A DNA stretch of 64,000 nucleotides from Clavibacter michiganensis (GTDB taxonomy: Bacteria > Actinomycetota > Actinomycetes > Actinomycetales > Microbacteriaceae). The stretch is from positions 1,674,001 to 1,738,000 of the forward strand of contig NZ_CP080437.1 of the NCBI RefSeq assembly GCF_021216655.1. The letters run 5' to 3'. A program made the translations under genes and the position numbers. The notes below the pieces were generated by a model that made no database searches, was not told the origin of the DNA, and saw nothing but the letters and a program-made list of their open reading frames with translations. This document shows positions 1-64,000 of the stretch, one piece after another; position 1 is the stretch's first letter, and every line of letters begins with the position of its first letter.

Positions 1-554
1 CCGATCAGCCACGCGGTGAAGTGCACGGTGAGACCCTCGCGCGTCGGCGCGCAGCACATCGGGCCCGCGGTGACGGCGGCATCGGGGTCGAGGGGCGCCA
101 CCCGCACGAGTCGCCACGGCTCGTCGTCCACCCGGGCGCGGATCGTCAGCGCGTCGCCGGAACGGCTGGCGCGGATCGTGACGAGCCGGCCGCGCCAGTC
201 GGGGACGGGCGCCAGCGACCAGTCGGACATGCCGCGGGTGACGACCGCGCCGAGACCGTCTTCGCCGTCGCTGCGCTCGACGCCGGCCTTGATCCACGTG
301 CTCTCGTCGACGCGGACGAAGATGCCGGCCTGGTCGAACTGGGCGGAGAGGTCGAGCCGGAACGACACCTCCATGGCCGCGCCCTGGTCGAACGGCACCA
401 GGAGGGCGTGCTCGGTGTCGTGCACGAAGCCGTAGGAGGTGATGCGCCAGGCGTCGCTGCCCTCGACGGCGGTGACGCGCATGCCGTCGTCGGCGACCGC
501 CACGTGGGCGGGCGCGTTCGTCCAGGAGCCGCTGTTCCAGTCGATGTCGCTCAT
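1..554 (-). CDS. DUF1349 family protein, 3' end beyond window
   Basis: Reading the minus strand from the ATG at 554 gives an open frame that runs off the left edge, so the C-terminus is missing. The 184 visible residues carry the pattern of the DUF1349 (concanavalin A-like, jelly-roll) family: an N-terminal SDIDWNSGSWTNAP segment, a central FDQAGIFVRVDESTWIKAGVE segment and a later DWRGRLVTIRASRSGD segment. Members are cytosolic proteins of about 190-200 residues with no settled biochemical role; a carbohydrate-binding fold is inferred from structure. Third codon positions are almost all G or C. It is divergent from the acetyltransferase gene, with only 24 bases between the two start codons, and these contain an operator-like inverted repeat, so both sides may share a repressor. 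Confidence 0.8.
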   Translation of the reverse strand, partial: MSDIDWNSGSWTNAPAHVAVADDGMRVTAVEGSDAWRITSYGFVHDTEHALLVPFDQGAAMEVSFRLDLSAQFDQAGIFVRVDESTWIKAGVERSDGEDGLGAVVTRGMSDWSLAPVPDWRGRLVTIRASRSGDALTIRARVDDEPWRLVRVAPLDPDAAVTAGPMCCAPTREGLTVHFTAWLI

Positions 555-562
555 GCGCACGA

Positions 563-578
563 GTGTACGCTTGTACAC
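563..578. promoter_or_regulatory. Inverted-repeat operator over a leaderless -10 element
   Basis: GTGTAC-N4-GTACAC is a perfect 6+6 inverted repeat between the divergent DUF1349 and acetyltransferase genes. TACGCT at 566-571 inside it can serve as a -10 hexamer, with the rightward ATG seven bases later, so the transcript would begin at the start codon. This is the shape of a TetR-family operator, and a TetR gene is the second gene of the rightward operon. Autoregulation is inferred. Confidence 0.65.
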
Positions 579-1172
579 ATGGCAACCGACCACTTCGCCG
601 GAGACGACCGCAGCAACCGGGAGCGGATGCTCGCCGGCGACCTCTACATCGCCGACGACCCCGAGAGCGCCCGCATCGCGCAGCGCGCCGTCCGGTTGGC
701 CGACGCGTACCACCGGGCGGCCGTCGAGGACGAAGTGGCCGCGCGCCCCCTGCTCGAGGAGCTGCTCGGATCGCTCGGCGAGGACGCGTTCGTCAAGCCG
801 CCGCTCTTCGTCGACTACGGCGAGAACATCCGCATCGGCGCCCGCACGTTCGTCAACTGCAACCTCACGGCCCTCGACGTCGCCGCGATCACCATCGGCG
901 AGGACTGCCAGATCGGGCCGAACGTGCAGCTCCTCACGCCCACGCACCCCATCGACCCGCAGCCCCGCCGCGACAGGCTCGAGGCAGCCCGGCCGATCAC
1001 CATCGGCGACAACGTCTGGCTCGGCGGGGGCGTGATCGTCTGCCCCGGCGTGAGCATCGGCGACGACAGCGTGATCGGCGCCGGCTCGGTCGTGACCCGC
1101 GACATCCCCGCGGGCGTGGTGGCCGTCGGGAACCCCGCCCGGGTGATCCGCGAGATCGCACCCCGACCATGA
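579..1172 (+). CDS. maa: Maltose O-acetyltransferase (left-handed beta-helix, NodL/LacA type)
   Basis: This 197-residue cytosolic enzyme would transfer an acetyl group from acetyl-CoA to the 6-hydroxyl of maltose, glucose or related sugars. The N-terminal Mac domain shows the family pattern RERMLAGDLYIADDPE (residues about 14-30). From about residue 80 there are repeated hexapeptides (IRIGARTF, ITIGEDCQIGPNV, ITIGDNVWLGGGVIV, VSIGDDSVIGAGSVV) of a left-handed beta-helix, ending in the typical AVGNPARVIREI. The catalytic His is in TPTHPID. No Shine-Dalgarno precedes the ATG; a -10 element seven bases upstream suggests a leaderless start. An alternative ATG at 627 would remove 16 residues. The stop overlaps the next start (ATGA), so it forms an operon with the TetR regulator. 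Confidence 0.88.
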   Translation: MATDHFAGDDRSNRERMLAGDLYIADDPESARIAQRAVRLADAYHRAAVEDEVAARPLLEELLGSLGEDAFVKPPLFVDYGENIRIGARTFVNCNLTALDVAAITIGEDCQIGPNVQLLTPTHPIDPQPRRDRLEAARPITIGDNVWLGGGVIVCPGVSIGDDSVIGAGSVVTRDIPAGVVAVGNPARVIREIAPRP

Positions 1173-1762
1173 CGGCCCCGACTCCGACACGGGCACCCCG
1201 GCGATCGGATCCCCACCGCCGCGACCGGATCATCGACGCGTGCCTCGACGTCATCGCCGACGTCGGCGTCGACGGGACCACGCACCGCCGGGTGGCCGCC
1301 GCGGCCGACGTCCCGCTCGGCTCGATGACCTACCACTTCGACGGCATGGACGACCTGCTCCACGAGGCGTTCACCCGCTTCGCCGACCGCGTCGCGGAGC
1401 GGATGCGACACCGCATGGGCGGCGCCCGCACGACCGAGGAGACGGAGGCCGCCGTGGTCGACGTCATCGTGCGCGACCTCCTGGGGACGCAGCGCGTCCT
1501 CGTCCTCACCCACGAGCTCTACACGCTCGCCGCCCGCCGACCCGAGTACCGGACCATCACGCAGACCTGGATGGCCCGCAGCCGCGCGACCTTCGAGGAG
1601 CGTGTCGACCCCGTGACCGCGCGCATGCTCGACGCGCTCGTCGAGGGGCTCAGCATCCACCGCGCGCTCGATCCCGAGCCACCCGACGAGGCCTTCGTCC
1701 GCGAGGCCGTGCGGCGCATCCTGGGATCTCCGGCCGCGCCGACGGGACGGGGTAGGTCGTAG
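1169..1762 (+). CDS. TetR family transcriptional regulator
   Basis: This 197-residue regulator has a helix-turn-helix at residues about 20-65 (RIIDACLDVIADVG, then THRRVAAAADVPLGSMTYHF, the usual TetR recognition helix with the tyrosine/histidine pair). The rest is an all-helical ligand domain with no recognisable ligand signature. The ATG overlaps the stop of the acetyltransferase gene, so the two are co-transcribed and probably translationally coupled. The perfect inverted repeat GTGTAC-N4-GTACAC at 563-578 is the obvious operator, so it likely represses its own operon and perhaps the divergent DUF1349 gene. The ligand is unknown; an acylated or free sugar, or a drug-like molecule, are all possible. 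Confidence 0.88.
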   Translation: MTAPTPTRAPRRSDPHRRDRIIDACLDVIADVGVDGTTHRRVAAAADVPLGSMTYHFDGMDDLLHEAFTRFADRVAERMRHRMGGARTTEETEAAVVDVIVRDLLGTQRVLVLTHELYTLAARRPEYRTITQTWMARSRATFEERVDPVTARMLDALVEGLSIHRALDPEPPDEAFVREAVRRILGSPAAPTGRGRS

Positions 1763-2030
1763 AGGTACGGGATCCCCGCCCCGGGCATCGTCCGTTCGTG
1801 CCGGACCTCGCGGAAGCGTCGATCCCGCGATGTCCGGGATCGTGGCCGTGGCGGGCCACCTCAGCGGTCAGCGCTGCGGCGCCCACCAGTCGCGAGTTCA
1901 CGGAAGCAGAACATCCCGTTCATGCACGGCGCCGCACCGCGCCCCATGATCCTGATGCCGATCTCCCGCGCGCCTGCGCGGGCCGGCCTGCGCGACCCCG
2001 CGCGCATCCCCCCCCTCGAGAAGGACGAAC

Positions 2031-3560
2031 GTGACGATCCCCCCTGCCCGCCGTGCCGCCCCCGCGCGCATCGGCGCCCTCACCGCGGCGGCCGCCGCCG
2101 TGGTGCTCTCCGTCGGCATCGGCGCGCCCGCCGCGCACGCCGCCGCCGACCCCGCGCTCCAGCCCGCGCCCACCGCGAGCGACCACCTCATCACCGACGT
2201 GCCCGGCCTCGTCAACGGCCGCGAGCTCGGCGCGTTCACGGGCGTCGACGGGCGCACGGTCGCCGCGAGCCGGCTGATCCGCACGGAGTCGCTCGACAAG
2301 ATCACCGCCGCCGGCGCCGCGACGCTCGCGACCGCGCACCACGTCGACCTCGTGATCGACCTGCGCACGCCCGGCCAGATCCAGGCGAAGCCCGACGTGC
2401 CGATCCCGGGCGCGAAGACCGTCGCCATCTCGATGTTCGGCGCCGACGGCGACTACCCGGACGACACGGTCATGTACCGCGACCTCATCGACAAGGGCCG
2501 CGTCGACGCGGCGGACCCGGGCGTGATGATCAGCGCGTACCGCAGCATCCTGCAGGCCATCGCGTCGCACACCGGCAACGGCACGATCCTCATCCACTGC
2601 TCGCACGGCATGGACCGCACGGGCACCGTCATCGACCTGCTCGACCGGATCCTCGGCGTCGGCAGCGCGGACATCCTCCACGACTACCTGCTCTCCAACA
2701 CGCAGCTCGGCGTCGACTGGGCGAAGCCCGCGCTCCTCCAGGGCACCTTCGAGTCCGGAATCGCGTCGCGCTACGCGGGGATGGACTCCTACATCCGCAC
2801 CACGCTCGGCGTGGACGACCAGGAGATCACGGCCCTCCGCGCGCAGCTCCTCGTCTCGGACGACGCGGCAGCGGCCTCCATCACCGTGGGCGGCGTGACC
2901 GTGCCGCTCGGCGACGCGGCCGGATCCACCGGGGCCGTCGTGCCCGTCGGCCTCCCCGCCCTCGCGGCCGGCGATGTCCGGGTGACCACCGCGGACGGAT
3001 CCGCCACGTCGTCCGTCGCGGTCGACGGGCGCACGGTCACCGTCACGGTGACCGCTGCGGACGGGCGCACGACGCGCACGTACCGGGTCACGGCCGGGCT
3101 CGCGGCGATCGCGCTGCCGGGCGGATCCGCGCCGACCGCGGGCGGCACCGTCGCCTTCCGCGCCGCCGGCCTCACGCCGGGCGCGACGTACCGCGTGATC
3201 CTGCACTCGACGCCGACCGACGTCGGATCCGTCACCGCGTCGTCCGACGGCACCGCGTCGGGCACCGTCACGATCCCCGCGGGCACCGACCCCGGCACGC
3301 ACACGCTGACCCTGGTGGACGCGCAGGGCCAGGCGGTCTCGGATCCCGCGACCATCACCGTGAGCGCGGCGGCCGTCTCCGCCATCACGGCGACCGCGAC
3401 CGGCGCGCGTCACGCGGGCCCCGCGGTCGCGACCGGCGGCACGTCCGTCGCCGCCGACCCGTGGCCGGGCCTCGCGCTCGCCGCCCTCGGCCTCGCGGGC
3501 CTCGCCGCGATCGCGGGCCGCACGGTCGCGCGCCGTCGCGCCACGATGCGCAGGCCGTGA
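2031..3560 (+). CDS. Secreted, probably sortase-anchored tyrosine phosphatase
   Basis: This 509-residue protein starts at a GTG behind GAGAAGG. Residues 1-38 are a signal peptide ending in AHA. A tyrosine-phosphatase domain of the Y_phosphatase3 type spans about residues 50-280: DLR at 110-112 and the P-loop HCSHGMDRTG with nucleophile C190 and R196. The usual Lys of the HCxxGKDRTG loop is Met here (M194). After about residue 290 come two immunoglobulin-like beta-rich segments. The C-terminus has VATGG, a 19-residue hydrophobic helix and ARRRATMRRP, the layout of a cell-wall sorting signal, though the pentapeptide departs from LPxTG/LAxTG. The next gene, overlapping by GTGA, is a sortase. Surface display is therefore likely; the substrate is unknown. 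Confidence 0.8.
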   Translation: MTIPPARRAAPARIGALTAAAAAVVLSVGIGAPAAHAAADPALQPAPTASDHLITDVPGLVNGRELGAFTGVDGRTVAASRLIRTESLDKITAAGAATLATAHHVDLVIDLRTPGQIQAKPDVPIPGAKTVAISMFGADGDYPDDTVMYRDLIDKGRVDAADPGVMISAYRSILQAIASHTGNGTILIHCSHGMDRTGTVIDLLDRILGVGSADILHDYLLSNTQLGVDWAKPALLQGTFESGIASRYAGMDSYIRTTLGVDDQEITALRAQLLVSDDAAAASITVGGVTVPLGDAAGSTGAVVPVGLPALAAGDVRVTTADGSATSSVAVDGRTVTVTVTAADGRTTRTYRVTAGLAAIALPGGSAPTAGGTVAFRAAGLTPGATYRVILHSTPTDVGSVTASSDGTASGTVTIPAGTDPGTHTLTLVDAQGQAVSDPATITVSAAAVSAITATATGARHAGPAVATGGTSVAADPWPGLALAALGLAGLAAIAGRTVARRRATMRRP

Positions 3561-4216
3561 CGACCCCTGTGACGACGCCTGGCCAGGCGACCCGGCGGCG
3601 GCTCCTCACCGCCGCCGGGGTCGTCGTCGCGTCCGCGGCCGTCGTCGCGGGCGCGCTGGCCGCGGTGGGCGGATGGCCGGGCGCGTCCGACCTCCCGCGC
3701 GACCTCGCGGGCGCCCCGGTGCAGGCCGACGTGCCGGCCCCCGCGGCGAGCGCCGACGCGGCCACGTCCGTCGACTCCGGCCTCGGCCGGTTCCGTGCCC
3801 CCTCGGTCGGGCTCGACGTGCCGCTCGGCGCGGTCGACGTGGTCGGCGGCGTCGTGGATCCCCCGGGCTTCTCCTCCGCGTACCGCGTGCGCGACCTCGG
3901 CGTCGCGCCCGAGGACGCGGCGACGGGCACGGTCTTCGTCGTGATGCACTCGGTCCGTGGCGGCGGCACCGGCCCCGGCGACCTGCTCATCGACGACCGG
4001 GCGGGCAGCGCGAGCGTCGCTCCCGGCGCGGTGATCGAAGTGGCGGGCGTCGACTACGCCGTGGGATCCAGCCGCGCCGTACCCAAGGGCGAGCTCCCGG
4101 ACGACGCCGAGGTCTGGGCGGACACCCCTGGCCGCCTCGTCGTCATCACCTGCCTCCAGCGCCCGGACGGCAGCCCGTCGCGCGACGACATGGTGATCGA
4201 GGCGACGCGCGCCTGA
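3557..4216 (+). CDS. Sortase (class E/F-like)
   Basis: This 219-residue membrane-anchored transpeptidase has an Arg-rich N-terminus, one transmembrane helix at about residues 18-40, a Pro/Ala-rich linker and a sortase beta-barrel from about residue 78. Catalytic residues are visible: H131 in VVMHSVRG, C199 in VVITCLQ, and R209 in SRDDMV. Sortases cleave a C-terminal sorting motif between Thr and Gly and join the Thr to the cell envelope. The GTG start overlaps the stop of the phosphatase gene (GTGA), so the two are translationally coupled. The phosphatase carries a C-terminal hydrophobic helix and basic tail, so it is the likely dedicated substrate. The class is inferred from length and from the adjacent-substrate layout. 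Confidence 0.82.
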   Translation: MTTPVTTPGQATRRRLLTAAGVVVASAAVVAGALAAVGGWPGASDLPRDLAGAPVQADVPAPAASADAATSVDSGLGRFRAPSVGLDVPLGAVDVVGGVVDPPGFSSAYRVRDLGVAPEDAATGTVFVVMHSVRGGGTGPGDLLIDDRAGSASVAPGAVIEVAGVDYAVGSSRAVPKGELPDDAEVWADTPGRLVVITCLQRPDGSPSRDDMVIEATRA

Positions 4217-4276
4217 TCCCGCGCGGGGAGCGCCCGACGGCCGCCGCCCGATGCGGCCGAGCGCTCCCGGCGTCGA

Positions 4277-4282
4277 TAGCCT
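4277..4282 (+). promoter_or_regulatory. -10 element, leaderless start of the FUSC gene
   Basis: TAGCCT lies six bases before the ATG at 4289, and no Shine-Dalgarno is present. Transcription would start at or one base from the start codon. Confidence 0.5.
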
Positions 4283-4288
4283 CGGCAC

Positions 4289-5392
4289 ATGGGCATGGAC
4301 AGCGCACGGCACGAGGTCACGCGCGCCTGGCACGCCGCCGTCTCCCCCGACCGGCTGCTGCTCGCCGCCAAGACCGCGCTCGCGGTCGGCATCGCCTGGG
4401 CCGTCGCGCCCTACGTGCCCGGCGTCGCGAACGAGTACCCCTACTACGCGCCGCTCGGGGCGCTCGTGAGCATGTACCCGACGCTCATGGGATCCGCGCG
4501 CACCGGCCTCCAGACGCTCCTCGGCCTCGCGGCGGGCATCGTCCTCGCGACCGCCGTGATCCTCACCACCGGCCCCTCGTGGTGGTCGATCCCCGTGATC
4601 GTCGGCATCGGCGTGATCCTCTCCGGCTCCGGCTGGTTCGGCGCGGGCCGCGAGTACGTGCCGATGGCGGCGCTGTTCGTGCTGATCATCGGCGGCCAGG
4701 ACGCCGACACGTACTCGCTCGGCTACCTCGTGCAGATGGCCGTCGGTGTGGTGACGGGCCTCATCATCAACGTGCTCATCGCGCCGCAGCTCTCCAGCGG
4801 GGCCGCGGGCGCGCGGATCAGCGCGTTCCAGCGCGAGGTCGCCCAGCGGCTGCGGGAGGTCGGGGACGCCGTCGAGTCCAAGTCCCCGCCCGCGCACGCC
4901 GACTGGATCCGCGCCAGCGAGGACCTCGCCGGCACCGCGCGGGCCGTGCGCGCCGACCTCGCCGAGGCCGACGAGAGCCGGAAGGGCAATCCGCGCGCGC
5001 TCGTCAACAAGCACGACGTGCGCATCGACCACGCCCGGCTGGAGGCGATGGACCAGATCGTGTTCCACGTCCGCGACGTGTCCGCGTCGCTCGCAGACAC
5101 CATCTGGGAGCAGCGCGGATCCCTCGGCCTCGACCAGGGCATCGCCGCCCCCATCCACGACGCGTGCCACGCGGTCGCGGGCGTCCTCGACCTCGACGAC
5201 CCGGACTCCCCCGAGCGCCACCGCGCGATGGGCGAGGCCGCCCGGCAGGTGCGGCTGCTCGTGGAGGCGGTGGACCGCCAGTCGCAGGAGCTCGGGCGGG
5301 CGATGGGGCCCGGCGTCCTCACGGCGATGCACCTCAAGCGCGTGCTGCGGCACCTCGAGCCGGTCGACGCGGCGGAGTCGCCGGCGCCGTAG
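4289..5392 (+). CDS. FUSC family (aromatic acid exporter-like) membrane protein
   Basis: This 367-residue protein has about six transmembrane helices packed into residues 20-170 (for example KTALAVGIAWAVAPYVPG, LLGLAAGIVLATAVIL, VIVGIGVILSG, MAALFVLIIGG, MAVGVVTGLIINVLIAP), followed by a soluble helical C-terminal half (about 180-367). This is half of the duplicated layout of large FUSC/ArAE exporters and common for short actinobacterial members. Likely role: efflux of aromatic acids or similar small organic anions; the substrate cannot be read from the sequence. It is a single gene, with a -10 element six bases before the ATG. Only about 20 bases separate it from the convergent EamA gene. 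Confidence 0.75.
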   Translation: MGMDSARHEVTRAWHAAVSPDRLLLAAKTALAVGIAWAVAPYVPGVANEYPYYAPLGALVSMYPTLMGSARTGLQTLLGLAAGIVLATAVILTTGPSWWSIPVIVGIGVILSGSGWFGAGREYVPMAALFVLIIGGQDADTYSLGYLVQMAVGVVTGLIINVLIAPQLSSGAAGARISAFQREVAQRLREVGDAVESKSPPAHADWIRASEDLAGTARAVRADLAEADESRKGNPRALVNKHDVRIDHARLEAMDQIVFHVRDVSASLADTIWEQRGSLGLDQGIAAPIHDACHAVAGVLDLDDPDSPERHRAMGEAARQVRLLVEAVDRQSQELGRAMGPGVLTAMHLKRVLRHLEPVDAAESPAP

Positions 5393-5410
5393 CGCGGATC
5401 CGCGCGCCGA

Positions 5411-6376
5411 CTAGGCCGACGCCGCAGCAGCGGCCGCCGCGCCCGCCTCGCCGCCCGTCGGCAGCGCATCCGCCCGCGCGTCGAACCGCACCGCGACGAT
5501 GCCCGCCACGATGAGCGCGCCGCCCACCAGCTGCAGGGCCGTCAGCGCCTCGCCGAGCAGCAGCCAGGCCCAGGCGCCGGCGGCCGCGACCTCGAGGAGG
5601 CCCGTGAACGACGCGAGACGGGATCCGAGCATGGCACCCGCCGTGATCCCCGCCCCGTACGCGAGCGCCGTCGCGACCACGCCGACCACGAGCATCGGCA
5701 CCCACCACGGGACGACGCTCCCCAGCATCACGACGTCGGCGACGGATCCCGTGAACGGCAGGATCCCGGTCACGCCGACCAGCGCCAGCAGCACCGCCGC
5801 GACGAGCAGCCCCGCGGCCGCGAGCGCCACCGGCGGCAGCCCGTCGGCGCCCCGGGCCGCTATCGCGAAGTAGCCGGCACAGCCGACCATCGCACCGAGC
5901 GCGAAGAGGAGGCCGACGGGATCCAGCGCCCCGCCACCCGACGGCGACACCACAAGCGCGAGCCCGCCGGCCGCCGCGACGGATCCGAGGAGCACCGGCA
6001 CCGCGGGCCGTCGCCTCGTCATCGCCCACGCGACCGCCACGAGCAGCAGCGGCGCCATGAACTCGATGAGGATCGCCGTGCCGACGGGGATCCGCTCGAT
6101 GGCCGCGAAGTACATGACCTGCGCGCCCGCGACGCCCACGAGCGCCATGCCGAGCACCCGCCGCCACGCCCGCAGCACGGGCCGCAGGTCGCCCCGCAGC
6201 TGCACGAGCGCGACGGGCGCGAGGATCAGCCCGCCGACGAGCGCCCGCAGCGCGACGGCGGCGACCGGGCTCCACCCGGCCTCGAGCAGCGGCTTCACGA
6301 AGGCGCCCGACAGCCCGAATGAGCAGGCGGCGACGATCGCGAGGACGAGTCCGGTGGTCAGGTGGCGTCGTTCCAT
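5411..6376 (-). CDS. EamA/DMT family transporter
   Basis: This 321-residue inner-membrane protein has ten hydrophobic helices in two five-helix repeats, as in the drug/metabolite transporter superfamily (RhaT/YdcZ/YedA type). The first repeat runs from LVLAIVAACSFGLSGAFVKPLL to LALVVSP; the second from VGLLFALGAMVGCAGYFAI to LIVAGIVAV. The C-terminus is an alanine-rich cytosolic tail. Typical substrates are amino acids, their analogues or drugs, and export is the most common direction; nothing here decides the substrate. It is divergent from the CGNR regulator gene with a 73-base intergenic region, so that regulator could control it. Confidence 0.85.
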   Translation of the reverse strand: MERRHLTTGLVLAIVAACSFGLSGAFVKPLLEAGWSPVAAVALRALVGGLILAPVALVQLRGDLRPVLRAWRRVLGMALVGVAGAQVMYFAAIERIPVGTAILIEFMAPLLLVAVAWAMTRRRPAVPVLLGSVAAAGGLALVVSPSGGGALDPVGLLFALGAMVGCAGYFAIAARGADGLPPVALAAAGLLVAAVLLALVGVTGILPFTGSVADVVMLGSVVPWWVPMLVVGVVATALAYGAGITAGAMLGSRLASFTGLLEVAAAGAWAWLLLGEALTALQLVGGALIVAGIVAVRFDARADALPTGGEAGAAAAAAASA

Positions 6377-6449
6377 GGTGCGCTCGTCTCGTCAGGGGCC
6401 ATGCGGCCTACGGTCCTGACGTTAGACTCGTCATGGATAAGGAGTCAAC

Positions 6450-7010
6450 TTGCTTTTCACCCCTGACACGGAGGACGTGCTGACGTTCGACGCCGTGATC
6501 CTCAACACGGCCCCGCGCGCCACCCGCTCCGGCGACGACCTGCTGGCGACCCCGGCGCAGCTCGCCGACCTGATGACCCGCAGCGGGTTCTCCGGCCGCT
6601 TCGACCGCGACGACCGCGAGCTCCGCGAGGTGCACCGCGCCCGCGCGCGCCTCCGGGAGCTCTGGGGCCTCGACCGCGACGCCATGGTGGATCCCGTCAA
6701 CGAGCTGCTCGCCCGTCACCACGCGGCGCCCCGGCTCGTCCGGCACGACGCCCTCGACTGGCACCTGCACGCGACGCCGGAGGACGCGCCGCTCGCCGAC
6801 CGGATCCTCGTGGAGGCCGCCATGGCCCTCGTCGACGTCGTGCGCTCCGACGCCACCGACCGCCTCCGCGAATGCGCCGCCGACGACTGCGACGGCGTGC
6901 TCGTCGACCTCTCCCGCAACGGGTCGAAGCGGTTCTGCAGCGTGCGCTGCGGCAACCGGATGAACATGGTCGCGTTCCGCGAGCGCCGCGCGGCGGATCC
7001 CGTCGGCTAG
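6450..7010 (+). CDS. CGNR zinc-finger / ABATE domain transcriptional regulator
   Basis: This 186-residue protein starts at a TTG behind AAGGAG (6439-6444); the spacing supports this start. The N-terminal about 130 residues form the ABATE (stress-induced, putative ligand-binding) domain, beginning LTFDAVILNTAPRATRSGDDLL. The C-terminal domain is a CGNR treble-clef zinc finger: C-x4-C, then RFCSVRCGNRMNMVAFRERR, in which the last Cys and GNR give the family its name. Such proteins are presumed DNA-binding regulators of actinobacteria; targets are not established. It is divergent from the EamA transporter, the simplest candidate target. Confidence 0.85.
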   Translation: MLFTPDTEDVLTFDAVILNTAPRATRSGDDLLATPAQLADLMTRSGFSGRFDRDDRELREVHRARARLRELWGLDRDAMVDPVNELLARHHAAPRLVRHDALDWHLHATPEDAPLADRILVEAAMALVDVVRSDATDRLRECAADDCDGVLVDLSRNGSKRFCSVRCGNRMNMVAFRERRAADPVG

Positions 7011-7029
7011 GCGCGGGCCCGGGCCCGCG

Positions 7030-7845
7030 TCACCTCGCCTGCAGCGCCGCCTGGTACAGGTCCCGCTTGCCGAGTCCGGTCGCCTCGGCGATGGTGCCGG
7101 CCGCGTCCTTGAGTCGAGCGCCGTCGGCGACCAGCTCGAGCACCTGCGTCACGCCCGTCGCGAGATCCACCCCGAGCGCCGCGGCGCCCTCCGCGACCAC
7201 GACGATCTCGCCGCGCACGCCCTCGGCGGCCCAGGCGGCGAGCTCGGCGGCGGATCCCCGGCGCACCTCCTCGTACAGCTTCGTGAGCTCGCGGCACACG
7301 ACGAGCCGGCGATCCGGGCCCCACTCGGCGACGACGTCCTCGAGCGACGCCTGCAGCCGGTTCGGCGACTCGAAGAAGACCATGGTGCGGCGCTCGCGCA
7401 CGAGCTCGCGGAGCACGCGGCGCCGGTCGCCGCCCTTGCGTGGCAGGAAGCCCTCGAACGTGAAGCGGTCGGTGGGGAGGCCGGACACGGCGAGCGCGCT
7501 GAGCACGGCGCTCGGTCCGGGGATCACCGTGACGCGGACGCCCGCCGCGGCTGCCGCCTCCACCAGGTGGAAGCCGGGGTCGGAGATCGCGGGCATGCCG
7601 GCGTCGGAGAGGACGAGCACGTCGGTCTCGCGCGCGAGCTCGACGAGGTCGGCCGAGCGCTCCTGCTCGTTGTGGTCGTGCAGCGCGATGAGGCGCGGCC
7701 GGTTCTCGACGCCGAGCGCGCCGAGCAGGCGGATGGTGGTGCGGGTGTCCTCGGCGGCGATCACCGTGGCGGAGGACAGCGCCTCCACGAGCCGCCGCGA
7801 CGCGTCGCCCAGGTTGCCGATGGGGGTCGCGCCGAGGATGATCAC
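7030..7845 (-). CDS. rsmI: 16S rRNA (cytidine-1402 2'-O)-methyltransferase
   Basis: This SAM-dependent enzyme (271 residues) methylates the ribose of C1402 in the decoding centre of 16S rRNA. Family motifs are in order: ATPIGNLGDASRR at the N-terminus, AAEDTR, SDAGMPAISDPG, VIPGPSAVLSALAVSGLP, FEGFLPRKGGDRR and FFESPNR. The GTG start at 7845 overlaps the stop of the upstream small membrane-protein gene (GTGA), and no earlier in-frame ATG exists close by. In Mycobacterium and Corynebacterium rsmI is next to and divergent from the protein mannosyltransferase gene; here a mannosyltransferase lies 5.4 kb away in the divergent orientation. Confidence 0.93.
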   Translation of the reverse strand: MIILGATPIGNLGDASRRLVEALSSATVIAAEDTRTTIRLLGALGVENRPRLIALHDHNEQERSADLVELARETDVLVLSDAGMPAISDPGFHLVEAAAAAGVRVTVIPGPSAVLSALAVSGLPTDRFTFEGFLPRKGGDRRRVLRELVRERRTMVFFESPNRLQASLEDVVAEWGPDRRLVVCRELTKLYEEVRRGSAAELAAWAAEGVRGEIVVVAEGAAALGVDLATGVTQVLELVADGARLKDAAGTIAEATGLGKRDLYQAALQAR

Positions 7846-8162
7846 CGGTCGATCATCCCATCCGGCCGGCTCTCGACCTCGATCCCACCTTCGCGCGGGA
7901 GGCCGGCCCGGTCGCCGACGTGCGCGGGGTCCTCGACCCCCTCGGCGCCCGGGTCGCCCCAGCCGCGGAGCGCATTCGCCACGCCGACGCCGATCGACAG
8001 GAGCCCGAGCGGCACCCCGAACAGCACGAGAGTGGATCCGCGCGAGGTGGTGAGCTCGCCGAGGACGCCCGTGAGGCCCAGCACCGACGTCAGGCAGAGG
8101 AAGAGGCCGAGGATCACGTAGCCCCAGGTCTCGCGGCCCCGCGACCGGCTTCGCAGGAACAC
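7842..8162 (-). CDS. Small two-helix membrane protein, coupled to rsmI
   Basis: This 106-residue protein of unknown function starts at a GTG (8162). Two hydrophobic helices are visible: YVILGLFLCLTSVLGLTGVLG (about 14-34) and LVLFGVPLGLLSIGVGVANAL (about 45-65). They are followed by an acidic, Gly/Pro-rich soluble tail. Its stop overlaps the rsmI start by GTGA, so the two are translationally coupled. The codon use is typical of the neighbours, which argues for a real gene. I recognise no family beyond small actinobacterial membrane proteins. Confidence 0.65.
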   Translation of the reverse strand: MFLRSRSRGRETWGYVILGLFLCLTSVLGLTGVLGELTTSRGSTLVLFGVPLGLLSIGVGVANALRGWGDPGAEGVEDPAHVGDRAGLPREGGIEVESRPDGMIDR

Positions 8163-8741
8163 GGGTCAGCTCACCGCGGGCGCGTCGGCGCCCGCGCTCA
8201 CGTGAGCGGCCACCCCGGCGTCCGCGGCAGCGGGTGCGAGCTCGGAGATGCGGCGGGGATCGAGGAGGGGCACGGATGCATGCTGGCACGGCACCCGTGG
8301 GCGGCGAGGCCCGTGCTGCCGAGGCCAGCGCGACTCCGCGGGATCACCCATCCCACCGCGCAGGGATTTGACTCCTCCGCCCACCCCGCCCTACGGTCGT
8401 TGAACGTTCAACGAAATAGCGTGGAGTGTCCGAGGGCATTTCGGGACACCCGATCGCAGGCGGTCCGGCAGGCTCATCAGCCGCATCCCGGCACGGTCTC
8501 GAGCAGCGCGGCGTTCGTCCGGCGTCCGATCGCGCATGAGCGGGAGGCGTCGCCGCCGCGCTCGCTGACGGCGTCCGTGGACATGGGCCCTCGACGTCGT
8601 CGAGCCCTCGACGCTCCCCACCGAGATCGCCCGATCGCGCACCGCCGGGATGCGCACGCCGACCACGCACCCCGGCCCCTCGGACCACACGACGCGATCC
8701 CCGCGCTTCCACCACCACCACCGAACAGAGGAGAACCCCGC
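8163..8741. other. Intergenic stretch before DoxX
   Basis: No convincing gene is visible in these 579 bases. On the minus strand a frame from 8384 to 8166 ends four bases before the start of the small membrane-protein gene. Its last 35 codons have coding-like base use, but the first half does not, and no Shine-Dalgarno is seen; it may be a short unannotated peptide or a gene remnant. On the plus strand there is a promoter with an overlapping 18-bp palindrome (8368-8414), and then about 330 bases of leader before the DoxX start with nothing recognisable. Confidence 0.5.
8368..8414 (+). promoter_or_regulatory. Promoter with an 18-bp palindromic operator upstream of DoxX
   Basis: TTGACT at 8368-8373 and TACGGT at 8392-8397 are 18 bases apart, fitting -35 and -10. 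The perfect palindrome TCGTTGAACGTTCAACGA at 8397-8414 covers the transcription start region. A TTGAAC-GTTCAA core is typical of MarR/HxlR-type operators, but no such regulator gene lies nearby. It points toward the DoxX gene 330 bases downstream. Confidence 0.55.
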
Positions 8742-9185
8742 ATGCGCACGCTGCTCCACCCCGCCCGCACGTCGCCCGTCCTCCAGGACGCCGCCCTGCT
8801 CATCGCCCGCGTGGCGATCGGCTTCATCCTGATGGCGCACGGTCTGCAGAAGTTCCTCGACTACACGCTCGACGGCACCGCCGCCTCCTTCACGCAGATG
8901 GGCATCCCGGTCCCGGCCGCGGCGGCGGTCTTCGCCGCGACGGTCGAGACCGTCGGCGGGGCGGCGCTGATCCTCGGACTCCTGACGCCCGTGGTCGCGG
9001 CGCTGAACATCCTCAACCTGCTCGGGGCCTTCGTCATCGTGCACGCCGACAAGGGCGTCTTCGTCGACGGCGGCGGCTACGAGCTCGTGCTCGCCCTGAT
9101 CGCCGGCCTGGTCGTCCTCGTGCTGCTCGGCGCTGGCCGCTTCAGCGTCGACGGGCTCCTCGGCCGACGCACCCGCGCCGCCTGA
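8742..9185 (+). CDS. DoxX family membrane protein
   Basis: This 147-residue integral membrane protein of the DoxX family begins at an ATG behind AGAGGAGA. Four hydrophobic helices are visible: ALLIARVAIGFILMAHGLQKFLDY (about 19-42), AAVFAATVETVGGAALILGLL (about 65-85), VAALNILNLLGAFVIVH and YELVLALIAGLVVLVLLGAG. The AHGLQK and ETVGGAALI motifs are the usual DoxX marks. DoxX proteins are linked to thiol and redox homeostasis in mycobacteria and to quinone-related oxidoreductases elsewhere; here it stands alone. The palindrome about 330 bases upstream suggests repression by a MarR-like regulator. Confidence 0.85.
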   Translation: MRTLLHPARTSPVLQDAALLIARVAIGFILMAHGLQKFLDYTLDGTAASFTQMGIPVPAAAAVFAATVETVGGAALILGLLTPVVAALNILNLLGAFVIVHADKGVFVDGGGYELVLALIAGLVVLVLLGAGRFSVDGLLGRRTRAA

Positions 9186-9197
9186 TCCGACGGGCGG

Positions 9198-9419
9198 CTA
9201 CAGCCCCCGCCGCGCCATCCACCGGTACACGAGGATCCCGATGACGCCGAGCACCATGAGGGCGGGCCCGGTGATGAGGAAGATCGAGCCCAGGTCCCCG
9301 GTCGCGCCGCGGTACGTCGCGACCGCGCCGCCCAGCACCGCGGCCCAGGCCGCCACGCGCCGCGGGAAGTCGAAGCGCTTCGGGCGTCCCGGAGGGCGCT
9401 CGCCCGCGTCATCGCTCAT
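9198..9419 (-). CDS. Small two-helix membrane protein of unknown function
   Basis: This 73-residue ORF has a polar, Pro/Arg-rich N-terminus (GERPPGRPKRFDFPRR), a helix at about 22-40 (VAAWAAVLGGAVATY), and a second helix at about 46-66 (IFLITGPALMVLGVIGILVYRW) ending in ARRGL. Codon use matches its neighbours. It is convergent with DoxX, 12 bases apart. No family is recognised. Confidence 0.55.
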   Translation of the reverse strand: MSDDAGERPPGRPKRFDFPRRVAAWAAVLGGAVATYRGATGDLGSIFLITGPALMVLGVIGILVYRWMARRGL

Positions 9420-9601
9420 CCGGCCGGGCTAGCCGCCGGCTCCCGACGACGGACGCCTCCCGACGTCACCGCGGCGCGCCCGGCCACCCCGCGACCCCGC
9501 ACGGCGCCCCCGCATCCTGCGTACGCTCGTGACAGCGGCCCCGCGGGCCGACGCTGCCCGGATCGGGCACGACGCACCACCACCCACCCCGAGGAGCACC
9601 A

Positions 9602-11848
9602 GTGGACGACGCCATCGAGACGAACGCGATCCCCGAGCCGGAGCCCACGGAGATCACGTACGACGAGGAGCGCTTCCCGGCCCGCCCCGCCCGCCTGCGC
9701 GCGCGTCCGCAGCTGCGCGCCAGCGGGATCCGCCGCTCATCGAACGACCCGCGCGCCGCCGACGCGTCGAACCCCTCCTACGTGGAGTGGCTCCGCCGCC
9801 AGTCGATGCTCGGCGACGCCGACGTGCTGAGCCGCGGCCTCTCCGGATCGCCCAGCATGTGGTCGAACCCGTACGCCCGGCCGGACGCACGGCGCGCCAT
9901 AGACACCGCCTCGGTCTGGTTCACCGCCTACCCGATCTCGCTCATCACGAAGGAGGGCGAGTCGTACCTCGGCGCGCTCGGCGACCCGCAGCTGTGGGAG
10001 ATCTTCCAGTCGATCGGCATCGAGGCCGTGCACACCGGCCCCGTGAAGCTCGCCGGCGGCATCACCGAGTGGTCACAGACCGCGAGCGTCGACGGCCACT
10101 TCGACCGCATCAGCACCCAGATCGACGCCGCGTTCGGCACGGAGGACGAGTTCCGCCGCCTCACCGACGTCGCCGACCAGCACGGCGGCAGCGTCATCGA
10201 CGACATCGTGCCCGGCCACACCGGCAAGGGCGCCGACTTCCGCCTCGCGGAGATGGGCTACAAGGACTTCCCCGGGATCTACCACATGGTCGAGATCCCC
10301 GAGGAGGACTGGGGCCTGCTGCCCGACGTGCTGCCGGGCCGCGACGCCGTGAACCTCGACGTCGCCGCCGAGCAGGCGCTCGCCGACCAGGGCTACATCA
10401 TCGGCCGCCTGCAGCGCGTGATCTTCTACGCGCCGGGCGTCAAGGAGACCAACTGGAGCGCCACCGCGCCCGTGCTCGGCGTCGACGGCCGCACCCGCCG
10501 CTGGGTCTACCTGCACTACTTCAAGCAGGGCCAGCCCTCCATCAACTGGCTCGACCCCACGTTCGCGGGCATGCGCATGGTCATCGGCGACGCGCTGCAC
10601 TCGCTCGGCGACCTCGGCGCGAGCGCGCTGCGGCTCGACGCGAACGGCTTCCTCGGCGTGGAGAAGAGCGTCGAGGGCCCGGCGTGGTCCGAGGGCCACC
10701 CGCTCTCGGAGGCCGCGAACCACCTCATCGCGAGCATGGTGCGCAAGGTCGGCGGGTTCTCCTTCCAGGAGCTGAACCTCACGATGGAGGACATCCGCGA
10801 CACCGGCCGCGTCGGCGCCGACCTCTCCTACGACTTCATCAACCGGCCCGCGTACCAGCACGCGCTGGCGACCGGCGACACCGAGTTCCTGCGCCTCACG
10901 CTCCGCACCTCGCTCGAGGTCGGCGTCGAGCCCGTCACCCTCGTGCACGCGCTCCAGAACCACGACGAGCTCACCTACGAGCTCGTGCACTGGGCGACCG
11001 AGCACTGCGCGGACGTCTTCCCGTTCCGCGGCGACGAGATGACGGGCGCCGACCTCGCGGAGACGATCCGCGGCGACCTCCTCGAGGAGCTCACGGGCGA
11101 CAGCGCCGACTACAACCACGTGTTCACGACGAACGGCATCGCCTGCACCACGGCGTCCGTCATCGCGGCCGCGCAGGGCTTCACGACCCTCGACGCGATC
11201 GGGGAGGACGACGTCGCCGGGATCCGCGCCGCGCACCTCCTGCTCGCCAAGTTCAACGCGTGGCAGCCGGGCGTCTTCGCGCTGTCCGCGTGGGACCTGC
11301 TCGGCGTGCTGCCGCTGCAGGCGTCCCAGGTGGCCGACCTCATCGAGGGCGGCGACACCCGCTGGGTCCACCGCGGCGGGCACGACCTGCTCGACGCGGC
11401 CCCCGAGGCGACCGGATCCGGATCCGGCATGCCCCGCGGCCGCTCGCTGTACGGATCGCTGCCCGCGCAGGTCGACGACCCGTCCTCGTTCGTCTCCGGC
11501 CTCCGCAGCGTGCTCGAGGTGCGCGAGCGCTTCGACGTCGCGCTGGGCACGCAGGTCGACGTCCCCGACGTCGGCCACCCCGGCATGCTCGTGATGGTGC
11601 ACCGCCTCGACAACGGCGACCCGGAGGCCGACGCGCGCCTGCAGCTCACGGTGCTCAACTTCACGGGCGAGTCGATCCTCGCGACCGTCCGCTCCGAGGA
11701 GCTCCCCGCCCGCCGCGTCGTCCGCGACGCGACGACGGGCGAGGAGGTCGGCACGGTCGACGACCTGTCCAGCTTCCCCGTGCAGCTCGAGCCCTACGCG
11801 GGCCTGTTCCTGCTGCTCGACGAGGAGCAGGAGACCGAGGAGGCCTAG
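9602..11848 (+). CDS. GH13 family enzyme, maltose glucosyltransferase/trehalose synthase-like
   Basis: This 748-residue protein starts at a GTG behind GAGGAG. The four conserved alpha-amylase regions are recognisable: [22 protein letters not shown] with nucleophile D346, FQELNL with acid/base E390, and ALQNHDEL with H454/D455. The long N-terminal extension (about 100 residues, including [15 protein letters not shown] and [10 protein letters not shown]) and the C-terminal beta domain (about 640-748) exceed the usual 550-600 residues of TreS. Family membership is clear; the reaction is not. Interconversion of maltose and trehalose, or another alpha-glucosyl transfer, is likely, in the cytoplasm as no signal peptide is present. 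It is a single gene. Confidence 0.72.
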
Positions 11849-11900
11849 GCCGCCCGGCCGGGCCCGGCGCCCGCGGGCTCGTCGCGCAGCGGCCGGCGGA

Positions 11901-12437
11901 TCAGCACCACGCCTCGAGGGCGACGTCGCGGATCCGCCGGTCGCGGATGTCCGCCCACTCCACGGCGATCCGCGGCGCGGCGATCGGGTGCCGCACGAGG
12001 TCGACGACCCGGTTCGTGAGGAGCCGCGGCGTCACGCAGCCGGACGCGAGGATCCCCGTCACGGCGACGTCCGCGCCGCGCGTGCGCTCGAGCCCCGCGT
12101 GCTTGCGCACCACCCAGGCATCGAGCGCCCGGAGGTCGGGCCGGATGGCCCCGACGCGCCCACCGACGACGACCACCAGGTGGCGCAGCTGCGGCAGGTG
12201 CTCCGGCACGCGCACGGCGCGGAGGCAGCGCCCGGCGGCGTGCACCCCGCGGATCCCGCCGGCCTGCGCGTCGACGCCCACGACGAGCGCGCGCACGGGA
12301 CGCGGATCCTCCTCATCCCGCTCCTCGAGGGAGGCCAGGAGGTCGGCGAGCGCCGGGATGGCGTCACCCGCGAAGGACATGCGCGGCGTCCGCGGCCGGC
12401 TCGATCCGGCCCACGGGTCGACGAGCGGGGCGCGCAC
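11901..12437 (-). CDS. Unrecognised protein downstream of a LysA-like fragment gene
   Basis: This 178-residue protein has strong GC-rich third positions, so it is very likely a real gene. The GTG start at 12437 lies one base after the stop of the upstream gene, indicating an operon. Visible parts are a Pro/Arg-rich N-terminus, an acidic helix (DAIPALADLLASLEERDEED, about 25-44), then alternating hydrophobic strands and helices (VRALVVGVDAQAGG, LRHLVVVVGGRVGAI) and a positively charged C-terminal part (DIRDRRIRDVALEAWC). No signal peptide or membrane helix is present. I recognise no family; a small alpha/beta fold is the most I can infer. Confidence 0.55.
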   Translation of the reverse strand: MRAPLVDPWAGSSRPRTPRMSFAGDAIPALADLLASLEERDEEDPRPVRALVVGVDAQAGGIRGVHAAGRCLRAVRVPEHLPQLRHLVVVVGGRVGAIRPDLRALDAWVVRKHAGLERTRGADVAVTGILASGCVTPRLLTNRVVDLVRHPIAAPRIAVEWADIRDRRIRDVALEAWC

Positions 12438-12438
12438 C

Positions 12439-12993
12439 TCAGTGCCTCCGCCGGCGACGCGGCGGCACGCGGCGCTCCCCCGCGCCGCGGCCGCCTCGGA
12501 CGCGCCCCGTCCCCACGGGACGCCCGCTCAACCGCACGTCGTGCAGGGCGGGCGATCCCCCGCATGGCACGACGACGAGGTCCCCCACGGCCAGGTCGTC
12601 GGGCAGCGCGACCACGGCCGTCCCCGACGTCGGCGCGGCCGCGACGATCCGCGCCGCAGATCGGCCGCCGACCGCACGGCCGAGGACGCGCGCCTCCGCC
12701 CAGCGCGCGTCCACGCCGTCGAGGTGCCCGTCGACGCACACGACGCGCTCCCCGACGGGGCCCGCGAGGACGGCCGTCACCGCCACGACGACGAGCGCGC
12801 CGCACCCGTCCCCGCCCTCATCCCCGCCCTCGCGGATCCCCGCGGCATCGCCGGAGTGGACGCACGGGGTCCCGCACACCTCCACGAGCCGTCGCATCGA
12901 CACCCCGGCGACCACGACGTCGTCGAGCACGGCGGGGGCGGCCGTGGTCGACGCCCCCAGGCGCTCCGGCGCGACCGCCGCGATCACGCTCAT
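12439..12993 (-). CDS. LysA-like protein lacking the PLP barrel (185 residues)
   Basis: Codon use on this strand is typical of real genes here. Residues about 25-50 (VVVAGVSMRRLVEVCGTP) resemble the N-terminus of diaminopimelate decarboxylase LysA (AGIxLxxLAxxxGTPxxV). Residues about 75-170 resemble its C-terminal beta domain: VVCVDGHLDGVDAR against the VSVDGGMSDNIR of LysA, then LPDDLAVGDLVVVP against VPDDIRPGDLVAVA. About 300 residues of TIM barrel, including the PLP lysine, are absent, and the catalytic CESGD and GAY motifs have decayed to TSGTA and GGS. It cannot be an active decarboxylase. It could be a repurposed domain or a remnant. The similarity was judged by eye. Confidence 0.5.
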   Translation of the reverse strand: MSVIAAVAPERLGASTTAAPAVLDDVVVAGVSMRRLVEVCGTPCVHSGDAAGIREGGDEGGDGCGALVVVAVTAVLAGPVGERVVCVDGHLDGVDARWAEARVLGRAVGGRSAARIVAAAPTSGTAVVALPDDLAVGDLVVVPCGGSPALHDVRLSGRPVGTGRVRGGRGAGERRVPPRRRRRH

Positions 12994-13215
12994 CGCCGCA
13001 CCCCTGCCGAGCCGACGGGGACGGGACGGACGGGGACAGGAGGCACGCGGCACGGGAAGGGCATGCGCCCAGTCCATCCGCCCGCGACCCCGCTGCGCGA
13101 GCGCGCTCACGACACCCCTACGGCTCCCGGCCGGAACCTCACGAGGTCTCGACGCGGCCGGGCCGCGCAGCGTCCGCGGCCCGGGCGTCCGCGCACCTGC
13201 GTGCGATGATGAGCC

Positions 13216-14943
13216 GTGCCCGACTCGCCCTACCGCCCCGCCGAGCACGGGGACGACGGCACGCAGACGACCGGCACCCCGGCTCCCGTGACAGCGGACA
13301 CCGCCCTCGATCCGGACGCGACGCCGACCCGGGCGGCCCAGCGCGCCGACGAGCGCGCCGTCACCGCCCGCGGATCCCGCTTCGACGACCTCTGGGCGCG
13401 TCTCGTCTCCACCCCCGCCCGCCGTCGCGCATGGCACTGGGGCGGCCCGATCGTCATCACGCTGCTCGCGGCGATCCTCCGGATCCAGAGCCTCGGCCAC
13501 CCGGCGACGCTCGTGTTCGACGAGACCTTCTACGTGAAGGACGCGTGGACCCTCCTCAACCTCGGCTACGAGGGCTCGTGGCCCACCGATCCGAACCCCG
13601 ACTTCATCGCCGGGCAGACCGACGGCTACCTGCAGGCGCCCGCGTTCGTGGCGCATCCGCCGCTCGGCAAGTGGATCATCGCGCTCGGCCTCGCGGTCTT
13701 CGGCGCGGCGGATCCGGTGGGCTGGCGCATCGCGACGGCCGTCGTCGGCACGCTCGCGGTCGTCCTCCTCATGCTCATCGCCCGCCGCCTCACGGGCTCC
13801 GCGGTCGTCGCGACGATGGCCGGGTTCCTGTTCGCGATCGACGGCCACGCCATCGTGATGAGCCGCATCGCGCTGCTCGACACGCACGTCATGTTCTTCG
13901 GCCTGCTGGGCTTCGGGGCGATCCTCCTCGACCGCACCTGGCACGAGCGCCGGTTCGAGCGGCTGCTCGCCCTGCGACGCGAGGCCCGTCCCGACGACGC
14001 GCGACCGCTGGAGTTCGGCCCGGTCATCCTCTGGCGTCCATGGCTCATCGCGGCCGGCCTCGCGTTCGGCGCGACCTCCTCGGTGAAGTGGTCGGGCATC
14101 TTCTTCCTCGCGGGCTTCGGCCTCTACGTGGTGCTCACCGACATGCTGCTGCGCCGCCGCCACGGGCTCGCCGCGTGGTTCACGGCGGGCGCCGCGGTCC
14201 AGGGTCCCGTCTCCTTCCTCCTCCTCGTCCCGCCCGCGATCGCCGCGTTCCTCGCCTCCTACGCGGGCTGGTTCGCCACCTCGAACGGGTACTTCCGGAA
14301 CTGGGCGGCCGAGGGCGCGAACGCCTGGCAAGGCGGGCTCGCGTGGGTGCCCCTGTCGATCCAGAGCCTCTGGCACTACCTCGCGCAGCAGTACGCGTTC
14401 AACGTGGGGCTCGACGTCACGCACCCGTACCGGGCGGATCCGCGGCTCTGGCTGCTCCTCTACCGGCCGACGCAGTTCTACTACGAGGGCTACGGCTACG
14501 GGGAGTCGGGCTGCACGATCGACGCGTGCTCGGCGTCCATCACCTCGATCGCGAACCCCATCATCTGGTGGCTCTCGGTGGCCGCGATGCTGTACCTCGT
14601 CTACCGGCTCGCCGCCCGCCGCGAGTGGCGCGTGGGCCTGGTGCTGATGGGCATGGTCGTCGGGTACCTGCCGTGGCTGCTCTACGTGAACCGCACGGTC
14701 TTCCAGTTCTACTCGATCGCCTTCGAGCCGTACCTCATCCTGTGCCTCGCGATGGTGCTCGGCATGATCCTCGGCGACCGCGGCGATCCGCGGCCCCGCC
14801 GCACGCGCGGCGTCGTGATCGTGGGCGTGATCCTCGTCGTGTGCGCCCTCGTCAGCGCGTTCTTCTACCCGCTGTGGACCGGCCAGCTCGTGCCCACCTG
14901 GTTCTGGCGGCTGCACGCGTGGATCCCCTCGGGCTGGATCTGA
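13216..14943 (+). CDS. pmt: Dolichyl-phosphate-mannose--protein mannosyltransferase
   Basis: This 575-residue GT39-type membrane glycosyltransferase transfers mannose from polyprenyl phosphate to Ser/Thr of proteins being exported. After a soluble N-terminus of about 70 residues come about ten transmembrane helices. The catalytic DE pair of the first extracytoplasmic loop is D102-E103 in LVFDETFYVKDAWTLL. Other family marks are the HPPLGKWIIALG segment, SSVKWSGIFF, and a late loop with HPYRADPRLWLLLYRPTQFYY and a Cys-containing stretch (GESGCTIDACSASI). It starts at a GTG with no clear Shine-Dalgarno. Its stop and the next ATG overlap by one base (TGATG), so it is co-transcribed with the YeiH gene. 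Confidence 0.93.
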   Translation: MPDSPYRPAEHGDDGTQTTGTPAPVTADTALDPDATPTRAAQRADERAVTARGSRFDDLWARLVSTPARRRAWHWGGPIVITLLAAILRIQSLGHPATLVFDETFYVKDAWTLLNLGYEGSWPTDPNPDFIAGQTDGYLQAPAFVAHPPLGKWIIALGLAVFGAADPVGWRIATAVVGTLAVVLLMLIARRLTGSAVVATMAGFLFAIDGHAIVMSRIALLDTHVMFFGLLGFGAILLDRTWHERRFERLLALRREARPDDARPLEFGPVILWRPWLIAAGLAFGATSSVKWSGIFFLAGFGLYVVLTDMLLRRRHGLAAWFTAGAAVQGPVSFLLLVPPAIAAFLASYAGWFATSNGYFRNWAAEGANAWQGGLAWVPLSIQSLWHYLAQQYAFNVGLDVTHPYRADPRLWLLLYRPTQFYYEGYGYGESGCTIDACSASITSIANPIIWWLSVAAMLYLVYRLAARREWRVGLVLMGMVVGYLPWLLYVNRTVFQFYSIAFEPYLILCLAMVLGMILGDRGDPRPRRTRGVVIVGVILVVCALVSAFFYPLWTGQLVPTWFWRLHAWIPSGWI

Positions 14944-15947
14944 TGCCCGCCACCGCCACGCGCCTCCACCCCGCGCTCCCCGGCCTCGGCGCCGCGGCGG
15001 CGGCCGCCCTCATCGCGTGGGCCGTCCACGCGCTCGTCCCGGCGATCCCCCTGCTCACGGTCGCGGTGGCGCTCGGCATCGTCGCGGCGCAGATCCCGGC
15101 GGCCCGGCCCGCGCTCACCGGTGCGCTCAAGCCCGGACTCACGCTCGCGTCCAAGCGGCTGATGCGGATCGGCGTGGTGCTCCTCGGACTCCAGCTCGGC
15201 CTCTCCGACATCGTCGGGCTCGGCTGGCGCGCGGTGCTGCTCGTCGTCGCGGTCGTGGTCCTCGCGTTCGCGGGCACCTACGCGATCGCCCGCGCGCTCC
15301 GGATGCCCGGCCAGCAGCCGCTCCTCCTCGCCACCGGCTTCTCGATCTGCGGCGCGAGCGCGATCGGCGCGATGGCCGGCGTCACGCGCGCGAAGCCCGC
15401 CGACCAGGGCGCGCCCGTCGCCCTCGTCACGCTGTGCGGCACGCTGGCGATCGCCGTGCTGCCACCGCTCGCGGGCCCGCTCGGCCTCGACGACGTCGCG
15501 TTCGGGCACTGGGTGGGCGCGGGCGTGCACGACGTGGGGCAGGTCGTCGCGACCGCCCAGATCGCGGGATCCGCCGCCCTCACCATCGCGATCGCCGTCA
15601 AGCTCACGCGCGTGCTGCTGCTCGCGCCCGTGGTCGCCGTCGCCGGCGTCGTGATGCGCCGCCGCGAGGGCCGGGTCGAGGGCGCTGCGCGTCCGCCGAT
15701 CGTGCCGCTGTTCGTGCTCGGGTTCCTCGCGGCCGTGCTCGTCCGCACCTTCGTGCCGCTCCCGGTCGGCGTGCTCGACGCGGCCCAGGTCGTGCAGACC
15801 GCGCTGCTGGCGATCGCGCTCGTGGCGCTCGGATCCGCGTTGCGCCTCCGCGAGCTCGTCGGCCAGGGCGGGTCCGCGCTCGCCGCCGGCCTCCTCTCCT
15901 GGGCGCTGATCGCGGGCCTGGCGCTCGCGGCCGTGCGCCTGTCCTGA
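14943..15947 (+). CDS. YeiH family putative sulfate exporter (UPF0324)
   Basis: This 334-residue membrane protein has ten or eleven hydrophobic helices. The YeiH/UPF0324 signature is present: LMRIGVVLLGLQLGLSDI, then GFSICGASAIGAMAGVTRAK, then GAGVHDVGQVVATAQIAG. Family members are called putative sulfate or sulfonate exporters, but the substrate is weakly documented. The ATG overlaps the stop of the mannosyltransferase gene. About 100 bases later metY begins on the same strand, so a sulfur link is possible but not proven. Confidence 0.85.
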   Translation: MPATATRLHPALPGLGAAAAAALIAWAVHALVPAIPLLTVAVALGIVAAQIPAARPALTGALKPGLTLASKRLMRIGVVLLGLQLGLSDIVGLGWRAVLLVVAVVVLAFAGTYAIARALRMPGQQPLLLATGFSICGASAIGAMAGVTRAKPADQGAPVALVTLCGTLAIAVLPPLAGPLGLDDVAFGHWVGAGVHDVGQVVATAQIAGSAALTIAIAVKLTRVLLLAPVVAVAGVVMRRREGRVEGAARPPIVPLFVLGFLAAVLVRTFVPLPVGVLDAAQVVQTALLAIALVALGSALRLRELVGQGGSALAAGLLSWALIAGLALAAVRLS

Positions 15948-16034
15948 TCCGCCGGCTGCCACCGCTCGCGCGCGCATGTCGCCGCGCATGTCGCCGCATT
16001 ACGGCCCGGCCGGGGAACCGTCGGGAGCGCGGGC

Positions 16035-16040
16035 TAGCGT
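16035..16040 (+). promoter_or_regulatory. -10 element, leaderless start of metY
   Basis: TAGCGT ends seven bases before the ATG at 16048 and no Shine-Dalgarno is present. Use of this site also argues against the earlier in-frame ATG at 15976. A 15-base direct repeat lies just upstream (about 15970-16000). Confidence 0.5.
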
Positions 16041-16047
16041 CGACCCC

Positions 16048-17343
16048 ATGGTCGATCGCGAGTACGGGTTCAAGACGAGGGCGATCCACGCGGGCAACAT
16101 CCCCGACGCCACCACGGGTGCGCGCGCCCTCCCCATCTACCAGTCGAGCGCGTTCGTCTTCGACGACACCGCCGACGCCGCCGCGCGCTTCGCGCTGCAG
16201 AAGTACGGCAACGTCTACTCGCGCCTGTCGAACCCCACGGTCGCGTCGTTCGAGGAGCGCGTCGCCAGCCTCGAGGGCGGCCTCGGCGCGGTGGCCACGG
16301 CGAGCGGGCTGAGCGCGCAGTACATCACCTTCGCGTCGCTCGCGGGCGCCGGCGACCACATCGTCGCCTCCGCGAACCTCTACGGCGGATCCATCACGCA
16401 GCTCGACGTGACCCTCCGCCGCTTCGGCGTGGAGACCACGTTCGTGCAGTCGAGCGACCCGGCCGACTACGCCGCCGCCATCACCGACCGCACCAAGCTC
16501 GTCTTCGCGGAGACGGTCGCGAACCCGTCGGGCGAGATCGCCGACATCGAGGGGCTCGCGGCCGTCGCGCACGCGGCGGGCGTCCCGCTCGTCATCGACT
16601 CCACCATCGCGACGCCGTACCTCAACCGGCCCATCGAGTGGGGCGCCGACATCGTCATCCACTCGGCCACCAAGTTCCTCGGCGGGCACGGCACCACGCT
16701 CGGCGGCGTGGTCGTCGAGTCCGGCCTCTTCGACTGGGAGAGCGCGCGCTTCCCGCTGCTGGACCAGCCCGTGCCGAGCTACGGCGGCCTCAACTGGACC
16801 GGCAACTTCGGCGAGTACGCATTCCTCACCCGGCTCCGCGCCGAGCAGCTCCGCGACATCGGGCCCGCGCTCGCGCCGCACTCCGCGTTCCTGCTCGCGC
16901 AGGGCGTCGAGACGCTGCCGTACCGGATGCAGGCGCACATCGACAACGCGCGGGCGGTCGCCGAGTGGCTGGATGCCGATCCGCGCATCACCGCCGTCAA
17001 CTGGGCCGGCCTCCCCGCGCACCCGCACCACGAGCGGGCCCGCAAGTACCTGCCGACCGGACCCGGATCCGTGTTCACGTTCGAGGTCGCGGGCGGCCGC
17101 GCGGTGGGCCAGCGCTTCATCGAGTCGGTCGAGCTCGCGAGCCACCTCGCCAACATCGGCGACGCCAAGACGCTCGTCATCCACCCGGCGTCCACCACCC
17201 ACGCGCAGCTGAGCGAGTCGCAGCTGGTCGACGCGGGCGTGCTGCCGGGCATCGTCCGCATCAGCGTCGGCATCGAGGACGTCGCCGACATCATCCACGA
17301 CCTTGACCAGGCGCTGACCGCCGCCACGGAGGGAGCGAAGTGA
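16048..17343 (+). CDS. metY: O-acetylhomoserine aminocarboxypropyltransferase (sulfhydrylase)
   Basis: This 431-residue cytosolic PLP enzyme makes homocysteine from O-acetylhomoserine and sulfide in methionine synthesis. It belongs to the Cys/Met metabolism family: YSRLSNPTVASFEERVASLEGG near the N-terminus, the PLP lysine K209 in SATKFLGGHG, and VRISVGIEDVADII near the C-terminus. The length and the FKTRAIHAGN start are typical of MetY rather than MetB. I chose ATG 16048 over 15976 because the region before it is not conserved-looking and holds a -10 element seven bases upstream. Its last codons overlap the GTG of the CoA-binding protein, a pairing often seen next to metY in actinobacteria. 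Confidence 0.93.
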   Translation: MVDREYGFKTRAIHAGNIPDATTGARALPIYQSSAFVFDDTADAAARFALQKYGNVYSRLSNPTVASFEERVASLEGGLGAVATASGLSAQYITFASLAGAGDHIVASANLYGGSITQLDVTLRRFGVETTFVQSSDPADYAAAITDRTKLVFAETVANPSGEIADIEGLAAVAHAAGVPLVIDSTIATPYLNRPIEWGADIVIHSATKFLGGHGTTLGGVVVESGLFDWESARFPLLDQPVPSYGGLNWTGNFGEYAFLTRLRAEQLRDIGPALAPHSAFLLAQGVETLPYRMQAHIDNARAVAEWLDADPRITAVNWAGLPAHPHHERARKYLPTGPGSVFTFEVAGGRAVGQRFIESVELASHLANIGDAKTLVIHPASTTHAQLSESQLVDAGVLPGIVRISVGIEDVADIIHDLDQALTAATEGAK

Positions 17344-18113
17344 GCTTCGACACCGGCGGCGTGCCGCCCGAGCGCACCGGATCCACGCCGCATCCCGCCG
17401 CGGACGCCGCCGATCTCGACCCGCTCGCCCCGGCCGAGGAGGCCGCCGACCGCGCAGCCGGCGACGCCGCCGAGGCGCACGCCGCCGACGCGGACGCATC
17501 CGCTCCCGCCGAGCCGGTCGCCACAGCGCCAGCCGGAGGGGGCGACGCCGACGGCACCCAGACCACCCAGCTCCAGAACGGCCTCACCTGCGCGATCCCC
17601 CGCTCCAGCCCGCTCGCCGCGCTCCTCCGCAGCGAGCGCACGTGGACCGGCCCGAGCGCCAAGGAGCGCCAGGCGATCCTGCGCCGCGCGAAGTCCGTCG
17701 CGATCGTCGGAGCCTCGCCGAACCCGGCCCGGTCCAGCTACTTCGTCGGCACGTACCTGCAGCAGTCGAGCGACTACCGCGTCTACTTCGTGAACCCGAA
17801 CGCCACCGAGATCCTCGGGCAGGAGGCGTACCCCGACCTCGCGTCGCTTCCCGAGGTGCCCGACATCGTCGACGTGTTCCGGAAGGCGAGCGACATCCCG
17901 TCCGTGGTGGACGACGTCGTCGCGATCGGCGCGCCCGTCATCTGGGTGCAGCTCGGCATCTGGAACCAGGACGCGGCGGTCGACGCCGAGGCCCGCGGCC
18001 TCACGGTCGTCATGGACCGGTGCATCAAGGTCGAGCACGCGCGCTTCCACGGCGGCCTGCACCTGCTCGGCTTCGACACCGGCGTGATCAGCTCGCGGAA
18101 GGCCGCGGTCTAG
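17340..18113 (+). CDS. CoA-binding domain protein (YccU-like) coupled to metY
   Basis: This 257-residue protein has a disordered acidic Ala/Pro-rich N-terminus (about 1-75) and a Rossmann-type CoA_binding domain (about 100-245). The nucleotide loop is SVAIVGASPNPARSSYFVG, followed by VYFVNPNATEILGQEAYPDLASLP, APVIWVQLGIWNQ and VVMDRCIKVEHARF, all standard for the YccU/CoA_binding_2 family. The GTG start overlaps the metY stop, so it is made with MetY. Its biochemical role is unknown; a regulatory or acyl-CoA sensing role in methionine or sulfur metabolism is a reasonable inference. The long N-terminal extension is unusual for the family. Confidence 0.85.
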   Translation: MSFDTGGVPPERTGSTPHPAADAADLDPLAPAEEAADRAAGDAAEAHAADADASAPAEPVATAPAGGGDADGTQTTQLQNGLTCAIPRSSPLAALLRSERTWTGPSAKERQAILRRAKSVAIVGASPNPARSSYFVGTYLQQSSDYRVYFVNPNATEILGQEAYPDLASLPEVPDIVDVFRKASDIPSVVDDVVAIGAPVIWVQLGIWNQDAAVDAEARGLTVVMDRCIKVEHARFHGGLHLLGFDTGVISSRKAAV

Positions 18114-18131
18114 CGGAGACGGCCGCCCGGA

Positions 18132-18641
18132 TCACCAGCCGAGCGTGCCCGGCGCGCCCTTGAACGGGCCGACCACGCGCGGCGTGATCCAGCCGCCGTA
18201 GAAGTCGCCCTCCTGGGCCTCGACCGTGATCCCGTCGACCGTGATGCGGTCCATGCGCGACGGGTACACGGCGACCTTGTCGGCGAGCACCTCGAAGCCG
18301 CGCGTGGGCGACGGGTACCACCAGGCGGCGCGGTCGGCCGTGACGCCGCCGGCCGTGAGGGAGAGGTACGAGGCCTCCCCCTTGTACTCGCACCACGACC
18401 GACCGGCGGCGGACGAGAGCACGCCCGCGGCGAAGTCGGCGGAGGGGAGGTAGTAGACCGGCGGGTGACTCGTCTCGAGCACGCGCACGGCGGATCGGCT
18501 GTCGGCGACGACGCGGCCGCCGAGCTCGATCACGATGCGCTCCGACGACGGATCCACGCGCGGCGGTCGCGGGTAGTCCCACACCGACTCCTGGCCATCG
18601 CCGGGGATCTCGCGGGGACGTCGGGCGGGTGGGATGCGCAT
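18132..18641 (-). CDS. DUF427 domain protein
   Basis: This 169-residue protein has the DUF427 fold marks: ESVWDYPRPPRVDPSSERIVIELGG near the start, RVLETSHPPVYYLPSADF, then SWCEYKGEASYLSL and a late FYGGWITPRVVGPFKGAPGTLGW. Family members are small cytosolic proteins of unknown function, widespread in actinobacteria. The start at 18641 is supported by TACCGT six bases upstream on the minus strand (18648-18653), the leaderless pattern seen through the window. It is convergent with the CoA-binding protein gene. Confidence 0.85.
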   Translation of the reverse strand: MRIPPARRPREIPGDGQESVWDYPRPPRVDPSSERIVIELGGRVVADSRSAVRVLETSHPPVYYLPSADFAAGVLSSAAGRSWCEYKGEASYLSLTAGGVTADRAAWWYPSPTRGFEVLADKVAVYPSRMDRITVDGITVEAQEGDFYGGWITPRVVGPFKGAPGTLGW

Positions 18642-18647
18642 GCGCCG

Positions 18648-18653
18648 ACGGTA
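18648..18653 (-). promoter_or_regulatory. -10 element, leaderless start of the DUF427 gene
   Basis: On the minus strand TACCGT stands six bases before the ATG at 18641. The 17-base block from TACCGT's leading GG through the ATG is identical to the one before the P-loop kinase gene at 39521. Confidence 0.5.
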
Positions 18654-18732
18654 CCGCGGCCTCCTGAGCGCCCCGGATCCCGCGGCGGGACGGGCCCGGC
18701 ACCCCCGTCCGGTAAAGACGTATCCACTAAAC

Positions 18733-18760
18733 GTTTTTGCACGAATGGTCCTCAGGGTGC
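18733..18760 (+). promoter_or_regulatory. Possible stress sigma-factor promoter before the GlsB-type gene
   Basis: GTTTTT and GGGTGC are 16 bases apart about 70 bases before the gene, resembling the GTTT/GGGTAT sigma-B type. The spacing is longer than usual, and TTGACT at 18761-18766 could instead be a vegetative -35. The local AT content is higher than in the surroundings. Confidence 0.3.
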
Positions 18761-18827
18761 TTGACTGGGGCTCGTCCACCCGCATTCGGGTGTCAACACA
18801 GCACGAAATCTTCGAGGAGTAACGCAC

Positions 18828-19088
18828 ATGGGCATCATCGGTTTTCTGGTTCTGGGTCTGATCGCCGGAGCGCTCGCCAAGCTGATCCTCCCGGGCAAGC
18901 AGGGTGGCGGAATCATCGTCACGCTGATCCTGGGCGTCGTCGGGGCCTTCCTCGGCGGCTTCATCGGCAGCGCGCTCTTCAACAAGGGCGTCGACAGCTT
19001 CGACCTCGGCTCGCTCGCGCTCGCCATCGTCGGCGCGATCATCGTCCTGCTGGTCTACGGCGCGATCGTCGGCCGCAAGAAGGCCTAG
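18828..19088 (+). CDS. GlsB/YeaQ/YmgE family stress response membrane protein
   Basis: This 86-residue protein is nearly all membrane-embedded. Three glycine-rich helices are visible: IIGFLVLGLIAGALAKLILPG, IIVTLILGVVGAFLGGFIGSALF and LALAIVGAIIVLLVYGAIVG, ending GRKKA. Spacing of the small residues and the LPGKQGGG loop are typical of the transglycosylase-associated (GlsB/YeaQ/YmgE) family. Members are induced by general stress in many bacteria; the molecular role is unknown. The ATG follows GAGGAG at good spacing. A 14-bp stem hairpin follows directly. Confidence 0.9.
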   Translation: MGIIGFLVLGLIAGALAKLILPGKQGGGIIVTLILGVVGAFLGGFIGSALFNKGVDSFDLGSLALAIVGAIIVLLVYGAIVGRKKA

Positions 19089-19104
19089 TCCTTCCTGCTC
19101 CACG

Positions 19105-19148
19105 GAGCCCTCGTCGCCTGATCCGGACCGGATCGGCGGCGGGGGCTC
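19105..19148 (+). terminator. Hairpin terminator after the GlsB-type gene
   Basis: The arms 19105-19118 and 19135-19148 pair over 14 positions with two G-U pairs, and the loop contains a further small hairpin (GATCCG-N3-CGGATC). There is no U-tract, as usual for GC-rich actinobacteria. Confidence 0.55.
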
Positions 19149-19256
19149 TCGTCATCCCCGGAGCCGCCTCCCCATCCGGTGTCGCCGCGGGGCTCTCGTC
19201 ATGTCGGGCTCCTGAGCCGGGCGGGTCGCGTCGCGGGCTCTGCCTACGATGACCGC

Positions 19257-19925
19257 ATGCCCGACGCCGTCGCCCCGCCCTCCTCCTCGCCCTCCCGCTC
19301 CCGCACGGCCGCCGTCCTCGTCGCCGTCGCGCTCCCGCCGCTGGCCCTCGCCGCAGCCGGCCTGTCGCACCCGAGCTCGCTGACCGACGACACCGCCGTG
19401 CACTGGCGCGACCTCCACATCGCGCTCCTGCCCGTCTTCCCGCTGCTCGCGATCGCGCCGATCCTCCTCACGCGCCGCCACGACCGCCGCCTCGGGATCC
19501 TCGCCGTGGTCCTCGGCTTCGTCTACGCCGTCTGCTACCAGGCCCTCGACATCCTCGCGGGCATCGCCGCAGGAGCCCTCAAGCTCGAGGGCGGGCAGGG
19601 CGTGACCACCGTGTACGCGCTCGCGGACGGGATCGTGGTCGCGGGCGTCTGGTCGTACGTCGCCGTGACCGTGCTCGCGAGCGCGCTCGTGATCCGGCAC
19701 GCGGGGCTCCGGGCGCTGCCGGGTGCGGTGATCGCCGTGGTCGCGGCCGTCTCGTTCGTCGACAGCCACATCTTCTTCCCGCGCGGCGTGATCACCATGC
19801 TCGGCCTCGCGATCGGCTGGACCTGGCTGGCGCTCGCCTCGCGCGGGCCCGCCCGCCGGCCGTCCGGCGCATCCGCCGGTCCCGCGAGCGCCCCCGCGGC
19901 GGACCGCGCGGAGGCGGCGGCATAG
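19257..19925 (+). CDS. Integral membrane protein of unknown function
   Basis: This 222-residue protein has about six hydrophobic helices: TAAVLVAVALPPLALAAAGL, LHIALLPVFPLLAIAPILL, LGILAVVLGFVYAVCYQALDILAG, VAGVWSYVAVTVLASALVI, PGAVIAVVAAVSFVDSHIFF and MLGLAIGWTWLALA, with an Ala/Pro-rich tail. The HPSSLTDDTAVHWRDLH segment between the first two helices is conserved-looking, but I do not recognise the family. The start at 19257 is chosen because TACGAT lies six bases before it (leaderless pattern); an earlier in-frame ATG at 19179 would add a charged segment without support. Confidence 0.65.
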   Translation: MPDAVAPPSSSPSRSRTAAVLVAVALPPLALAAAGLSHPSSLTDDTAVHWRDLHIALLPVFPLLAIAPILLTRRHDRRLGILAVVLGFVYAVCYQALDILAGIAAGALKLEGGQGVTTVYALADGIVVAGVWSYVAVTVLASALVIRHAGLRALPGAVIAVVAAVSFVDSHIFFPRGVITMLGLAIGWTWLALASRGPARRPSGASAGPASAPAADRAEAAA

Positions 19926-19928
19926 TCT
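19923..19928 (+). promoter_or_regulatory. -10 element, leaderless start of sdaA
   Basis: TAGTCT ends six bases before the ATG at 19935, without a Shine-Dalgarno. It overlaps the stop codon of the preceding membrane-protein gene. Confidence 0.5.
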
Positions 19929-19934
19929 GACGGG

Positions 19935-21302
19935 ATGACAGCGTACGTCTCGGCACTCGACCTCTTCTCCATCGGGATCGGGCCGTCGAGCTCGCACACC
20001 GTCGGACCCATGCGCGCGGCCCTGCTCTTCGCCGAGGAGTGCCGGGCGTCGCCGCGGTTCACGGAGATCGCGCGCGTCACCGTGCGGCTCTTCGGCTCGC
20101 TCGGCGCCACCGGCCTCGGCCACGGCACGCCCGACGCGGTCGTCGCGGGGCTCGCCGGCCTCGCGCCCGAGACGTGCGACCCGGACGAGGTGCGCGGCCG
20201 CTGGTCCGGGCTCGGCGAGGGCGTCGACGTGCCGCTCGCGGGGATCCACCCGGTGCGCATGGTGGGCCGCGACCTCACGTTCGAGCCCTTCACGCGGCTC
20301 CCCCGCCACCCCAACGCGATGCACCTCGCCGCGCTCGACGCCGACGGCGGCACCGTGCTCGAGAGCACGTGGTTCTCGGTCGGCGGGGGCTTCGTGCTGC
20401 GCGAGGACCAGGCGCCCTCGGCAGCGCTGCCCACGGGACTGCCGCACTCGTTCTCCAACGCCGACGAGCTCATCGAGCTCGCCGAGACCACAGGGCGCTC
20501 CATCGCCGACGTGGCGCGCGACACCGAGGAGTCGATCCACGGATCCCGCCGCGCCGTCGCCGGGCTCGACGCGATCTGGGACGCCATGGCCGCGTGCGTC
20601 ACCGCGGGGCTGGGCGGCCAGGGCACGCTGCCGGGCGGGCTCAACGTGCGGCGGCGGGCGGCGCGGGTCGCGTCGCAGCTCGCGACCATCGACGCCGAGG
20701 GCGCGCGCGACACCTCGCACGAGTGGCTGCACGCGTTCGCGCTCGCGGTCAACGAGGAGAACGCATCCGGCGGGCGCGTCGTCACGGCGCCCACGAACGG
20801 CGCGGCCGGCATCATCCCCGCGGTCGGCTCCTACTACCTGCGGTTCGTGCCGGGCGCCGACCGCGACGGGATCCGCGACTTCCTCCTCACCGCCACCGCG
20901 ATCGGCTCGCTCGTGAAGGCCAACGCCAGCATCTCGGGCGCGGAGGCCGGCTGCCAGGGCGAGGTCGGCACGGCGTGCGCGATGGCGGCCGGCGCCCTCT
21001 GCGCGGTGCTCGGCGGATCCCCGCGGCAGGTCGAGAACGCCGCCGAGATCGCGATGGAGCACCACCTCGGCCTCACGTGCGATCCCGTGGGCGGGCTCGT
21101 GCAGATCCCGTGCATCGAGCGGAACGCGATCGCCGCGTCCACCGCCGTGAACGCGGCCCGCATGGCGCTGCACGGCGACGGCACGCACCTCGTCTCGCTC
21201 GACACCGTGATCGAGACCATGCGGCAGACGGGCCTCGACATGTCCACCAAGTACAAGGAGACGTCCACCGGGGGCCTCGCGGTCAACGTCATCGAGTGCT
21301 GA
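19935..21302 (+). CDS. sdaA: L-serine ammonia-lyase, iron-sulfur dependent
   Basis: This 455-residue single-chain enzyme deaminates L-serine to pyruvate and ammonia using a [4Fe-4S] cluster. The N-terminal beta domain begins [20 protein letters not shown], the family hallmark. The catalytic alpha domain has [14 protein letters not shown], then [26 protein letters not shown] and [22 protein letters not shown], which hold the cluster cysteines. It is full length with no sign of damage. It is transcribed alone or with the preceding membrane-protein gene, 10 bases upstream, though a -10 element in the gap suggests its own leaderless start. Confidence 0.95.
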
Positions 21303-21339
21303 GCGCCCCGGCGGCGGCCGGCCGTGTCAGGCTGGGCGC

Positions 21340-21735
21340 ATGGGTGTCCCCGCGCTGCTGCTCGCCGTCGCGGCGCTGCTGATCCTCGGCACCACGCAGC
21401 TCGCGGCCTGGGGGCTCCTCAAGCGCAACGGCTGGATCGGGATCCGCACCCGCCCCCTCATGGCCAGCGACGAGGCCTGGCGCGCCGGGCACGTGGCCGC
21501 CCTCCCCGCGCTCCGCAGCACCTGCCTGCCCGTCGCGATCGGCGGCGTCATCGGCGGGATCGCGGCCGGCGCAGGCATGAACAGCGTCGCGAGCTGGGGC
21601 GGGCTGCTGCTCGTGGGCGGGATCATCTGGAGCACGTTCCGGGCGGGGCAGGCCGCGAAGCGGATCGCCCGCCGGCAGGAGGCCGAGCGGCAGGACGCCG
21701 AGCGCTACGGGCCGCCGCGGATCCGTCGCGACTAG
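21340..21735 (+). CDS. SdpI family membrane protein
   Basis: This 131-residue protein has three hydrophobic helices (LLLAVAALLILGTTQLAAW, LPVAIGGVIGGIAAGAG, SWGGLLLVGGIIWSTF). Between the first two it carries the SdpI signature NGWIGIRTRPLMASDEAWRAGH. SdpI of Bacillus subtilis gives immunity to the toxin SdpC and signals to SdpR; short homologues in actinobacteria have no proven role and no sdpABC genes are nearby. Its 3' end overlaps the stop of the convergent gene by four bases. CAGGCT six bases before the ATG fits the leaderless pattern weakly. Confidence 0.8.
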   Translation: MGVPALLLAVAALLILGTTQLAAWGLLKRNGWIGIRTRPLMASDEAWRAGHVAALPALRSTCLPVAIGGVIGGIAAGAGMNSVASWGGLLLVGGIIWSTFRAGQAAKRIARRQEAERQDAERYGPPRIRRD

Positions 21736-22838
21736 CGCGGCGCGGCCGCCGCGCGCAGGGCATCGCCCACGGCGTCCAGGCGCTCCCGGCCGATGAGGCC
21801 GAGGTGGTACACGTACGTGTTGTCGAGCCCGCGGACGGCGTCGGGCCAGCCGGCGCGGATGCTCGCGGGGCTCGCCGGCGGCAGCGCCCAGAGGTAGCCG
21901 CCGATCGGGGTGCCGGGCAGCCGCTCGCGGAGCCCGCGCATCGCCTCGGGATCGTGGGCCACGGCGTCGAGCACGACTACGCCGTCCACCTCGTCGAGGT
22001 CGTCGAGGAGCGCGGCGAACGGCCCGGTGGCCCAGGGATCCGCCTGCGCGTGCACCACGACGCGCGGCACGCCGGCCGCGCGCGCGGCGGCGACGCACGC
22101 GTCGAGGAGCTGCCGCCTGACCCGGCCGCGCACGCGGAGCACGGCGTCGAGGCCGCCGAGCCCGCCGTCCTCGTCGACGCGGGCGCGCGCCTCGGCACGG
22201 AGCACGTCCGGATCCTCCCCCGCCTCCGCGAGCAGCGCGACGCACACCGTGCAGAAGCAGATCGAGAGCAGCGCCTCCTGCTCGGCCGACCAGTCCGCGC
22301 CCGCGGTCTTCTCGTGGTGGCCGAGGTGGCCGAGGCCCATGGGGCCGCACGCCTCGAGCATCATGCCGTCGAGGTCCACCGCCGCGGCCGTCTCGGCGAC
22401 CAGCGCGGCCGCGTACTCCCGCACCTCGGGCCGCGCGGGGCACAGCGCGTAGGGGTACGCCTCGCCGAACGCGTTGACGACGCAGCTGCCCGGGTTGCGC
22501 GTGCCGACCGACGTCGAGTGCGTGAGCACGATCCACGCCTCGACCCGCAGGCCCGCCGCGCGCGCGACCCCGGCGGCCCGCGCGAACGCGTCCGGGCCGA
22601 CCCACGGGGTGTCGTCGTCGGGCCGGAGCTCGCCCCAGGCCCCCTCGCGCACGGGCAGGTACAGCGCGGCCGAGCGCGCGTCGACGATGCGGTGGCGCGG
22701 ATGCAGCGGCGTCGCGGCCCGCACGGAGTGGTAGGCCGCGGCGATGGCCACGCCGTCGGCGCCCGCCGCCCGCACCCGCGCCACGGCCCCAGGGTCGTCG
22801 ATCAGGTCCCACGGGTAGGCGCAGAAGGAGACGCTCAC
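21732..22838 (-). CDS. TIM-barrel-like protein, possible glycoside hydrolase, in uronate locus
   Basis: This 368-residue cytosolic protein starts FCAYPWDLIDDPGAVARVRAAGADGVAIAAAYHS and alternates strands and helices as an (alpha/beta)8 barrel would. A central part reads LCPARPEVREYAAALVAE, then VDLDGMMLEACGP, then ICFCTVC; the order of a catalytic-looking acidic strand followed by a CxC-x2-C motif is met in uncharacterised hydrolase-like barrels. I cannot name a family. The ATG overlaps the stop of the IclR gene (ATGA), so it is the last gene of an operon with uronate dehydrogenase and IclR. A job in releasing or processing uronides is inferred only from this setting. Confidence 0.6.
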   Translation of the reverse strand: MSVSFCAYPWDLIDDPGAVARVRAAGADGVAIAAAYHSVRAATPLHPRHRIVDARSAALYLPVREGAWGELRPDDDTPWVGPDAFARAAGVARAAGLRVEAWIVLTHSTSVGTRNPGSCVVNAFGEAYPYALCPARPEVREYAAALVAETAAAVDLDGMMLEACGPMGLGHLGHHEKTAGADWSAEQEALLSICFCTVCVALLAEAGEDPDVLRAEARARVDEDGGLGGLDAVLRVRGRVRRQLLDACVAAARAAGVPRVVVHAQADPWATGPFAALLDDLDEVDGVVVLDAVAHDPEAMRGLRERLPGTPIGGYLWALPPASPASIRAGWPDAVRGLDNTYVYHLGLIGRERLDAVGDALRAAAAPR

Positions 22839-23629
22839 CGCACGCCCGCCGACCGCAGCGTCTGGGCGAGCCGCTCCGCGTGCGCGCCGATGATGCGGGC
22901 CACGCGCTCCGCCTCCTTCGGCGTCGCGCGGTCGACCGGCATGGAGCAGCTGATCGCGTCGGTCGCGGGGATCCGGTAGCCCACGCTCACCGCAACGCAG
23001 CTGACGCCGGCCAGGTTCTCCTCGCGCTCGTGCGCGTAGCCGCGCTCGTGCGCCTGGTCGAGCTGCGCGTCGAGCGCCGCGGGGTCGGTCACGGTCTGCG
23101 GCGTGAGGGCGGCGAGCGGGCCGGATCCGAGCGCCTCGCGCCGCTCCTCGGCGCTGAGCTCCGCGAGCAGGGCCTTGCCGAGCGAGGTCGCGTGCGCGGG
23201 CAGCTGGCGGCCGACCCGCGAGGTCGCCCGCCGCGACTCGGTCGTCTCGCGCGTGGCCAGGTAGAGCACCCGGTCGCCCTCGCGGCGCGCGTAGTGCGCG
23301 GTGTACCCGGTCTCGTCGCGGATCCGCTCGAGCGCGGCGAGCGCGTGCGGCAGGGCCTTGTCGCGGTCGAGGTAGGCGGTGCCGACGACGAGCGCGCGGG
23401 ATCCGATGGAGACGTGCGTGCCGTCCTGCAGCATCTCGATCCAGCCGCTCGCCGCCATCGTGTGCAGGAGCTGGTGCAGGCTCGAGCGCGGGTAGCCGGA
23501 CGCGCGGTGGAGGTCCACCACGGAGACGGGCTCGGACGACGCGGCGAGCCGCTCCAGCAGGGCGAGCGTGCGCTCCGCCGACTTGACCGGCCGGGCGCCG
23601 CGCTCCGCGGCCTGCTCCTCGGTCACCAT
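22835..23629 (-). CDS. IclR family regulator of the uronate/aldarate locus
   Basis: This 264-residue regulator has a winged helix-turn-helix at about residues 15-75 (VKSAERTLALLERLAASSEPVSVVDLHRASGYPRSSLHQLLHTM contains the recognition helix) and an IclR effector domain from about 85 (TGYTAHYARREGDRVLYLA, LPAHATSLGKALLAELS, YAHEREENLAGVSCVAVSV). The ATG at 23629 overlaps the uronate dehydrogenase end by seven bases; a GTG one codon later would overlap it by four. It likely senses a uronate or aldarate and controls the divergent promoter at 24447-24475, where a 10-base direct repeat may be its site. Confidence 0.87.
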   Translation of the reverse strand: MVTEEQAAERGARPVKSAERTLALLERLAASSEPVSVVDLHRASGYPRSSLHQLLHTMAASGWIEMLQDGTHVSIGSRALVVGTAYLDRDKALPHALAALERIRDETGYTAHYARREGDRVLYLATRETTESRRATSRVGRQLPAHATSLGKALLAELSAEERREALGSGPLAALTPQTVTDPAALDAQLDQAHERGYAHEREENLAGVSCVAVSVGYRIPATDAISCSMPVDRATPKEAERVARIIGAHAERLAQTLRSAGVR

Positions 23630-24417
23630 GCGTCTCCCAGTGCGTGCTCCGGGGCGGCCCACTCGCCGCCGATGAGGCCGTTCCCGTCGGCGTCGTCCAC
23701 GTCGTCGATGCCGCCCGCGAATGCCTCCGCGTCGTCCTCAGGGTAGTAGCCGATCCGCTCGCCGGCGTCGGGGCGGAACCACGCGCGGGTGTTGCGCGAG
23801 ACGCCCCACACGACGTGGTGACCGGGCTCCTCGAGCGCGGCGACGGCCTCGATGAGCCGCGCGAGGTCGGGGAAGGAGAGCCAGGTGGAGAGCGAGCGGC
23901 GACCGTTCGGCCGGTCGAGGAGCGTGCCGATGCGCGCGCTCACGACGCTCATCGCGTGGCGGTCGGCGTACACGGATCCGAGCGCCTCCATGGTCGCCTT
24001 CGTCACGCCGTAGAGGCTGTCCGGCCGGGGCGGCAGGTGGTCCACCGGCTCCGCGGGCGCGGGGTGGAAGCCGACGGCGTGCGTGGAGCTCGCCAGGAGC
24101 ACGCGGCGGACGCCCTCCTCGCGCGCGGCGTCGAGCACGGTCCGCGTGCCGTCGACGTTCGCCGCGAGGACGTCCTCCCACGGCCGCTCCCGGCTGATGC
24201 CCCCGAGGTGCACCACGACGTCCGCGCCGCGCACGACCTCGCGCATCGCAGCGACGTCGCGCACCGAGGCGATGGTCGCGCGCTCCCCGTCGACCGGATC
24301 CGGATCCACCAGGTCGAGGAGCACGAGCTCGTGGCCCGCCGCCCGCAGCAGGGGCCGGACGCCCCGCCCGGCCATGCCCGCCGCTCCCGTGATCACGATG
24401 CGCTTCGAGGTCGTCAT
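23623..24417 (-). CDS. udh: NAD-dependent uronate dehydrogenase
   Basis: This 264-residue extended short-chain dehydrogenase/epimerase would oxidise glucuronate or galacturonate to the aldarolactone with NAD. The Rossmann loop is ITGAAGMAGRGVRPLL (residues 9-24), and the catalytic Tyr/Lys pair is Y136/K140 in YGVTK, with Ser in LASSTHAV. Length and the SRIGTLL-like segment (SARIGTLLDRPNGRRSLSTWLS) fit bacterial Udh. The start at 24417 follows GGAGAAGG; an earlier ATG at 24468 lacks one. Together with the glucarate-dehydratase-like enzyme and KdgD this makes the oxidative uronate pathway. A UDP-sugar epimerase activity is less likely in this context. Confidence 0.82.
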   Translation of the reverse strand: MTTSKRIVITGAAGMAGRGVRPLLRAAGHELVLLDLVDPDPVDGERATIASVRDVAAMREVVRGADVVVHLGGISRERPWEDVLAANVDGTRTVLDAAREEGVRRVLLASSTHAVGFHPAPAEPVDHLPPRPDSLYGVTKATMEALGSVYADRHAMSVVSARIGTLLDRPNGRRSLSTWLSFPDLARLIEAVAALEEPGHHVVWGVSRNTRAWFRPDAGERIGYYPEDDAEAFAGGIDDVDDADGNGLIGGEWAAPEHALGDAW

Positions 24418-24446
24418 GCCTTCTCCCCAGGGTCGGGCTCCGGCGA

Positions 24447-24475
24447 TTGACATCGCCGTCGAGTCCACCTACGTT
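24447..24475 (+). promoter_or_regulatory. Promoter of the uronate ABC/dehydratase operon
   Basis: TTGACA at 24447-24452 and TACGTT at 24470-24475 are separated by 17 bases, one of the best vegetative promoters in the window. It points to the binding-protein gene at 24528, which also has a Shine-Dalgarno. Confidence 0.7.
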
Positions 24476-24481
24476 AGCACC

Positions 24482-24510
24482 GCATTCACACTGACGTAAT
24501 GCATTCACAC
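24482..24510. repeat. Direct repeat, possible IclR site
   Basis: GCATTCACAC occurs at 24482-24491 and again at 24501-24510, 19 bases start to start, just downstream of the promoter. The second copy is part of a GCAT-N6-ATGC inverted repeat. Position fits a repressor site for both divergent operons. Confidence 0.45.
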
Positions 24511-24527
24511 ATGCGGATGGAGTTCCG

Positions 24528-25877
24528 ATGATGAAGACCCGACCCGCCCGACGGATGATCGCCCTGGCATCCGTCGCCGCGCTCGCCGGCGCCCTGAGCG
24601 CCTGCTCGTCGGGGGGCGACGGCGGCGGCGCATCCGCGGACGACCGCTCCCTCGAGGTGTGGACGCGCAGCACGCCGGACGACGCCGCGTCGTACCAGTT
24701 CGTGTTCGACGCCTTCACCGCGAAGACGGGCATCAGGATCGACTACAAGCCCATCCCCGAGTTCGACACCCAGCTGCAGGCGCGCGCCCAGCAGAGGAGC
24801 CTCCCGGACGTGATGGTCACCGACGCGGGCAACCTCGGCGCCTACGAGTCGCAGGGGTTCCTCCGCCCCGTGGACCGCGACGCCGTCGCCGGCGGCGACC
24901 AGATCTCCGACGCCACGTGGAAGAGCACGCTCGGCACCGACGGCGACCACTACGGCATCCCGTGGTCGCGCCAGGCGAACATCACCTTCATCCGCAAGGA
25001 CTGGCGCGAGAAGCTCGGCCTGCCGGTGCCGAAGACGTGGGACGACCTCTCCGCGCTCGCGAAGGCGTTCGCCGACGACGACCCCGACGGCGACGGGAAG
25101 GCCGACACCTACGGCATGGTCGTGCCGGGCAGCGCCGAGAACGGCTACATCGCTCGCTGGGCCGCGTCGTACATCTGGCAGGCCGGCGGGGACATCCTGA
25201 AGGACGGGGGCGACGGCACCTACACCGCCGACTTCGACAACCCGGGCACCGAGACGGCCGTGGAGTGGATCCGCGACCAGTTCTGCACGCCGGGCGTCGT
25301 CGTCCCCGGCTCCGTCAACCTCACCACCGCCAACACGCCGTTCTTCGCGCAGGGCACGGCCGGCATCTACCAGACCGGTCCCTACAACCTCAGCTCGTTC
25401 GACGCGGCCGTCGGCGCGGACAACGTGGAGGTCATCCCGACCCCGGCCGGCCCGGGCGGCGGCACGGACTCCTTCGCGGAGGGGGAGAACATCTACTTCG
25501 GCGCCTCCTCGAAGAAGCAGGACCTGCAGGAGCAGCTGGCCGAGTTCATGATCACGCCCGAGGCGCAGGAGCTCGCCATGCAGGTGAAGACGAACGACCA
25601 GGGCGTGCTCGCGCAGCCCGTGGTGCGGATCCCCGTGAACACCTCGGTCGACATCGGCACGGTGAAGGCCGACCCGCGCTGGGACACCGCGAAGGAGGTC
25701 TACGACGACCACGGCAGGTCGTTCCCGTGGGCGATCGACTTCACGCCGTACCGCCAGATCGTCGCGGACGGCCTGAACGGCGTCATCGCGGACTGCTCCA
25801 GCGACATCCCCGGCGCGCTGTCCGACATCCAGTCCCAGCTCTCCGACGAGCTCGACGAGCAGGGGGTGCAGGGATGA
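24528..25877 (+). CDS. Sugar ABC transporter substrate-binding lipoprotein
   Basis: This 449-residue binding protein of the family 1 (MalE/UgpB-like) type carries a lipoprotein signal: basic start, hydrophobic core and lipobox LSAC with C26, then a Ser/Gly-rich linker. The mature part starts SLEVWTRSTPDD and contains YGIPWSRQANITFIRKDWREK and YGMVVPGSAENGY. It is the first gene of an operon with two permeases, a glucarate-dehydratase-like enzyme and KdgD, so its ligand is probably a uronate, aldarate or short uronide. The start has a GGAG ribosome site. No ATPase gene is present in the operon; a shared MsiK-type ATPase encoded elsewhere is expected, as usual in actinobacteria. Confidence 0.9.
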   Translation: MMKTRPARRMIALASVAALAGALSACSSGGDGGGASADDRSLEVWTRSTPDDAASYQFVFDAFTAKTGIRIDYKPIPEFDTQLQARAQQRSLPDVMVTDAGNLGAYESQGFLRPVDRDAVAGGDQISDATWKSTLGTDGDHYGIPWSRQANITFIRKDWREKLGLPVPKTWDDLSALAKAFADDDPDGDGKADTYGMVVPGSAENGYIARWAASYIWQAGGDILKDGGDGTYTADFDNPGTETAVEWIRDQFCTPGVVVPGSVNLTTANTPFFAQGTAGIYQTGPYNLSSFDAAVGADNVEVIPTPAGPGGGTDSFAEGENIYFGASSKKQDLQEQLAEFMITPEAQELAMQVKTNDQGVLAQPVVRIPVNTSVDIGTVKADPRWDTAKEVYDDHGRSFPWAIDFTPYRQIVADGLNGVIADCSSDIPGALSDIQSQLSDELDEQGVQG

Positions 25878-26836
25878 CCATCGGCGCCCCCGCACCTCTC
25901 CTCGTGGATCCCGAGCGCCGCGCGCCCGCGGGCCGCAGCCCCGTGCAGCCGAAGGGCCGCCTGCCGTTCCGGACGCGCTCCCTGATCCCGTGGGCCTTCC
26001 TCGTGCCGGGCCTCGTGCTCGGCGCGCTGTTCAAGTTCATCCCGATGCTCGAGGGCTTCCGGATGAGCTTCGTGAAGGTCCAGCCGTTCCTCGGCGACAA
26101 GTTCCTGGGGCTCGACAACTACGTGCACGTGCTGCGCGACCGCCGCTTCACGGAGGCGCTCGGGCACACCGTGCTGCTCGGCATCGGGCAGACCGTCGGC
26201 GCGCTGATCATCGGCCTCGCGCTCGCGCTGCTGCTGGAGGGCACGTCGCGCCGGCTGTGGTTCGTGCGCACGGCCGTGTTCCTGCCGGTCGTCACCGCGG
26301 TGGCGGTCATCGGCGAGATCTGGCGGATCCTCTACTTCCCGACCGAGACCGGGTTCCTCAACTCGCTGCTCGGGATGGTGGGGATCCCGCCGCAGGGCTT
26401 CATCAGCGACCAGTCGACGGCGCTCGGGTACGTGATGCTCGTCGGCGTCTGGACGGGCGCGCCCTACAACATGGTCATCATCCTCGCGGGCCTGACGGGC
26501 ATCGACCGCACGCTCTACGAGGCCGCGGCCGTCGACGGCGTGACCATGCGCCAGCGCTTCCGGTACATCGTGATGCCGGCCCTCCGCCCCGCCGTCAGCG
26601 TCGTGCTGACACTCGCCGCGATCCGCAGCCTCCGCACCTTCACCGAGGTGTACGTGCTCACGGGCGGCGGACCCGCGGGATCCACCGAGGTCTGGATGAC
26701 CCGGGTGTTCTCGCTCGGCTTCAAGGCCAACGACCTGGGCGTGGCGTCGGCGGCCTCCGTGCTGCTGCTGCTCGCGACCCTGGGCCTCACCGTGGGCGTC
26801 CGCGCCCTGTCATCCCGCAAGGAGAAGGTCCGATGA
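25874..26836 (+). CDS. Sugar ABC transporter permease (MalF/UgpA type)
   Basis: This 320-residue permease has about six transmembrane helices, the first being IPWAFLVPGLVLGALFKFIPML at about 36-57. The cytoplasmic EAA loop is YEAAAVDGVTMRQRFRYIVMPAL at about 215-237, which docks on the ATPase. It overlaps both neighbours by ATGA. The proline-rich 30-residue N-terminus is typical of first permeases. It works with the next gene to form the channel for the uronate-type substrate. Confidence 0.92.
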   Translation: MTIGAPAPLLVDPERRAPAGRSPVQPKGRLPFRTRSLIPWAFLVPGLVLGALFKFIPMLEGFRMSFVKVQPFLGDKFLGLDNYVHVLRDRRFTEALGHTVLLGIGQTVGALIIGLALALLLEGTSRRLWFVRTAVFLPVVTAVAVIGEIWRILYFPTETGFLNSLLGMVGIPPQGFISDQSTALGYVMLVGVWTGAPYNMVIILAGLTGIDRTLYEAAAVDGVTMRQRFRYIVMPALRPAVSVVLTLAAIRSLRTFTEVYVLTGGGPAGSTEVWMTRVFSLGFKANDLGVASAASVLLLLATLGLTVGVRALSSRKEKVR

Positions 26837-27738
26837 GCATCCTCGAGCGCCCGACGGGCGCATCCCGCCGCGGGAACGACGGCCAGTTCGACAGCGCGCT
26901 CGGCTGGAAGCCCGGCCTCCGCCCGTCGAACGTGATCCGCTTCGCGCTCTGCGCCGTCGCCTTCGTGGTGTTCGCCGCGCCCTTCGTGATCATCGTGTCC
27001 GGCGCGTTCGACGCCTTCACGTCGTCGACGAGCATCCACCTGTTCCCGCAGAAGCTGTCGCTGGAGTCGTTCCGGGTCGCGTTCGACTCGGGCGTGCTCG
27101 GCTACCTCCGCAACTCGCTCGTGATCGCGGGTGGCGGGCTCGTGCTGCAGGTGAGCGTCGCGATCCTGACGTCCTACGCGCTCGCCCGGCACCGGTTCCG
27201 CGGGCAGTCGTTCGTGCTGCTGCTGTTCCTGCTCACGATGATGCTGCCGGAGGAGGTCATCGCGATCCCGCTGTCGCAGGTCATCGGGGACGTGGGCGGC
27301 ACGGGGCTGGACCTCCGCGGCACGCCCTTCGGCGTGATCCTCCCGGTGGCGGTGTGGGGCTTCTCGATCCTCGTCATGACGGAGTTCATGAAGGACATCC
27401 CGCTCGAGATCGAGGAGGCCGCGCGCCTCGACGGGTGCGGCGAGCTGCGCATGCTGTGGACCGTGATCCTGCCGCTGTGCAAGCCGGTGCTGGGCGTCGT
27501 CACGATCTTCGGCTTCATGATGATCTGGGACCAGTACCTGCTCCCCCTCATCGCCGCGAACGACCCGAGCGACTACACGCTCACGGTCGCGCTCAGCGTC
27601 CTCCGCACCGACCCCACGGTCGGCTCGGGCGTCCTGCTCGCCGGGGCGCTGCTCGCGCTCCTGCCGAGCCTCGTCATCTACCTGCTCATGCAGCGGTCGC
27701 TCATCCGGGGGATCACCTCGGGCGCGACGAAGGGATAG
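26833..27738 (+). CDS. Sugar ABC transporter permease (MalG/UgpE type)
   Basis: This 301-residue permease has six helices, starting VIRFALCAVAFVVFAAPFVIIVSGAF (about 34-59), and the EAA loop EIEEAARLDGCGELRMLWTVILPLCKPVL (about 194-222 contains it). The long extracytoplasmic loop after helix 1 (SSTSIHLFPQKLSLESF) is standard for the second permease. The ATG overlaps the previous stop (ATGA), and the dehydratase gene starts four bases after its stop. Confidence 0.92.
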   Translation: MSILERPTGASRRGNDGQFDSALGWKPGLRPSNVIRFALCAVAFVVFAAPFVIIVSGAFDAFTSSTSIHLFPQKLSLESFRVAFDSGVLGYLRNSLVIAGGGLVLQVSVAILTSYALARHRFRGQSFVLLLFLLTMMLPEEVIAIPLSQVIGDVGGTGLDLRGTPFGVILPVAVWGFSILVMTEFMKDIPLEIEEAARLDGCGELRMLWTVILPLCKPVLGVVTIFGFMMIWDQYLLPLIAANDPSDYTLTVALSVLRTDPTVGSGVLLAGALLALLPSLVIYLLMQRSLIRGITSGATKG

Positions 27739-27742
27739 CACC

Positions 27743-28975
27743 ATGATCATCCACGACCTCGTCGTCACCCCCATCGCCTTCCGCGACCCGCCGCTGCTCA
27801 ACGCCGACGGCGTGCACGAGCCGCTCGCGCTCCGCACCATCGTCGAGCTGGTCGTGGACGGCGGGGTCGTCGGCCTCGGCGAGGGACAGGGCGGCGCCGT
27901 CGTGGCCGCGCGCGTCGCGTCCGTGCGCGACGCGATCGTCGGCCTGCGCGTCACCGACCTGCACGGCATCGAGCGGGCGGTGGACGCGGCGCTCGGCGGC
28001 GACGCCGGACCGCTCAGCCGGCAGGAGCGCCGCGTCGTCTTCTCGATGATCGACGTGGCCGCGCACGACGCGTGGGGCCGGATCACCGGGCTGCCCGTGA
28101 GCGAGCTGCTCGGCGGGCGCGTGCGCGACCGGGTCCCGTACAGCGCGTACCTCTTCTACAAGTGGGCGGCGCACCCGGGCGCCGAGCCCGACGCGTTCGG
28201 CGAGGCGCTGGATCCGGCCGGCATCGTCGCGCAGGCGCGCCACCTCATCGACCGGTACGGCTTCGGCTCCATCAAGCTGAAGGCCGGCGTCTTCCCGCCC
28301 GACCAGGAGGTCGCCGCCATCCGCGCGCTGGCCGAGGCGTTCCCGACGCACCCGCTGCGCATCGACCCGAACGGAGCGTGGACGCACGAGACCGCGGTGC
28401 GCGTGGCGGCCGAGCTCGACGGCGTGCTCGAGTACCTCGAGGATCCGGTGCTCGGCATCGACGGCATGTCGCGCGTCGCCGCCGAGGTGCCGCAGCCGCT
28501 CGCCACGAACATGTGCGTCGTCACCTTCGAGCAGATCCAGGAGGCGTTCGCGAAGGACGCCGTGCAGATCGTGCTCTCCGACCACCACTACTGGGGCGGG
28601 CTCGCGCACACCCGGGAGCTCGCCGCCATCTGCCGCACCTTCGGCGTGGGCCTCTCGATGCACTCCAACTCGCACCTCGGGATCTCGCTCGCCGCCATGA
28701 CGCACGTCGCCGCCGCCAGCCCCGAGCTCGCGTACGCCTGCGACACGCACTACCCGTGGAACCGCGGCGACGACGTGATCGTGCCGGGCGCGCTCGAGAT
28801 CGTCGGCGGATCCGTCGCCGTGCCGACCGGCCCCGGCCTCGGCGTCGAGCTCGACCACGCCGCGCTCGACCGCCAGCACCTGGTGTACGTGGAGTCGGGC
28901 CGCACCGCGCGCGACGACTCCGGCTACATGCAGACCATCCAGCCCGCCTACGACCCCACCCTCCCGAGGTTCTGA
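27743..28975 (+). CDS. gudD: Glucarate dehydratase-like enolase superfamily enzyme
   Basis: This 410-residue cytosolic enzyme belongs to the glucarate dehydratase branch of the enolase superfamily, which removes water from D-glucarate or galactarate-type diacids to give 5-keto-4-deoxyglucarate. The catalytic set is visible: KLK with K178 and K180, metal ligands D208 (RIDPNGAW), E233 (YLEDPV) and N256 (ATNM), D280 (VLSDHHYWGG) and the base H307 (SMHSNSHLGIS). The capping domain is residues 1-120. Its stop overlaps the KdgD start by one base. Substrate stereochemistry (glucarate or galactarate) cannot be read here; the uronate dehydrogenase next door supports an aldarate. Confidence 0.88.
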   Translation: MIIHDLVVTPIAFRDPPLLNADGVHEPLALRTIVELVVDGGVVGLGEGQGGAVVAARVASVRDAIVGLRVTDLHGIERAVDAALGGDAGPLSRQERRVVFSMIDVAAHDAWGRITGLPVSELLGGRVRDRVPYSAYLFYKWAAHPGAEPDAFGEALDPAGIVAQARHLIDRYGFGSIKLKAGVFPPDQEVAAIRALAEAFPTHPLRIDPNGAWTHETAVRVAAELDGVLEYLEDPVLGIDGMSRVAAEVPQPLATNMCVVTFEQIQEAFAKDAVQIVLSDHHYWGGLAHTRELAAICRTFGVGLSMHSNSHLGISLAAMTHVAAASPELAYACDTHYPWNRGDDVIVPGALEIVGGSVAVPTGPGLGVELDHAALDRQHLVYVESGRTARDDSGYMQTIQPAYDPTLPRF

Positions 28976-29943
28976 TGACGACGACCGACACCGCCGCCCA
29001 CCCCGCCACCGCCCCGGCTCCCGTATCCGCCGGCCTCCTCCCGCCGTTCGAGGGCGTGCTCTTCTTCCCGGTCACGCCGTTCGACCAGGCCGATCGCGTG
29101 GACGTCGACGTGCTCGCCGCGCACGTGTCCCACGGCCTCGACCAGGGCGCGGGCGCCGCGTTCGTCGCGTGCGGCACGGGCGAGTTCCACGCGCTCGACA
29201 TCGACGAGTACGCGCAGGCCGTGCGCGCCGGTGTCGCCGCGGCGGGCGGCCGCCACCTCGTCATCGCGGGGGTAGGCGGGCCGCTCGGGCACGCGCGCCG
29301 CTGCGCGCAGCTGGCCACCGAGCTCGGCGCCGACGGGATCCTCGTGCTGCCGCCGTACCTCGTCGCAGGTCCCCAGGAGGGCCTCGCCGCGTACGTCGAG
29401 GCCGTCGCCCGGACCACTCCCCTGCCGCTCATCGCCTACCACCGCGGCCAGGCGCAGTTCACGGAGGCCACGGTCGAGCGGCTCCTCTCGCTGCCGACGC
29501 TGGCCGGGATCAAGGACGGCGCGGGCGACGTGGCCCTGTTCCAGCGCTTCGTGCTCGCCGCGCGCCGAGCCGGACGCGACGACGTGCAGTTCTTCAACGG
29601 GCTGCTCACGGCCGAGTCGAGCCAGGCCGCCTACCGGGCGATCGGCGTGCCGCTGTACTCGTCGGCCGTGTTCGCGATGGCGCCGCGGATCGCGAGCGCG
29701 TTCCACGCCGCGTACCGCGCCGACGACCTCGAGCGGCAGCGCTTCCTGCTCGACGAGTTCTTCACGCCGCTCGTGCGGCTGCGCGACGAGACGCCGGGAT
29801 TCGCGGTGTCGCTCATCAAGGCGGGGCTGCGCCTGGGCGGCGTGCCGGTGGGATCCGTGCGGGCACCGCTCGTGGATCCGTCGCCGCGGCAGCTGGCCGA
29901 GCTCGAGCGGATCCTCGCCCACGGGGAGGACGTGGTCGCCTGA
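28975..29943 (+). CDS. kdgD: 5-dehydro-4-deoxyglucarate dehydratase
   Basis: This 322-residue class I aldolase-fold enzyme dehydrates and decarboxylates 5-keto-4-deoxyglucarate to 2,5-dioxopentanoate, the step after GudD. DHDPS-family marks are seen: FFPVTPFD near residue 30, GTGEF at 67-71, Y155 in LIAYHRG and the Schiff-base lysine K180 in AGIKDGAGD. It has about 25 extra residues at the N-terminus. The ATG overlaps the GudD stop (TGATG). The dehydrogenase that turns 2,5-dioxopentanoate into 2-oxoglutarate is not in this window. It converges with the thioredoxin-domain gene four bases away. Confidence 0.93.
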   Translation: MTTTDTAAHPATAPAPVSAGLLPPFEGVLFFPVTPFDQADRVDVDVLAAHVSHGLDQGAGAAFVACGTGEFHALDIDEYAQAVRAGVAAAGGRHLVIAGVGGPLGHARRCAQLATELGADGILVLPPYLVAGPQEGLAAYVEAVARTTPLPLIAYHRGQAQFTEATVERLLSLPTLAGIKDGAGDVALFQRFVLAARRAGRDDVQFFNGLLTAESSQAAYRAIGVPLYSSAVFAMAPRIASAFHAAYRADDLERQRFLLDEFFTPLVRLRDETPGFAVSLIKAGLRLGGVPVGSVRAPLVDPSPRQLAELERILAHGEDVVA

Positions 29944-29947
29944 GCCC

Positions 29948-31849
<1,902 letters not shown>

Positions 31850-31855
31850 GCGTCC

Positions 31856-31861
31856 ACGCTA
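31856..31861 (-). promoter_or_regulatory. -10 element, leaderless start of the DUF255 gene
   Basis: TAGCGT on the minus strand ends six bases before the ATG at 31849; no Shine-Dalgarno is seen. Confidence 0.5.
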
Positions 31862-31889
31862 CGCGCGGGGCGCGGCGCCGACCCCGGCG

Positions 31890-33047
31890 TCAGATCCAGT
31901 CGCGCTTGCGGAAGATGCCGTAGAGCACGCCGCTCACGCCGAGCATCAGCACGAGGGAGAAGGGGTAGCCCCAGTCCCAGTGCAGCTCCGGCATGATGTC
32001 GAAGTTCATGCCGTAGACGCTCGAGACGAGCGTGGGCGCGAAGAGGATGGCCGCCCAGCCGGAGATCTTGCGGGTCTCCACGCTCTGCCGGTTGCTCGAC
32101 TCGCTGAGCTCGCGCATCTCCTCGTTCTGGCGCTGCCCGACGAGCGTCGAGTTCACGGTGAGGATGTCGCGCAGCAGCACGCGGAACTCCTCCACGCGCT
32201 CGTTCACGACGATGACGTGGTCGGCCACGTCGCGGAGCGCCTGCTGCAGGTCCTCGCTGACCTCGTACTTGCCGGATCCCGCCTGCAGCTGCTGCAGCAT
32301 GCCGCCGAGCGGGCGCACCGCGCGCTGGAAGTCGATGACCTCGCGGGAGAGCTCGTAGATGCGGCGGGACACGGCGGGATCCCCGTCGAACACCTGGTCC
32401 TCGATCTCGTCGATGTCGTTGGCGAGGCCCGTGACGACGGGCGCGTACCCGTCGACGACGGCGTCGAGGATCGCGTAGAGCACCGACTGGGGGCCGTGCG
32501 AGAGCAGCTCGGGCCGCTCCTGCATGCGCGTGCGGATGGCGGAGAGGTCGGGCGACTCGGCGTGCCGGACGGTGATCACGAAGTTGCGGCCGAGGAACAC
32601 GTGCAGCTCGCCGAACTCCACCTCCTCGCGGTCGTCCACGTAGCGGGCCGCGCGCAGCACCGTGAAGAGCGTGGAGCTGTAACGCTCGGTCTTGGGGCGC
32701 TGGTGGGCCTGCACCGCGTCCTCCACCGCGAGCTCGTGCAGGTCGAACTCCTCGGCGAGCGCCTGCAGCTCCTCGACCGTGGGCCGGTAGAGGCCGATCC
32801 ACGCCATCGCCTCGGGCCGCTCGTCGAGCTCGCGGAACGTGTCGGCGAGCGTGGCGGGCGAGGCGACGCGGCAGCCGTCGACGTAGACGCCGTTGTCGAC
32901 GAGGCTCGGGCGGCGCGCGCCCGACCGCTCCGCCGGATCCTCCCGCTCGGCCCGCGCCCGCGACGCGCCGCCCGCATGCCCGCCGAGGGGCGCGACGCCC
33001 CGGGAGACCACGGACTTGAGGCGCGTGCGGATGCGGTGCTGGGACAT
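31890..33047 (-). CDS. corA: CorA family magnesium/cobalt transporter
   Basis: This 385-residue protein has a long soluble N-terminal part with the CorA funnel (about 50-315) and two C-terminal helices. The GMN signature at the end of helix 1 reads SVYGMNFDIMPELHWDWGYPF, and the C-terminus is the basic FRKRDWI. Mg2+ (or Co2+/Ni2+) moves passively through the pentamer. The first 45 residues are Arg/Gly-rich and probably disordered. The ATG at 33047 has TACCGT seven bases upstream on the minus strand, supporting it as a leaderless start. Confidence 0.92.
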   Translation of the reverse strand: MSQHRIRTRLKSVVSRGVAPLGGHAGGASRARAEREDPAERSGARRPSLVDNGVYVDGCRVASPATLADTFRELDERPEAMAWIGLYRPTVEELQALAEEFDLHELAVEDAVQAHQRPKTERYSSTLFTVLRAARYVDDREEVEFGELHVFLGRNFVITVRHAESPDLSAIRTRMQERPELLSHGPQSVLYAILDAVVDGYAPVVTGLANDIDEIEDQVFDGDPAVSRRIYELSREVIDFQRAVRPLGGMLQQLQAGSGKYEVSEDLQQALRDVADHVIVVNERVEEFRVLLRDILTVNSTLVGQRQNEEMRELSESSNRQSVETRKISGWAAILFAPTLVSSVYGMNFDIMPELHWDWGYPFSLVLMLGVSGVLYGIFRKRDWI

Positions 33048-33054
33048 GACGGAC

Positions 33055-33060
33055 ACGGTA
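33055..33060 (-). promoter_or_regulatory. -10 element, leaderless start of corA
   Basis: TACCGT on the minus strand ends seven bases before the ATG at 33047. Confidence 0.5.
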
Positions 33061-33103
33061 CCCGGCGGAGGTGACGCGTCCGTGCCGGTGGGGAGCGACC
33101 CGG

Positions 33104-33946
33104 TCAGACCACCTGGTCGGGGTGGCTGCCCACGCGTCCGACGGCCTCGAGCGCGGTGATCCCCGCCATCTCGTCGTCGGTCAGCGCGAAGTCGAACACG
33201 TCGGCGTTCTCGACCAGCCGCTCGCGCCGCGTGGTCTTCGGGAAGACGATCGTGCCGCGCTGCACGTGCCAGCGGAGCACGACCTGCGCGTCCGTGCGGT
33301 CGTGCGCGCGGGCGGCGTCGCGCACGACGGGCGCGTCGGCGACCGCGCCGCGCGCGAGCGGGCTCCACGCCTGCACCGCGATGCCGTGCTCGGCGAGGTG
33401 CTCGGTCGTCGCGCGCTGCTGGTGGCGCGGGTGCAGCTCTATCTGGTCGACCGCGGGCGCGGGCAGCCCGGCCGCATCCAGCGCCTCGAGGTGCGGCACG
33501 AGGAAGTTGGAGACGCCGATGGAGCGGGTGAGCCCCTCCTCGCGCGCCGCGGCGAGCGCCTCCCACGTCTCGACGTAGAGGCCGCGCGCGGCGGCGGGCC
33601 AGTGGATGAGGATCAGGTCGACCGCGGGGAGGCCGAGCCGGTCGAGGCTCCGGCGCACCGCCTCCGTCGCCCGCTCGCGACCGTGGTCGTCGTTCCAGAC
33701 CTTGGTGGTGACGAAGAGCTCGTCGCGCGGGATGCCGGACGCGCGGATCGCCCGCCCGACGCCCTCCTCGTTGCCGTACATGGCCGCGGTGTCGATGTGC
33801 CGGTAGCCGACCTCGAGCGCCTCGGTGACGATCCGCTCGGCGTCTCCGTCCGACACCTTGTACGTGCCCACGCCGAACTGCGGGATCGGGACGCCGTCGC
33901 CCATCGCGACCGACGGGATGGAGGCGCGGAGGACCCCGCCGCTCAC
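33104..33946 (-). CDS. Aldo/keto reductase (AKR5-like)
   Basis: This 280-residue NADPH-dependent TIM-barrel oxidoreductase shows the AKR set: GVGTYKV, GYRHIDTAAMYGNEEGVGRAI (Asp and Tyr of the tetrad), VTTKVWNDDHG (Lys), LILIHWP (His), and the C-terminal FPKTTRRERLVENADVFDF that binds the cofactor phosphate. It resembles 2,5-diketo-gluconate reductases. The GTG start at 33946 overlaps the stop of the acyl-CoA ligase gene (GTGA), so it is co-transcribed with it, suggesting an aldehyde or ketone from acyl metabolism as substrate, though these enzymes are broad in specificity. Confidence 0.9.
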   Translation of the reverse strand: MSGGVLRASIPSVAMGDGVPIPQFGVGTYKVSDGDAERIVTEALEVGYRHIDTAAMYGNEEGVGRAIRASGIPRDELFVTTKVWNDDHGRERATEAVRRSLDRLGLPAVDLILIHWPAAARGLYVETWEALAAAREEGLTRSIGVSNFLVPHLEALDAAGLPAPAVDQIELHPRHQQRATTEHLAEHGIAVQAWSPLARGAVADAPVVRDAARAHDRTDAQVVLRWHVQRGTIVFPKTTRRERLVENADVFDFALTDDEMAGITALEAVGRVGSHPDQVV

Positions 33947-35529
33947 GCGCCGAACCGCTCGACGAGCGTCCGCTTCAGGATCTTGCCGCTCGGCCCGAGC
34001 GGCAGCGCCTCGACCACCTCGACCCGCCGCGGGTACTTGTAGGAGGCGATGCGCTCCTTCATGTACGCGACGACCTCCGCCGCGTCGACGGTGGCGTCCG
34101 CCTTCGGCACGATCGCCGCGACGATCTCCTGCCCGTGCTCCTCGTGCGGCACGCCGAACACGGCGCACTGCGCGACGGCCTCGTGCCGGGCGAGCACCTC
34201 CTCGACCTCGCGCGGGTACACGTTGTAGCCGTTGCGCAGGATCATGTCCTTCGTCCGGTCGACCACGCGGATGTAGCCGTCCTCGTCGATGGTGCCGAGG
34301 TCGCCCGAGCGGAACCAGCCGTCGACGACCGCGCGGGCCGTGTCCTCGGGGCGGTGCAGGTAGCCGTTCATGAGGTTGTGGCCGCGGATCACGATCTCGC
34401 CGAGCGTGCCGCGCTCGACGAGCTCCACGCGGTCCTCGTGCTCGGGGTCGGCGATCTCGATCTGCACGCCCCAGATCGGCTTCCCGACCGTACCGGGCCG
34501 GGCCGGTACGCCGACGTGGTTGAACGACGCGACAGGCGAGGTCTCGGTGAGGCCGTAGCCCTCGTGGATCTCGGCGTCGAACTGCTCGCGGAACGCGTCG
34601 ATGACGGCGACGGGGATCGCGGCGCCGCCCGAGATGGCGTAGCGGAGGACCGGGCGCGCGGGGTTCCGGGCGGCGGCCGCGAGCAGCGCGAAGTACATGG
34701 TGGGCACGCCCATGAACACCTGGGTCTCGTGCTCGACCATGAGCGCGAGCGCGGTGTCGCCGTCGAAGCGCGGCACCATCACGATCGTGGCGCCCGCCCG
34801 GAACGACGCGTTCATGGTGCAGGTCTGGCCGAAGGTGTGGAACAGGGGCAGGCAGCCGAGGATCCGATCGCCGGCGCGCAGGTCGAAGGTGTCGAGGATG
34901 AGCACGTCGACCTGCATCACGAGCGCGAGGTGGCTGCCCTCCGCGCCCTTCGGCTGGCCGGTGGTGCCGGAGGTGTAGAGGATCGTCGCGGTGTCCGACG
35001 GCCGACGCGGCACGTAGGTGCGGATGGGCGTCGCGGCCTGCGCGAGCTCCTCGAGCCGGTCGGGCCCTCCCTCGGTGGAGGCCGGCACGAGCACGCTGAT
35101 GACCGGCACGTCGGCGAGCGCCGCGCCCTTCGCGCCCTGCTCGAGCAGCGGGCCGGCGCAGACCAGGAGCGCGGATCCGGAGTCGCGCAGCACGTACGCG
35201 ATCTCCTCGCTCTTCAGCAGCGCGTGCACGGGCACGACCACGCCGCCGAGCGCGAGCACCGCGTAGTAGACGCGCGGGAAGTCGGCGACGTTCGGGATGA
35301 GCATCGCGACGCGCGTGCCCTCGCCCACCCCGCGGTCGCGGAGGGCGCCCGCGTAGGCGCGCGTCTCGTCCCAGAGCTCGCGGTAGGTGGTGGAGACGTC
35401 GCCGACGACCACGGCGACCCGGTCGGCGTGCCGCTCGGCGGACTCGGCGAGGATCGCGGCGACCGAGACGGAGGCGAACCCGCCGTGGGGCTGCTCGTGC
35501 TCGGGCTGGAGGGGCGTGTCGGAGGTCAT
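33943..35529 (-). CDS. fadD: Long-chain acyl-CoA ligase (AMP-forming)
   Basis: This 528-residue ANL-family enzyme activates a fatty or other carboxylic acid through an acyl-AMP. The P-loop is ATILYTSGTTGQPKGAEGSH, the A5 motif is EGYGLTETSPVASFNHVG, the A7 region is GWFRSGDLGTIDEDGYIRVVDRTKDMILRNGYNVYPREVEEVL, shown here only by its landmarks (D of SGDLG, R of VDRTKD), and the catalytic lysine lies in PLGPSGKILKRTLV near the C-terminus. Chain length preference cannot be read. It is the first gene of a two-gene operon with the aldo/keto reductase. Confidence 0.9.
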   Translation of the reverse strand: MTSDTPLQPEHEQPHGGFASVSVAAILAESAERHADRVAVVVGDVSTTYRELWDETRAYAGALRDRGVGEGTRVAMLIPNVADFPRVYYAVLALGGVVVPVHALLKSEEIAYVLRDSGSALLVCAGPLLEQGAKGAALADVPVISVLVPASTEGGPDRLEELAQAATPIRTYVPRRPSDTATILYTSGTTGQPKGAEGSHLALVMQVDVLILDTFDLRAGDRILGCLPLFHTFGQTCTMNASFRAGATIVMVPRFDGDTALALMVEHETQVFMGVPTMYFALLAAAARNPARPVLRYAISGGAAIPVAVIDAFREQFDAEIHEGYGLTETSPVASFNHVGVPARPGTVGKPIWGVQIEIADPEHEDRVELVERGTLGEIVIRGHNLMNGYLHRPEDTARAVVDGWFRSGDLGTIDEDGYIRVVDRTKDMILRNGYNVYPREVEEVLARHEAVAQCAVFGVPHEEHGQEIVAAIVPKADATVDAAEVVAYMKERIASYKYPRRVEVVEALPLGPSGKILKRTLVERFGA

Positions 35530-35654
35530 GGGCGGATCCCGTCGGTCGTCGTCGACTCGGACGACGGATGCCGCCCGTGCGCCCAGCGGTCCGGCGCCTC
35601 CCTCACGACGATAGCCACCAGCGTCCGCCCACGGGGTGCTCGACGGCCCGCGGA

Positions 35655-35660
35655 TAGACT
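35655..35660 (+). promoter_or_regulatory. -10 element upstream of hrpA
   Basis: TAGACT ends nine bases before the ATG at 35670 and no Shine-Dalgarno is visible, so the leader would be at most two or three bases. Confidence 0.45.
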
Positions 35661-35669
35661 CACACCAGC

Positions 35670-38600
35670 ATGGAAATCAGCATCGCGTACCCGCCCGAGC
35701 TCCCCGTCAGCCGGATGCGCGACGAGATCGCCGACGCCATCCGCGACAACCAGGTCGTCATCGTCGCGGGCGCGACCGGATCCGGCAAGACCACGCAGCT
35801 GCCGAAGATCTGCCTCGAGCTCGGCCGCGAGAGCATCGGCCACACGCAGCCGCGCCGGCTCGCGGCACGCACCATCTCGGAGCGCATCGCGGAGGAGCTC
35901 GGCGGCGAGGTCGGCCAGCTCGTCGGCTACCAGGTGCGCTTCACCGACAAGGTCTCGGCCGACACCCGCATCAAGCTCATGACCGACGGGATCCTGCTCA
36001 ACGAGCTGCAGCGCGACCGGCTGCTCCGCAAGTACGACACGATCATCATCGACGAGGCCCACGAGCGCAGCCTCAACATCGACTTCCTGCTCGGCTACCT
36101 CAAGCAGCTGCTGCCGCGCCGGCCCGACCTCAAGCTCATCATCACGTCGGCCACCATCGACCCGCAGAGCTTCTCGAAGCACTTCGGCGACGCCCCCATC
36201 GTCGAGGTGTCCGGGCGCACGTACCCCGTGGAGATCCGCTACCGCCCGCTCGTCGCCGAGGCCGCCGTCGCGGGCGAGGACGACGACCTCGCCGACGCGC
36301 CGCTGGAGCGCCCGGCCGACGATCGCGACTTCCTCGAGGGGATCAACGCCGCGCTCGACGAGCTGGCGGCCGAGTCCTCGGGCGACGTGCTCGTGTTCCT
36401 CAGCGGCGAGAACGAGATCCGCGACGCCGAGGACGCGATCCGGAGCCGGAACCTCCCGCACACCGAGGTGCTGCCGCTCTACGGCCGGCTCTCGTCCGCC
36501 GACCAGCACCGCGTCTTCCAGCCGTCGACGCAGGCGGGCGTGCGCCGCCGCATCGTGCTCGCCACCAACGTCGCCGAGACGAGCCTCACGGTGCCCGGCA
36601 TCAAGTACGTGATCGACGCCGGCACCGCCCGCATCTCGCGCTACTCCGTGCGCTCCAAGGTGCAGCGCCTCCCCATCGAGGCGATCTCGCAGGCGTCGGC
36701 GAACCAGCGCTCGGGCCGCTCCGGCCGCACGAGCGACGGCATCGCGATCCGCCTGTACTCCGAGGAGGACTTCGCCCGCCGGCCCGAGTTCACCGAGCCG
36801 GAGATCCTGCGCACGAACCTCGCGGCCGTGATCCTGCAGATGGTGTCGCTCGGCCTCGGCGACATCGCCGCGTTCCCGTTCCTGCAGCCGCCGGACTCGC
36901 GCGGCATCAAGGACGGCGTCGACCTGCTCACGGAGCTGGGCGCGGTCATCCGCTCCCCCGACGGGACGCCCGCGCTCACGAAGGTGGGCCGCGACCTCTC
37001 GCGCCTGCCGATCGACCCGCGGTTCGCGCGCATGGTCGTCGAGTCGCGCAAGCACGGCGTGAGCCGCGAGGTCATGATCATCGTGGCCGGCCTCACCATC
37101 CAGGACGTGCGCGAGCGGCCCCTCGAGAAGCGCCCGCAGGCCGACCAGCAGCACGCGCGGTTCGTGGATCCCGCGAGCGACTTCATCACCCTCCTCAACC
37201 TCTGGAACCACCTGGAGGAGAAGGAGGCCGAGCTCTCCTCGAGCGCGTTCCGCCGCATGTGCAAGGCCGAGTTCCTCAACTACGTGCGCGTGCGCGAGTG
37301 GAAGGACGTCTTCCGGCAGCTGCGGCAGCTCGCGCGCCCGCTCGACCTGCAGATGAACGAGCCCAAGGCCGACCCGGACGGGATCCACAGGTCGCTGCTC
37401 GCGGGCCTCCTCTCCCACATCGGGTTGAAGGACGCGCAGAAGAAGGACTACGTGGGCGCGCGCCAGTCCCGGTTCGTGGTGTTCCCCGGATCCGCGCTCG
37501 CGAAGAAGCAGCCCGACGCGATCATGAGCGCCGAGCTCGTCGAGACCAGCCGCCTGTTCGCGCGCACCAACGCGGCCATCGACCCGGCGTGGGCCGAGCC
37601 CATCGCGGGCGGGCTCGTCAAGCGCACCCACAGCGAGCCGCACTGGGAGAAGAAGCAGGGCGCGACCGTGGCATGGGAGCGCGTGACGCTCTACGGCGTC
37701 CCCATCGTGCTCAAGCGCCGCGTGCAGTTCTCGCGCATCGACCCCGCGTACGCGCGCGAGCTCTTCATCCGGCACGCGCTCGTCGAGGGCGACTGGGAGT
37801 CGCAGCAGGCGTTCGACCGCGCCAACCGGAAGCTCCGCGAGGAGCTCGCCGAGGTGGAGGAGCGCACGCGCCGCCGCGACATCCTCAACGACGACGAGGC
37901 CGTCTTCGAGTTCTACGACAAGCGGATCCCGCGCGACGTCGCCTCCACGCGCGCCTTCGAGGGGTGGTGGAAGAAGCAGCGCCAGGAGACGCCCGAGCTC
38001 CTCACCATGACCGCCGAGGAGCTCCTCGCGGAGGACGCGGTGGACGTCGACGAGGCCGCGTTCCCGCCCACCTGGCAGCAGGGCGACCAGCGCCTCTCGC
38101 TCACCTACCGCTTCGAGCCGGGTGCGCCCGACGACGGCGTGACCGTGCAGGTGCCGCTCGCGCTGCTCGCGCGCCTCAGCCCCGCCGGCTTCGACTGGCA
38201 GGTGCCCGGCATGCGGCGCGATCTCGTCACCGCCATGATCAAGGCCCTCCCGAAGGCGCTGCGCAAGAACGTGGTGCCCGCCGCCGACTGGGCCGACCGG
38301 CTCCTCGAGGGGCTGCCCGAGCCGGATCCGCAGCACCCGGTCGCGTTCACGACCACGATCGCGGGCCTCATCATGCGGAAGGCTCACGTGCGCGTCGCCG
38401 ACGACGACTTCGACCTCGACCGGATCCCCGCCCACCTCCGCATGGCGTTCCGCGTGGTCGACGAGCGCGGCCGCGAGGTCGCCGCCGGCCGCGACCTCAC
38501 CGAGCTGCAGGCGCGCCTGTCCAGCCGCGCCCGCGACAGCGTCGCCCGGGCCACCGCGCGGCCCGTCGAGCGCGTCGCCGGCGCATCAGGCGGCGCGCCC

Positions 38601-39488
38601 CGCGGCATGGAGCGCACGGGCCTCACCACGTGGGACCTCGACGAGCTGCCGCGCTTCGTCGACACCGCGCAGGGCGGCACGGGCGACAGCCGGCACGTCA
38701 TCCGCGCCTACCCGGCGCTCGTCGACGAGGGATCCACCGTCGCGATCCGCCTCATGGCGACCGCAGAGGACCAGGCCCGCGCCATGCCCGGCGGCGTGCG
38801 GCGCCTGCTCGTGCTCGCCATCGCGAACCCCTCGGCATACGTGAAGCAGCACCTCACGAGCCAGGAGAAGCTCATGCTCGCGACGAGCCCGTACCCGAAC
38901 GTGCAGGCCCTCTTCGACGACTGCCTGCTGGCCGCCATCGACCAGGTGCTCGAGCGCGTGGCCCCCGGCGGCGCGATCTACTCCAAGGAGCTCTTCGAGA
39001 CCGCGCGCGACCGCGTCTCCGGCGTCGTCATGGACTCGATGTTCGACACGGTGGCGCTCGTGAACCGGATCCTCACCGGCGCGCGCGACGCCGAGCGCGC
39101 GATCAAGCAGGCCACGAGCATGCAGCTGATCGGCGCGCTCACCGACGCGCGCGAGCAGCTCGACGGCCTCGTGCACCCGGGCTTCGTCTCGGCCACCGGT
39201 CTCGCCCGGCTCCAGCGCCTGCCTGCCTACCTGTCCGGACTCACCCACCGTGTGCAGCGCCTGCCCGACCAGCCCGCGCGCGACCGCGCGTGGATGACCG
39301 AGGTGCTGAAGGCCACCGACCTCTACCGCGAGGCCGGCGGCGTCATCCCGTCCGCGCCGCACGCGCCCGAGTCGCTCGCGCACGCCCGCTGGATGCTCGA
39401 GGAGCTGCGCCTCAGCCTCTTCGCCCAGCACCTGCCGACGGCCGAGCCGGTGTCGCTGCAGCGGATCCGCAAGGTGCTCGCGGGCTGA
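35670..39488 (+). CDS. hrpA: ATP-dependent RNA helicase HrpA
   Basis: This 1272-residue DEAH-box helicase is full length for HrpA (about 1300). Motif I is GATGSGKTTQ (residues about 31-40), motif Ia TQPRRLAARTISERIAEEL, motif II DEAHERS, motif III TSATID, motif V ATNVAETSLTVPGIKYVIDAG, motif VI QRSGRSGRT. The helicase-associated HA2 and OB-fold domains follow, and the C-terminal half is the HrpA-specific DUF3418 region. It acts in the cytoplasm; bacterial HrpA has been linked to mRNA processing and to rescue of stalled ribosomes. It is a single gene. Confidence 0.95.
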   Translation: MEISIAYPPELPVSRMRDEIADAIRDNQVVIVAGATGSGKTTQLPKICLELGRESIGHTQPRRLAARTISERIAEELGGEVGQLVGYQVRFTDKVSADTRIKLMTDGILLNELQRDRLLRKYDTIIIDEAHERSLNIDFLLGYLKQLLPRRPDLKLIITSATIDPQSFSKHFGDAPIVEVSGRTYPVEIRYRPLVAEAAVAGEDDDLADAPLERPADDRDFLEGINAALDELAAESSGDVLVFLSGENEIRDAEDAIRSRNLPHTEVLPLYGRLSSADQHRVFQPSTQAGVRRRIVLATNVAETSLTVPGIKYVIDAGTARISRYSVRSKVQRLPIEAISQASANQRSGRSGRTSDGIAIRLYSEEDFARRPEFTEPEILRTNLAAVILQMVSLGLGDIAAFPFLQPPDSRGIKDGVDLLTELGAVIRSPDGTPALTKVGRDLSRLPIDPRFARMVVESRKHGVSREVMIIVAGLTIQDVRERPLEKRPQADQQHARFVDPASDFITLLNLWNHLEEKEAELSSSAFRRMCKAEFLNYVRVREWKDVFRQLRQLARPLDLQMNEPKADPDGIHRSLLAGLLSHIGLKDAQKKDYVGARQSRFVVFPGSALAKKQPDAIMSAELVETSRLFARTNAAIDPAWAEPIAGGLVKRTHSEPHWEKKQGATVAWERVTLYGVPIVLKRRVQFSRIDPAYARELFIRHALVEGDWESQQAFDRANRKLREELAEVEERTRRRDILNDDEAVFEFYDKRIPRDVASTRAFEGWWKKQRQETPELLTMTAEELLAEDAVDVDEAAFPPTWQQGDQRLSLTYRFEPGAPDDGVTVQVPLALLARLSPAGFDWQVPGMRRDLVTAMIKALPKALRKNVVPAADWADRLLEGLPEPDPQHPVAFTTTIAGLIMRKAHVRVADDDFDLDRIPAHLRMAFRVVDERGREVAAGRDLTELQARLSSRARDSVARATARPVERVAGASGGAPRGMERTGLTTWDLDELPRFVDTAQGGTGDSRHVIRAYPALVDEGSTVAIRLMATAEDQARAMPGGVRRLLVLAIANPSAYVKQHLTSQEKLMLATSPYPNVQALFDDCLLAAIDQVLERVAPGGAIYSKELFETARDRVSGVVMDSMFDTVALVNRILTGARDAERAIKQATSMQLIGALTDAREQLDGLVHPGFVSATGLARLQRLPAYLSGLTHRVQRLPDQPARDRAWMTEVLKATDLYREAGGVIPSAPHAPESLAHARWMLEELRLSLFAQHLPTAEPVSLQRIRKVLAG

Positions 39489-39508
39489 GGCGCGGGCCGC
39501 GCCGCCGG

Positions 39509-39514
39509 TACCGT
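39509..39514 (+). promoter_or_regulatory. -10 element, leaderless start of the P-loop kinase gene
   Basis: TACCGT ends six bases before the ATG at 39521. The same 17-base promoter/start block occurs before the DUF427 gene at 18641. Confidence 0.5.
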
Positions 39515-39520
39515 CGGCGC

Positions 39521-39961
39521 ATGGCGCGGATCCCGGTCACGGGCATGTCCGGCGCCGGGAAGTCGACGCTCCTCGCCGAGCTCGCCCGGCGAGGGCACCG
39601 CACGCTCGACACCGACCTCGACGGCTGGACCCTGCCGGACGGCCGATGGGACGAGCCCCGGATGGCCCGCCTCCTCGACCGCGAGCCGCGCATCATCGTC
39701 TCCGGCACCGTCGAGGACCAGGGCGCGTTCCGCGATCGCTTCGCGCACGTCGTGCTGCTCAGCGCACCCCTCGACGTCCTGCTCGCGCGCGTCGCCGCGC
39801 GCACCGGGAACGACTACGGGAAGGACCCCGCCGAGCGCGAGGAGATCCGCCGGCGCACGCGGGAGGTGGAGCCGCTGCTCCGCCGATCCGCCGACGTCGA
39901 GCTCGACGGCCGGCGCGCGATCGCGGACTTGGCCGACGAGCTGGAGCGGCTGCCGGGCTGA
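39521..39961 (+). CDS. Small P-loop kinase-like ATPase
   Basis: This 146-residue protein has a Walker A loop GMSGAGKST at residues 8-16 and the short layout of a nucleotide or shikimate-type kinase: an acidic strand LDTDLDGWTLPDG at about 29-41, then VSGTVEDQGAFRDRF, a strand VVLLSAP, and an Arg-rich lid (REEIRRRTREVEPLLRR). The family is an AAA_17/AAA_18-like kinase of unknown substrate; members often phosphorylate small molecules or are uncharacterised. The start fits the leaderless pattern. It lies alone 30 bases after hrpA. Confidence 0.8.
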   Translation: MARIPVTGMSGAGKSTLLAELARRGHRTLDTDLDGWTLPDGRWDEPRMARLLDREPRIIVSGTVEDQGAFRDRFAHVVLLSAPLDVLLARVAARTGNDYGKDPAEREEIRRRTREVEPLLRRSADVELDGRRAIADLADELERLPG

Positions 39962-40013
39962 TCCGCGGCGGAGCCCCGGGCCCATGACGCGCGGGTGAGG
40001 GTGTGCAGTTTCA

Positions 40014-40043
40014 TGAGAATGGTTCTCGATAAGCCGCTAGCCT
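40014..40043 (+). promoter_or_regulatory. Fur/Zur-like box over the promoter of the ABC importer
   Basis: GAGAATGGTTCTC at 40015-40027 is an inverted repeat in a 7-1-7 arrangement (TGAGAAT-G-GTTCTCG), matching the form of Fur-family sites and closest to Zur. TAGCCT at 40038-40043 can act as the -10 and the box then covers the -35. It controls the binding-protein gene at 40098. Which metal is sensed cannot be told; the regulator gene is not in the window. Confidence 0.65.
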
Positions 40044-40097
40044 GCATCTCGATCCGTGCCACCGCGCGGATCCCCACGCAGCTGCACGGAGGATCCC

Positions 40098-41636
40098 ATG
40101 ACCACGCTCCCCAGGAGGCATCCCGCGATCGTCGCGGCGCTGCTCGCCCTCGCGATCACGGCCGGAGCGGCCGGTTGCGCGCCGTCCTCCGCGTCGTCCG
40201 CCGACGCCGCCGCGTCCGGCGGCACGCTCCGCGCGGCCTTCCCCGGCGGCGGCGCGGCAGAGACGCTCGACTACCTGGTCGGCCCGACCGCGCTGGACTA
40301 CGTGCGCGCACGGCTGGTCCACGCGCCCTTCTGCGAGATCGACGCGTCGGCGGCGGACGGCGTCGCCTACGGCGCCCTCTCCTCCATCGACGTGAGCCCC
40401 GACCTCTCCTCCTACACGCTGCACGTGCGGCCCGACGTGCCGTTCACCGACGGATCCACGCTCACCGCGGCCGACGTCATCTACTCGCTCCGCGCTCCCG
40501 GGCTGCTGCACGGCCTGCCCTTCACGCAGATCGTCGCGCGCGACCTCGACGTCGACGCCGCCACGGCCGTCGACGACCTCACGGTCACGCTCCCGACGCG
40601 CCATCCGGTCGCCGACGGGCGCCAGCTCATCTGCCAGAGCATGCTCGCCATCAAGGACGGCACCACGGAGTTCACCGAGTCGACGCCGTCCTCGGGGCCG
40701 TTCACCATCAGCGGGTTCGAGCCGGGGCGGAGCACGGTCCTCACCCGGAATGCGACGTTCTACGGGAACGCCCTCGGCACCGGACCGACCCTCGACTCCA
40801 TCGAGCTGCTGTCCATCTCCGACCAGACCGCCCGCGAGGACGCGCTGCGCCAGGGCCAGGTCGACTACGCGAGCGGACTCGCCCCCGCGCAGGCGCAGGA
40901 GCTCACGGGCGCGTCCGGGATCACCGTCTCCACGAGCGAGCTGCCGTACGCCTCCTCGCTGCAGTTCGTGATGAACCCGGCCTTCGCCCCCTTCGCCGAC
41001 GAGCGCGTGCGGGAGGCGTTCAAGCTGGCGATCGACCGCCAGCAGATCGTCGACACCGTCTACTTCGGCCATGCGTTCGCGGGCGACGACGTCCCGGGGC
41101 TCGGCTTCCCGAGCTACGACACGACCCTGCCCGTGCGCGAGCACGACCCGGACAAGGCGAGGGCGCTGCTCGCGGAGGCCGGCCAGAGCGGCATGGCCGT
41201 GACGCTCACGGCGGGCCCCGAGCTGCCCGGCATGGTCGAGACCGCGACGCTGATCGTGCAGGACCTCCGCGCGATCGGCGTCGACGCGACCCTCGCCGAG
41301 CTGCCCGCGGGCCAGCTCTACGCCGACTACGCGGCGTACCAGAAGCTGCCGTTCGCGGCCGGGTACACGCCGCCGGCGCTCTTCGAGCCGAACCACGTGC
41401 CCGGAGCCCTGCCCGAGGCGGACGCCCTCGTCGCCCAGGCGCGCAGCGCGGTCACCCCGGAGGCCCGGCTCGCCGCGTCGCACGAGGCGCAGCAGATCCT
41501 GTGGGCGAAGGGCTACACGATCGCGCCGGTGTTCGTGCCGTCGATCAGCGCGCAGTCCGACGGCGTGAGCGGCGTGCGCGAGCTGCAGTTCCCCGACCTG
41601 TCGCGGGCGACCGTCACCCGGGCCTCCGCAGGGTGA
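40098..41636 (+). CDS. Solute-binding lipoprotein, family 5 (peptide/nickel/metallophore)
   Basis: This 512-residue binding protein has a lipoprotein signal with lipobox AAGC (C27) and then the SBP family 5 pattern: GGTLRAAFPGGG, SSYTLHVRPDVPFTDGSTLTAADV, ERVREAFKLAIDRQQIV and late VFVPSISAQ. Family 5 carries oligopeptides, nickel or metal chelates. It is the first gene of a five-component operon whose promoter holds a Fur/Zur-like box, so a metal or a metal-chelate is a better guess than peptides. The ATG follows GGAGG. The GTG of the next gene overlaps its stop. Confidence 0.88.
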   Translation: MTTLPRRHPAIVAALLALAITAGAAGCAPSSASSADAAASGGTLRAAFPGGGAAETLDYLVGPTALDYVRARLVHAPFCEIDASAADGVAYGALSSIDVSPDLSSYTLHVRPDVPFTDGSTLTAADVIYSLRAPGLLHGLPFTQIVARDLDVDAATAVDDLTVTLPTRHPVADGRQLICQSMLAIKDGTTEFTESTPSSGPFTISGFEPGRSTVLTRNATFYGNALGTGPTLDSIELLSISDQTAREDALRQGQVDYASGLAPAQAQELTGASGITVSTSELPYASSLQFVMNPAFAPFADERVREAFKLAIDRQQIVDTVYFGHAFAGDDVPGLGFPSYDTTLPVREHDPDKARALLAEAGQSGMAVTLTAGPELPGMVETATLIVQDLRAIGVDATLAELPAGQLYADYAAYQKLPFAAGYTPPALFEPNHVPGALPEADALVAQARSAVTPEARLAASHEAQQILWAKGYTIAPVFVPSISAQSDGVSGVRELQFPDLSRATVTRASAG

Positions 41637-42607
41637 GGGCCGGGCCACCGCTCGCGGTCTGGATCGCCGGCCGGTGCGCCGCAGCGCTGCTGACCCTGCT
41701 GGCTCTCTCGGTCGTCGTGTTCCTGAGCGCGGCCGCGCTCCCGGGGGATGCCTCCGGCGCGCTCGCGGGCACCGGCGCGACGGCCGCGGAGCGCGCCGCC
41801 CTGCGGACGGACCTGGGCCTCGACCGCCCGGTGGCGGAGAGGTACCTGACCTGGGCCGCCGGCGCGCTGCACGGCGACCTCGGCCGCTCGCTCGTCTCCG
41901 GCCGCGAGATCGCGCCGGTCCTCGCCGAGCGCCTGGCCGACACGCTGACGATCACGGCCCTCGCGGTCGCGGTGATCGCCGTGGCCGCCACCGGCCTCGG
42001 CCTCGCGTCCGGCATGCGCGAGGGCAGCGCGGCCGACCGACTGGTCACCACCCTGACGGTGGTCATGATGGCGACCCCGGACTTCCTCGTCGCCACCGCG
42101 CTCCTCGTGCTCCTCACCTCGCTCGTGCCGGTGCTCCCGGCCGTCGCGCTCCTGCCGCTGGGCGACGCCGCGTGGCAGCATCCGGAGGTGCTCCTGCTGC
42201 CGGTCGCGACGCTCGCCCTCGCCGGCGCGGGCCCGGCCGCGCGGATGCTGCGCGCGGCCGTCGTCGACGTGATGCGCGCGCCGTTCATCGAGCACGCGCG
42301 GCTGCACGGGATCCGCGGTCCGCGCCTCGCGCTCGTGCACGTGCTGCCGAACGCGGCTGCTCCGGCGCTGCAGTCGCTCGCGCTGGTGGCTGCGGGGCTG
42401 CTCGGCGGTGGGATCGTCGTCGAGACGCTGTTCGGGGTCCCGGGCATCGGCCTGGAGCTCGCGCACGCGGTGTCCGCGCGGGACGTGCCGATGGTGCAGG
42501 CGGTCGCCCTCGTGCTCGGCGGCACGGCCCTCGCGATCCTGCTGGCGGGCGACGTCGGCGCGGCCCTCCTCCGACGCCGCCGGGGCGCGGAGACGGTGCG
42601 CGGATGA
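41633..42607 (+). CDS. ABC transporter permease (DppB/NikB type)
   Basis: This 324-residue permease has an N-terminal helix (VWIAGRCAAALLTLLALSVVVFLSAAALPG) followed by the family-typical LRTDLGLDRPVAERYLTWAAGALHGDLGRSL segment, summarised here by its landmarks, and five more helices. The EAA loop is HARLHGIRGPRLALVHVLPNAAAP at about 222-245, and the C-terminal VVETLFGVPGIG motif is standard for DppB/NikB. It starts at a GTG overlapping the previous stop (GTGA) and overlaps the next gene by ATGA. Confidence 0.92.
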   Translation: MRAGPPLAVWIAGRCAAALLTLLALSVVVFLSAAALPGDASGALAGTGATAAERAALRTDLGLDRPVAERYLTWAAGALHGDLGRSLVSGREIAPVLAERLADTLTITALAVAVIAVAATGLGLASGMREGSAADRLVTTLTVVMMATPDFLVATALLVLLTSLVPVLPAVALLPLGDAAWQHPEVLLLPVATLALAGAGPAARMLRAAVVDVMRAPFIEHARLHGIRGPRLALVHVLPNAAAPALQSLALVAAGLLGGGIVVETLFGVPGIGLELAHAVSARDVPMVQAVALVLGGTALAILLAGDVGAALLRRRRGAETVRG

Positions 42608-43428
42608 GCGACGCGCCCGCCGGATCCCGCGCCAGGGGCGGCGCCCGGACGCTCGCCCTGATCCTCGCCGCGAGCGTCGTCGCCGCCGCCCTCCTCGGGC
42701 CGCTGCTGCCGCTCGGGTCGCCGGACGAGGTCGTCGGCCGGCCGTTCGCAGGGCCGGATGCCGCGCATCCGCTCGGCACGGAGCTGCTCGGGCGCGACCT
42801 GCTCGCGCGCGTCGCGGCGGGCGGGCGGGGACTCGTGCTCGAGGCCGTCGCCGCGACCGTGGCCGCGAGCGTCGCGGGGCTCGCGCTCGGGATCTGGTCG
42901 GGGCTCCGCCCGTCCCGCGTGGCCGACGGGGCCGTGCGCGTCGTCGACGCCGTCGCCGCCCTGCCCGCGCTGCTGGTCCTGCTGGTCCTCGCCGCGGGCG
43001 CTCCGGGTGAGCCCGCGGCGATCGTCGCCGCCATCGCCCTCGTGAGCGCCCCCTTCTCCGTGCGCGTCATCCGGCAGCAGACGCGCATCGTCGCGGCGGC
43101 CGACCACGTCGTCCTCGCCCGAGCGCGGGGCGACGGGATCGGCAGCAGGCTGCGGCACGACATCCTCCCCGGGATCCGGTCGGTGGCCCTGGCGGACGCG
43201 GGCCTCCGCTTCATCGCCGCGCTCCAGCTCGCCGCGGCCGCCGGATTCCTCGGGATCGGCGCGAGCGCGCCCGCGGCGGATTGGGGGCGCATGGTCCGGG
43301 AGGACGTGGTCGGGATCCGCGCGAACGTGCTCGCGACCCTGGTGCCGGCGGGGCTCCTGGTGGTGGTCGCGCTCGGCGTCACGCTGGCGGTGGACGCGTC
43401 CGGCCGGCGGCGCGGGGCGGGCCGGTGA
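42604..43428 (+). CDS. ABC transporter permease (DppC/NikC type)
   Basis: This 274-residue permease carries the DppC/NikC start: HPLGTELLGRDLLARVAAGGR (only GTDxLGRDxxSR is the family core), then five helices and an EAA loop ARARGDGIGSRLRHDILPGI. The late GFLGIGASAPAADWGRMV motif is the usual C-terminal mark. It overlaps both neighbouring genes by four bases and forms the channel with the preceding permease. Confidence 0.92.
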   Translation: MSDAPAGSRARGGARTLALILAASVVAAALLGPLLPLGSPDEVVGRPFAGPDAAHPLGTELLGRDLLARVAAGGRGLVLEAVAATVAASVAGLALGIWSGLRPSRVADGAVRVVDAVAALPALLVLLVLAAGAPGEPAAIVAAIALVSAPFSVRVIRQQTRIVAAADHVVLARARGDGIGSRLRHDILPGIRSVALADAGLRFIAALQLAAAAGFLGIGASAPAADWGRMVREDVVGIRANVLATLVPAGLLVVVALGVTLAVDASGRRRGAGR

Positions 43429-44870
43429 TCCCCGCCGTCGAGGTGAGCGGCCTCACCATCCAGGGCGGGACCGGCGCGAGCGGCGCGAGCGGCACAGGCG
43501 CGGCGCTCCTCCGCGGGATCGACCTCCGCATCGCGCCCGGCGAGGTCGTCGGCCTGTCCGGGCCGTCAGGCAGCGGGAAGTCGACCCTCCTTCACGCGCT
43601 CCTCGGGCACCTCTCCCCCGGGACCTCGATCTCGGCGGGGACCGTCCGCGTCCACGGCGTGGATCCCCTCACCCCGGCCGGCCGCCGCCTCCTCCGCGGA
43701 CGCGTCGTGGGGCACATGCCGCAGGATCCGGCGAGCGCCCTCGACCCCGCGCGCACCGCGCTCCACCACGTCCGCGAGGCGGCCCGCCGGTCCGCCGATC
43801 GCGCGGACCTCGGCCGGCTCGCCCTCGACGCCGCGCGCGACGCGCACCTCGACCCCGCGCTGCTGCGCCGTCGCGGATCCGAGCTCTCGGGCGGCCAGGC
43901 GCAGCGCGTGATCCTCGCGGCGCTCCTCGCCGCCCGGCCCGCGGTGGTCCTCCTCGACGAGCCCACGAGCGCGCTGGACGCCGAGACGACCGGCCTCGTC
44001 GCGCGTCACGTCACCCGCCTCCCGTGGCTCCCGACCGTCGTCATCGCCAGCCACGATCCCCATGTGCTCGCGCGGACCGGCGGACGCGTCATCACCCTGC
44101 GCGACGGCGTGCGGGGATCCGTCTCCCCGCCGGACGCCGCGCCCTCCCCGGACGCCCGCGGGCCGGCGACCGCCGGGGCGCGCACGGCTCCCGCCCTGCC
44201 CACCGCGTCCGCTCCCGCCGTCGACGTGTCCGGCCTCCGCATCCGGTTCGGCGCGCACCGGGTGGTCGAGGAGGCCTCCTTCGCCATCCCGCCCGGGGCG
44301 ATGCTCGCGCTCCGCGGCCGATCCGGATCCGGGAAGACGAGCGTCGGCCGGGCGATCGCCGGCCTCCTCGTGCCGGAGGCGGGCACGCTCGACGTGGCGG
44401 GGGCCCGCGTCCCGTGGGCGGGCGACGACCGCACCCGATCCGAGAAGCCGCTCGTGATCCCGGTCCTCCAGGACTCCCGCGCCGCGCTGCACCCGGGCGA
44501 GACGGTGCGCACGGCCCTCGTCCGCGCGGGCCGCGCAGCTGGCCGCCAGGGCTCCACCTCCGCCGATCCCGCCGAGCTGCTCGCACGCTTCGGGCTGGAC
44601 CCGCGCCTCCTCGAGCGCCGGCCGCACCAGCTGAGCGGCGGTCAACGCCAGCGCGTGGCGATCGCCCGGGCGATGGCCTCCGCACCGACCCTGCTGGTGT
44701 GCGACGAGGTCACCGCGTCCCTCGACGCCACCGCGGAGCGGATGGTGCTCGACGCCCTCGACGAGGCGCGGACGCGCACGGGCGTCGCGATCCTGCTCAT
44801 CACGCACAGCCCGGCAGCGGCCGATCGCGCCCACCGGGTGCTCACGCTGGACGCCGGCCGTCTCGCCTGA
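43425..44870 (+). CDS. ABC transporter ATPase with two fused nucleotide-binding domains
   Basis: This 481-residue protein joins DppD-like and DppF-like ATPases. Domain 1 (about 5-225) has Walker A GPSGSGKST, signature LSGGQAQRV and Walker B VVLLDEPTSALD. Domain 2 (about 265-480) has Walker A GRSGSGKTS, signature LSGGQRQRV and Walker B LLVCDEVTASLD, in which the usual Pro after DE is Val. The H-loop His is in IASHDP and LITHSP. It starts at a GTG overlapping the previous stop, completing the importer operon. The fused form is common in actinobacterial metal/peptide importers. Confidence 0.92.
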   Translation: MIPAVEVSGLTIQGGTGASGASGTGAALLRGIDLRIAPGEVVGLSGPSGSGKSTLLHALLGHLSPGTSISAGTVRVHGVDPLTPAGRRLLRGRVVGHMPQDPASALDPARTALHHVREAARRSADRADLGRLALDAARDAHLDPALLRRRGSELSGGQAQRVILAALLAARPAVVLLDEPTSALDAETTGLVARHVTRLPWLPTVVIASHDPHVLARTGGRVITLRDGVRGSVSPPDAAPSPDARGPATAGARTAPALPTASAPAVDVSGLRIRFGAHRVVEEASFAIPPGAMLALRGRSGSGKTSVGRAIAGLLVPEAGTLDVAGARVPWAGDDRTRSEKPLVIPVLQDSRAALHPGETVRTALVRAGRAAGRQGSTSADPAELLARFGLDPRLLERRPHQLSGGQRQRVAIARAMASAPTLLVCDEVTASLDATAERMVLDALDEARTRTGVAILLITHSPAAADRAHRVLTLDAGRLA

Positions 44871-44912
44871 CGACGTCCTCGGTCGCCGCCCGGCTCCGTG
44901 CCCGTCGCCACG

Positions 44913-45881
44913 TCACGGCACGACGGCGAGGGGACTCCGGTCCCGGTCCTCCTGGAACGCGGGCTGGGACCAGAACAACCCGAAGGGCGCCGACAGCGGC
45001 TCGAGGACCTCGCGCGACAGCATCGCGCGGAGCAGCGGGAGGGGAAGGCGGGCGAGCCGGCGGATGACCGCGTACTGGGCGACGGTCCGGGGCCGCAGGA
45101 GCGTGATCGCCAGCTGTCGCTGGTCGTCCTCGCCGAGCCGGCTGGCCAGCTGTCGGAAGTCGCGCGTGCACGCGCGTGCGAACCGGTCCAGCTCGGCCTG
45201 GGTCTCCTCCCCTCCGAGGCGCCTGCGGAGGAACAGGTACGTGTTGAACGAGCCGCTCCGACGGTCCTCCTCGACCGACTGCAGGTCGTCCACGACCTCG
45301 AGGACCTCCAGCACGGGGCGGAGGCAGTCCACGAGCGCGTGCTGGTCCCGTCCCAGGAGGTCGAGCTGGATGCGCAGCTGGAGACGGATGTCGGCGGAGC
45401 GGAACCGGGAGAGCTCCTTCCAGACGGCGACGGGGTCGCCCTCCCCCTTCGCCGCCGCGAGCTCGAGCTCGAAGAGGCGCTCGATGCCCGCGATCTCCGA
45501 CCGGTTCGCCGGGGTGTCGACGCCCAGATCCTGGAGCAGGCCGATGAGCACGTGCGCGTACGGGGTGTGCGCGGTGTCGCGGAGGGCCGCCTGGTCGTCC
45601 TCGGCGGCCTCGTCCCAGGCGTACACGGACGACGCGACGACCAGGCCGACCGCCCGCAGGCGGCTGAGGTCCAGCCGTCCGACGCCGAGGCCGATCGGGA
45701 AGTGCTCGATCGCCTGCCAGGCGCGGTTCGCCTTCACGATCGTGTGGGCCGAGGCGCGGATGCCGCTCCAGCTCGCCGGCGGCGACGTGGGTTCGGCCGG
45801 ATCCGCCCCGATGCCGATGCGGGTCAGGTCGAGGACAGGCGTCCGCGCGGCCCGGGAGGCCGCCCTGCTCTGCTTGCTCAT
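44913..45881 (-). CDS. Helical protein with class I isoprenoid-synthase-like Asp motifs
   Basis: This 322-residue soluble, helix-rich protein is not confidently assigned. Residues 90-96 read DEAAEDD within VYAWDEAAEDDQAAL, and residues 198-206 read DDLQSVEED, followed by GSFN at 210-213. Two acidic motifs 108 residues apart with the second as DDL-x3-EED-x3-G-x2-N is the arrangement of class I isoprenoid synthases (polyprenyl synthase and squalene synthase folds). No signal peptide or membrane helix is seen. The ATG overlaps the stop of the upstream membrane-protein gene (ATGA), so it is co-translated with it. Whether the motifs bind Mg-diphosphate or the likeness is chance needs a structure comparison. 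Confidence 0.55.
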   Translation of the reverse strand: MSKQSRAASRAARTPVLDLTRIGIGADPAEPTSPPASWSGIRASAHTIVKANRAWQAIEHFPIGLGVGRLDLSRLRAVGLVVASSVYAWDEAAEDDQAALRDTAHTPYAHVLIGLLQDLGVDTPANRSEIAGIERLFELELAAAKGEGDPVAVWKELSRFRSADIRLQLRIQLDLLGRDQHALVDCLRPVLEVLEVVDDLQSVEEDRRSGSFNTYLFLRRRLGGEETQAELDRFARACTRDFRQLASRLGEDDQRQLAITLLRPRTVAQYAVIRRLARLPLPLLRAMLSREVLEPLSAPFGLFWSQPAFQEDRDRSPLAVVP

Positions 45882-46477
45882 CGGGCCGCCGTCCCCTCGT
45901 CCTGGCGGGCGTCGACGACGTCGTGTCCCGTCGTCTTCGCCTCGTCGGGCTCCGGGCCCGGCCAGATGGTCCACCCGATCGGGAAGATGGTGAGGATGGC
46001 CAGGATCATGGTCAGCCGGGAGATCCACTCCTCCAGGGCGGTGGTCCGCGGGGGGTCGCCGACGTAGGCGATGGCCGCGACGAGGAGGCCGCACGAGATC
46101 ACCCACGAGACCACCGTCATCGCCCACGCCTTCCACTCCCGGCGGGTCCGTGCGCGGCCGGTGCGGGGAGGCGGCGTCGGCTTCTCCCCGCCGGCGAAGC
46201 GGTACGCGAAGCGCGCGTCGAGCCACCGGACCATGGAGTGCCCGAACACGATGGACAGTCCGAGGTACGCGGCGGCCAGGCCGTGCGTCCAGTTGGCCGT
46301 CGCCCCGTCGCGCAGGTCGATCGTCGCGGCGACCAACAGGACCAGGTCGACCACGGGCACGCAGGCGAGGAGCACGGCGCCGAGGACGCGCTGACGCAGC
46401 ACGTACCTGGCCCCGAGCCCGGCCGCGAGGATGAGCCAGAAGCCGATCTCGCAGGCGATGATGATGGCGACGATCAC
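45878..46477 (-). CDS. Five-helix membrane protein of unknown function
   Basis: This 199-residue protein starts at a GTG behind a perfect AGGAGG. Helices are about 2-24 (IVAIIIACEIGFWLILAAGL), 31-53 (VLGAVLLACVPVVDLVLLVAA), 63-84 (THGLAAAYLGLSIVFGHSMV), 115-138 (AWAMTVVSWVISCGLLVAAIAYV) and 150-172 (LTMILAILTIFPIGWTIW). A basic cytosolic loop lies at about 92-113 and an acidic tail at the end. The family is not recognised. It is followed with a four-base overlap by the isoprenoid-synthase-like gene. Upstream, a tandem duplication repeats its ribosome site and start codon, so a short leader peptide can be translated into its start. Confidence 0.65.
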   Translation of the reverse strand: MIVAIIIACEIGFWLILAAGLGARYVLRQRVLGAVLLACVPVVDLVLLVAATIDLRDGATANWTHGLAAAYLGLSIVFGHSMVRWLDARFAYRFAGGEKPTPPPRTGRARTRREWKAWAMTVVSWVISCGLLVAAIAYVGDPPRTTALEEWISRLTMILAILTIFPIGWTIWPGPEPDEAKTTGHDVVDARQDEGTAAR

Positions 46478-46558
46478 GGTCGTACCTCCTGGGTGCGGGT
46501 GGGTGGATCGATCACGGTCGTACCTCCTGGGTGCGGGTGGGTGGATCGATCACGGTCG
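46471..46558. repeat. 38-bp tandem repeat copying RBS and start codon, 2.3 copies
   Basis: A 38-bp unit starting CGATCACGGTCGTACCTCC is present at 46471-46508 and 46509-46546, with the first 12 bases repeated again at 46547-46558. On the minus strand the unit contains AGGAGG and a GTG start. Because 38 is not a multiple of three, each extra copy adds a 13-codon ORF that ends exactly over the next GTG. Confidence 0.9.
46474..46515 (-). CDS. 13-residue leader peptide coupled to the membrane-protein gene
   Basis: From the GTG at 46515, which has its own AGGAGG, a 13-codon ORF (MIDPPTRTQEVRP) ends in TGA at 46476-46474, overlapping the GTG start at 46477 of the membrane-protein gene. The whole ORF is created by the tandem duplication. 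Translation of the leader would deliver ribosomes directly to the main start. Function, if any, is control of translation; the peptide may be meaningless. Confidence 0.45.
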   Translation of the reverse strand: MIDPPTRTQEVRP

Positions 46559-46913
46559 GCGGGAGGGCCGACAGCGACACGGGGACGGTGAGCACGCGGG
46601 TGGCGCGCCGGTCCCTGGCACGCGCATCCGCGCGGGACCCGACGGAGCAGCAGGGAGGCGTCCTGGCCCCCTGGCCCGGAGGAGTCGGACAGCGCCGCAT
46701 CGAGCGCCACGGCGGGCGATGCACAGGGCACGAGGTCGGATGCGGGGAGCCGGTCGTCGTCGAGGGCGGCGCCGGGGGCGCGGTGCCGTCCCGGAGACCG
46801 ACGACGCTCAGCACGGCCTCTGCTCCATCTGGAGGGAGGATGTCGCGCGTGCCGCATCGCGAATGGGGGCCAGCGGCCCCAGCCTCAGATTCCGCCGTCG
46901 ATTCCTTCATCAT
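46512..46913 (-). pseudogene. Weak, possibly frameshifted ORF after a strong promoter
   Basis: A frame from the ATG at 46913 (MMKESTAESEAGAAG...) runs 133 codons and ends over the GTG of the repeat unit at 46515. Codon use is coding-like at both ends, but in the middle (about 46610-46790) another minus-strand frame looks better (ALDDDRLPASDLVP, ALDAALSDSS). A run of five Cs near 46785 is a plausible slip site; six would join the frames. It may be a decayed gene, or non-coding leader. No family is recognised. Confidence 0.3.
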
Positions 46914-46922
46914 CCCCCCGAA

Positions 46923-46993
46923 TGATCACGCGCTACCGGCAGACGAATGGCGCATCACGTGAATCGTCGTGATCACGAATCGCCGTGATCACG
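46923..46993. promoter_or_regulatory. Cluster of TGATCACG sites at a promoter start
   Basis: CGTGATCACG occurs at 46968-46977 and 46984-46993, 16 bases apart, and TGATCACG again at 46923-46930. The palindromic GTGATCAC cores lie directly downstream of the minus-strand -10 element, the right place for a repressor. The regulator is unknown. Confidence 0.5.
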
Positions 46994-47002
46994 CATTCGC
47001 CC

Positions 47003-47031
47003 ACTGTAGGCGATCCATATTCCGCGGTCAA
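47003..47031 (-). promoter_or_regulatory. Strong vegetative promoter, minus strand
   Basis: On the minus strand TTGACC (47031-47026) and TACAGT (47008-47003) are separated by exactly 17 bases. Transcription would start near 46996, within the GTGATCAC cluster, and run toward the membrane-protein gene about 520 bases away. Confidence 0.6.
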
Positions 47032-47505
47032 CGGGTGATGCGCGGAATCAGATCGTGCTAGGCGCGCGAAGAGGCGCAGATGGTCACGACCGGATTCACC
47101 GCTGAACCTGCCTCCTGCTGGCTCTCGTGCGCGAGGCGAGCGAAGGGGAGGTGAGGAAAGAAGCCGATCAGCCACGGTGACGACCCCGGAACGGGGGCAC
47201 GCCGCTCCGGGCCGCGGATGCAGGAGAAGACGACGCGCACCCATCTCGAATCCACCTCGGCAGCAGCCCAGGCGCACGTTCGAGAAGACGCGTGGGCGCC
47301 CTCGCGCGATCGACGCAGAATGCGCTCGACGCTCTCCGTGAGACGCGCGTCCGTGAACCGGTACCTGCCCGCGCGTCGGATCTCCCGACCCGCGCACGAC
47401 CCGGGAGAGGCGATCGCGAGAAGGATTCCGCGTGAATGACGCAGGATTCCCGGTGCCGTCACGGACGATGGTCCCCGGCTCCACCGGCGGATCATCGCGA
47501 CCCGC
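47032..47505. other. Lower-GC stretch without a convincing gene
   Basis: No supported gene is seen between the minus-strand promoter and the rhodanese stop. A minus-strand frame 47531-47058 is open (it includes RYRFTDARLTESVERILRRS), but its third positions are mixed and its start overlaps the rhodanese gene. GC content looks lower than on either side, as often seen in acquired or decaying DNA. Confidence 0.45.
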
Positions 47506-48354
47506 TCATCGGCCCGCACCCGGCTCCGCACCCGTCGCCACGGGACGCTCCAGCCGGTTCGCCCACGCCGACCACGAGCCCGGGTACAGCGCCGAGTCGA
47601 TCCCGGCGATGGCGAGCGCCGCGATCTCGTGCGCGGCCGTGACGCCCGAGCCGCAGTAGACGCCCACCACGTCGCCCGGTCGGATGCCGAGGGCCGCGAA
47701 GCGCGCCCGCAACGCGTCGGCCGGCAGGAACGCGCCGTCCGCGTCGAGGTTCCCGGTGGTCGGCGCGCTCACGGCGCCGGGGATGTGCCCGGCGCGCGGA
47801 TCCACCGGCTCGACCTCGCCGCGGTACCGCTCCCCCGCGCGCGCGTCGACGAGCGTCCCGGAGCGCGCGATCCCCGCGGCGGCGTCCTCGTCGAGGGACG
47901 GCAGCGCGCCGCGCGTGAGCGTCACGTCGCCGGGCTCCGGCACGGTGGATCCCGTGGCCAGCGGCAGGCCCGCCGCGACCCAGGCGGGCAGCGCGCCGTC
48001 GAGGATCCGCACGTCCGGGAGCCCCGCATCGCGCAGCAGCCACCATGCGCGCGCGGCCGCCGTGTTGCCGCCGCCGTCGTGAACGACGACCGTGTCGCCC
48101 TGCCGGATCCCCCAGCCGCGCGCCGCGCGCTGGAGGTCGGCCGTCGCGGGCAGCGGGTGCCGCCCGTCCTCGGGCGCGCCGTGCCCCGCGAGCTCCGTGT
48201 CGAGGTCCGCGTACACGGCGCCAGGGATGTGCCCGGCCTCGTGCAGCGGCCGACCGGGAGGGCCGCCGAGCGACCAGCGCACGTCGAGCACGCGCACGTC
48301 GTCGCGGGTGCGGAGGGCGTGGTCGAGCTCCGCGGGGGTGATGAGGATCTCCAT
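47506..48354 (-). CDS. sseA: Rhodanese-type sulfurtransferase (two domains)
   Basis: This 282-residue enzyme has two rhodanese domains. The inactive N-terminal one (about 1-130) contains RVLDVRWSLGG and HIPGAVYADLDTELAG; the C-terminal one (about 145-275) has the active-site loop CGSGVTA with C234, preceded by HIPGAVSAPTTGNL. CGSGVT is typical of 3-mercaptopyruvate sulfurtransferases, while thiosulfate enzymes often have CRKGV(T). It moves sulfane sulfur to thiols or cyanide in the cytoplasm. I prefer the ATG at 48354; a GTG one codon upstream is possible. Confidence 0.9.
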   Translation of the reverse strand: MEILITPAELDHALRTRDDVRVLDVRWSLGGPPGRPLHEAGHIPGAVYADLDTELAGHGAPEDGRHPLPATADLQRAARGWGIRQGDTVVVHDGGGNTAAARAWWLLRDAGLPDVRILDGALPAWVAAGLPLATGSTVPEPGDVTLTRGALPSLDEDAAAGIARSGTLVDARAGERYRGEVEPVDPRAGHIPGAVSAPTTGNLDADGAFLPADALRARFAALGIRPGDVVGVYCGSGVTAAHEIAALAIAGIDSALYPGSWSAWANRLERPVATGAEPGAGR

Positions 48355-48382
48355 CACCCCATGCTCGCAGCGTCGTCCGCGA

Positions 48383-48916
48383 TCAGCCCAGCGGCTTCTG
48401 GAAGCAGACCGAGTTCGTGACCGGGATGTACGGCGGGTACACGTCGATGGGCAGCCAGCCCGCGGTCGCGTAGAGCTGGATGGCGTCGGGCTGCCGGTCG
48501 CCCGTCTGCAGGATCAGCCGACGCGCGCCGCGCTCCCGGGCCACGCGCTCCAGCTCCGCCATGAGCACGCGGGCGAGGCCCGTTCCGCGGTGCGCCGGAT
48601 CCACGACCACCTTCTTCAGCTCGAGCTCGTCGCCGAGGTGCCGGATGACGCCGTGCGCCGCCGCGTCCCGGTCGTCGCCGTCGAGGACGAGCAGCACGAC
48701 GGCCTCGACGTCGGCCGGGTCGAACGCGAACGCGACCGCGGCCTTGGCGGGCCAGTCGGGGTCGTCGGCGTGACGCCCCTCGTAGCGCACGTCCATCTCG
48801 GCCTCCATGGCCGCGCGGATCCGTGCCCCGCGCGCGTCATCCCAGCCGACCACCTCGGTGCGGTACGCCCGTCCGTCGCGTGCGACGTGCGGAGCCCCGG
48901 TCTCCTGCTCGGTCAT
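48383..48916 (-). CDS. GNAT family N-acetyltransferase
   Basis: This 177-residue protein has the GNAT fold: VVLLVLDGDDRDAAAHGVIRHLGDE (strands 2-4), ELKKVVVDPAHRGTGLARVLM with the acetyl-CoA loop RGTGLA, then ARRLILQTGDRQPDAIQLYATAGW, a typical motif B, and IPVTNSVCFQKPL at the end. The substrate is unknown; amine or antibiotic acetylation are both possible. The start follows GGAAGAGGGAG. It lies downstream of the ribonucleotide reductase terminator and is probably its own unit. Confidence 0.87.
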   Translation of the reverse strand: MTEQETGAPHVARDGRAYRTEVVGWDDARGARIRAAMEAEMDVRYEGRHADDPDWPAKAAVAFAFDPADVEAVVLLVLDGDDRDAAAHGVIRHLGDELELKKVVVDPAHRGTGLARVLMAELERVARERGARRLILQTGDRQPDAIQLYATAGWLPIDVYPPYIPVTNSVCFQKPLG

Positions 48917-48939
48917 GCTCCCTCTTCCTCCGGGCCCGA

Positions 48940-48983
48940 CCGGATGCCGGTGCGGGCACGACGACGCCCGCACCGGCATCCGG
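48940..48983 (-). terminator. Terminator of the ribonucleotide reductase operon
   Basis: A perfect 18-bp stem (48940-48957 with 48966-48983) and an 8-base loop lie between the nrdB stop and the acetyltransferase start. No U-tract follows. Confidence 0.75.
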
Positions 48984-49050
48984 GTGGATGCGCGGCGCGG
49001 GCGGCGTCGATGGTGCGGTGCCGCGGTCTCCCGCGACGAGTCGCTCTGTC

Positions 49051-50046
49051 CTACTTGGCGCCGACGGTGGCCGACGCGTTCGACTCGTACGACGTGTTGG
49101 TCGACTCGAAGAAGTTGACGAGCTGCAGCGTGTCGTTCGCCGTGGCCATCCACTTCGCCGGGTTCGAGACCTTGTACTCGGCCTCGAAGCCGAGCTCCTC
49201 CAGGCGGCGGTCGGCCAGGTACTTCACGTACTGGTTGATGTAGTTCGCGTTGAGCCCGAGGATCCCGTTGGGCAGGAGGTCGCGGTTGTACTGCTCCTCC
49301 ATCTCGACGGCGTCGAGGATCATCTGCTTGATCTCGGCGGCGAACTCCTCCGTCTGCAGGTCGGGGTTCTCCTCGAGCACCGTGAGGATGAGGTTGATCC
49401 CGAACTTCAGGTGCAGCGACTCGTCGCGCACGATCCAGTCCATGAGCGAGCCGAAGTTGCGCAGCAGGTTCCGCTGGCGGAACGACAGCGACACCATGAA
49501 GCCCGAGTAGAACCAGATGCCCTCGAGGATCACGTTGTACGCGACGAGATTCCGGACGAAGTCCTTCTTGCCCTCGGTGGTGGTGATGTCGAGGGTCTGC
49601 TCGGTCATGCGCTTGATGAACTTGACCTCGAACTCCTCCTTGCGCGCCATCGACGGGATGTCGACGTGGGAGTTGTACGCGGCCTCGCGGTCGATCGGGA
49701 ACGTCTCCAGGACGTACTCGAACGACATGCAGTGGTTCGCCTCCTCCCACATCTGCTTCGCCAGGTAGAGGTGGCACTCCGGCGCGTTGATGTAGGGGTA
49801 GACGCCGAACGCGAGCGCCTTGTTCACCAGGAGCTCGTTCGGGTTGAAGTAGCTCATGAGGAACGTGATCGCGTGGCGCTCCTCGTCCGTCATCTTCTTG
49901 AAGTCCGCGATGTCCTCGCCGAGCTGGATCTCGTTGGGGAACCACGTGTTGGCGACGGCCTGGTCGTACAGGTCCATGGCCCACTGGTAGTTGACGGGCT
50001 TGAGGAGGAGGCCCTCCTGGATTCCCGTGCCGAGGATCTTCGACAT
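49051..50046 (-). CDS. nrdB: Ribonucleotide reductase beta subunit, class Ic/Id-like (no radical Tyr)
   Basis: This 331-residue ferritin-like protein holds the dimetal site that starts radical chemistry in ribonucleotide reduction. Ligands are E71, E102 and H105 (EANH), E175 (ILEGIWF), E209 and H212 (RDESLHL), with spacings matching class I R2 proteins (31 residues between ligands 1 and 2; 34 between 4 and 5). The position four after H105, where Ia/Ib proteins have the radical Tyr, is F109, and ligand 1 is Glu, as in Chlamydia R2. So it should use a metal-based oxidant rather than a tyrosyl radical. Start: ATG after AAGGGAAGAAG. Last gene of the operon. Confidence 0.92.
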   Translation of the reverse strand: MSKILGTGIQEGLLLKPVNYQWAMDLYDQAVANTWFPNEIQLGEDIADFKKMTDEERHAITFLMSYFNPNELLVNKALAFGVYPYINAPECHLYLAKQMWEEANHCMSFEYVLETFPIDREAAYNSHVDIPSMARKEEFEVKFIKRMTEQTLDITTTEGKKDFVRNLVAYNVILEGIWFYSGFMVSLSFRQRNLLRNFGSLMDWIVRDESLHLKFGINLILTVLEENPDLQTEEFAAEIKQMILDAVEMEEQYNRDLLPNGILGLNANYINQYVKYLADRRLEELGFEAEYKVSNPAKWMATANDTLQLVNFFESTNTSYESNASATVGAK

Positions 50047-50140
50047 TGGTGACTCTTCTTCCCTTTGTGGTTCTAGCTCGTGGTTCGTGAGGGGGCGGGC
50101 CGCACCGCGATGGCTGCGCGGCCCGCTGCTGCGGTCCTGC

Positions 50141-50218
50141 CTACTGGCAGGAGTCGCACTGGAGCTCGTCCATGGGGTCCATGGGGACGACGTAGTCGCC
50201 GAACGTGTCGTCGTTCAT
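50141..50218 (-). CDS. 25-residue Cys-x-x-Cys tail peptide of ribonucleotide reductase
   Basis: An ATG at 50218 overlaps the alpha-subunit stop by one base (TGATG) and opens 25 codons ending DELQCDSCQ. GGGAGGT nine bases before the ATG is a good ribosome site inside the end of the alpha gene. The peptide is acidic (MNDDTFGDY...) and ends in CxxC, like the C-terminal redox tail that re-reduces the active site of class I alpha subunits, which the alpha protein here lacks. The alternative is a -1 frameshift joining it to alpha, or a sequencing error. GC-rich third positions support translation. Confidence 0.65.
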   Translation of the reverse strand: MNDDTFGDYVVPMDPMDELQCDSCQ

Positions 50219-52743
50219 CAGCGTGCACCTCCCACTCCGCCGAAGCCGAAGCCCTTGCGGGGCGCGGGAGCGGACTGCGGGGCCGGGGCCTCCGCGGTCG
50301 CCGTGGATGCGGGAGCGGCCGACGCGGGGACGGCCGCGGGTGCGCCGCCGCCGAATCCGCCGAAGCCCTTGCGCTTCGTGCCGTCGGCGTCCTGCGACTT
50401 GTCGACCTTCACGGTCGACTGCTCGGCCGTGTGACGCGGCTTCATGTGCAGGTAGTACGTGGTCTTGACCCCGCGCTCCCAGCCGGCGAAGTAGATGTCC
50501 ATCATGTCGCCGAGGTCGCGCGTCTCGAGGTACATGTTGCGGCTGATGGCCTGGTCGATCCACTTCTGCGCGCGCGCCGCGACCTCGAGGAACGCGTACG
50601 GCGAGAGCTGGAAGCTCGTGCGGTACGTGGCCTTGACGTGATCCGGGATGGCGGCGATGTTCTGGATGTCGCCCTGGCTGCGCAGGATGTTCTCGCGCAC
50701 GGTCTCCCAGATGCCGAGCTCCTGCAGGTCCTTCACGAGGTTCCGGTTGACCTCGAGGAACTTGCCCGAGGAGGTGGAGCGGCTGAAGATCTGCGAGAAC
50801 TGCGGGTCGAGGCCGGGCGTGGTGCCCGCGACGAGGCCGATGGACGCGGTGGGCGCGATCGCCATGAGCGTCGCGTTGCGCATGCCGCCCTTGACCTTGG
50901 CGCGCAGCGCGTCCCAGTCGAGGCGCGTGGTGCGGTTGACCTTGACGGGCACGCCGCGGTCGGCCTCCATGAGCGCGATCGAGTCGAGCGGCACGAGGCC
51001 CTCCGACCAGCGCGAGCCCTCGAAGTTCGGGTACGCGCCGCGCTCCTTCGCGAGATCGGCCGACTCGTCGATGGCCGCGTAGGAGACGTGCTCCATGATC
51101 TCGTCGATCAGGTCGTACGACTCCTCCGACTCGTAGGAGTAGCCGAGCTTCTCGACGATGTCGGTGAAGCCCATGACGCCGAGGCCCACCGCGCGGTTCT
51201 GCTGGTTGGAGAAGTCCGCCTCCTTCACGCTGGAGCGCGTGATGTCGATGAGGTTGTCGAGCTGGCGCACCGCGAGGCGCGCGCTCTGCTCGATCTTCGC
51301 GAAGTCGACCTTGCCGTCGGCGAAGTGCTGCGACAGGTTGATCGACGCCAGGTTGCAGACGGAGACGTTGTCCTCGTCCTGCGGCAGCGTGATCTCGGTG
51401 CAGAGGTTCGAGAGGTGGATCGTGCCCGTGTTGTTGTTCAGGGCGCGGTTGTTGATCGTGTCCTTCCAGGTCAGCCACGGGTGGCTGGTGGTCTGGAGGG
51501 AGATGAGGATCGACTTGAACTGCTCGCGCGCCTTGATGCGCTTGAACATGCGGATGCGACCGGCCTCGGCCTCGGCGACGTAGAACGCGTAGCGCTCCGA
51601 GAATGCCTTGCCGTAGAGCTCGTTGAGGTCGGAGACCTCCAGCGGGTCGAAGAGGAACCAGTCGTCGTCGTTCTGCACGCGCTTCATGAACTCGTCGCTG
51701 ATCCACACGGCCGTGTTGGCGGTGCGGGTGCGGCGGTACGGGTCGCCCGAGTTCTGGCGCAGGTCGAGGAACTCGGGGAAGTCGAGGTGCCAGTTCTCCA
51801 TATAGAAGCACAGGGCGCCGAACTTCTTGCCGCCGCGGCTGACGGCGCGGAGCACCGAGTCGATGGTGTGCATGAACGGGATCGGGCCCGTGGAGGTGGT
51901 GTTGTTCGAGCGGATGGGCGAGCCCTGCGCGCGCAGCTTGGAGACGGAGAGGCCGATGCCGCCCGTGCCCTTGGTGAGCCACATGACGTCGCGCGTGGTC
52001 TTCGCGATGTGCTCGATGTCGTCCTGCATCTCCATGACGAAGCAGTTCGCGAGCTGCGGGTAGATGGTGCCCGCGTTGACGAGGGTGGAGCCGGCCGCGA
52101 GGTACTCGAGCTTCGACATCTTCTCGTAGAAGGCGATGGCGGTCTCGGTCGGGTTCTGCTCGTTGAGCGTGAGGCCCATCGCGATGCGCATCCAGAAGTA
52201 CTGGGGCACCTCGAGGGCGTCGCCGTTGCGGCCCTTGATGCCGTAGCGGTTGTTCAGCGTGACGACGCCGATGTACTTGAGCAGCTCGTCGTGCGCGGGC
52301 TCGAGGGCCTGGGCGAGGCGCTCCAGGTCGAACAGCTGCACGAGGCGGGAGTCGAGGAGCATCTCGTCGACGCCGCGCTGGATGTTGCGGGCGAAGTGCT
52401 CCGCGTGGAGGCGCTTGAGCTCCTCGGGCGACGAGTAGTCGCCGAGGACGCGCTTGTAGATGGTCTTGAGGAGGAGGCGCGCGGCGACGGTGTCGAACGC
52501 CGGGTCGTCCTTCACGTTCTGGAGCGCGACCTGGATGACGGCCTCATCCAGCTGCTGCGTGGTGATCCCGTCGAAGAGGGTGATCTCCAGCTCGGACGCG
52601 ATCTGCGTGACCCAGCCGATGTTCTCGTCGAGGCCCTGCGTCGCGTCCTCGATGGCCAGGTTGATGCGGTTCGCGTCGTACGGCTCCCGCGTGCCGTCGC
52701 GCTTCACTACGGTGATGGACACTCTGCTCCTCGTCGTCTTCAT
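50218..52743 (-). CDS. nrdA: Ribonucleoside-diphosphate reductase alpha subunit
   Basis: This 841-residue catalytic subunit reduces ribonucleotides. An ATP-cone activity domain is at residues about 8-100 (VVKRDGTREPYDANRINLAIEDA by its landmarks). The catalytic barrel has redox cysteines C234 (LANCFVM) and C463 (SVCNLAS), thiyl-radical C448 with N446 and E450 (SNLCTEI). After VKTTYYLHM the tail is a low-complexity linker with two KGFG-Gly-rich blocks and it stops without any cysteine; the expected CxxC tail is supplied by the overlapping 25-codon ORF. The ATP cone and length fit NrdA better than NrdE. First gene of the operon, behind NrdR and DnaA boxes. Confidence 0.93.
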   Translation of the reverse strand: MKTTRSRVSITVVKRDGTREPYDANRINLAIEDATQGLDENIGWVTQIASELEITLFDGITTQQLDEAVIQVALQNVKDDPAFDTVAARLLLKTIYKRVLGDYSSPEELKRLHAEHFARNIQRGVDEMLLDSRLVQLFDLERLAQALEPAHDELLKYIGVVTLNNRYGIKGRNGDALEVPQYFWMRIAMGLTLNEQNPTETAIAFYEKMSKLEYLAAGSTLVNAGTIYPQLANCFVMEMQDDIEHIAKTTRDVMWLTKGTGGIGLSVSKLRAQGSPIRSNNTTSTGPIPFMHTIDSVLRAVSRGGKKFGALCFYMENWHLDFPEFLDLRQNSGDPYRRTRTANTAVWISDEFMKRVQNDDDWFLFDPLEVSDLNELYGKAFSERYAFYVAEAEAGRIRMFKRIKAREQFKSILISLQTTSHPWLTWKDTINNRALNNNTGTIHLSNLCTEITLPQDEDNVSVCNLASINLSQHFADGKVDFAKIEQSARLAVRQLDNLIDITRSSVKEADFSNQQNRAVGLGVMGFTDIVEKLGYSYESEESYDLIDEIMEHVSYAAIDESADLAKERGAYPNFEGSRWSEGLVPLDSIALMEADRGVPVKVNRTTRLDWDALRAKVKGGMRNATLMAIAPTASIGLVAGTTPGLDPQFSQIFSRSTSSGKFLEVNRNLVKDLQELGIWETVRENILRSQGDIQNIAAIPDHVKATYRTSFQLSPYAFLEVAARAQKWIDQAISRNMYLETRDLGDMMDIYFAGWERGVKTTYYLHMKPRHTAEQSTVKVDKSQDADGTKRKGFGGFGGGAPAAVPASAAPASTATAEAPAPQSAPAPRKGFGFGGVGGAR

Positions 52744-52913
52744 CGTCCGCGCTGATCGGCGGCGGACTGTCCTGCGGTCGGCGGTGACGCGGTGCGGGAC
52801 GTGCCCGTCGCCTGCGCCTCACCAGCCCTGGTCCTCACCAGGGGAAATACTCGGCGAGCCCTCGTCCGCCCTGCTCCGCGGAGCCAGGACGATGGGGGTT
52901 GCCCGCCGTCCCA

Positions 52914-52961
52914 TCACTATATATGCGGGCACCCGGCCGAGCCCAACCCCATATGTAGTGG
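52914..52961 (-). promoter_or_regulatory. nrdA promoter with two NrdR boxes
   Basis: On the minus strand TTGGGC (52946-52941) and TATATA (52923-52918) are 17 bases apart. Box 1, TCACTATATATGCGGG at 52914-52929, covers the -10; box 2, ACCCCATATGTAGTGG at 52946-52961, covers the -35. Their centres are 32 bases (three turns) apart, the usual NrdR arrangement. Confidence 0.8.
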
Positions 52962-52966
52962 GCGTG

Positions 52967-53005
52967 TCGTCCACAGGTGTGGACAACTCCGCGGACTTGT
53001 CCACA
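52967..53005. promoter_or_regulatory. Cluster of DnaA boxes upstream of nrdA
   Basis: TCGTCCACA (52967-52975, plus), TTGTCCACA (52986-52978, minus) and TTGTCCACA (52997-53005, plus) lie just upstream of the NrdR boxes; TTGTCCACA is the strong actinobacterial DnaA box. A weaker fourth match is near 53006-53014. Confidence 0.7.
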
Positions 53006-53083
53006 GGTTCCACAGGCTACGGAGCGCCGCCGACATCGCTGTCCGGTGGCGCCCGGGGCTGCGGGAGGAGGCCTCCCGGCCGG

Positions 53084-53089
53084 TAGGAT
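53084..53089 (+). promoter_or_regulatory. -10 element upstream of the MFS gene
   Basis: TAGGAT ends nine bases before the GTG at 53099; no Shine-Dalgarno is evident in that gap. Confidence 0.4.
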
Positions 53090-53098
53090 CTGACCCTC

Positions 53099-54310
53099 GT
53101 GAGCACGTACGGAAGCCTCCTCAAGACCCGCGGCGTGGGCCGGATCATCGCCGCCCAGCTCGTGGCGCGCTTCCCGGGCGGCATGCTCTCGCTGGCGTTC
53201 CTCATGCACGTCGAGCGGATCCACGAGTCGTACGGCGCGGCCGGCCTCGTGCTCGCGGCGACGAGCATCGGCCAGGCCGTCGCCGGGCCGCTCACGAGCC
53301 GCTGGATGGGCGTGTGGGGCATGCGACCGGTGCTCATCCTCACGTCGGTCGTCTGCACGGTCGCCGTCGTCGCGGTGGCGCTCGGCGACGAGAGCACGTC
53401 CGTCCCCGTGTTCATGGTGCTCGGCCTCGTCGCGGGTCTCGCCAACCCGCCGGTGCAGCCGGCCGTCCGCACCATCTACCCCAAGATGGTCAACTCCAAG
53501 CAGCTCACGCCCCTGTTCTCCCTCGACGCGTCGGCGCAGGAGATCATCTGGGTGCTCGGGCCCGTCATCGCGACGTTCCTCGCGATCCAGGTGGACACGA
53601 GCGCCGGGATCCTCGTGGCGGCAGCCTTCCTCGTCGGCGGCGGCGCGTGGTTCATCTCCTCCCCCGAGCTCGGCCGGGTCCGCATCCCGCGCAGCAAGCG
53701 CCGGTTCGGCGTGGTCCTCGGGCGGCCGCCCGTGCTCCTCAGCACCGTGGTCGGGTTCCTCCTCATCGCGGCGTGCTCCGCCATCGAGGCCGGCGTCGTG
53801 GCGGTGTACGGGCACGGCGGACCGGAGGCCGGCTTCGTGCTCGCGATCTTCGCGGTCGGCTCGCTCATCGGCGGCCTCTCGCTCGGGCACATCCCGATCA
53901 GCCCGTGGGCGATGGCCCGGCGGCTCACGATCATCCTGGTCGGCACCGCCCTGGCCGCCGTGTGGATGCAGTTCGCCTGGCTCTCCGTCTTCCTCTTCCT
54001 GGCGGGCGTCGGAATCGCGCCGGCGCTGGCCGTGCTGTTCGCCGTGGTCTCGTCGTCGGTGCGCTTCAGCGACACCGCGGAGGCCTACGGCTGGGTCGGC
54101 ACCGGGCAGCTCATCGGCGCCGCGCTCGGATCCGCCGCGGCCGGCTTCGTCATCGACGCGCAGGGGGCGCAGGGCGCGTTCGTCGTCGCGGCGGCGCTGC
54201 TCGCGGCCGGCACGGCCATCGCCGCCGTCTTCCACCGGCACAGCCCGGACCTCCGCGGCCGCGACGCCGGCCCCATCCCGGACACGGAGCCCGTCCCGGT
54301 CATGACCTGA
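53099..54310 (+). CDS. MFS transporter
   Basis: This 403-residue permease has twelve predicted helices in two halves. The loop between helices 2 and 3 reads GPLTSRWMGVWGMRPVL, a variant of the MFS DRxGRR motif, and the central loop is rich in Arg (RVRIPRSKRRFG). Helix segments such as FMVLGLVAGLANPPVQPAVRTIYPKM are typical of actinobacterial efflux-type MFS proteins. The substrate is unknown. It starts at a GTG divergent from nrdA. Confidence 0.85.
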   Translation: MSTYGSLLKTRGVGRIIAAQLVARFPGGMLSLAFLMHVERIHESYGAAGLVLAATSIGQAVAGPLTSRWMGVWGMRPVLILTSVVCTVAVVAVALGDESTSVPVFMVLGLVAGLANPPVQPAVRTIYPKMVNSKQLTPLFSLDASAQEIIWVLGPVIATFLAIQVDTSAGILVAAAFLVGGGAWFISSPELGRVRIPRSKRRFGVVLGRPPVLLSTVVGFLLIAACSAIEAGVVAVYGHGGPEAGFVLAIFAVGSLIGGLSLGHIPISPWAMARRLTIILVGTALAAVWMQFAWLSVFLFLAGVGIAPALAVLFAVVSSSVRFSDTAEAYGWVGTGQLIGAALGSAAAGFVIDAQGAQGAFVVAAALLAAGTAIAAVFHRHSPDLRGRDAGPIPDTEPVPVMT

Positions 54311-54393
54311 CGGTCGGGCCACGCCTCGGGCACCCCGCCGCATCCGCGCCCCAGAGTCTCCGCTCCCGCGGAAAAACGACTCCTCCCGCTGGA

Positions 54394-54399
54394 TAGTGT
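54394..54399 (+). promoter_or_regulatory. -10 element, leaderless start of the lipoprotein gene
   Basis: TAGTGT ends six bases before the ATG at 54406. Confidence 0.5.
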
Positions 54400-54405
54400 G
54401 AGGGC

Positions 54406-54879
54406 ATGACCTCTCAGCAGACCCCTCTGACCACGCGCCGTCTGCGCGCCGGGATCGCCGGGCTGGGCCTCGCGCTCGGCCTCGCGCTCGCCGGGTGCAG
54501 CTCGCCGGCCGCCGACGACGCCGCGACGCCCACCCCGTCCGCATCCGCATCCGCCGAGGCCGCGCGCCCCACGCCCGAGGCGACGACCGAGGGCGATGCC
54601 GGCTCCGGCGACGCCGCGGCCCCTGGATCCCGCGAGGCCATCGCCGCGAAGACCCGCGACATCGCGTGCGGCCTGAAGGACAAGTCCACGCTGGAGGAGT
54701 CGGACGTGCAGGCGTTCCGCGACCTCGGCACCGAGATCTCCGCCTCGACCGAGAGCGGCGCCGCGGCCGCCGGCCAGCAGATCACCGCCCTCGCCGACCA
54801 GATCGCGCCCGGCGTCGGCCAGCCGATCAGCGACGAGCTGAAGACGCAGATGTCCAGCGCCTGCGACTCGCTGCAGTAG
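54406..54879 (+). CDS. Small lipoprotein of unknown function
   Basis: This 157-residue protein has a lipoprotein signal (RRLRAGIAGLGLALGLALAGC, lipobox LAGC with C31) and then a low-complexity Ala/Thr/Pro-rich linker to about residue 80. The C-terminal 75 residues are helical with two cysteines (DIACGLKDKST and SSACDSLQ) that could form a disulfide. No family is recognised. It is a single gene with a leaderless-type start and a strong terminator after it. Confidence 0.75.
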   Translation: MTSQQTPLTTRRLRAGIAGLGLALGLALAGCSSPAADDAATPTPSASASAEAARPTPEATTEGDAGSGDAAAPGSREAIAAKTRDIACGLKDKSTLEESDVQAFRDLGTEISASTESGAAAAGQQITALADQIAPGVGQPISDELKTQMSSACDSLQ

Positions 54880-54894
54880 CCCTCCCGCACGGAA

Positions 54895-54931
54895 GACGGC
54901 CCCGGCCAGCGCGATGCTGACCGGGGCCGTC
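54895..54931. terminator. Bidirectional terminator between lipoprotein and aldo/keto reductase genes
   Basis: Arms 54895-54905 and 54921-54931 pair perfectly over 11 bp, extended by an inner CAGC/GCTG pair after one mismatch. It lies between convergent genes. Confidence 0.7.
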
Positions 54932-54946
54932 GTCTGCCCGGCGCGA

Positions 54947-55939
54947 CTACCAGCGCGGGTGGACCGCCGCGCGGAAGTACCGGTCGTAGATGTCCGCCAC
55001 CTGGCGCTCGAAGACCTCGCCGAGGGCGGGGGCGTCGCCGGCGCGCGCGTTGGCCTGCGCCTGCTCCGCATTGCGGGCGCCGGGGATCACCGTGGAGACG
55101 CCCTCGCGCTGCACGATCCAGGCGAGCGCGACCTGCGCGGGCGTGAGGTCGGGCGCGGCCTCGTGCGCGGCGGCCGCGAACTCGCGGGCCGCGGCGACGC
55201 CGTCGTCGTAGTCGACGCCCGAGAAGGTCTCCCCCACGTCGAACGCGGCGCCGCCGCGGTTGAAGTTGCGATGGTCGGTCTCGGCGAAGGTCGTGTCCGC
55301 GGTGTAGCGGCCGCTGAGGAGCCCGGAGGCGAGCGGCACGCGGGCGACGATCCCGACCCCCGCCTCGACGGCGGCCGGCAGCACGCGGTCGAGCGGCTTG
55401 AGGCGGAACGCGTTGAGGATGATCTGCACGCTCGCGACGCCCGGGCGCGCGATGGCGAGGAGGGCCTCGTCGGTCGTCTCGACGCTCACGCCGTAGGACG
55501 CGATCGCGCCGTCGGCGACGAGCTCGTCGAGGGCATCGTAGACGCGGTCGCTCGAGAACACGGGCGTGGGCGGGCAGTGCAGCTGCACGAGGTCGAGCGT
55601 GTCGACGCCGAGGTTCCGGCGGGACCGGTCGGTCCACTCGCGGAAGCGGTCGAGGGTGAAGTTCGCGGGATCCTGCGCGTCGCGGCGACCCATCTTTGTC
55701 GCGACCGTTACGCCGGCGTCCGGGTGCGCGTGCAGCCAGGATCCGATGATCGTCTCGCTGCGGCCGTCGCCGTAGACGTCGGCCGTGTCGAAGAAGGTGA
55801 TGCCCGCCTCGGCCGCGGCGTCGAGCACGGCGAGCGCGTCGTCCTCGGCCACGTCACCCCAGTCCCCGCCGAGCTGCCATGTCCCGAGTCCGATGACCGA
55901 GACGTTCCGATGGGTCCTGCCGAGGCTTCTCTGCTCCAT
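54947..55939 (-). CDS. Aldo/keto reductase (YajO/general stress protein 69-like)
   Basis: This 330-residue NADPH-dependent oxidoreductase opens MEQRSLGRTHRNVSVIGLGTWQLGG, with the catalytic tetrad in FFDTADVYGDGRSE (Asp, Tyr), VATKMG (Lys) and LVQLHCPPTP (His). The cofactor end reads VSTVIPGARNAEQAQAN. The family is broad in substrates and this gene gives no further clue. The start has TAGGCT six bases upstream on the minus strand, a leaderless pattern. The neighbouring minus-strand membrane-protein gene lies just upstream. Confidence 0.9.
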   Translation of the reverse strand: MEQRSLGRTHRNVSVIGLGTWQLGGDWGDVAEDDALAVLDAAAEAGITFFDTADVYGDGRSETIIGSWLHAHPDAGVTVATKMGRRDAQDPANFTLDRFREWTDRSRRNLGVDTLDLVQLHCPPTPVFSSDRVYDALDELVADGAIASYGVSVETTDEALLAIARPGVASVQIILNAFRLKPLDRVLPAAVEAGVGIVARVPLASGLLSGRYTADTTFAETDHRNFNRGGAAFDVGETFSGVDYDDGVAAAREFAAAAHEAAPDLTPAQVALAWIVQREGVSTVIPGARNAEQAQANARAGDAPALGEVFERQVADIYDRYFRAAVHPRW

Positions 55940-55945
55940 GCGTCG

Positions 55946-55951
55946 AGCCTA
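55946..55951 (-). promoter_or_regulatory. -10 element, leaderless start of the aldo/keto reductase gene
   Basis: TAGGCT on the minus strand ends six bases before the ATG at 55939. It overlaps the last codons of the upstream membrane-protein gene. Confidence 0.45.
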
Positions 55952-56461
55952 CGCGCGGGGGACGCCCGCCTCGCGGTCGTCGCTCGCGGCCCGGGCGGGC
56001 CGGCGGCGGAGGGCGTGCACGGCGAGCGCGGCGATCACGGCCATCGGGCCGCCCGCGACGACGCCCGGCGCGAGGGTCACGAGCAGGGGCACGGCGTCGA
56101 GGAGCCAGCGCTCGCCCAGCGGGTCGCCGAAGCTCGAGTACGGCATGGAGGTCGCGATGCGGGCGGCGAGCGCACGGAGGCCCAGGCCCGCGGCGGGGAA
56201 GGCGACGGCGAGGATCCAGAGCGTCGGGGCGAGCCAGCCGGCGAGGGCCGGGCGGTCGGCCGCTCGAGGGACGGACGGCGCCGGCGTCTCGTGCGTCTCC
56301 GGGTTGCCGGTCGTCGAGGTCGGACCGGGGACGTCGGCGCCCGCCTGCGGATCCGTCCGCGGATGCGGTGCCGGAGCTGGACCGGAGTCCAGCTGGAACG
56401 CCGGGTCGAACCGCGGATCCACGCCGGCGGGCTCGCCGTCCCCGTCCGACCTCCGCGTCAT
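55949..56461 (-). CDS. Membrane protein with disordered N-terminus, unknown function
   Basis: This 170-residue protein has a Pro/Thr/Asp-rich N-terminal half (to about residue 72) and two or three hydrophobic helices in the C-terminal half (LAPTLWILAVAFPAAGLGLRALAA; LDAVPLLVTLAPGVVAGGPMAVIAALAVHAL), ending in a basic tail. The start at 56461 is preferred to the in-frame ATG at 56521 because TAGCCT stands seven bases before it (56469-56474, minus strand). I recognise no family. Confidence 0.6.
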   Translation of the reverse strand: MTRRSDGDGEPAGVDPRFDPAFQLDSGPAPAPHPRTDPQAGADVPGPTSTTGNPETHETPAPSVPRAADRPALAGWLAPTLWILAVAFPAAGLGLRALAARIATSMPYSSFGDPLGERWLLDAVPLLVTLAPGVVAGGPMAVIAALAVHALRRRPARAASDDREAGVPRA

Positions 56462-56596
56462 GACGGTCAGGCTACGCCCGGGCGGGGACCAGGATGCTTG
56501 GCGGACGCTAGTGCTCGTCATGGGGTGCTCATAGGGTCGCCGGGTGTGATCTCCTCATGGCCCCCATCGGGCCACCCGAGACACGAAGGACCCGTC

Positions 56597-58222
56597 ATGA
56601 ACGAGACACCCCAGGAGCCGACCGGACGTCCGGACGAGGCCCCCATCGACGACACCAGCTCGACCGACGCGCACGCCCCTGCTGCGGCTCCGGCCCCGGC
56701 CCCGGCCGAGACCGCGCAGCCCGCCTGGCCGGCGCCCGCCGGTCCCGCGGCCGACGGCCCCACCGCACCCGAGGCACCCCGCGCACCCGCCGCGCCCGCG
56801 GCGTGGACCGCCCCGACCGACGCGCACGCCACCGCGGGACCCGCGGTCGGCGCCGGCGCCCCCGCCGCGCAGCCGACGGCGCAGCAGCCCGCCGCCCAGC
56901 AGCCCACCGCCGCCTACGCCACCGCGATGCCCGCCGGGGGCCACCCCGCCGGATCGCCGTGGCCCGCCCCCGCGACCGACGCCTTCGGACGCCCGTACGC
57001 CGTGGACGCGGCCGGGAACCCCGTCCCGCCGAAGCGCATGCACCGCGGCCTCCGCACGGGCCTCATCGCCGGGGCGTCCGCCCTCGCGCTCCTCCTCTCC
57101 TTCGGCAGCGGCACGGCCGTGGGCTTCATGGCCGACCTCGGCCGCTCGAGCTCGCAGGCCGGGAGCACGCAGATCCAGGACCCGGGCTCCTTCACGCCGG
57201 GCCAGGGCTTCGGCCGCGGCACGACCACGCTGCCCGGGCAGGGATCCGGCAGCGGCTCCGGCTCGGGATCCGGCACGCAGTCCGGCACCGGGCGGGGCAC
57301 CTCGGTCACCTCCCCCGAGGCGACCACCGCGCAGAAGGCCGGCGTCGTCACCATCGACTCCGCGCTCACCTACGAGAACGCGGCCGGTGCCGGCACGGGC
57401 ATCATCCTGTCGTCCGACGGCACGATCCTCACCAACAACCACGTCGTCAGCGGCGCCACCAGCATCCGCGTCACGGTCGAGTCGACCGGCAAGGCCTACG
57501 TCGGGAAGGTCGTCGGCACCGACGCCACGAACGACGTCGCGGTCCTCAAGCTCGAGGACGCGTCGGGGCTCACGCCGGCGAAGCTCGACACCGACGGCGT
57601 CCAGGTCGGCGAGGCCGTCACGGGCGTCGGCAACGCGGGCGGCACGGGCACGCTCACCGCGGCGACCGGCCAGGTCACGGCGCTCGGCCAGACCATCACG
57701 ACGCAGTCCGAGGGCACGGCCGCGGGCGAGACGCTCACCGACCTGATCCAGACGGACGCGGCGATCGTCTCCGGCGACTCCGGCGGGCCGCTCGTCGACG
57801 CGGAGGGCGAGGTCGTCGGCATCGACACGGCCGCCTCGTCGGGCTCCGCGCAGATCGCCGGGTTCGCGATCCCGATCGACAAGGCCGTGTCCATCGCGAA
57901 GCAGATCGAGAGCGGAGTCGAGTCCGGCACCGTGAAGATCGGCTACCCGGCGTTCCTCGGCGTGCTGCTCGCGGACGGCGCGGGCACCGTGGCGGGCGCG
58001 CCCGTCCAGGGCGTCGTCGACGGATCCGGCGCCGCGAAGGCGGGCCTCGCCCAGGGCGACGTCGTCACCTCGGTCGACGGGAAGGCCGTCGCCTCGGCGT
58101 CCGAGCTCAGCGCGGCGATCTCCGCGCACAAGCCCGGCGAGTCGGTGGAGCTCGGGTGGACCACCGCGGCCGGCGCCGAGAAGACCGGCACCGTGACCCT
58201 CACCGAGGGCCCCGTGAGCTGA
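56597..58222 (+). CDS. S1C (HtrA/DegP-like) serine protease with PDZ domain
   Basis: This 541-residue membrane-anchored protease has a cytosolic Pro/Ala-rich N-terminus (about 1-150), one transmembrane helix at about 155-177 (GLIAGASALALLLSFGSGTAVGF), a Gly/Ser linker, a trypsin-like domain (about 235-425) and a C-terminal PDZ domain (about 435-535). The catalytic triad is H282 (TNNHVV), D313 (NDVAVLKL) and S395 (SGDSGGPLV). Such proteins degrade misfolded exported proteins outside the membrane in envelope stress. A strong hairpin follows the stop. It is a single gene with GAAGGA before the ATG. Confidence 0.93.
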   Translation: MNETPQEPTGRPDEAPIDDTSSTDAHAPAAAPAPAPAETAQPAWPAPAGPAADGPTAPEAPRAPAAPAAWTAPTDAHATAGPAVGAGAPAAQPTAQQPAAQQPTAAYATAMPAGGHPAGSPWPAPATDAFGRPYAVDAAGNPVPPKRMHRGLRTGLIAGASALALLLSFGSGTAVGFMADLGRSSSQAGSTQIQDPGSFTPGQGFGRGTTTLPGQGSGSGSGSGSGTQSGTGRGTSVTSPEATTAQKAGVVTIDSALTYENAAGAGTGIILSSDGTILTNNHVVSGATSIRVTVESTGKAYVGKVVGTDATNDVAVLKLEDASGLTPAKLDTDGVQVGEAVTGVGNAGGTGTLTAATGQVTALGQTITTQSEGTAAGETLTDLIQTDAAIVSGDSGGPLVDAEGEVVGIDTAASSGSAQIAGFAIPIDKAVSIAKQIESGVESGTVKIGYPAFLGVLLADGAGTVAGAPVQGVVDGSGAAKAGLAQGDVVTSVDGKAVASASELSAAISAHKPGESVELGWTTAAGAEKTGTVTLTEGPVS

Positions 58223-58237
58223 TCCGCTCCCCTCACG

Positions 58238-58282
58238 ACGACGACGGCCCGTCCCGCATCGCGCGGGACGGGCCGTCGTCGT
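58238..58282. terminator. Bidirectional terminator, 20-bp perfect stem
   Basis: Arms 58238-58257 and 58263-58282 pair perfectly with a 5-base loop, between the convergent protease and arabinofuranosidase genes. Confidence 0.8.
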
Positions 58283-58292
58283 GCGGCGCGCG

Positions 58293-59831
58293 TCAGCTCC
58301 GGGTCACGTCCAGCACCACGACCGCCCAGGACAGCGCCGGGAGCGTGAGCGTCAGGCGCCCGCCCTCCGCGTGCACGCCCTCGAGCGGCACGAGTCCGAC
58401 CTGCTCGCCCGACTCGAGCGTGTTGCTCGCGTGCCGGTCGCCGCCGTCGGGCACGCGCAGGACCTCGGCGCGGAGGATCCGGCCGACATCGAGCCCGCGC
58501 AGCGCGACCTCGGTCGACGCGTCCTCCTCGAGCCCGCGGTTGGCGAAGAAGAGCGACACGGTGCCGGCCTCGTCGTCCCAGGTCGCGCTCACGTCGACCA
58601 CGTCGGCGGTGCCGAAGCGGTCGTTGTCGTAGCGGTCGCTGTCGACCTCGACCTGGAGGATCCGGCCGGTCGCGAGCTGCGCCATCCGGGCGAACGGCCA
58701 GAAGATCGACTGCCGCCAGGCAGGCCCCGCCTCCTCGCTGCGGATCGGCGCGATCACGTTGACGAGCTGCGCCTGGTTCGCGATCTTCACCCGGTCGCCG
58801 TGCCGCAGCAGCGAGTTGAGCAGCGTGCCGACGACCACCGCGTCGGTGACGCTGTACTCGTCCTCGATGACCCGCGGGTGCTCGCGCCAGCCCGCCTTCT
58901 CGATGCGGTGCGGCTGGTCCTCGCCGTCCAGCCCGCGCTGGTACCAGACGTTCCACTCGTCGAACGAGAGGTCGATGCGCTTGCGGTTCTTCAGGCGCGC
59001 GCCGGTCGCGTCCGCGGTCGCCACGACCGACTCGATGAAGAAGTCCATGTCGACGGCGCTCGCGAGGAAGCTCCGCACGTCGCCCTCGTGCTCCTGGTAG
59101 TAGGCGTGCAGCGAGACGTAGTCGACGACGTCGTACGTGTGGCCGAGCACGGTCTGCTCCCACTGGCCGAAGGTCGGCATGCCCGAGTTGGAGCTGCCGC
59201 ACGCGACCAGCTCGATGCTCGGATCCACCAGCCGCATGGCCTTGCCCGCCTCCTGCGCGAGGCGGCCGTACTCGTCGGCGGTCTTGTGCCCGATCTGCCA
59301 CGGCCCGTCCATCTCGTTGCCGAGGCACCAGAGCTTGATGTCGAAGGGCTCCTCAGCACCGTTCCGGCGCCGCATGTCGGAGTACTTCGATCCGCCGGGG
59401 TGGTTCGCGTACTCCACGAGCGAGCGCGCCGCGTCGACGCCGCGCGTGCCGAGGTTGATGGCCTCCATCACCTCGACGCCCGCGGCCCTCGACCAGCCCA
59501 CGAACTCGTGCAGGCCGAACGCGTTGGTCTCCACCGTGTGCCAGGCACCGTCGAGTCGGCGAGGCCGGTCCTCGACGGGGCCCACGCCGTCCTCCCAGTC
59601 GTAGCCGGAGACGAAGTTGCCGCCGGGGTACCGGACGACGGTCGCGCCGAGCTCCCTGGTGAGGTCGAGCACGTCCTGCCGGTAGCCCTCGGGCGTCGCG
59701 GTCGGGTGGCCGGGCTCGTAGATGCCGGTGTAGACGCAGCGGCCCATGTGCTCGACGAACGAGCCGAAGAGCCGACGGGGCACGTCGCCGATGGTGAAGT
59801 CGCGGTCGATGGTGATGCGGGCGCGGGTCAT
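58293..59831 (-). CDS. abfA: Alpha-N-arabinofuranosidase, GH51
   Basis: This 512-residue cytosolic GH51 enzyme releases L-arabinose from arabino-oligosaccharides. Family motifs: FGSFVEHMGRCVYTGIYEPGHP, VRYPGGNFVSGYDWEDGVGP, the acid/base E173 in WCLGNEMDGPWQ and the nucleophile E292 in SFDEWNVWY. The C-terminal beta-sandwich ends at about 512. It is the last gene of the operon after the two permeases and binding protein, so imported arabino-oligosaccharides from plant hemicellulose or pectin side chains are the likely substrate. Confidence 0.95.
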   Translation of the reverse strand: MTRARITIDRDFTIGDVPRRLFGSFVEHMGRCVYTGIYEPGHPTATPEGYRQDVLDLTRELGATVVRYPGGNFVSGYDWEDGVGPVEDRPRRLDGAWHTVETNAFGLHEFVGWSRAAGVEVMEAINLGTRGVDAARSLVEYANHPGGSKYSDMRRRNGAEEPFDIKLWCLGNEMDGPWQIGHKTADEYGRLAQEAGKAMRLVDPSIELVACGSSNSGMPTFGQWEQTVLGHTYDVVDYVSLHAYYQEHEGDVRSFLASAVDMDFFIESVVATADATGARLKNRKRIDLSFDEWNVWYQRGLDGEDQPHRIEKAGWREHPRVIEDEYSVTDAVVVGTLLNSLLRHGDRVKIANQAQLVNVIAPIRSEEAGPAWRQSIFWPFARMAQLATGRILQVEVDSDRYDNDRFGTADVVDVSATWDDEAGTVSLFFANRGLEEDASTEVALRGLDVGRILRAEVLRVPDGGDRHASNTLESGEQVGLVPLEGVHAEGGRLTLTLPALSWAVVVLDVTRS

Positions 59832-59919
59832 GGGCGTCCTCCTGGACGTGAGGCCCGGGCGCGTGCGTCCCGGGCGGGATGGGTGGATCTGCGGGTCGGG
59901 TCGGTGGGCGCGGGGCGGA

Positions 59920-60840
59920 TCACTGCCCGCCGAACCCGGTGGTCGATATGCCCTTGATGATCTGGCGCTGGAAGAAGAGGAACACCAGGATCAGCGGCAG
60001 CGCGGCGAGCACGGCCGACGCCATGTTCTGGGCGTACTGGATCCCGTAGGCGTTCTTCACCGTCTGCAGGCCGACCGGCAGGGTCATGAGGGTGGCGTCG
60101 TTCGTGGCGATGAAGGGCCAGAGGAAGTTGTTCCACGCGCCGATGAAGACGAAGATCGCGACCGCCGAGAGGATGGGGCGCGACAGCGGCATCACGATCT
60201 GCAGGAACACGCGCACGCGTCCGGCACCGTCGACGCGCGCGGCGTCCTCGAGCTCGATCGGGATCTGGTCGAAGAACGCCTTCAGGATGAACACCATGGC
60301 GGGCTGCGCTATCTGGGGCAGGATCACGGCCCAGAGGGTGTCCACCAGGTTGAACGACAGCATCTGGTAGAAGAGCGGGACGATGAGGATCTGCGGCGGG
60401 ATGATGATCGACGCCACGATCGCCCCCATCAGCACCTTGCGGCCGCGGAAGTCGATGCGGCTCAGCGCGTAGCCGGCGAGCGCCGAGAACACGACCGCGA
60501 CGACCGTGATCACCGTGCTGGTGAGCAGGCTGTTCCAGGTCCACAGCGGGATCGTGCCGCCGTTGAGCACGGAGGCGTAGGCGTCGAGCGTGAAGCCGCC
60601 GGCCGGGAAGATCGTCACCGGGAAGGCCGCGGCGTCCGTCTCCGACTTGAACGACGTGAGCACCGCCCAGAGGAACGGCAGCAGCCACGCGGCGGCGAGC
60701 ACGATGAGGATCAGGAGCGCGGCGATGCGCGACGGCTGGAACCGGGGCGTCCCGGTGCGGCCCTGGCGGGCGACGGCGCCGGTGGCGGGCCTCCGGGCGA
60801 GCGTGCCGGAGGAGAAGGCGGGACGGGTGGCGGTGGTCAT
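59920..60840 (-). CDS. Sugar ABC transporter permease (MalG type), arabinoside locus
   Basis: This 306-residue permease has a 40-residue basic N-terminus and six helices, the first AALLILIVLAAAWLLPFLWAVLTSF. The EAA loop is ELEDAARVDGAGRVRVFLQIVMPLSRP. It overlaps the stop of the preceding permease (ATGA) and ends 88 bases before the arabinofuranosidase gene. Import of arabino-oligosaccharides is inferred from that neighbour. Confidence 0.92.
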   Translation of the reverse strand: MTTATRPAFSSGTLARRPATGAVARQGRTGTPRFQPSRIAALLILIVLAAAWLLPFLWAVLTSFKSETDAAAFPVTIFPAGGFTLDAYASVLNGGTIPLWTWNSLLTSTVITVVAVVFSALAGYALSRIDFRGRKVLMGAIVASIIIPPQILIVPLFYQMLSFNLVDTLWAVILPQIAQPAMVFILKAFFDQIPIELEDAARVDGAGRVRVFLQIVMPLSRPILSAVAIFVFIGAWNNFLWPFIATNDATLMTLPVGLQTVKNAYGIQYAQNMASAVLAALPLILVFLFFQRQIIKGISTTGFGGQ

Positions 60841-61781
60841 GACTTCCTCCGTGTCGCGGTGAACTGGATGACCGAGATCACGACGATCAGGGCGAAGAAG
60901 ATGTAGGAGATGGCGGCCGAGTAGCCGAAGCGGAAGCCCGTGAACCCGGTCTCGAAGACGTACTGCACGATGGGCCGCGTCGAGCCGCCCGGCCCGCCGG
61001 CGGTCATCTGGTAGATCTGGTCGAAGACCTTGAGCGACGCGAGCACCTGCAGGATCGCGAGGAGCGCGGTGGTCGGGGCGAGCTGCGGGATCGTGATGGA
61101 GAACAGCTGCCGCCACTTGCCCGCGCCGTCGAGCGCGGCCGCCTCGTACTGCTGGTCGGGGATGTTCTGCAGCGCCGCCAGGTAGATGAGGAAGTTGAAC
61201 CCGACGGTCCACCACACGGTGGTGACGACGACGCTCGTCATGGCGAGGTTCGAGTCCTGCAGCCACGCGGGCTGCGGGAGGCCGAAGGCGCCGGCGATCG
61301 CGTTGACGACGCCGAGCTGCGGGTTGTACATCCAGAGCCAGAACAGCGACACGACGGTGGACGCGAGGAGGAACGGCAGGAAGAACGCGAGCCGCCAGAG
61401 CCACTGGCCCGGGAGGCCGAGGTTCACGAGGAGCGCGAGCACGAGGCCGACGACCAGGAGGGGGATGGTGCTCGCGATCGTGAACACCACGGTGTTGCCG
61501 AGAGAGCGCCACATCTGGCTGTCGCCGAACGCCTCGAAGTAGTTCGCGAAGCCGATGAGCTCGCTGTTGGCGCCCGTGAGGCTCTGCCCGGTGAGGCTCT
61601 GGTAGAAGCCGTAGAGCACCGGCCAGACCAGGAACACCAGGAAGGTGATGAGGAACGGGGCGATGAAGAGCAGGCCCTGGGTCTGCTCCTTGGCCTTGAC
61701 CTTGGGCTGGCCGACCGCGGGTCGCGGGGAGGCCGGCCCGGCCGCGGGGGCGACCGGGGTGGGTGGTGCTGCTGTCGTCAC
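60837..61781 (-). CDS. Sugar ABC transporter permease (MalF type), arabinoside locus
   Basis: This 314-residue permease begins at a GTG eight bases after AAGGAG. It has six helices (first: GLLFIAPFLITFLVFLVWPVLYGFY) and the EAA loop QYEAAALDGAGKWRQLFSITIPQL. As elsewhere in the window, no ATPase is encoded with it; a shared MsiK-type ATPase is expected. Confidence 0.92.
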   Translation of the reverse strand: MTTAAPPTPVAPAAGPASPRPAVGQPKVKAKEQTQGLLFIAPFLITFLVFLVWPVLYGFYQSLTGQSLTGANSELIGFANYFEAFGDSQMWRSLGNTVVFTIASTIPLLVVGLVLALLVNLGLPGQWLWRLAFFLPFLLASTVVSLFWLWMYNPQLGVVNAIAGAFGLPQPAWLQDSNLAMTSVVVTTVWWTVGFNFLIYLAALQNIPDQQYEAAALDGAGKWRQLFSITIPQLAPTTALLAILQVLASLKVFDQIYQMTAGGPGGSTRPIVQYVFETGFTGFRFGYSAAISYIFFALIVVISVIQFTATRRKS

Positions 61782-61875
61782 GAGTGGACTCCTTCGTCGT
61801 TTCGCTGGGAAGAGGGTGCGGCGCCGCGCACGGGCGGCGACCGCGAGGTCGATCGGGCGCTGCGGGGGTCGCGCG

Positions 61876-63225
61876 CTACAGGGGGTTGGGCTTGGCGAGC
61901 AGCGCGTCGATCTGCCGGATGAAGGCGTCGAGGCCGACGCCCGCCTCCTGCCGCCCGAGGAACACGTTCTGCACGTTCTCGGCGAAGTACGTCTGGAAGT
62001 CCGAGCCGGATCCGGTGAAGTACGCGACCGGGTCGTACTCGATCTGCGCGGCCGCGTCCGCGTAGTGCGCCTGCGGCAGGAGCTCCGCGTACTCGGGGCT
62101 GTCCACGATGGGCTTGTACGCCGGGATGTGCCCGGCGCCCGCCCACTGCAGCGAGTTCTTCAGCAGGTCGGCGACGAACGCGTACGTCTTCTCGCGCTTG
62201 ACGGGATCCGGCGAGCTCTGGTGCGGCAGCACGAACGCGTGCGAGTCGGCGAACGTCGCGGGCGTCCCGAACAGGTTCGGGATGGGCATCGCGTCGAAGG
62301 GCACCTTCGCCTTCTGGAAGGTGGGGAGCTCCCACACGCCCGTGACGATGGCGCCGCTCTTGGCGCCCGCGAACTCGGCGATGGCGGTGCCCGCGTCGCC
62401 GCTCGGGGTGGCGATCGTGCCGTCGAGCAGGGTCTGGATGTACTCGAGCGACGCGACGGCCTTGTCGCGGTCGTAGACGACCTCGCCGCCCGTCGGCAGC
62501 TCCATGTCGCCGCCCATCTGCTTGTAGAACGTGTAGAAGAGGCGCCACATCTGGGCGCCGTCGCCGAGGTACCCGTAGCTGAGGGCGTGCTCGCCCGTGA
62601 CGGCCTGCATCGCCCGCATGACCTCGAGGAACCGGTCGGGCGACGTGATCTCCTCGAGCTGGCCGTCGCCGCCCAGCACGCCCGCCTGGGCCGCGACGTC
62701 CGTGTTGTACATGAGGATGAACGGGTGGCTGTCGAGGGCGATGGAGTACAGCTTCCCGTCGACGACGCCCTTGTCCCAGACGCGCGGCTCGAAGTCGGCC
62801 TGGGTGACGCCGAGCTCGGCGAGCCTGTCGGTGTCCCACGGATCGAGCAGGCCGCCGGGCGCGAAGCCGGGCACGCGGGCCGCGTGCATGATGGCGACGT
62901 CAGGGGCGCGCCCGCCGACCGACGCCATGGCGAGCTTCGTGTAGTACGGCTGGCCCCAGGCGAGGACGGTGGCGGTGACGTCGAATCCGTCGCCGGAGTC
63001 GTTCGCCTCCTTCACCATCTCCGTCATCCGGATGCCGTCGCCGCCGGATAGCAGGTGCCAGTACTTCAGGTCGACGATGCCGCCGGCCGACGCCACCTGG
63101 GGCGCGCAGCCGGAGAGACCGCCGACCAGGAACGCGCCGCCCAGGGCCGCCGCTCCGCCCATGAGGATCTGACGCCTCGACCACGCCGAGGGACGTCCCC
63201 CGGCCTTTCCCGTAACAGGATCCAT
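61876..63225 (-). CDS. Sugar ABC transporter substrate-binding lipoprotein, arabinoside locus
   Basis: This 449-residue binding protein has a signal peptide with an Arg pair (SRRQILMGG, R17-R18), hydrophobic core and lipobox LSGC (C40), so it may be a Tat-exported lipoprotein. The mature part (VDLKYWHLLSGGDGIRMTEM) is family 1, with LYSIALDSHPFILMYNTDV and a C-terminal IRQIDALLAK. The start at 63225 is chosen for AAGGAG eight bases upstream; the earlier ATG at 63279 lies upstream of the -10 element. It is the first gene of the operon, directly behind an operator-bearing promoter. Confidence 0.9.
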   Translation of the reverse strand: MDPVTGKAGGRPSAWSRRQILMGGAAALGGAFLVGGLSGCAPQVASAGGIVDLKYWHLLSGGDGIRMTEMVKEANDSGDGFDVTATVLAWGQPYYTKLAMASVGGRAPDVAIMHAARVPGFAPGGLLDPWDTDRLAELGVTQADFEPRVWDKGVVDGKLYSIALDSHPFILMYNTDVAAQAGVLGGDGQLEEITSPDRFLEVMRAMQAVTGEHALSYGYLGDGAQMWRLFYTFYKQMGGDMELPTGGEVVYDRDKAVASLEYIQTLLDGTIATPSGDAGTAIAEFAGAKSGAIVTGVWELPTFQKAKVPFDAMPIPNLFGTPATFADSHAFVLPHQSSPDPVKREKTYAFVADLLKNSLQWAGAGHIPAYKPIVDSPEYAELLPQAHYADAAAQIEYDPVAYFTGSGSDFQTYFAENVQNVFLGRQEAGVGLDAFIRQIDALLAKPNPL

Positions 63226-63250
63226 TGACCACTCCTTTGTGATGCGACGA

Positions 63251-63279
63251 TCTTTACATCGTTGTAATGCGAAGCGCAA
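63251..63279 (-). promoter_or_regulatory. Promoter with LacI-type operator for the arabinoside operon
   Basis: On the minus strand TTGCGC (63279-63274) and TAAAGA (63256-63251) are 17 bases apart. Between them TTACATCGTTGTAA at 63254-63267 is an inverted repeat with a central CG, the form of LacI-family operators. The adjacent LacI gene is the natural repressor. Confidence 0.75.
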
Positions 63280-63329
63280 CGTTTCCCCCGGGCCGATCCG
63301 TCGGAGGTTCGCCGTCGGGTCAGGCGTGG

Positions 63330-64000
63330 TCAGGCGGTAGGGCGCGTGCTGCCGCGGACGACGATGCGGTGCGGGATCACGAGCTGCACGGGCGGGCCGT
63401 CGCGCTCCTCGATCCGGCGCACCAGCTGGCCGACGGCCGCCTCCGCGTAGGCGCGGATGTCGAAGTGCACGGTGGTGAGGGTGGGGATCGAGAAGCGCGA
63501 CTGGTCGACGTCGTCGAAGCCCGCGACCTGGATGTCCTCGGGGACGCGCACCCCGTGGTCGGCGAGCGCGCGCAGGGCGCCGAACGCGAGGCCGTCGGTG
63601 AAGCAGAACAGGGCGTCCGGCACGGGGTTGCCGTCGGCCAGCCAGGCCTCGACGGCCTCGGCCCCTGATGCGCTGTTCCAGCCCGTGCGGTCGATCTCGA
63701 CGGGCACCTCGCCCGCCTCCTCCATCGCGCGCCGGTAGCCGATGCGGCGGAGGTCGCCCGCCGCGGACTCCTCGCGCGTGGCCGTGCCGAGCGCCGCGAT
63801 GCGCCGGGCGCCCGTGCCGAGGAGGTGGCGGGTCATGTCGTACGCCGCCCGGACGCTGTCGACGAGCACCCGGTCGACGATCTCCTGCTCGACCTCGCCG
63901 ATCACCACGACGGGCGGCAGCGACTCGGCGCGGGCGATGGCGCTCCGCGACAGCAGGACGGGGTTCAGGATCAGGCCGTCGACCAGGTGCTCGCGCGCCC
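63330..64000 (-). CDS. LacI family regulator, N-terminus beyond window
   Basis: The visible 222 residues are the C-terminal part of a LacI/GalR regulator; the DNA-binding head lies past the right edge. Periplasmic-binding-protein-like motifs include ILNPVLLSRSAI, DSVRAAYDMTRHLLGTGARRIAALG, PDALFCFTDGLAFGALRALADHGVRVPEDIQVAGFDDVDQSR by its landmarks, and the closing LVIPHRIVVRGST typical of the family. It probably represses the adjacent transporter/arabinofuranosidase operon through the operator at 63254-63267, with an arabinose-containing inducer. Confidence 0.93.
   Translation of the reverse strand, partial: AREHLVDGLILNPVLLSRSAIARAESLPPVVVIGEVEQEIVDRVLVDSVRAAYDMTRHLLGTGARRIAALGTATREESAAGDLRRIGYRRAMEEAGEVPVEIDRTGWNSASGAEAVEAWLADGNPVPDALFCFTDGLAFGALRALADHGVRVPEDIQVAGFDDVDQSRFSIPTLTTVHFDIRAYAEAAVGQLVRRIEERDGPPVQLVIPHRIVVRGSTRPTA

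What the first reader, a model, noticed from the sequence alone, without database searches (positions are those of the whole stretch)
50141..52743. Redox tail of ribonucleotide reductase encoded as a separate 25-codon ORF
Seen: the alpha subunit (841 residues) stops in a Gly-rich tail without cysteines. An ATG overlapping its stop by one base opens a 25-codon ORF ending CDSCQ, with GGGAGGT nine bases before it. Known: class I alpha subunits need a C-terminal Cys pair to re-reduce the active-site disulfide (here C234/C463). Inferred: the tail is provided in trans by reinitiation, or fused by a -1 frameshift. Either would be an unusual design for this enzyme; a sequencing error is the dull alternative.
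Basis: partly seen in the sequence, partly recalled or inferred. Interest (0 to 1): 0.85.

Follow-up and report, generated by a model that had tools for sequence, protein, structure and literature searches.

The report
Split-off redox tail of ribonucleotide reductase
In a family of soil, water and plant bacteria, the enzyme that makes DNA building blocks has lost the short cysteine tail that should recharge it; the tail appears to be made instead as a free peptide of about 25 residues from its own gene, with further copies elsewhere in the chromosome, on plasmids and in phages.

Summary
Alpha (50218-52743, minus strand) stops without a cysteine tail; a TGATG overlap opens a 25-codon ORF (50141-50218) ending CDSCQ behind a good ribosome-binding site. 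Of 158 Microbacteriaceae alpha loci read, 150 are split alike, four have no tail beside alpha, one is odd, three are cut by contig ends. The tail occurs in all three frames relative to alpha and is under purifying selection, so -1 frameshifting is not the shared mechanism. The four genomes without an adjacent tail carry one elsewhere as a free-standing ORF; two of them have no other PF02867 alpha. All 170 sampled family genomes with this alpha carry the tail motif; 8 of 228 without it do. 152 of 170 have two or more copies; the common unlinked form often has the double NrdR-like box seen before alpha. Relatives in other families are fused; one fission fits the tree. Phages and plasmids carry the peptide without alpha. 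Best reading: a class I RNR whose redox tail works in trans. No enzyme test was possible.

The parts
50218..52743 (-). RNR alpha subunit (NrdA type, 841 aa): ATP cone, all-alpha domain, barrel; ends without a Cys pair
   Evidence: L001 is the same protein
50141..50218 (-). TailA: 25-codon ORF MNDDTFGDYVVPMDPMDELQCDSCQ, the detached redox tail
   Evidence: conserved in 150 of 158 family loci; purifying selection
50227..50233 (-). GGGAGGT, ribosome-binding site of TailA inside the end of alpha, 8 bases before its ATG
   Evidence: SD score of 4 or more of 5 in 106 of 133 loci against 274 of 2660 control starts
50221..50259 (-). C-terminal RKGFGFGGVGGAR of alpha; conserved basic [RK][RK]GF motif, possible docking place of the peptide (inferred)
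   Evidence: Motif within the last 26 residues in 156 of 156 family alphas examined
52042..52044 (-). Codon of C234, active-site Cys (E. coli C225 equivalent, numbering recalled)
   Evidence: invariant among 13 aligned alphas
51355..51357 (-). Codon of C463, active-site Cys (E. coli C462 equivalent, numbering recalled)
   Evidence: invariant among 13 aligned alphas
51400..51402 (-). Codon of C448, presumed thiyl-radical Cys (E. coli C439 equivalent, numbering recalled)
   Evidence: invariant among 13 aligned alphas
49051..50046 (-). RNR beta subunit (331 aa), Phe at the radical position as in chlamydial class Ic beta
52915..52960 (-). Double NrdR-like box upstream of alpha (CACTACAT...TATATAGTG)
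   Evidence: 38 of 45 alpha loci, 0 of 1294 control stretches

Best explanation
Gene fission in an ancestor of the Microbacteriaceae form of this RNR cut the C-terminal redox tail off alpha. The tail is now a separate peptide of about 20-57 residues, started by reinitiation at the end of alpha (TailA) and, in most genomes, also encoded by an unlinked gene that often has NrdR-like boxes (TailB). The free peptide binds alpha, possibly at its conserved basic C-terminal RKGFGF motif; its Cys pair reduces the active-site disulfide (C234/C463), and thioredoxin or a relative re-reduces the peptide. This is the job of the covalent tail in other class I RNRs, done in trans. Shown by sequence: the split, its conservation and distribution, separate start signals, unlinked sole copies, co-occurrence with alpha, shared boxes. 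Inferred: translation, binding, redox chemistry, docking site.
For: 150 of 158 family loci split alike; all three relative frames; 133 of 133 have ATG or GTG, 91 overlapping the alpha stop, with enriched ribosome-binding sites; pN/pS 0.26; four genomes lacking an adjacent tail have one exact free-standing copy elsewhere, two of them with a single PF02867 alpha; 170 of 170 alpha+ and 8 of 228 alpha- family genomes have the motif; double NrdR-like box before 38 of 45 alphas and 31 of 56 TailB genes, 0 of 1294 controls; other families fused in 29 of 30 loci, one truncated; family alphas one clade, SH-aLRT 100; precedent that a second chain can do this job, NrdJb (PMC4520616, passages).
Against: No protein, binding or activity data. 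8 alpha- genomes have the motif (7 of them under 95% complete, one only with a mismatch). 25 of 56 TailB genes lack the box under the pattern used, which was tuned on the window's site. G176 and G345 have a second alpha. The RKGFGF motif is also in fused relatives, so docking there is a guess. The structure model was too poor to use. One split locus carries a Cellulomonadaceae name and two standalone ones an Acidobacteria name (L386, L393, L416), which may be binning or naming faults or a wider spread.
Confidence: 0.85

Rival explanations
1. Programmed -1 frameshifting (or stop readthrough) near the alpha stop fuses the tail to part of the alpha chains.
For: The tail ORF is in frame 2 (-1) in 130 of 150 loci.
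Against: Frames 0 and 1 also occur (13 and 7 of 150); start codons lie from -17 to +61 of the alpha stop; sole copies lie on other contigs or tens of kb away; one viral record has the peptide gene before alpha. No slippery heptamer was seen by eye at the junctions read; no formal scan was made.
Confidence: 0.03
2. The small ORF is translated but has no redox role: a coupling or leader ORF for beta.
For: It lies between alpha and beta in the window and in most adjacent cases.
Against: The peptide's residues are conserved, not only its position; unlinked, plasmid and viral copies have no beta after them in the regions looked at; its end matches the tail of fused relatives.
Confidence: 0.05
3. 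Alpha is reduced directly by thioredoxin or another small thiol protein, and the peptide is an accessory or a relic.
For: Alpha lacks its own pair; non-natural thiols can reduce RNR active sites slowly without the tail (passage in PMC4520616).
Against: 170 of 170 co-occurrence and retention of an unlinked copy wherever the adjacent one was found missing; purifying selection.
Confidence: 0.06
4. Sequencing error or a recent pseudogene in this genome.
For: A single frame break would look like this in one genome.
Against: Same state in 150 of 158 family loci, purifying selection in the tail frame, and alpha is the only PF02867 match of the genome.
Confidence: 0.01

Closest known systems
Split class II RNR NrdJa/NrdJb (Pseudomonas aeruginosa; PMC4520616, passages seen)
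   Same: One ancestral RNR chain cut in two; the second chain carries the C-terminal cysteines and does thiol-disulfide exchange.
   Different: Class II with AdoCbl; NrdJb is 229 residues and in one operon with NrdJa; here class I, about 25 residues, with unlinked, plasmid and viral copies. The paper calls its case the only split RNR found in a non-viral organism (2015).
Class I RNR alpha with covalent CxxC tail (fused relatives in Demequina, Actinotalea, Nocardioides)
   Same: Same alpha at 64-73% identity and the same tail motif PVDPMERLQCESCQ.
   Different: Tail continuous with alpha through a long linker.
Chlamydial class Ic RNR beta (PDB 1syy)
   Same: Best solved match of this beta; Phe at the radical position.
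   Different: Nothing about the tail; metal content of this beta untested.
Glutaredoxin fused to NrdB in Facklamia ignava (PMC6187632, search listing only)
   Same: An RNR redox part moved to an unusual place.
   Different: There a reductant is gained by fusion; here the enzyme's own tail is lost by fission.

Membership tests
Class I RNR alpha (NrdA) | ATP cone, all-alpha and barrel domains | tested here: met
   PF03477, PF00317, PF02867; best solved match 5im3
Class I RNR alpha (NrdA) | Three active-site cysteines | tested here: met
   C234, C448, C463, invariant in 13 aligned
Class I RNR alpha (NrdA) | C-terminal Cys pair in the same chain | tested here: not met
   No Cys after C463 in the window; none in the C-terminal extension of 156 family alphas
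Class Ic RNR beta | Phe in place of the radical Tyr | tested here: met
   Alignment to 1syy and to its Tyr mutant 2ani; that this Phe marks class Ic is recalled
Class Ic RNR beta | Mn/Fe cofactor | not testable with these tools
   Needs protein
Split RNR of the NrdJa/NrdJb kind | Ancestral single chain now in two, the second with the redox cysteines | tested here: met
   Fused relatives and one-clade tree
Split RNR of the NrdJa/NrdJb kind | Class II enzyme with a 229-residue second subunit | tested here: not met
   Class I alpha and beta; peptide 20-57 residues
Split RNR of the NrdJa/NrdJb kind | Second chain needed for physiological turnover | not testable with these tools
   Needs an enzyme assay
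Programmed -1 frameshift gene | Constant relative frame across relatives | tested here: not met
   Frames 2, 0 and 1 in 130, 13 and 7 of 150
NrdR regulon | Pair of NrdR boxes upstream and NrdR in the genome | tested here: met
   Window alpha and own-genome TailB both have the double box; NrdR in 5 of 5 genomes; binding itself not tested
Phage auxiliary metabolic gene | Host-type metabolic gene in a phage, acting on host metabolism | tested here: inconclusive
   Gene present without a PF02867 alpha in 37 of 38 records, some of which may be fragments; action on the host enzyme not tested

The most novel reading that the evidence does not exclude
The free tail is a diffusible, exchangeable redox subunit of an essential class I RNR: cells tune dNTP synthesis by dosing it from two genes with NrdR-type boxes, and phages and plasmids bring their own copy of about 25 codons to act on the host enzyme. 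That would make it one of the smallest auxiliary metabolic genes known.
Probability: 0.55. Interest if true: 0.93.

Novelty: new variant of a known kind. Interest (0 to 1): 0.87.

Why it matters
RNR tail chemistry is hard to study because tail and catalytic chain are one molecule. Here nature has separated them across a bacterial family, in what is the only PF02867 alpha of the window's genome, so binding, turnover and exchange of the tail can be measured with a synthetic peptide. It would be a split class I RNR, and a case of phages and plasmids carrying just the redox tail of a host enzyme. Gene callers can miss or misname such ORFs: no feature was annotated under the hits in phages CMP1 and phiPsal1, and NCBI-derived names call two plasmid copies 'subunit beta'.

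Tried and rejected
Frameshift, readthrough and sequencing error were tested and rejected. An AlphaFold model of a natural fused relative with 13 sequences had mean pLDDT 55.8 and was not used; no fold search was run. Pfam, NCBIfam and PHROGs scans of the peptides gave nothing above a curated cut-off. The first double-box scan used a wrong spacing and found nothing (0 of 45 and 0 of 77); one search used the spacing measured in the window and looser letters, so that pattern was tuned on the window's own site. Literature searches; no listed title or abstract start describes a detached tail of a class I RNR, but only open-licence papers are held and most listed papers were not opened.

Counts to read with care. 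The 158 family loci are 150 of the 170 alpha+ genomes plus 8 same-genus genomes; the 3' ends of the other 20 were not fetched. L026 and L027 (other families) had no anchor and dropped out; L028-L030 (other RNR types) were left out beforehand. In one search, 17 same-genus loci with the same peptide were dropped and the best-scoring start was taken, which favours a high SD score. Some of the 41 'standalone' rows lie near the edge of the held stretch, so their neighbour is not seen. Standalone and viral sets were found by a pattern that fixes D-P-M, C-x-x-C and Q. and one search stopped at 120 stretches, of which 80 each were held. The loci overlap in part between two sources and were thinned only for identical upstream DNA; 18 of its 45 alpha loci are of one genus (16 of 18 there, 22 of 27 elsewhere). 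For one search the handles were typed from the tables. The tree is the quick method; its 'fused' label of L186 was set before its end was read, and bore it out.

Full report
WHAT IS IN THE WINDOW. The minus strand carries, in order, a double NrdR-like box (52915-52960), an RNR alpha gene (52743..50218, 841 aa), a 25-codon ORF (50218..50141) and a beta gene (50046..49051). Alpha ends RKGFGFGGVGGAR and has no cysteine after C463. Its stop and the small ORF's start share one base (TGATG), and GGGAGGT stands 8 bases before the ATG. The peptide reads MNDDTFGDYVVPMDPMDELQCDSCQ. Beta is closest among solved structures to the chlamydial beta and has Phe at the radical position. Alpha is the only PF02867 match in the genome, which is rated 100% complete.

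CONSERVATION. The own genome and 17 others of its genus all have this alpha, and their 18 loci all show the same TGATG and peptide. Across the family 170 of 398 sampled genomes (41 of 85 genera) have it. I read 158 family loci: 150 split, four without an adjacent tail (L025, L098, L101, L116), one odd (L022), three cut by contig ends (L148, L150, L154). Two loci of other families in the same set were fused.

IT IS A SEPARATE GENE. The tail is in frame 2, 0 or 1 relative to alpha in 130, 13 and 7 of 150 loci. In 133 loci, counting the window's genus once, all have ATG or GTG: 91 at -1 or +2 of the alpha stop, the rest from -17 to +61; SD score at least 4 of 5 in 106 of 133 against 274 of 2660 control starts. 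The last 16 codons show pN/pS 0.26 over 123 distinct sequences, against 2.2 and 3.2 in the shifted frames.

IT CAN ACT FROM ANOTHER PLACE. The four genomes without an adjacent tail each have one exact match elsewhere, as a free-standing ORF: G342 and G345 on another contig, G176 1.9 Mb along the same contig (0.2 Mb if it is a circle), G032 about 33 kb away. G342 has a further match with two mismatches (L171), not followed. G342 and G032 have a single PF02867 alpha, G176 and G345 two. G026, the odd case, has three copies, one adjacent and two unlinked; its alpha frame runs on past the tail, possibly an assembly fault.

A SECOND TAIL GENE. A pattern scan (one mismatch allowed) found the motif in 178 of 398 family genomes: 170 of 170 with this alpha and 8 of 228 without; 7 of those 8 are under 95% complete. 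Copies per alpha+ genome: one in 18, two in 121, three or more in 31. In the places listed (a capped list) the extra copy lies away from alpha. The common unlinked form, here TailB, reads M...DTVGGYAVPVDPMDLLQCDSCQ. The own genome has one at G000:C1:2115895-2115929 (L200) and a third match at 2385209-2385243 (L201) that is out of frame. TailB has a double NrdR-like box in 31 of 56 cases, other standalone copies in 1 of 21, alpha in 38 of 45, control stretches in 0 of 1294. NrdR is present in 5 of 5 genomes tried. Pairs of 16-bp NrdR boxes are the known binding site (PMC12051234, passages).

ORIGIN. Of 30 loci of other families in the order, 29 end in a fused CxxCQ and one is truncated. In the named-genome scan 9 of 80 rows were fused, in Demequina or Demequinaceae, Actinotalea, Aeromicrobium and Nocardioides; 28 were adjacent, 41 standalone and 2 cut near alpha's side. 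One adjacent row bears a Cellulomonadaceae name and two standalone rows an Acidobacteria name; not resolved. In a tree of 71 alphas the 51 family sequences form one clade (SH-aLRT 100) with the 16 fused ones outside: one fission fits. Loss of the adjacent copy then happened about three times (L025; L098; L101 with L116).

PHAGES AND PLASMIDS. Clavibacter phage CMP1 and Pontimonas phage phiPsal1 have an unannotated copy just after a holin gene. I tested 36 of those 80 records and the two phages for PF02867: 37 of 38 have no alpha. The exception has the peptide gene before its alpha, which ends RKGFGFKSAN. 19 plasmid records match the peptide at E up to 1 (Clavibacter 15, Leifsonia 3, Gryllotalpicola 1); NCBI-derived names call two copies 'ribonucleotide-diphosphate reductase subunit beta'.

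MECHANISM. RNRs of this kind use a C-terminal Cys pair, reduced by thioredoxin or glutaredoxin, to pass electrons to the active site (start of the abstract of PMC5704485 in a search listing). NrdJb of the split class II enzyme does this as a second chain and is needed in vivo (PMC4520616, passages). I recall, from no call, that in yeast RNR the tail of one alpha serves its neighbour, so action in trans is chemically reasonable. All 156 family alphas examined end in a linker with a basic [RK][RK]GF motif within 26 residues of the end and no cysteine, while the last 22 codons of the tail frame carry a net charge of -3 to -7. The motif is in fused relatives too, so docking there is a guess (about 0.45).

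LIMITS. There are no protein, activity or binding data; the structure model failed; only open-licence papers could be searched. The genus of the window (probably Clavibacter, from the near-identical TailB in L200, L202 and the named L422) is inferred.

Noticed in passing
L201 (G000:C1:2385209-2385243): A third tail match in the window's own genome lies out of frame with any usable start; probably a decayed copy.
   Followed up: no
L482:4962-5063 and P0001: Plasmid-borne tail peptides carry the NCBI-derived name 'ribonucleotide-diphosphate reductase subunit beta', a likely misnomer.
   Followed up: partly
L240:6001-6078, L241:6001-6057: In both named phages the peptide gene directly follows a holin gene, a late-gene place that is odd for a dNTP gene.
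   Followed up: no
upstream of TailB, e.g. L200 and L204: Between the two NrdR-like boxes of TailB many copies share a further near-palindrome GGAATGACA...TGTCATTCC.
   Followed up: no
L022 (G026): Alpha frame runs on past the tail into the beta region; a tail ORF lies there in another frame, and two more copies are unlinked.
   Followed up: partly
Pseudanabaena phage Pan2 (ON968453) 21249-21323: A weak tail-like match under a hypothetical protein in a phage listed with a cyanobacterial host; chance or a wider spread.
   Followed up: no
L485:3190-6755: A viral record of 95 kb has the peptide gene upstream of its own tail-less alpha.
   Followed up: yes
window:49051-50046: Beta has Phe at the radical position and is nearest to the chlamydial class Ic beta among solved structures.
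   Followed up: yes
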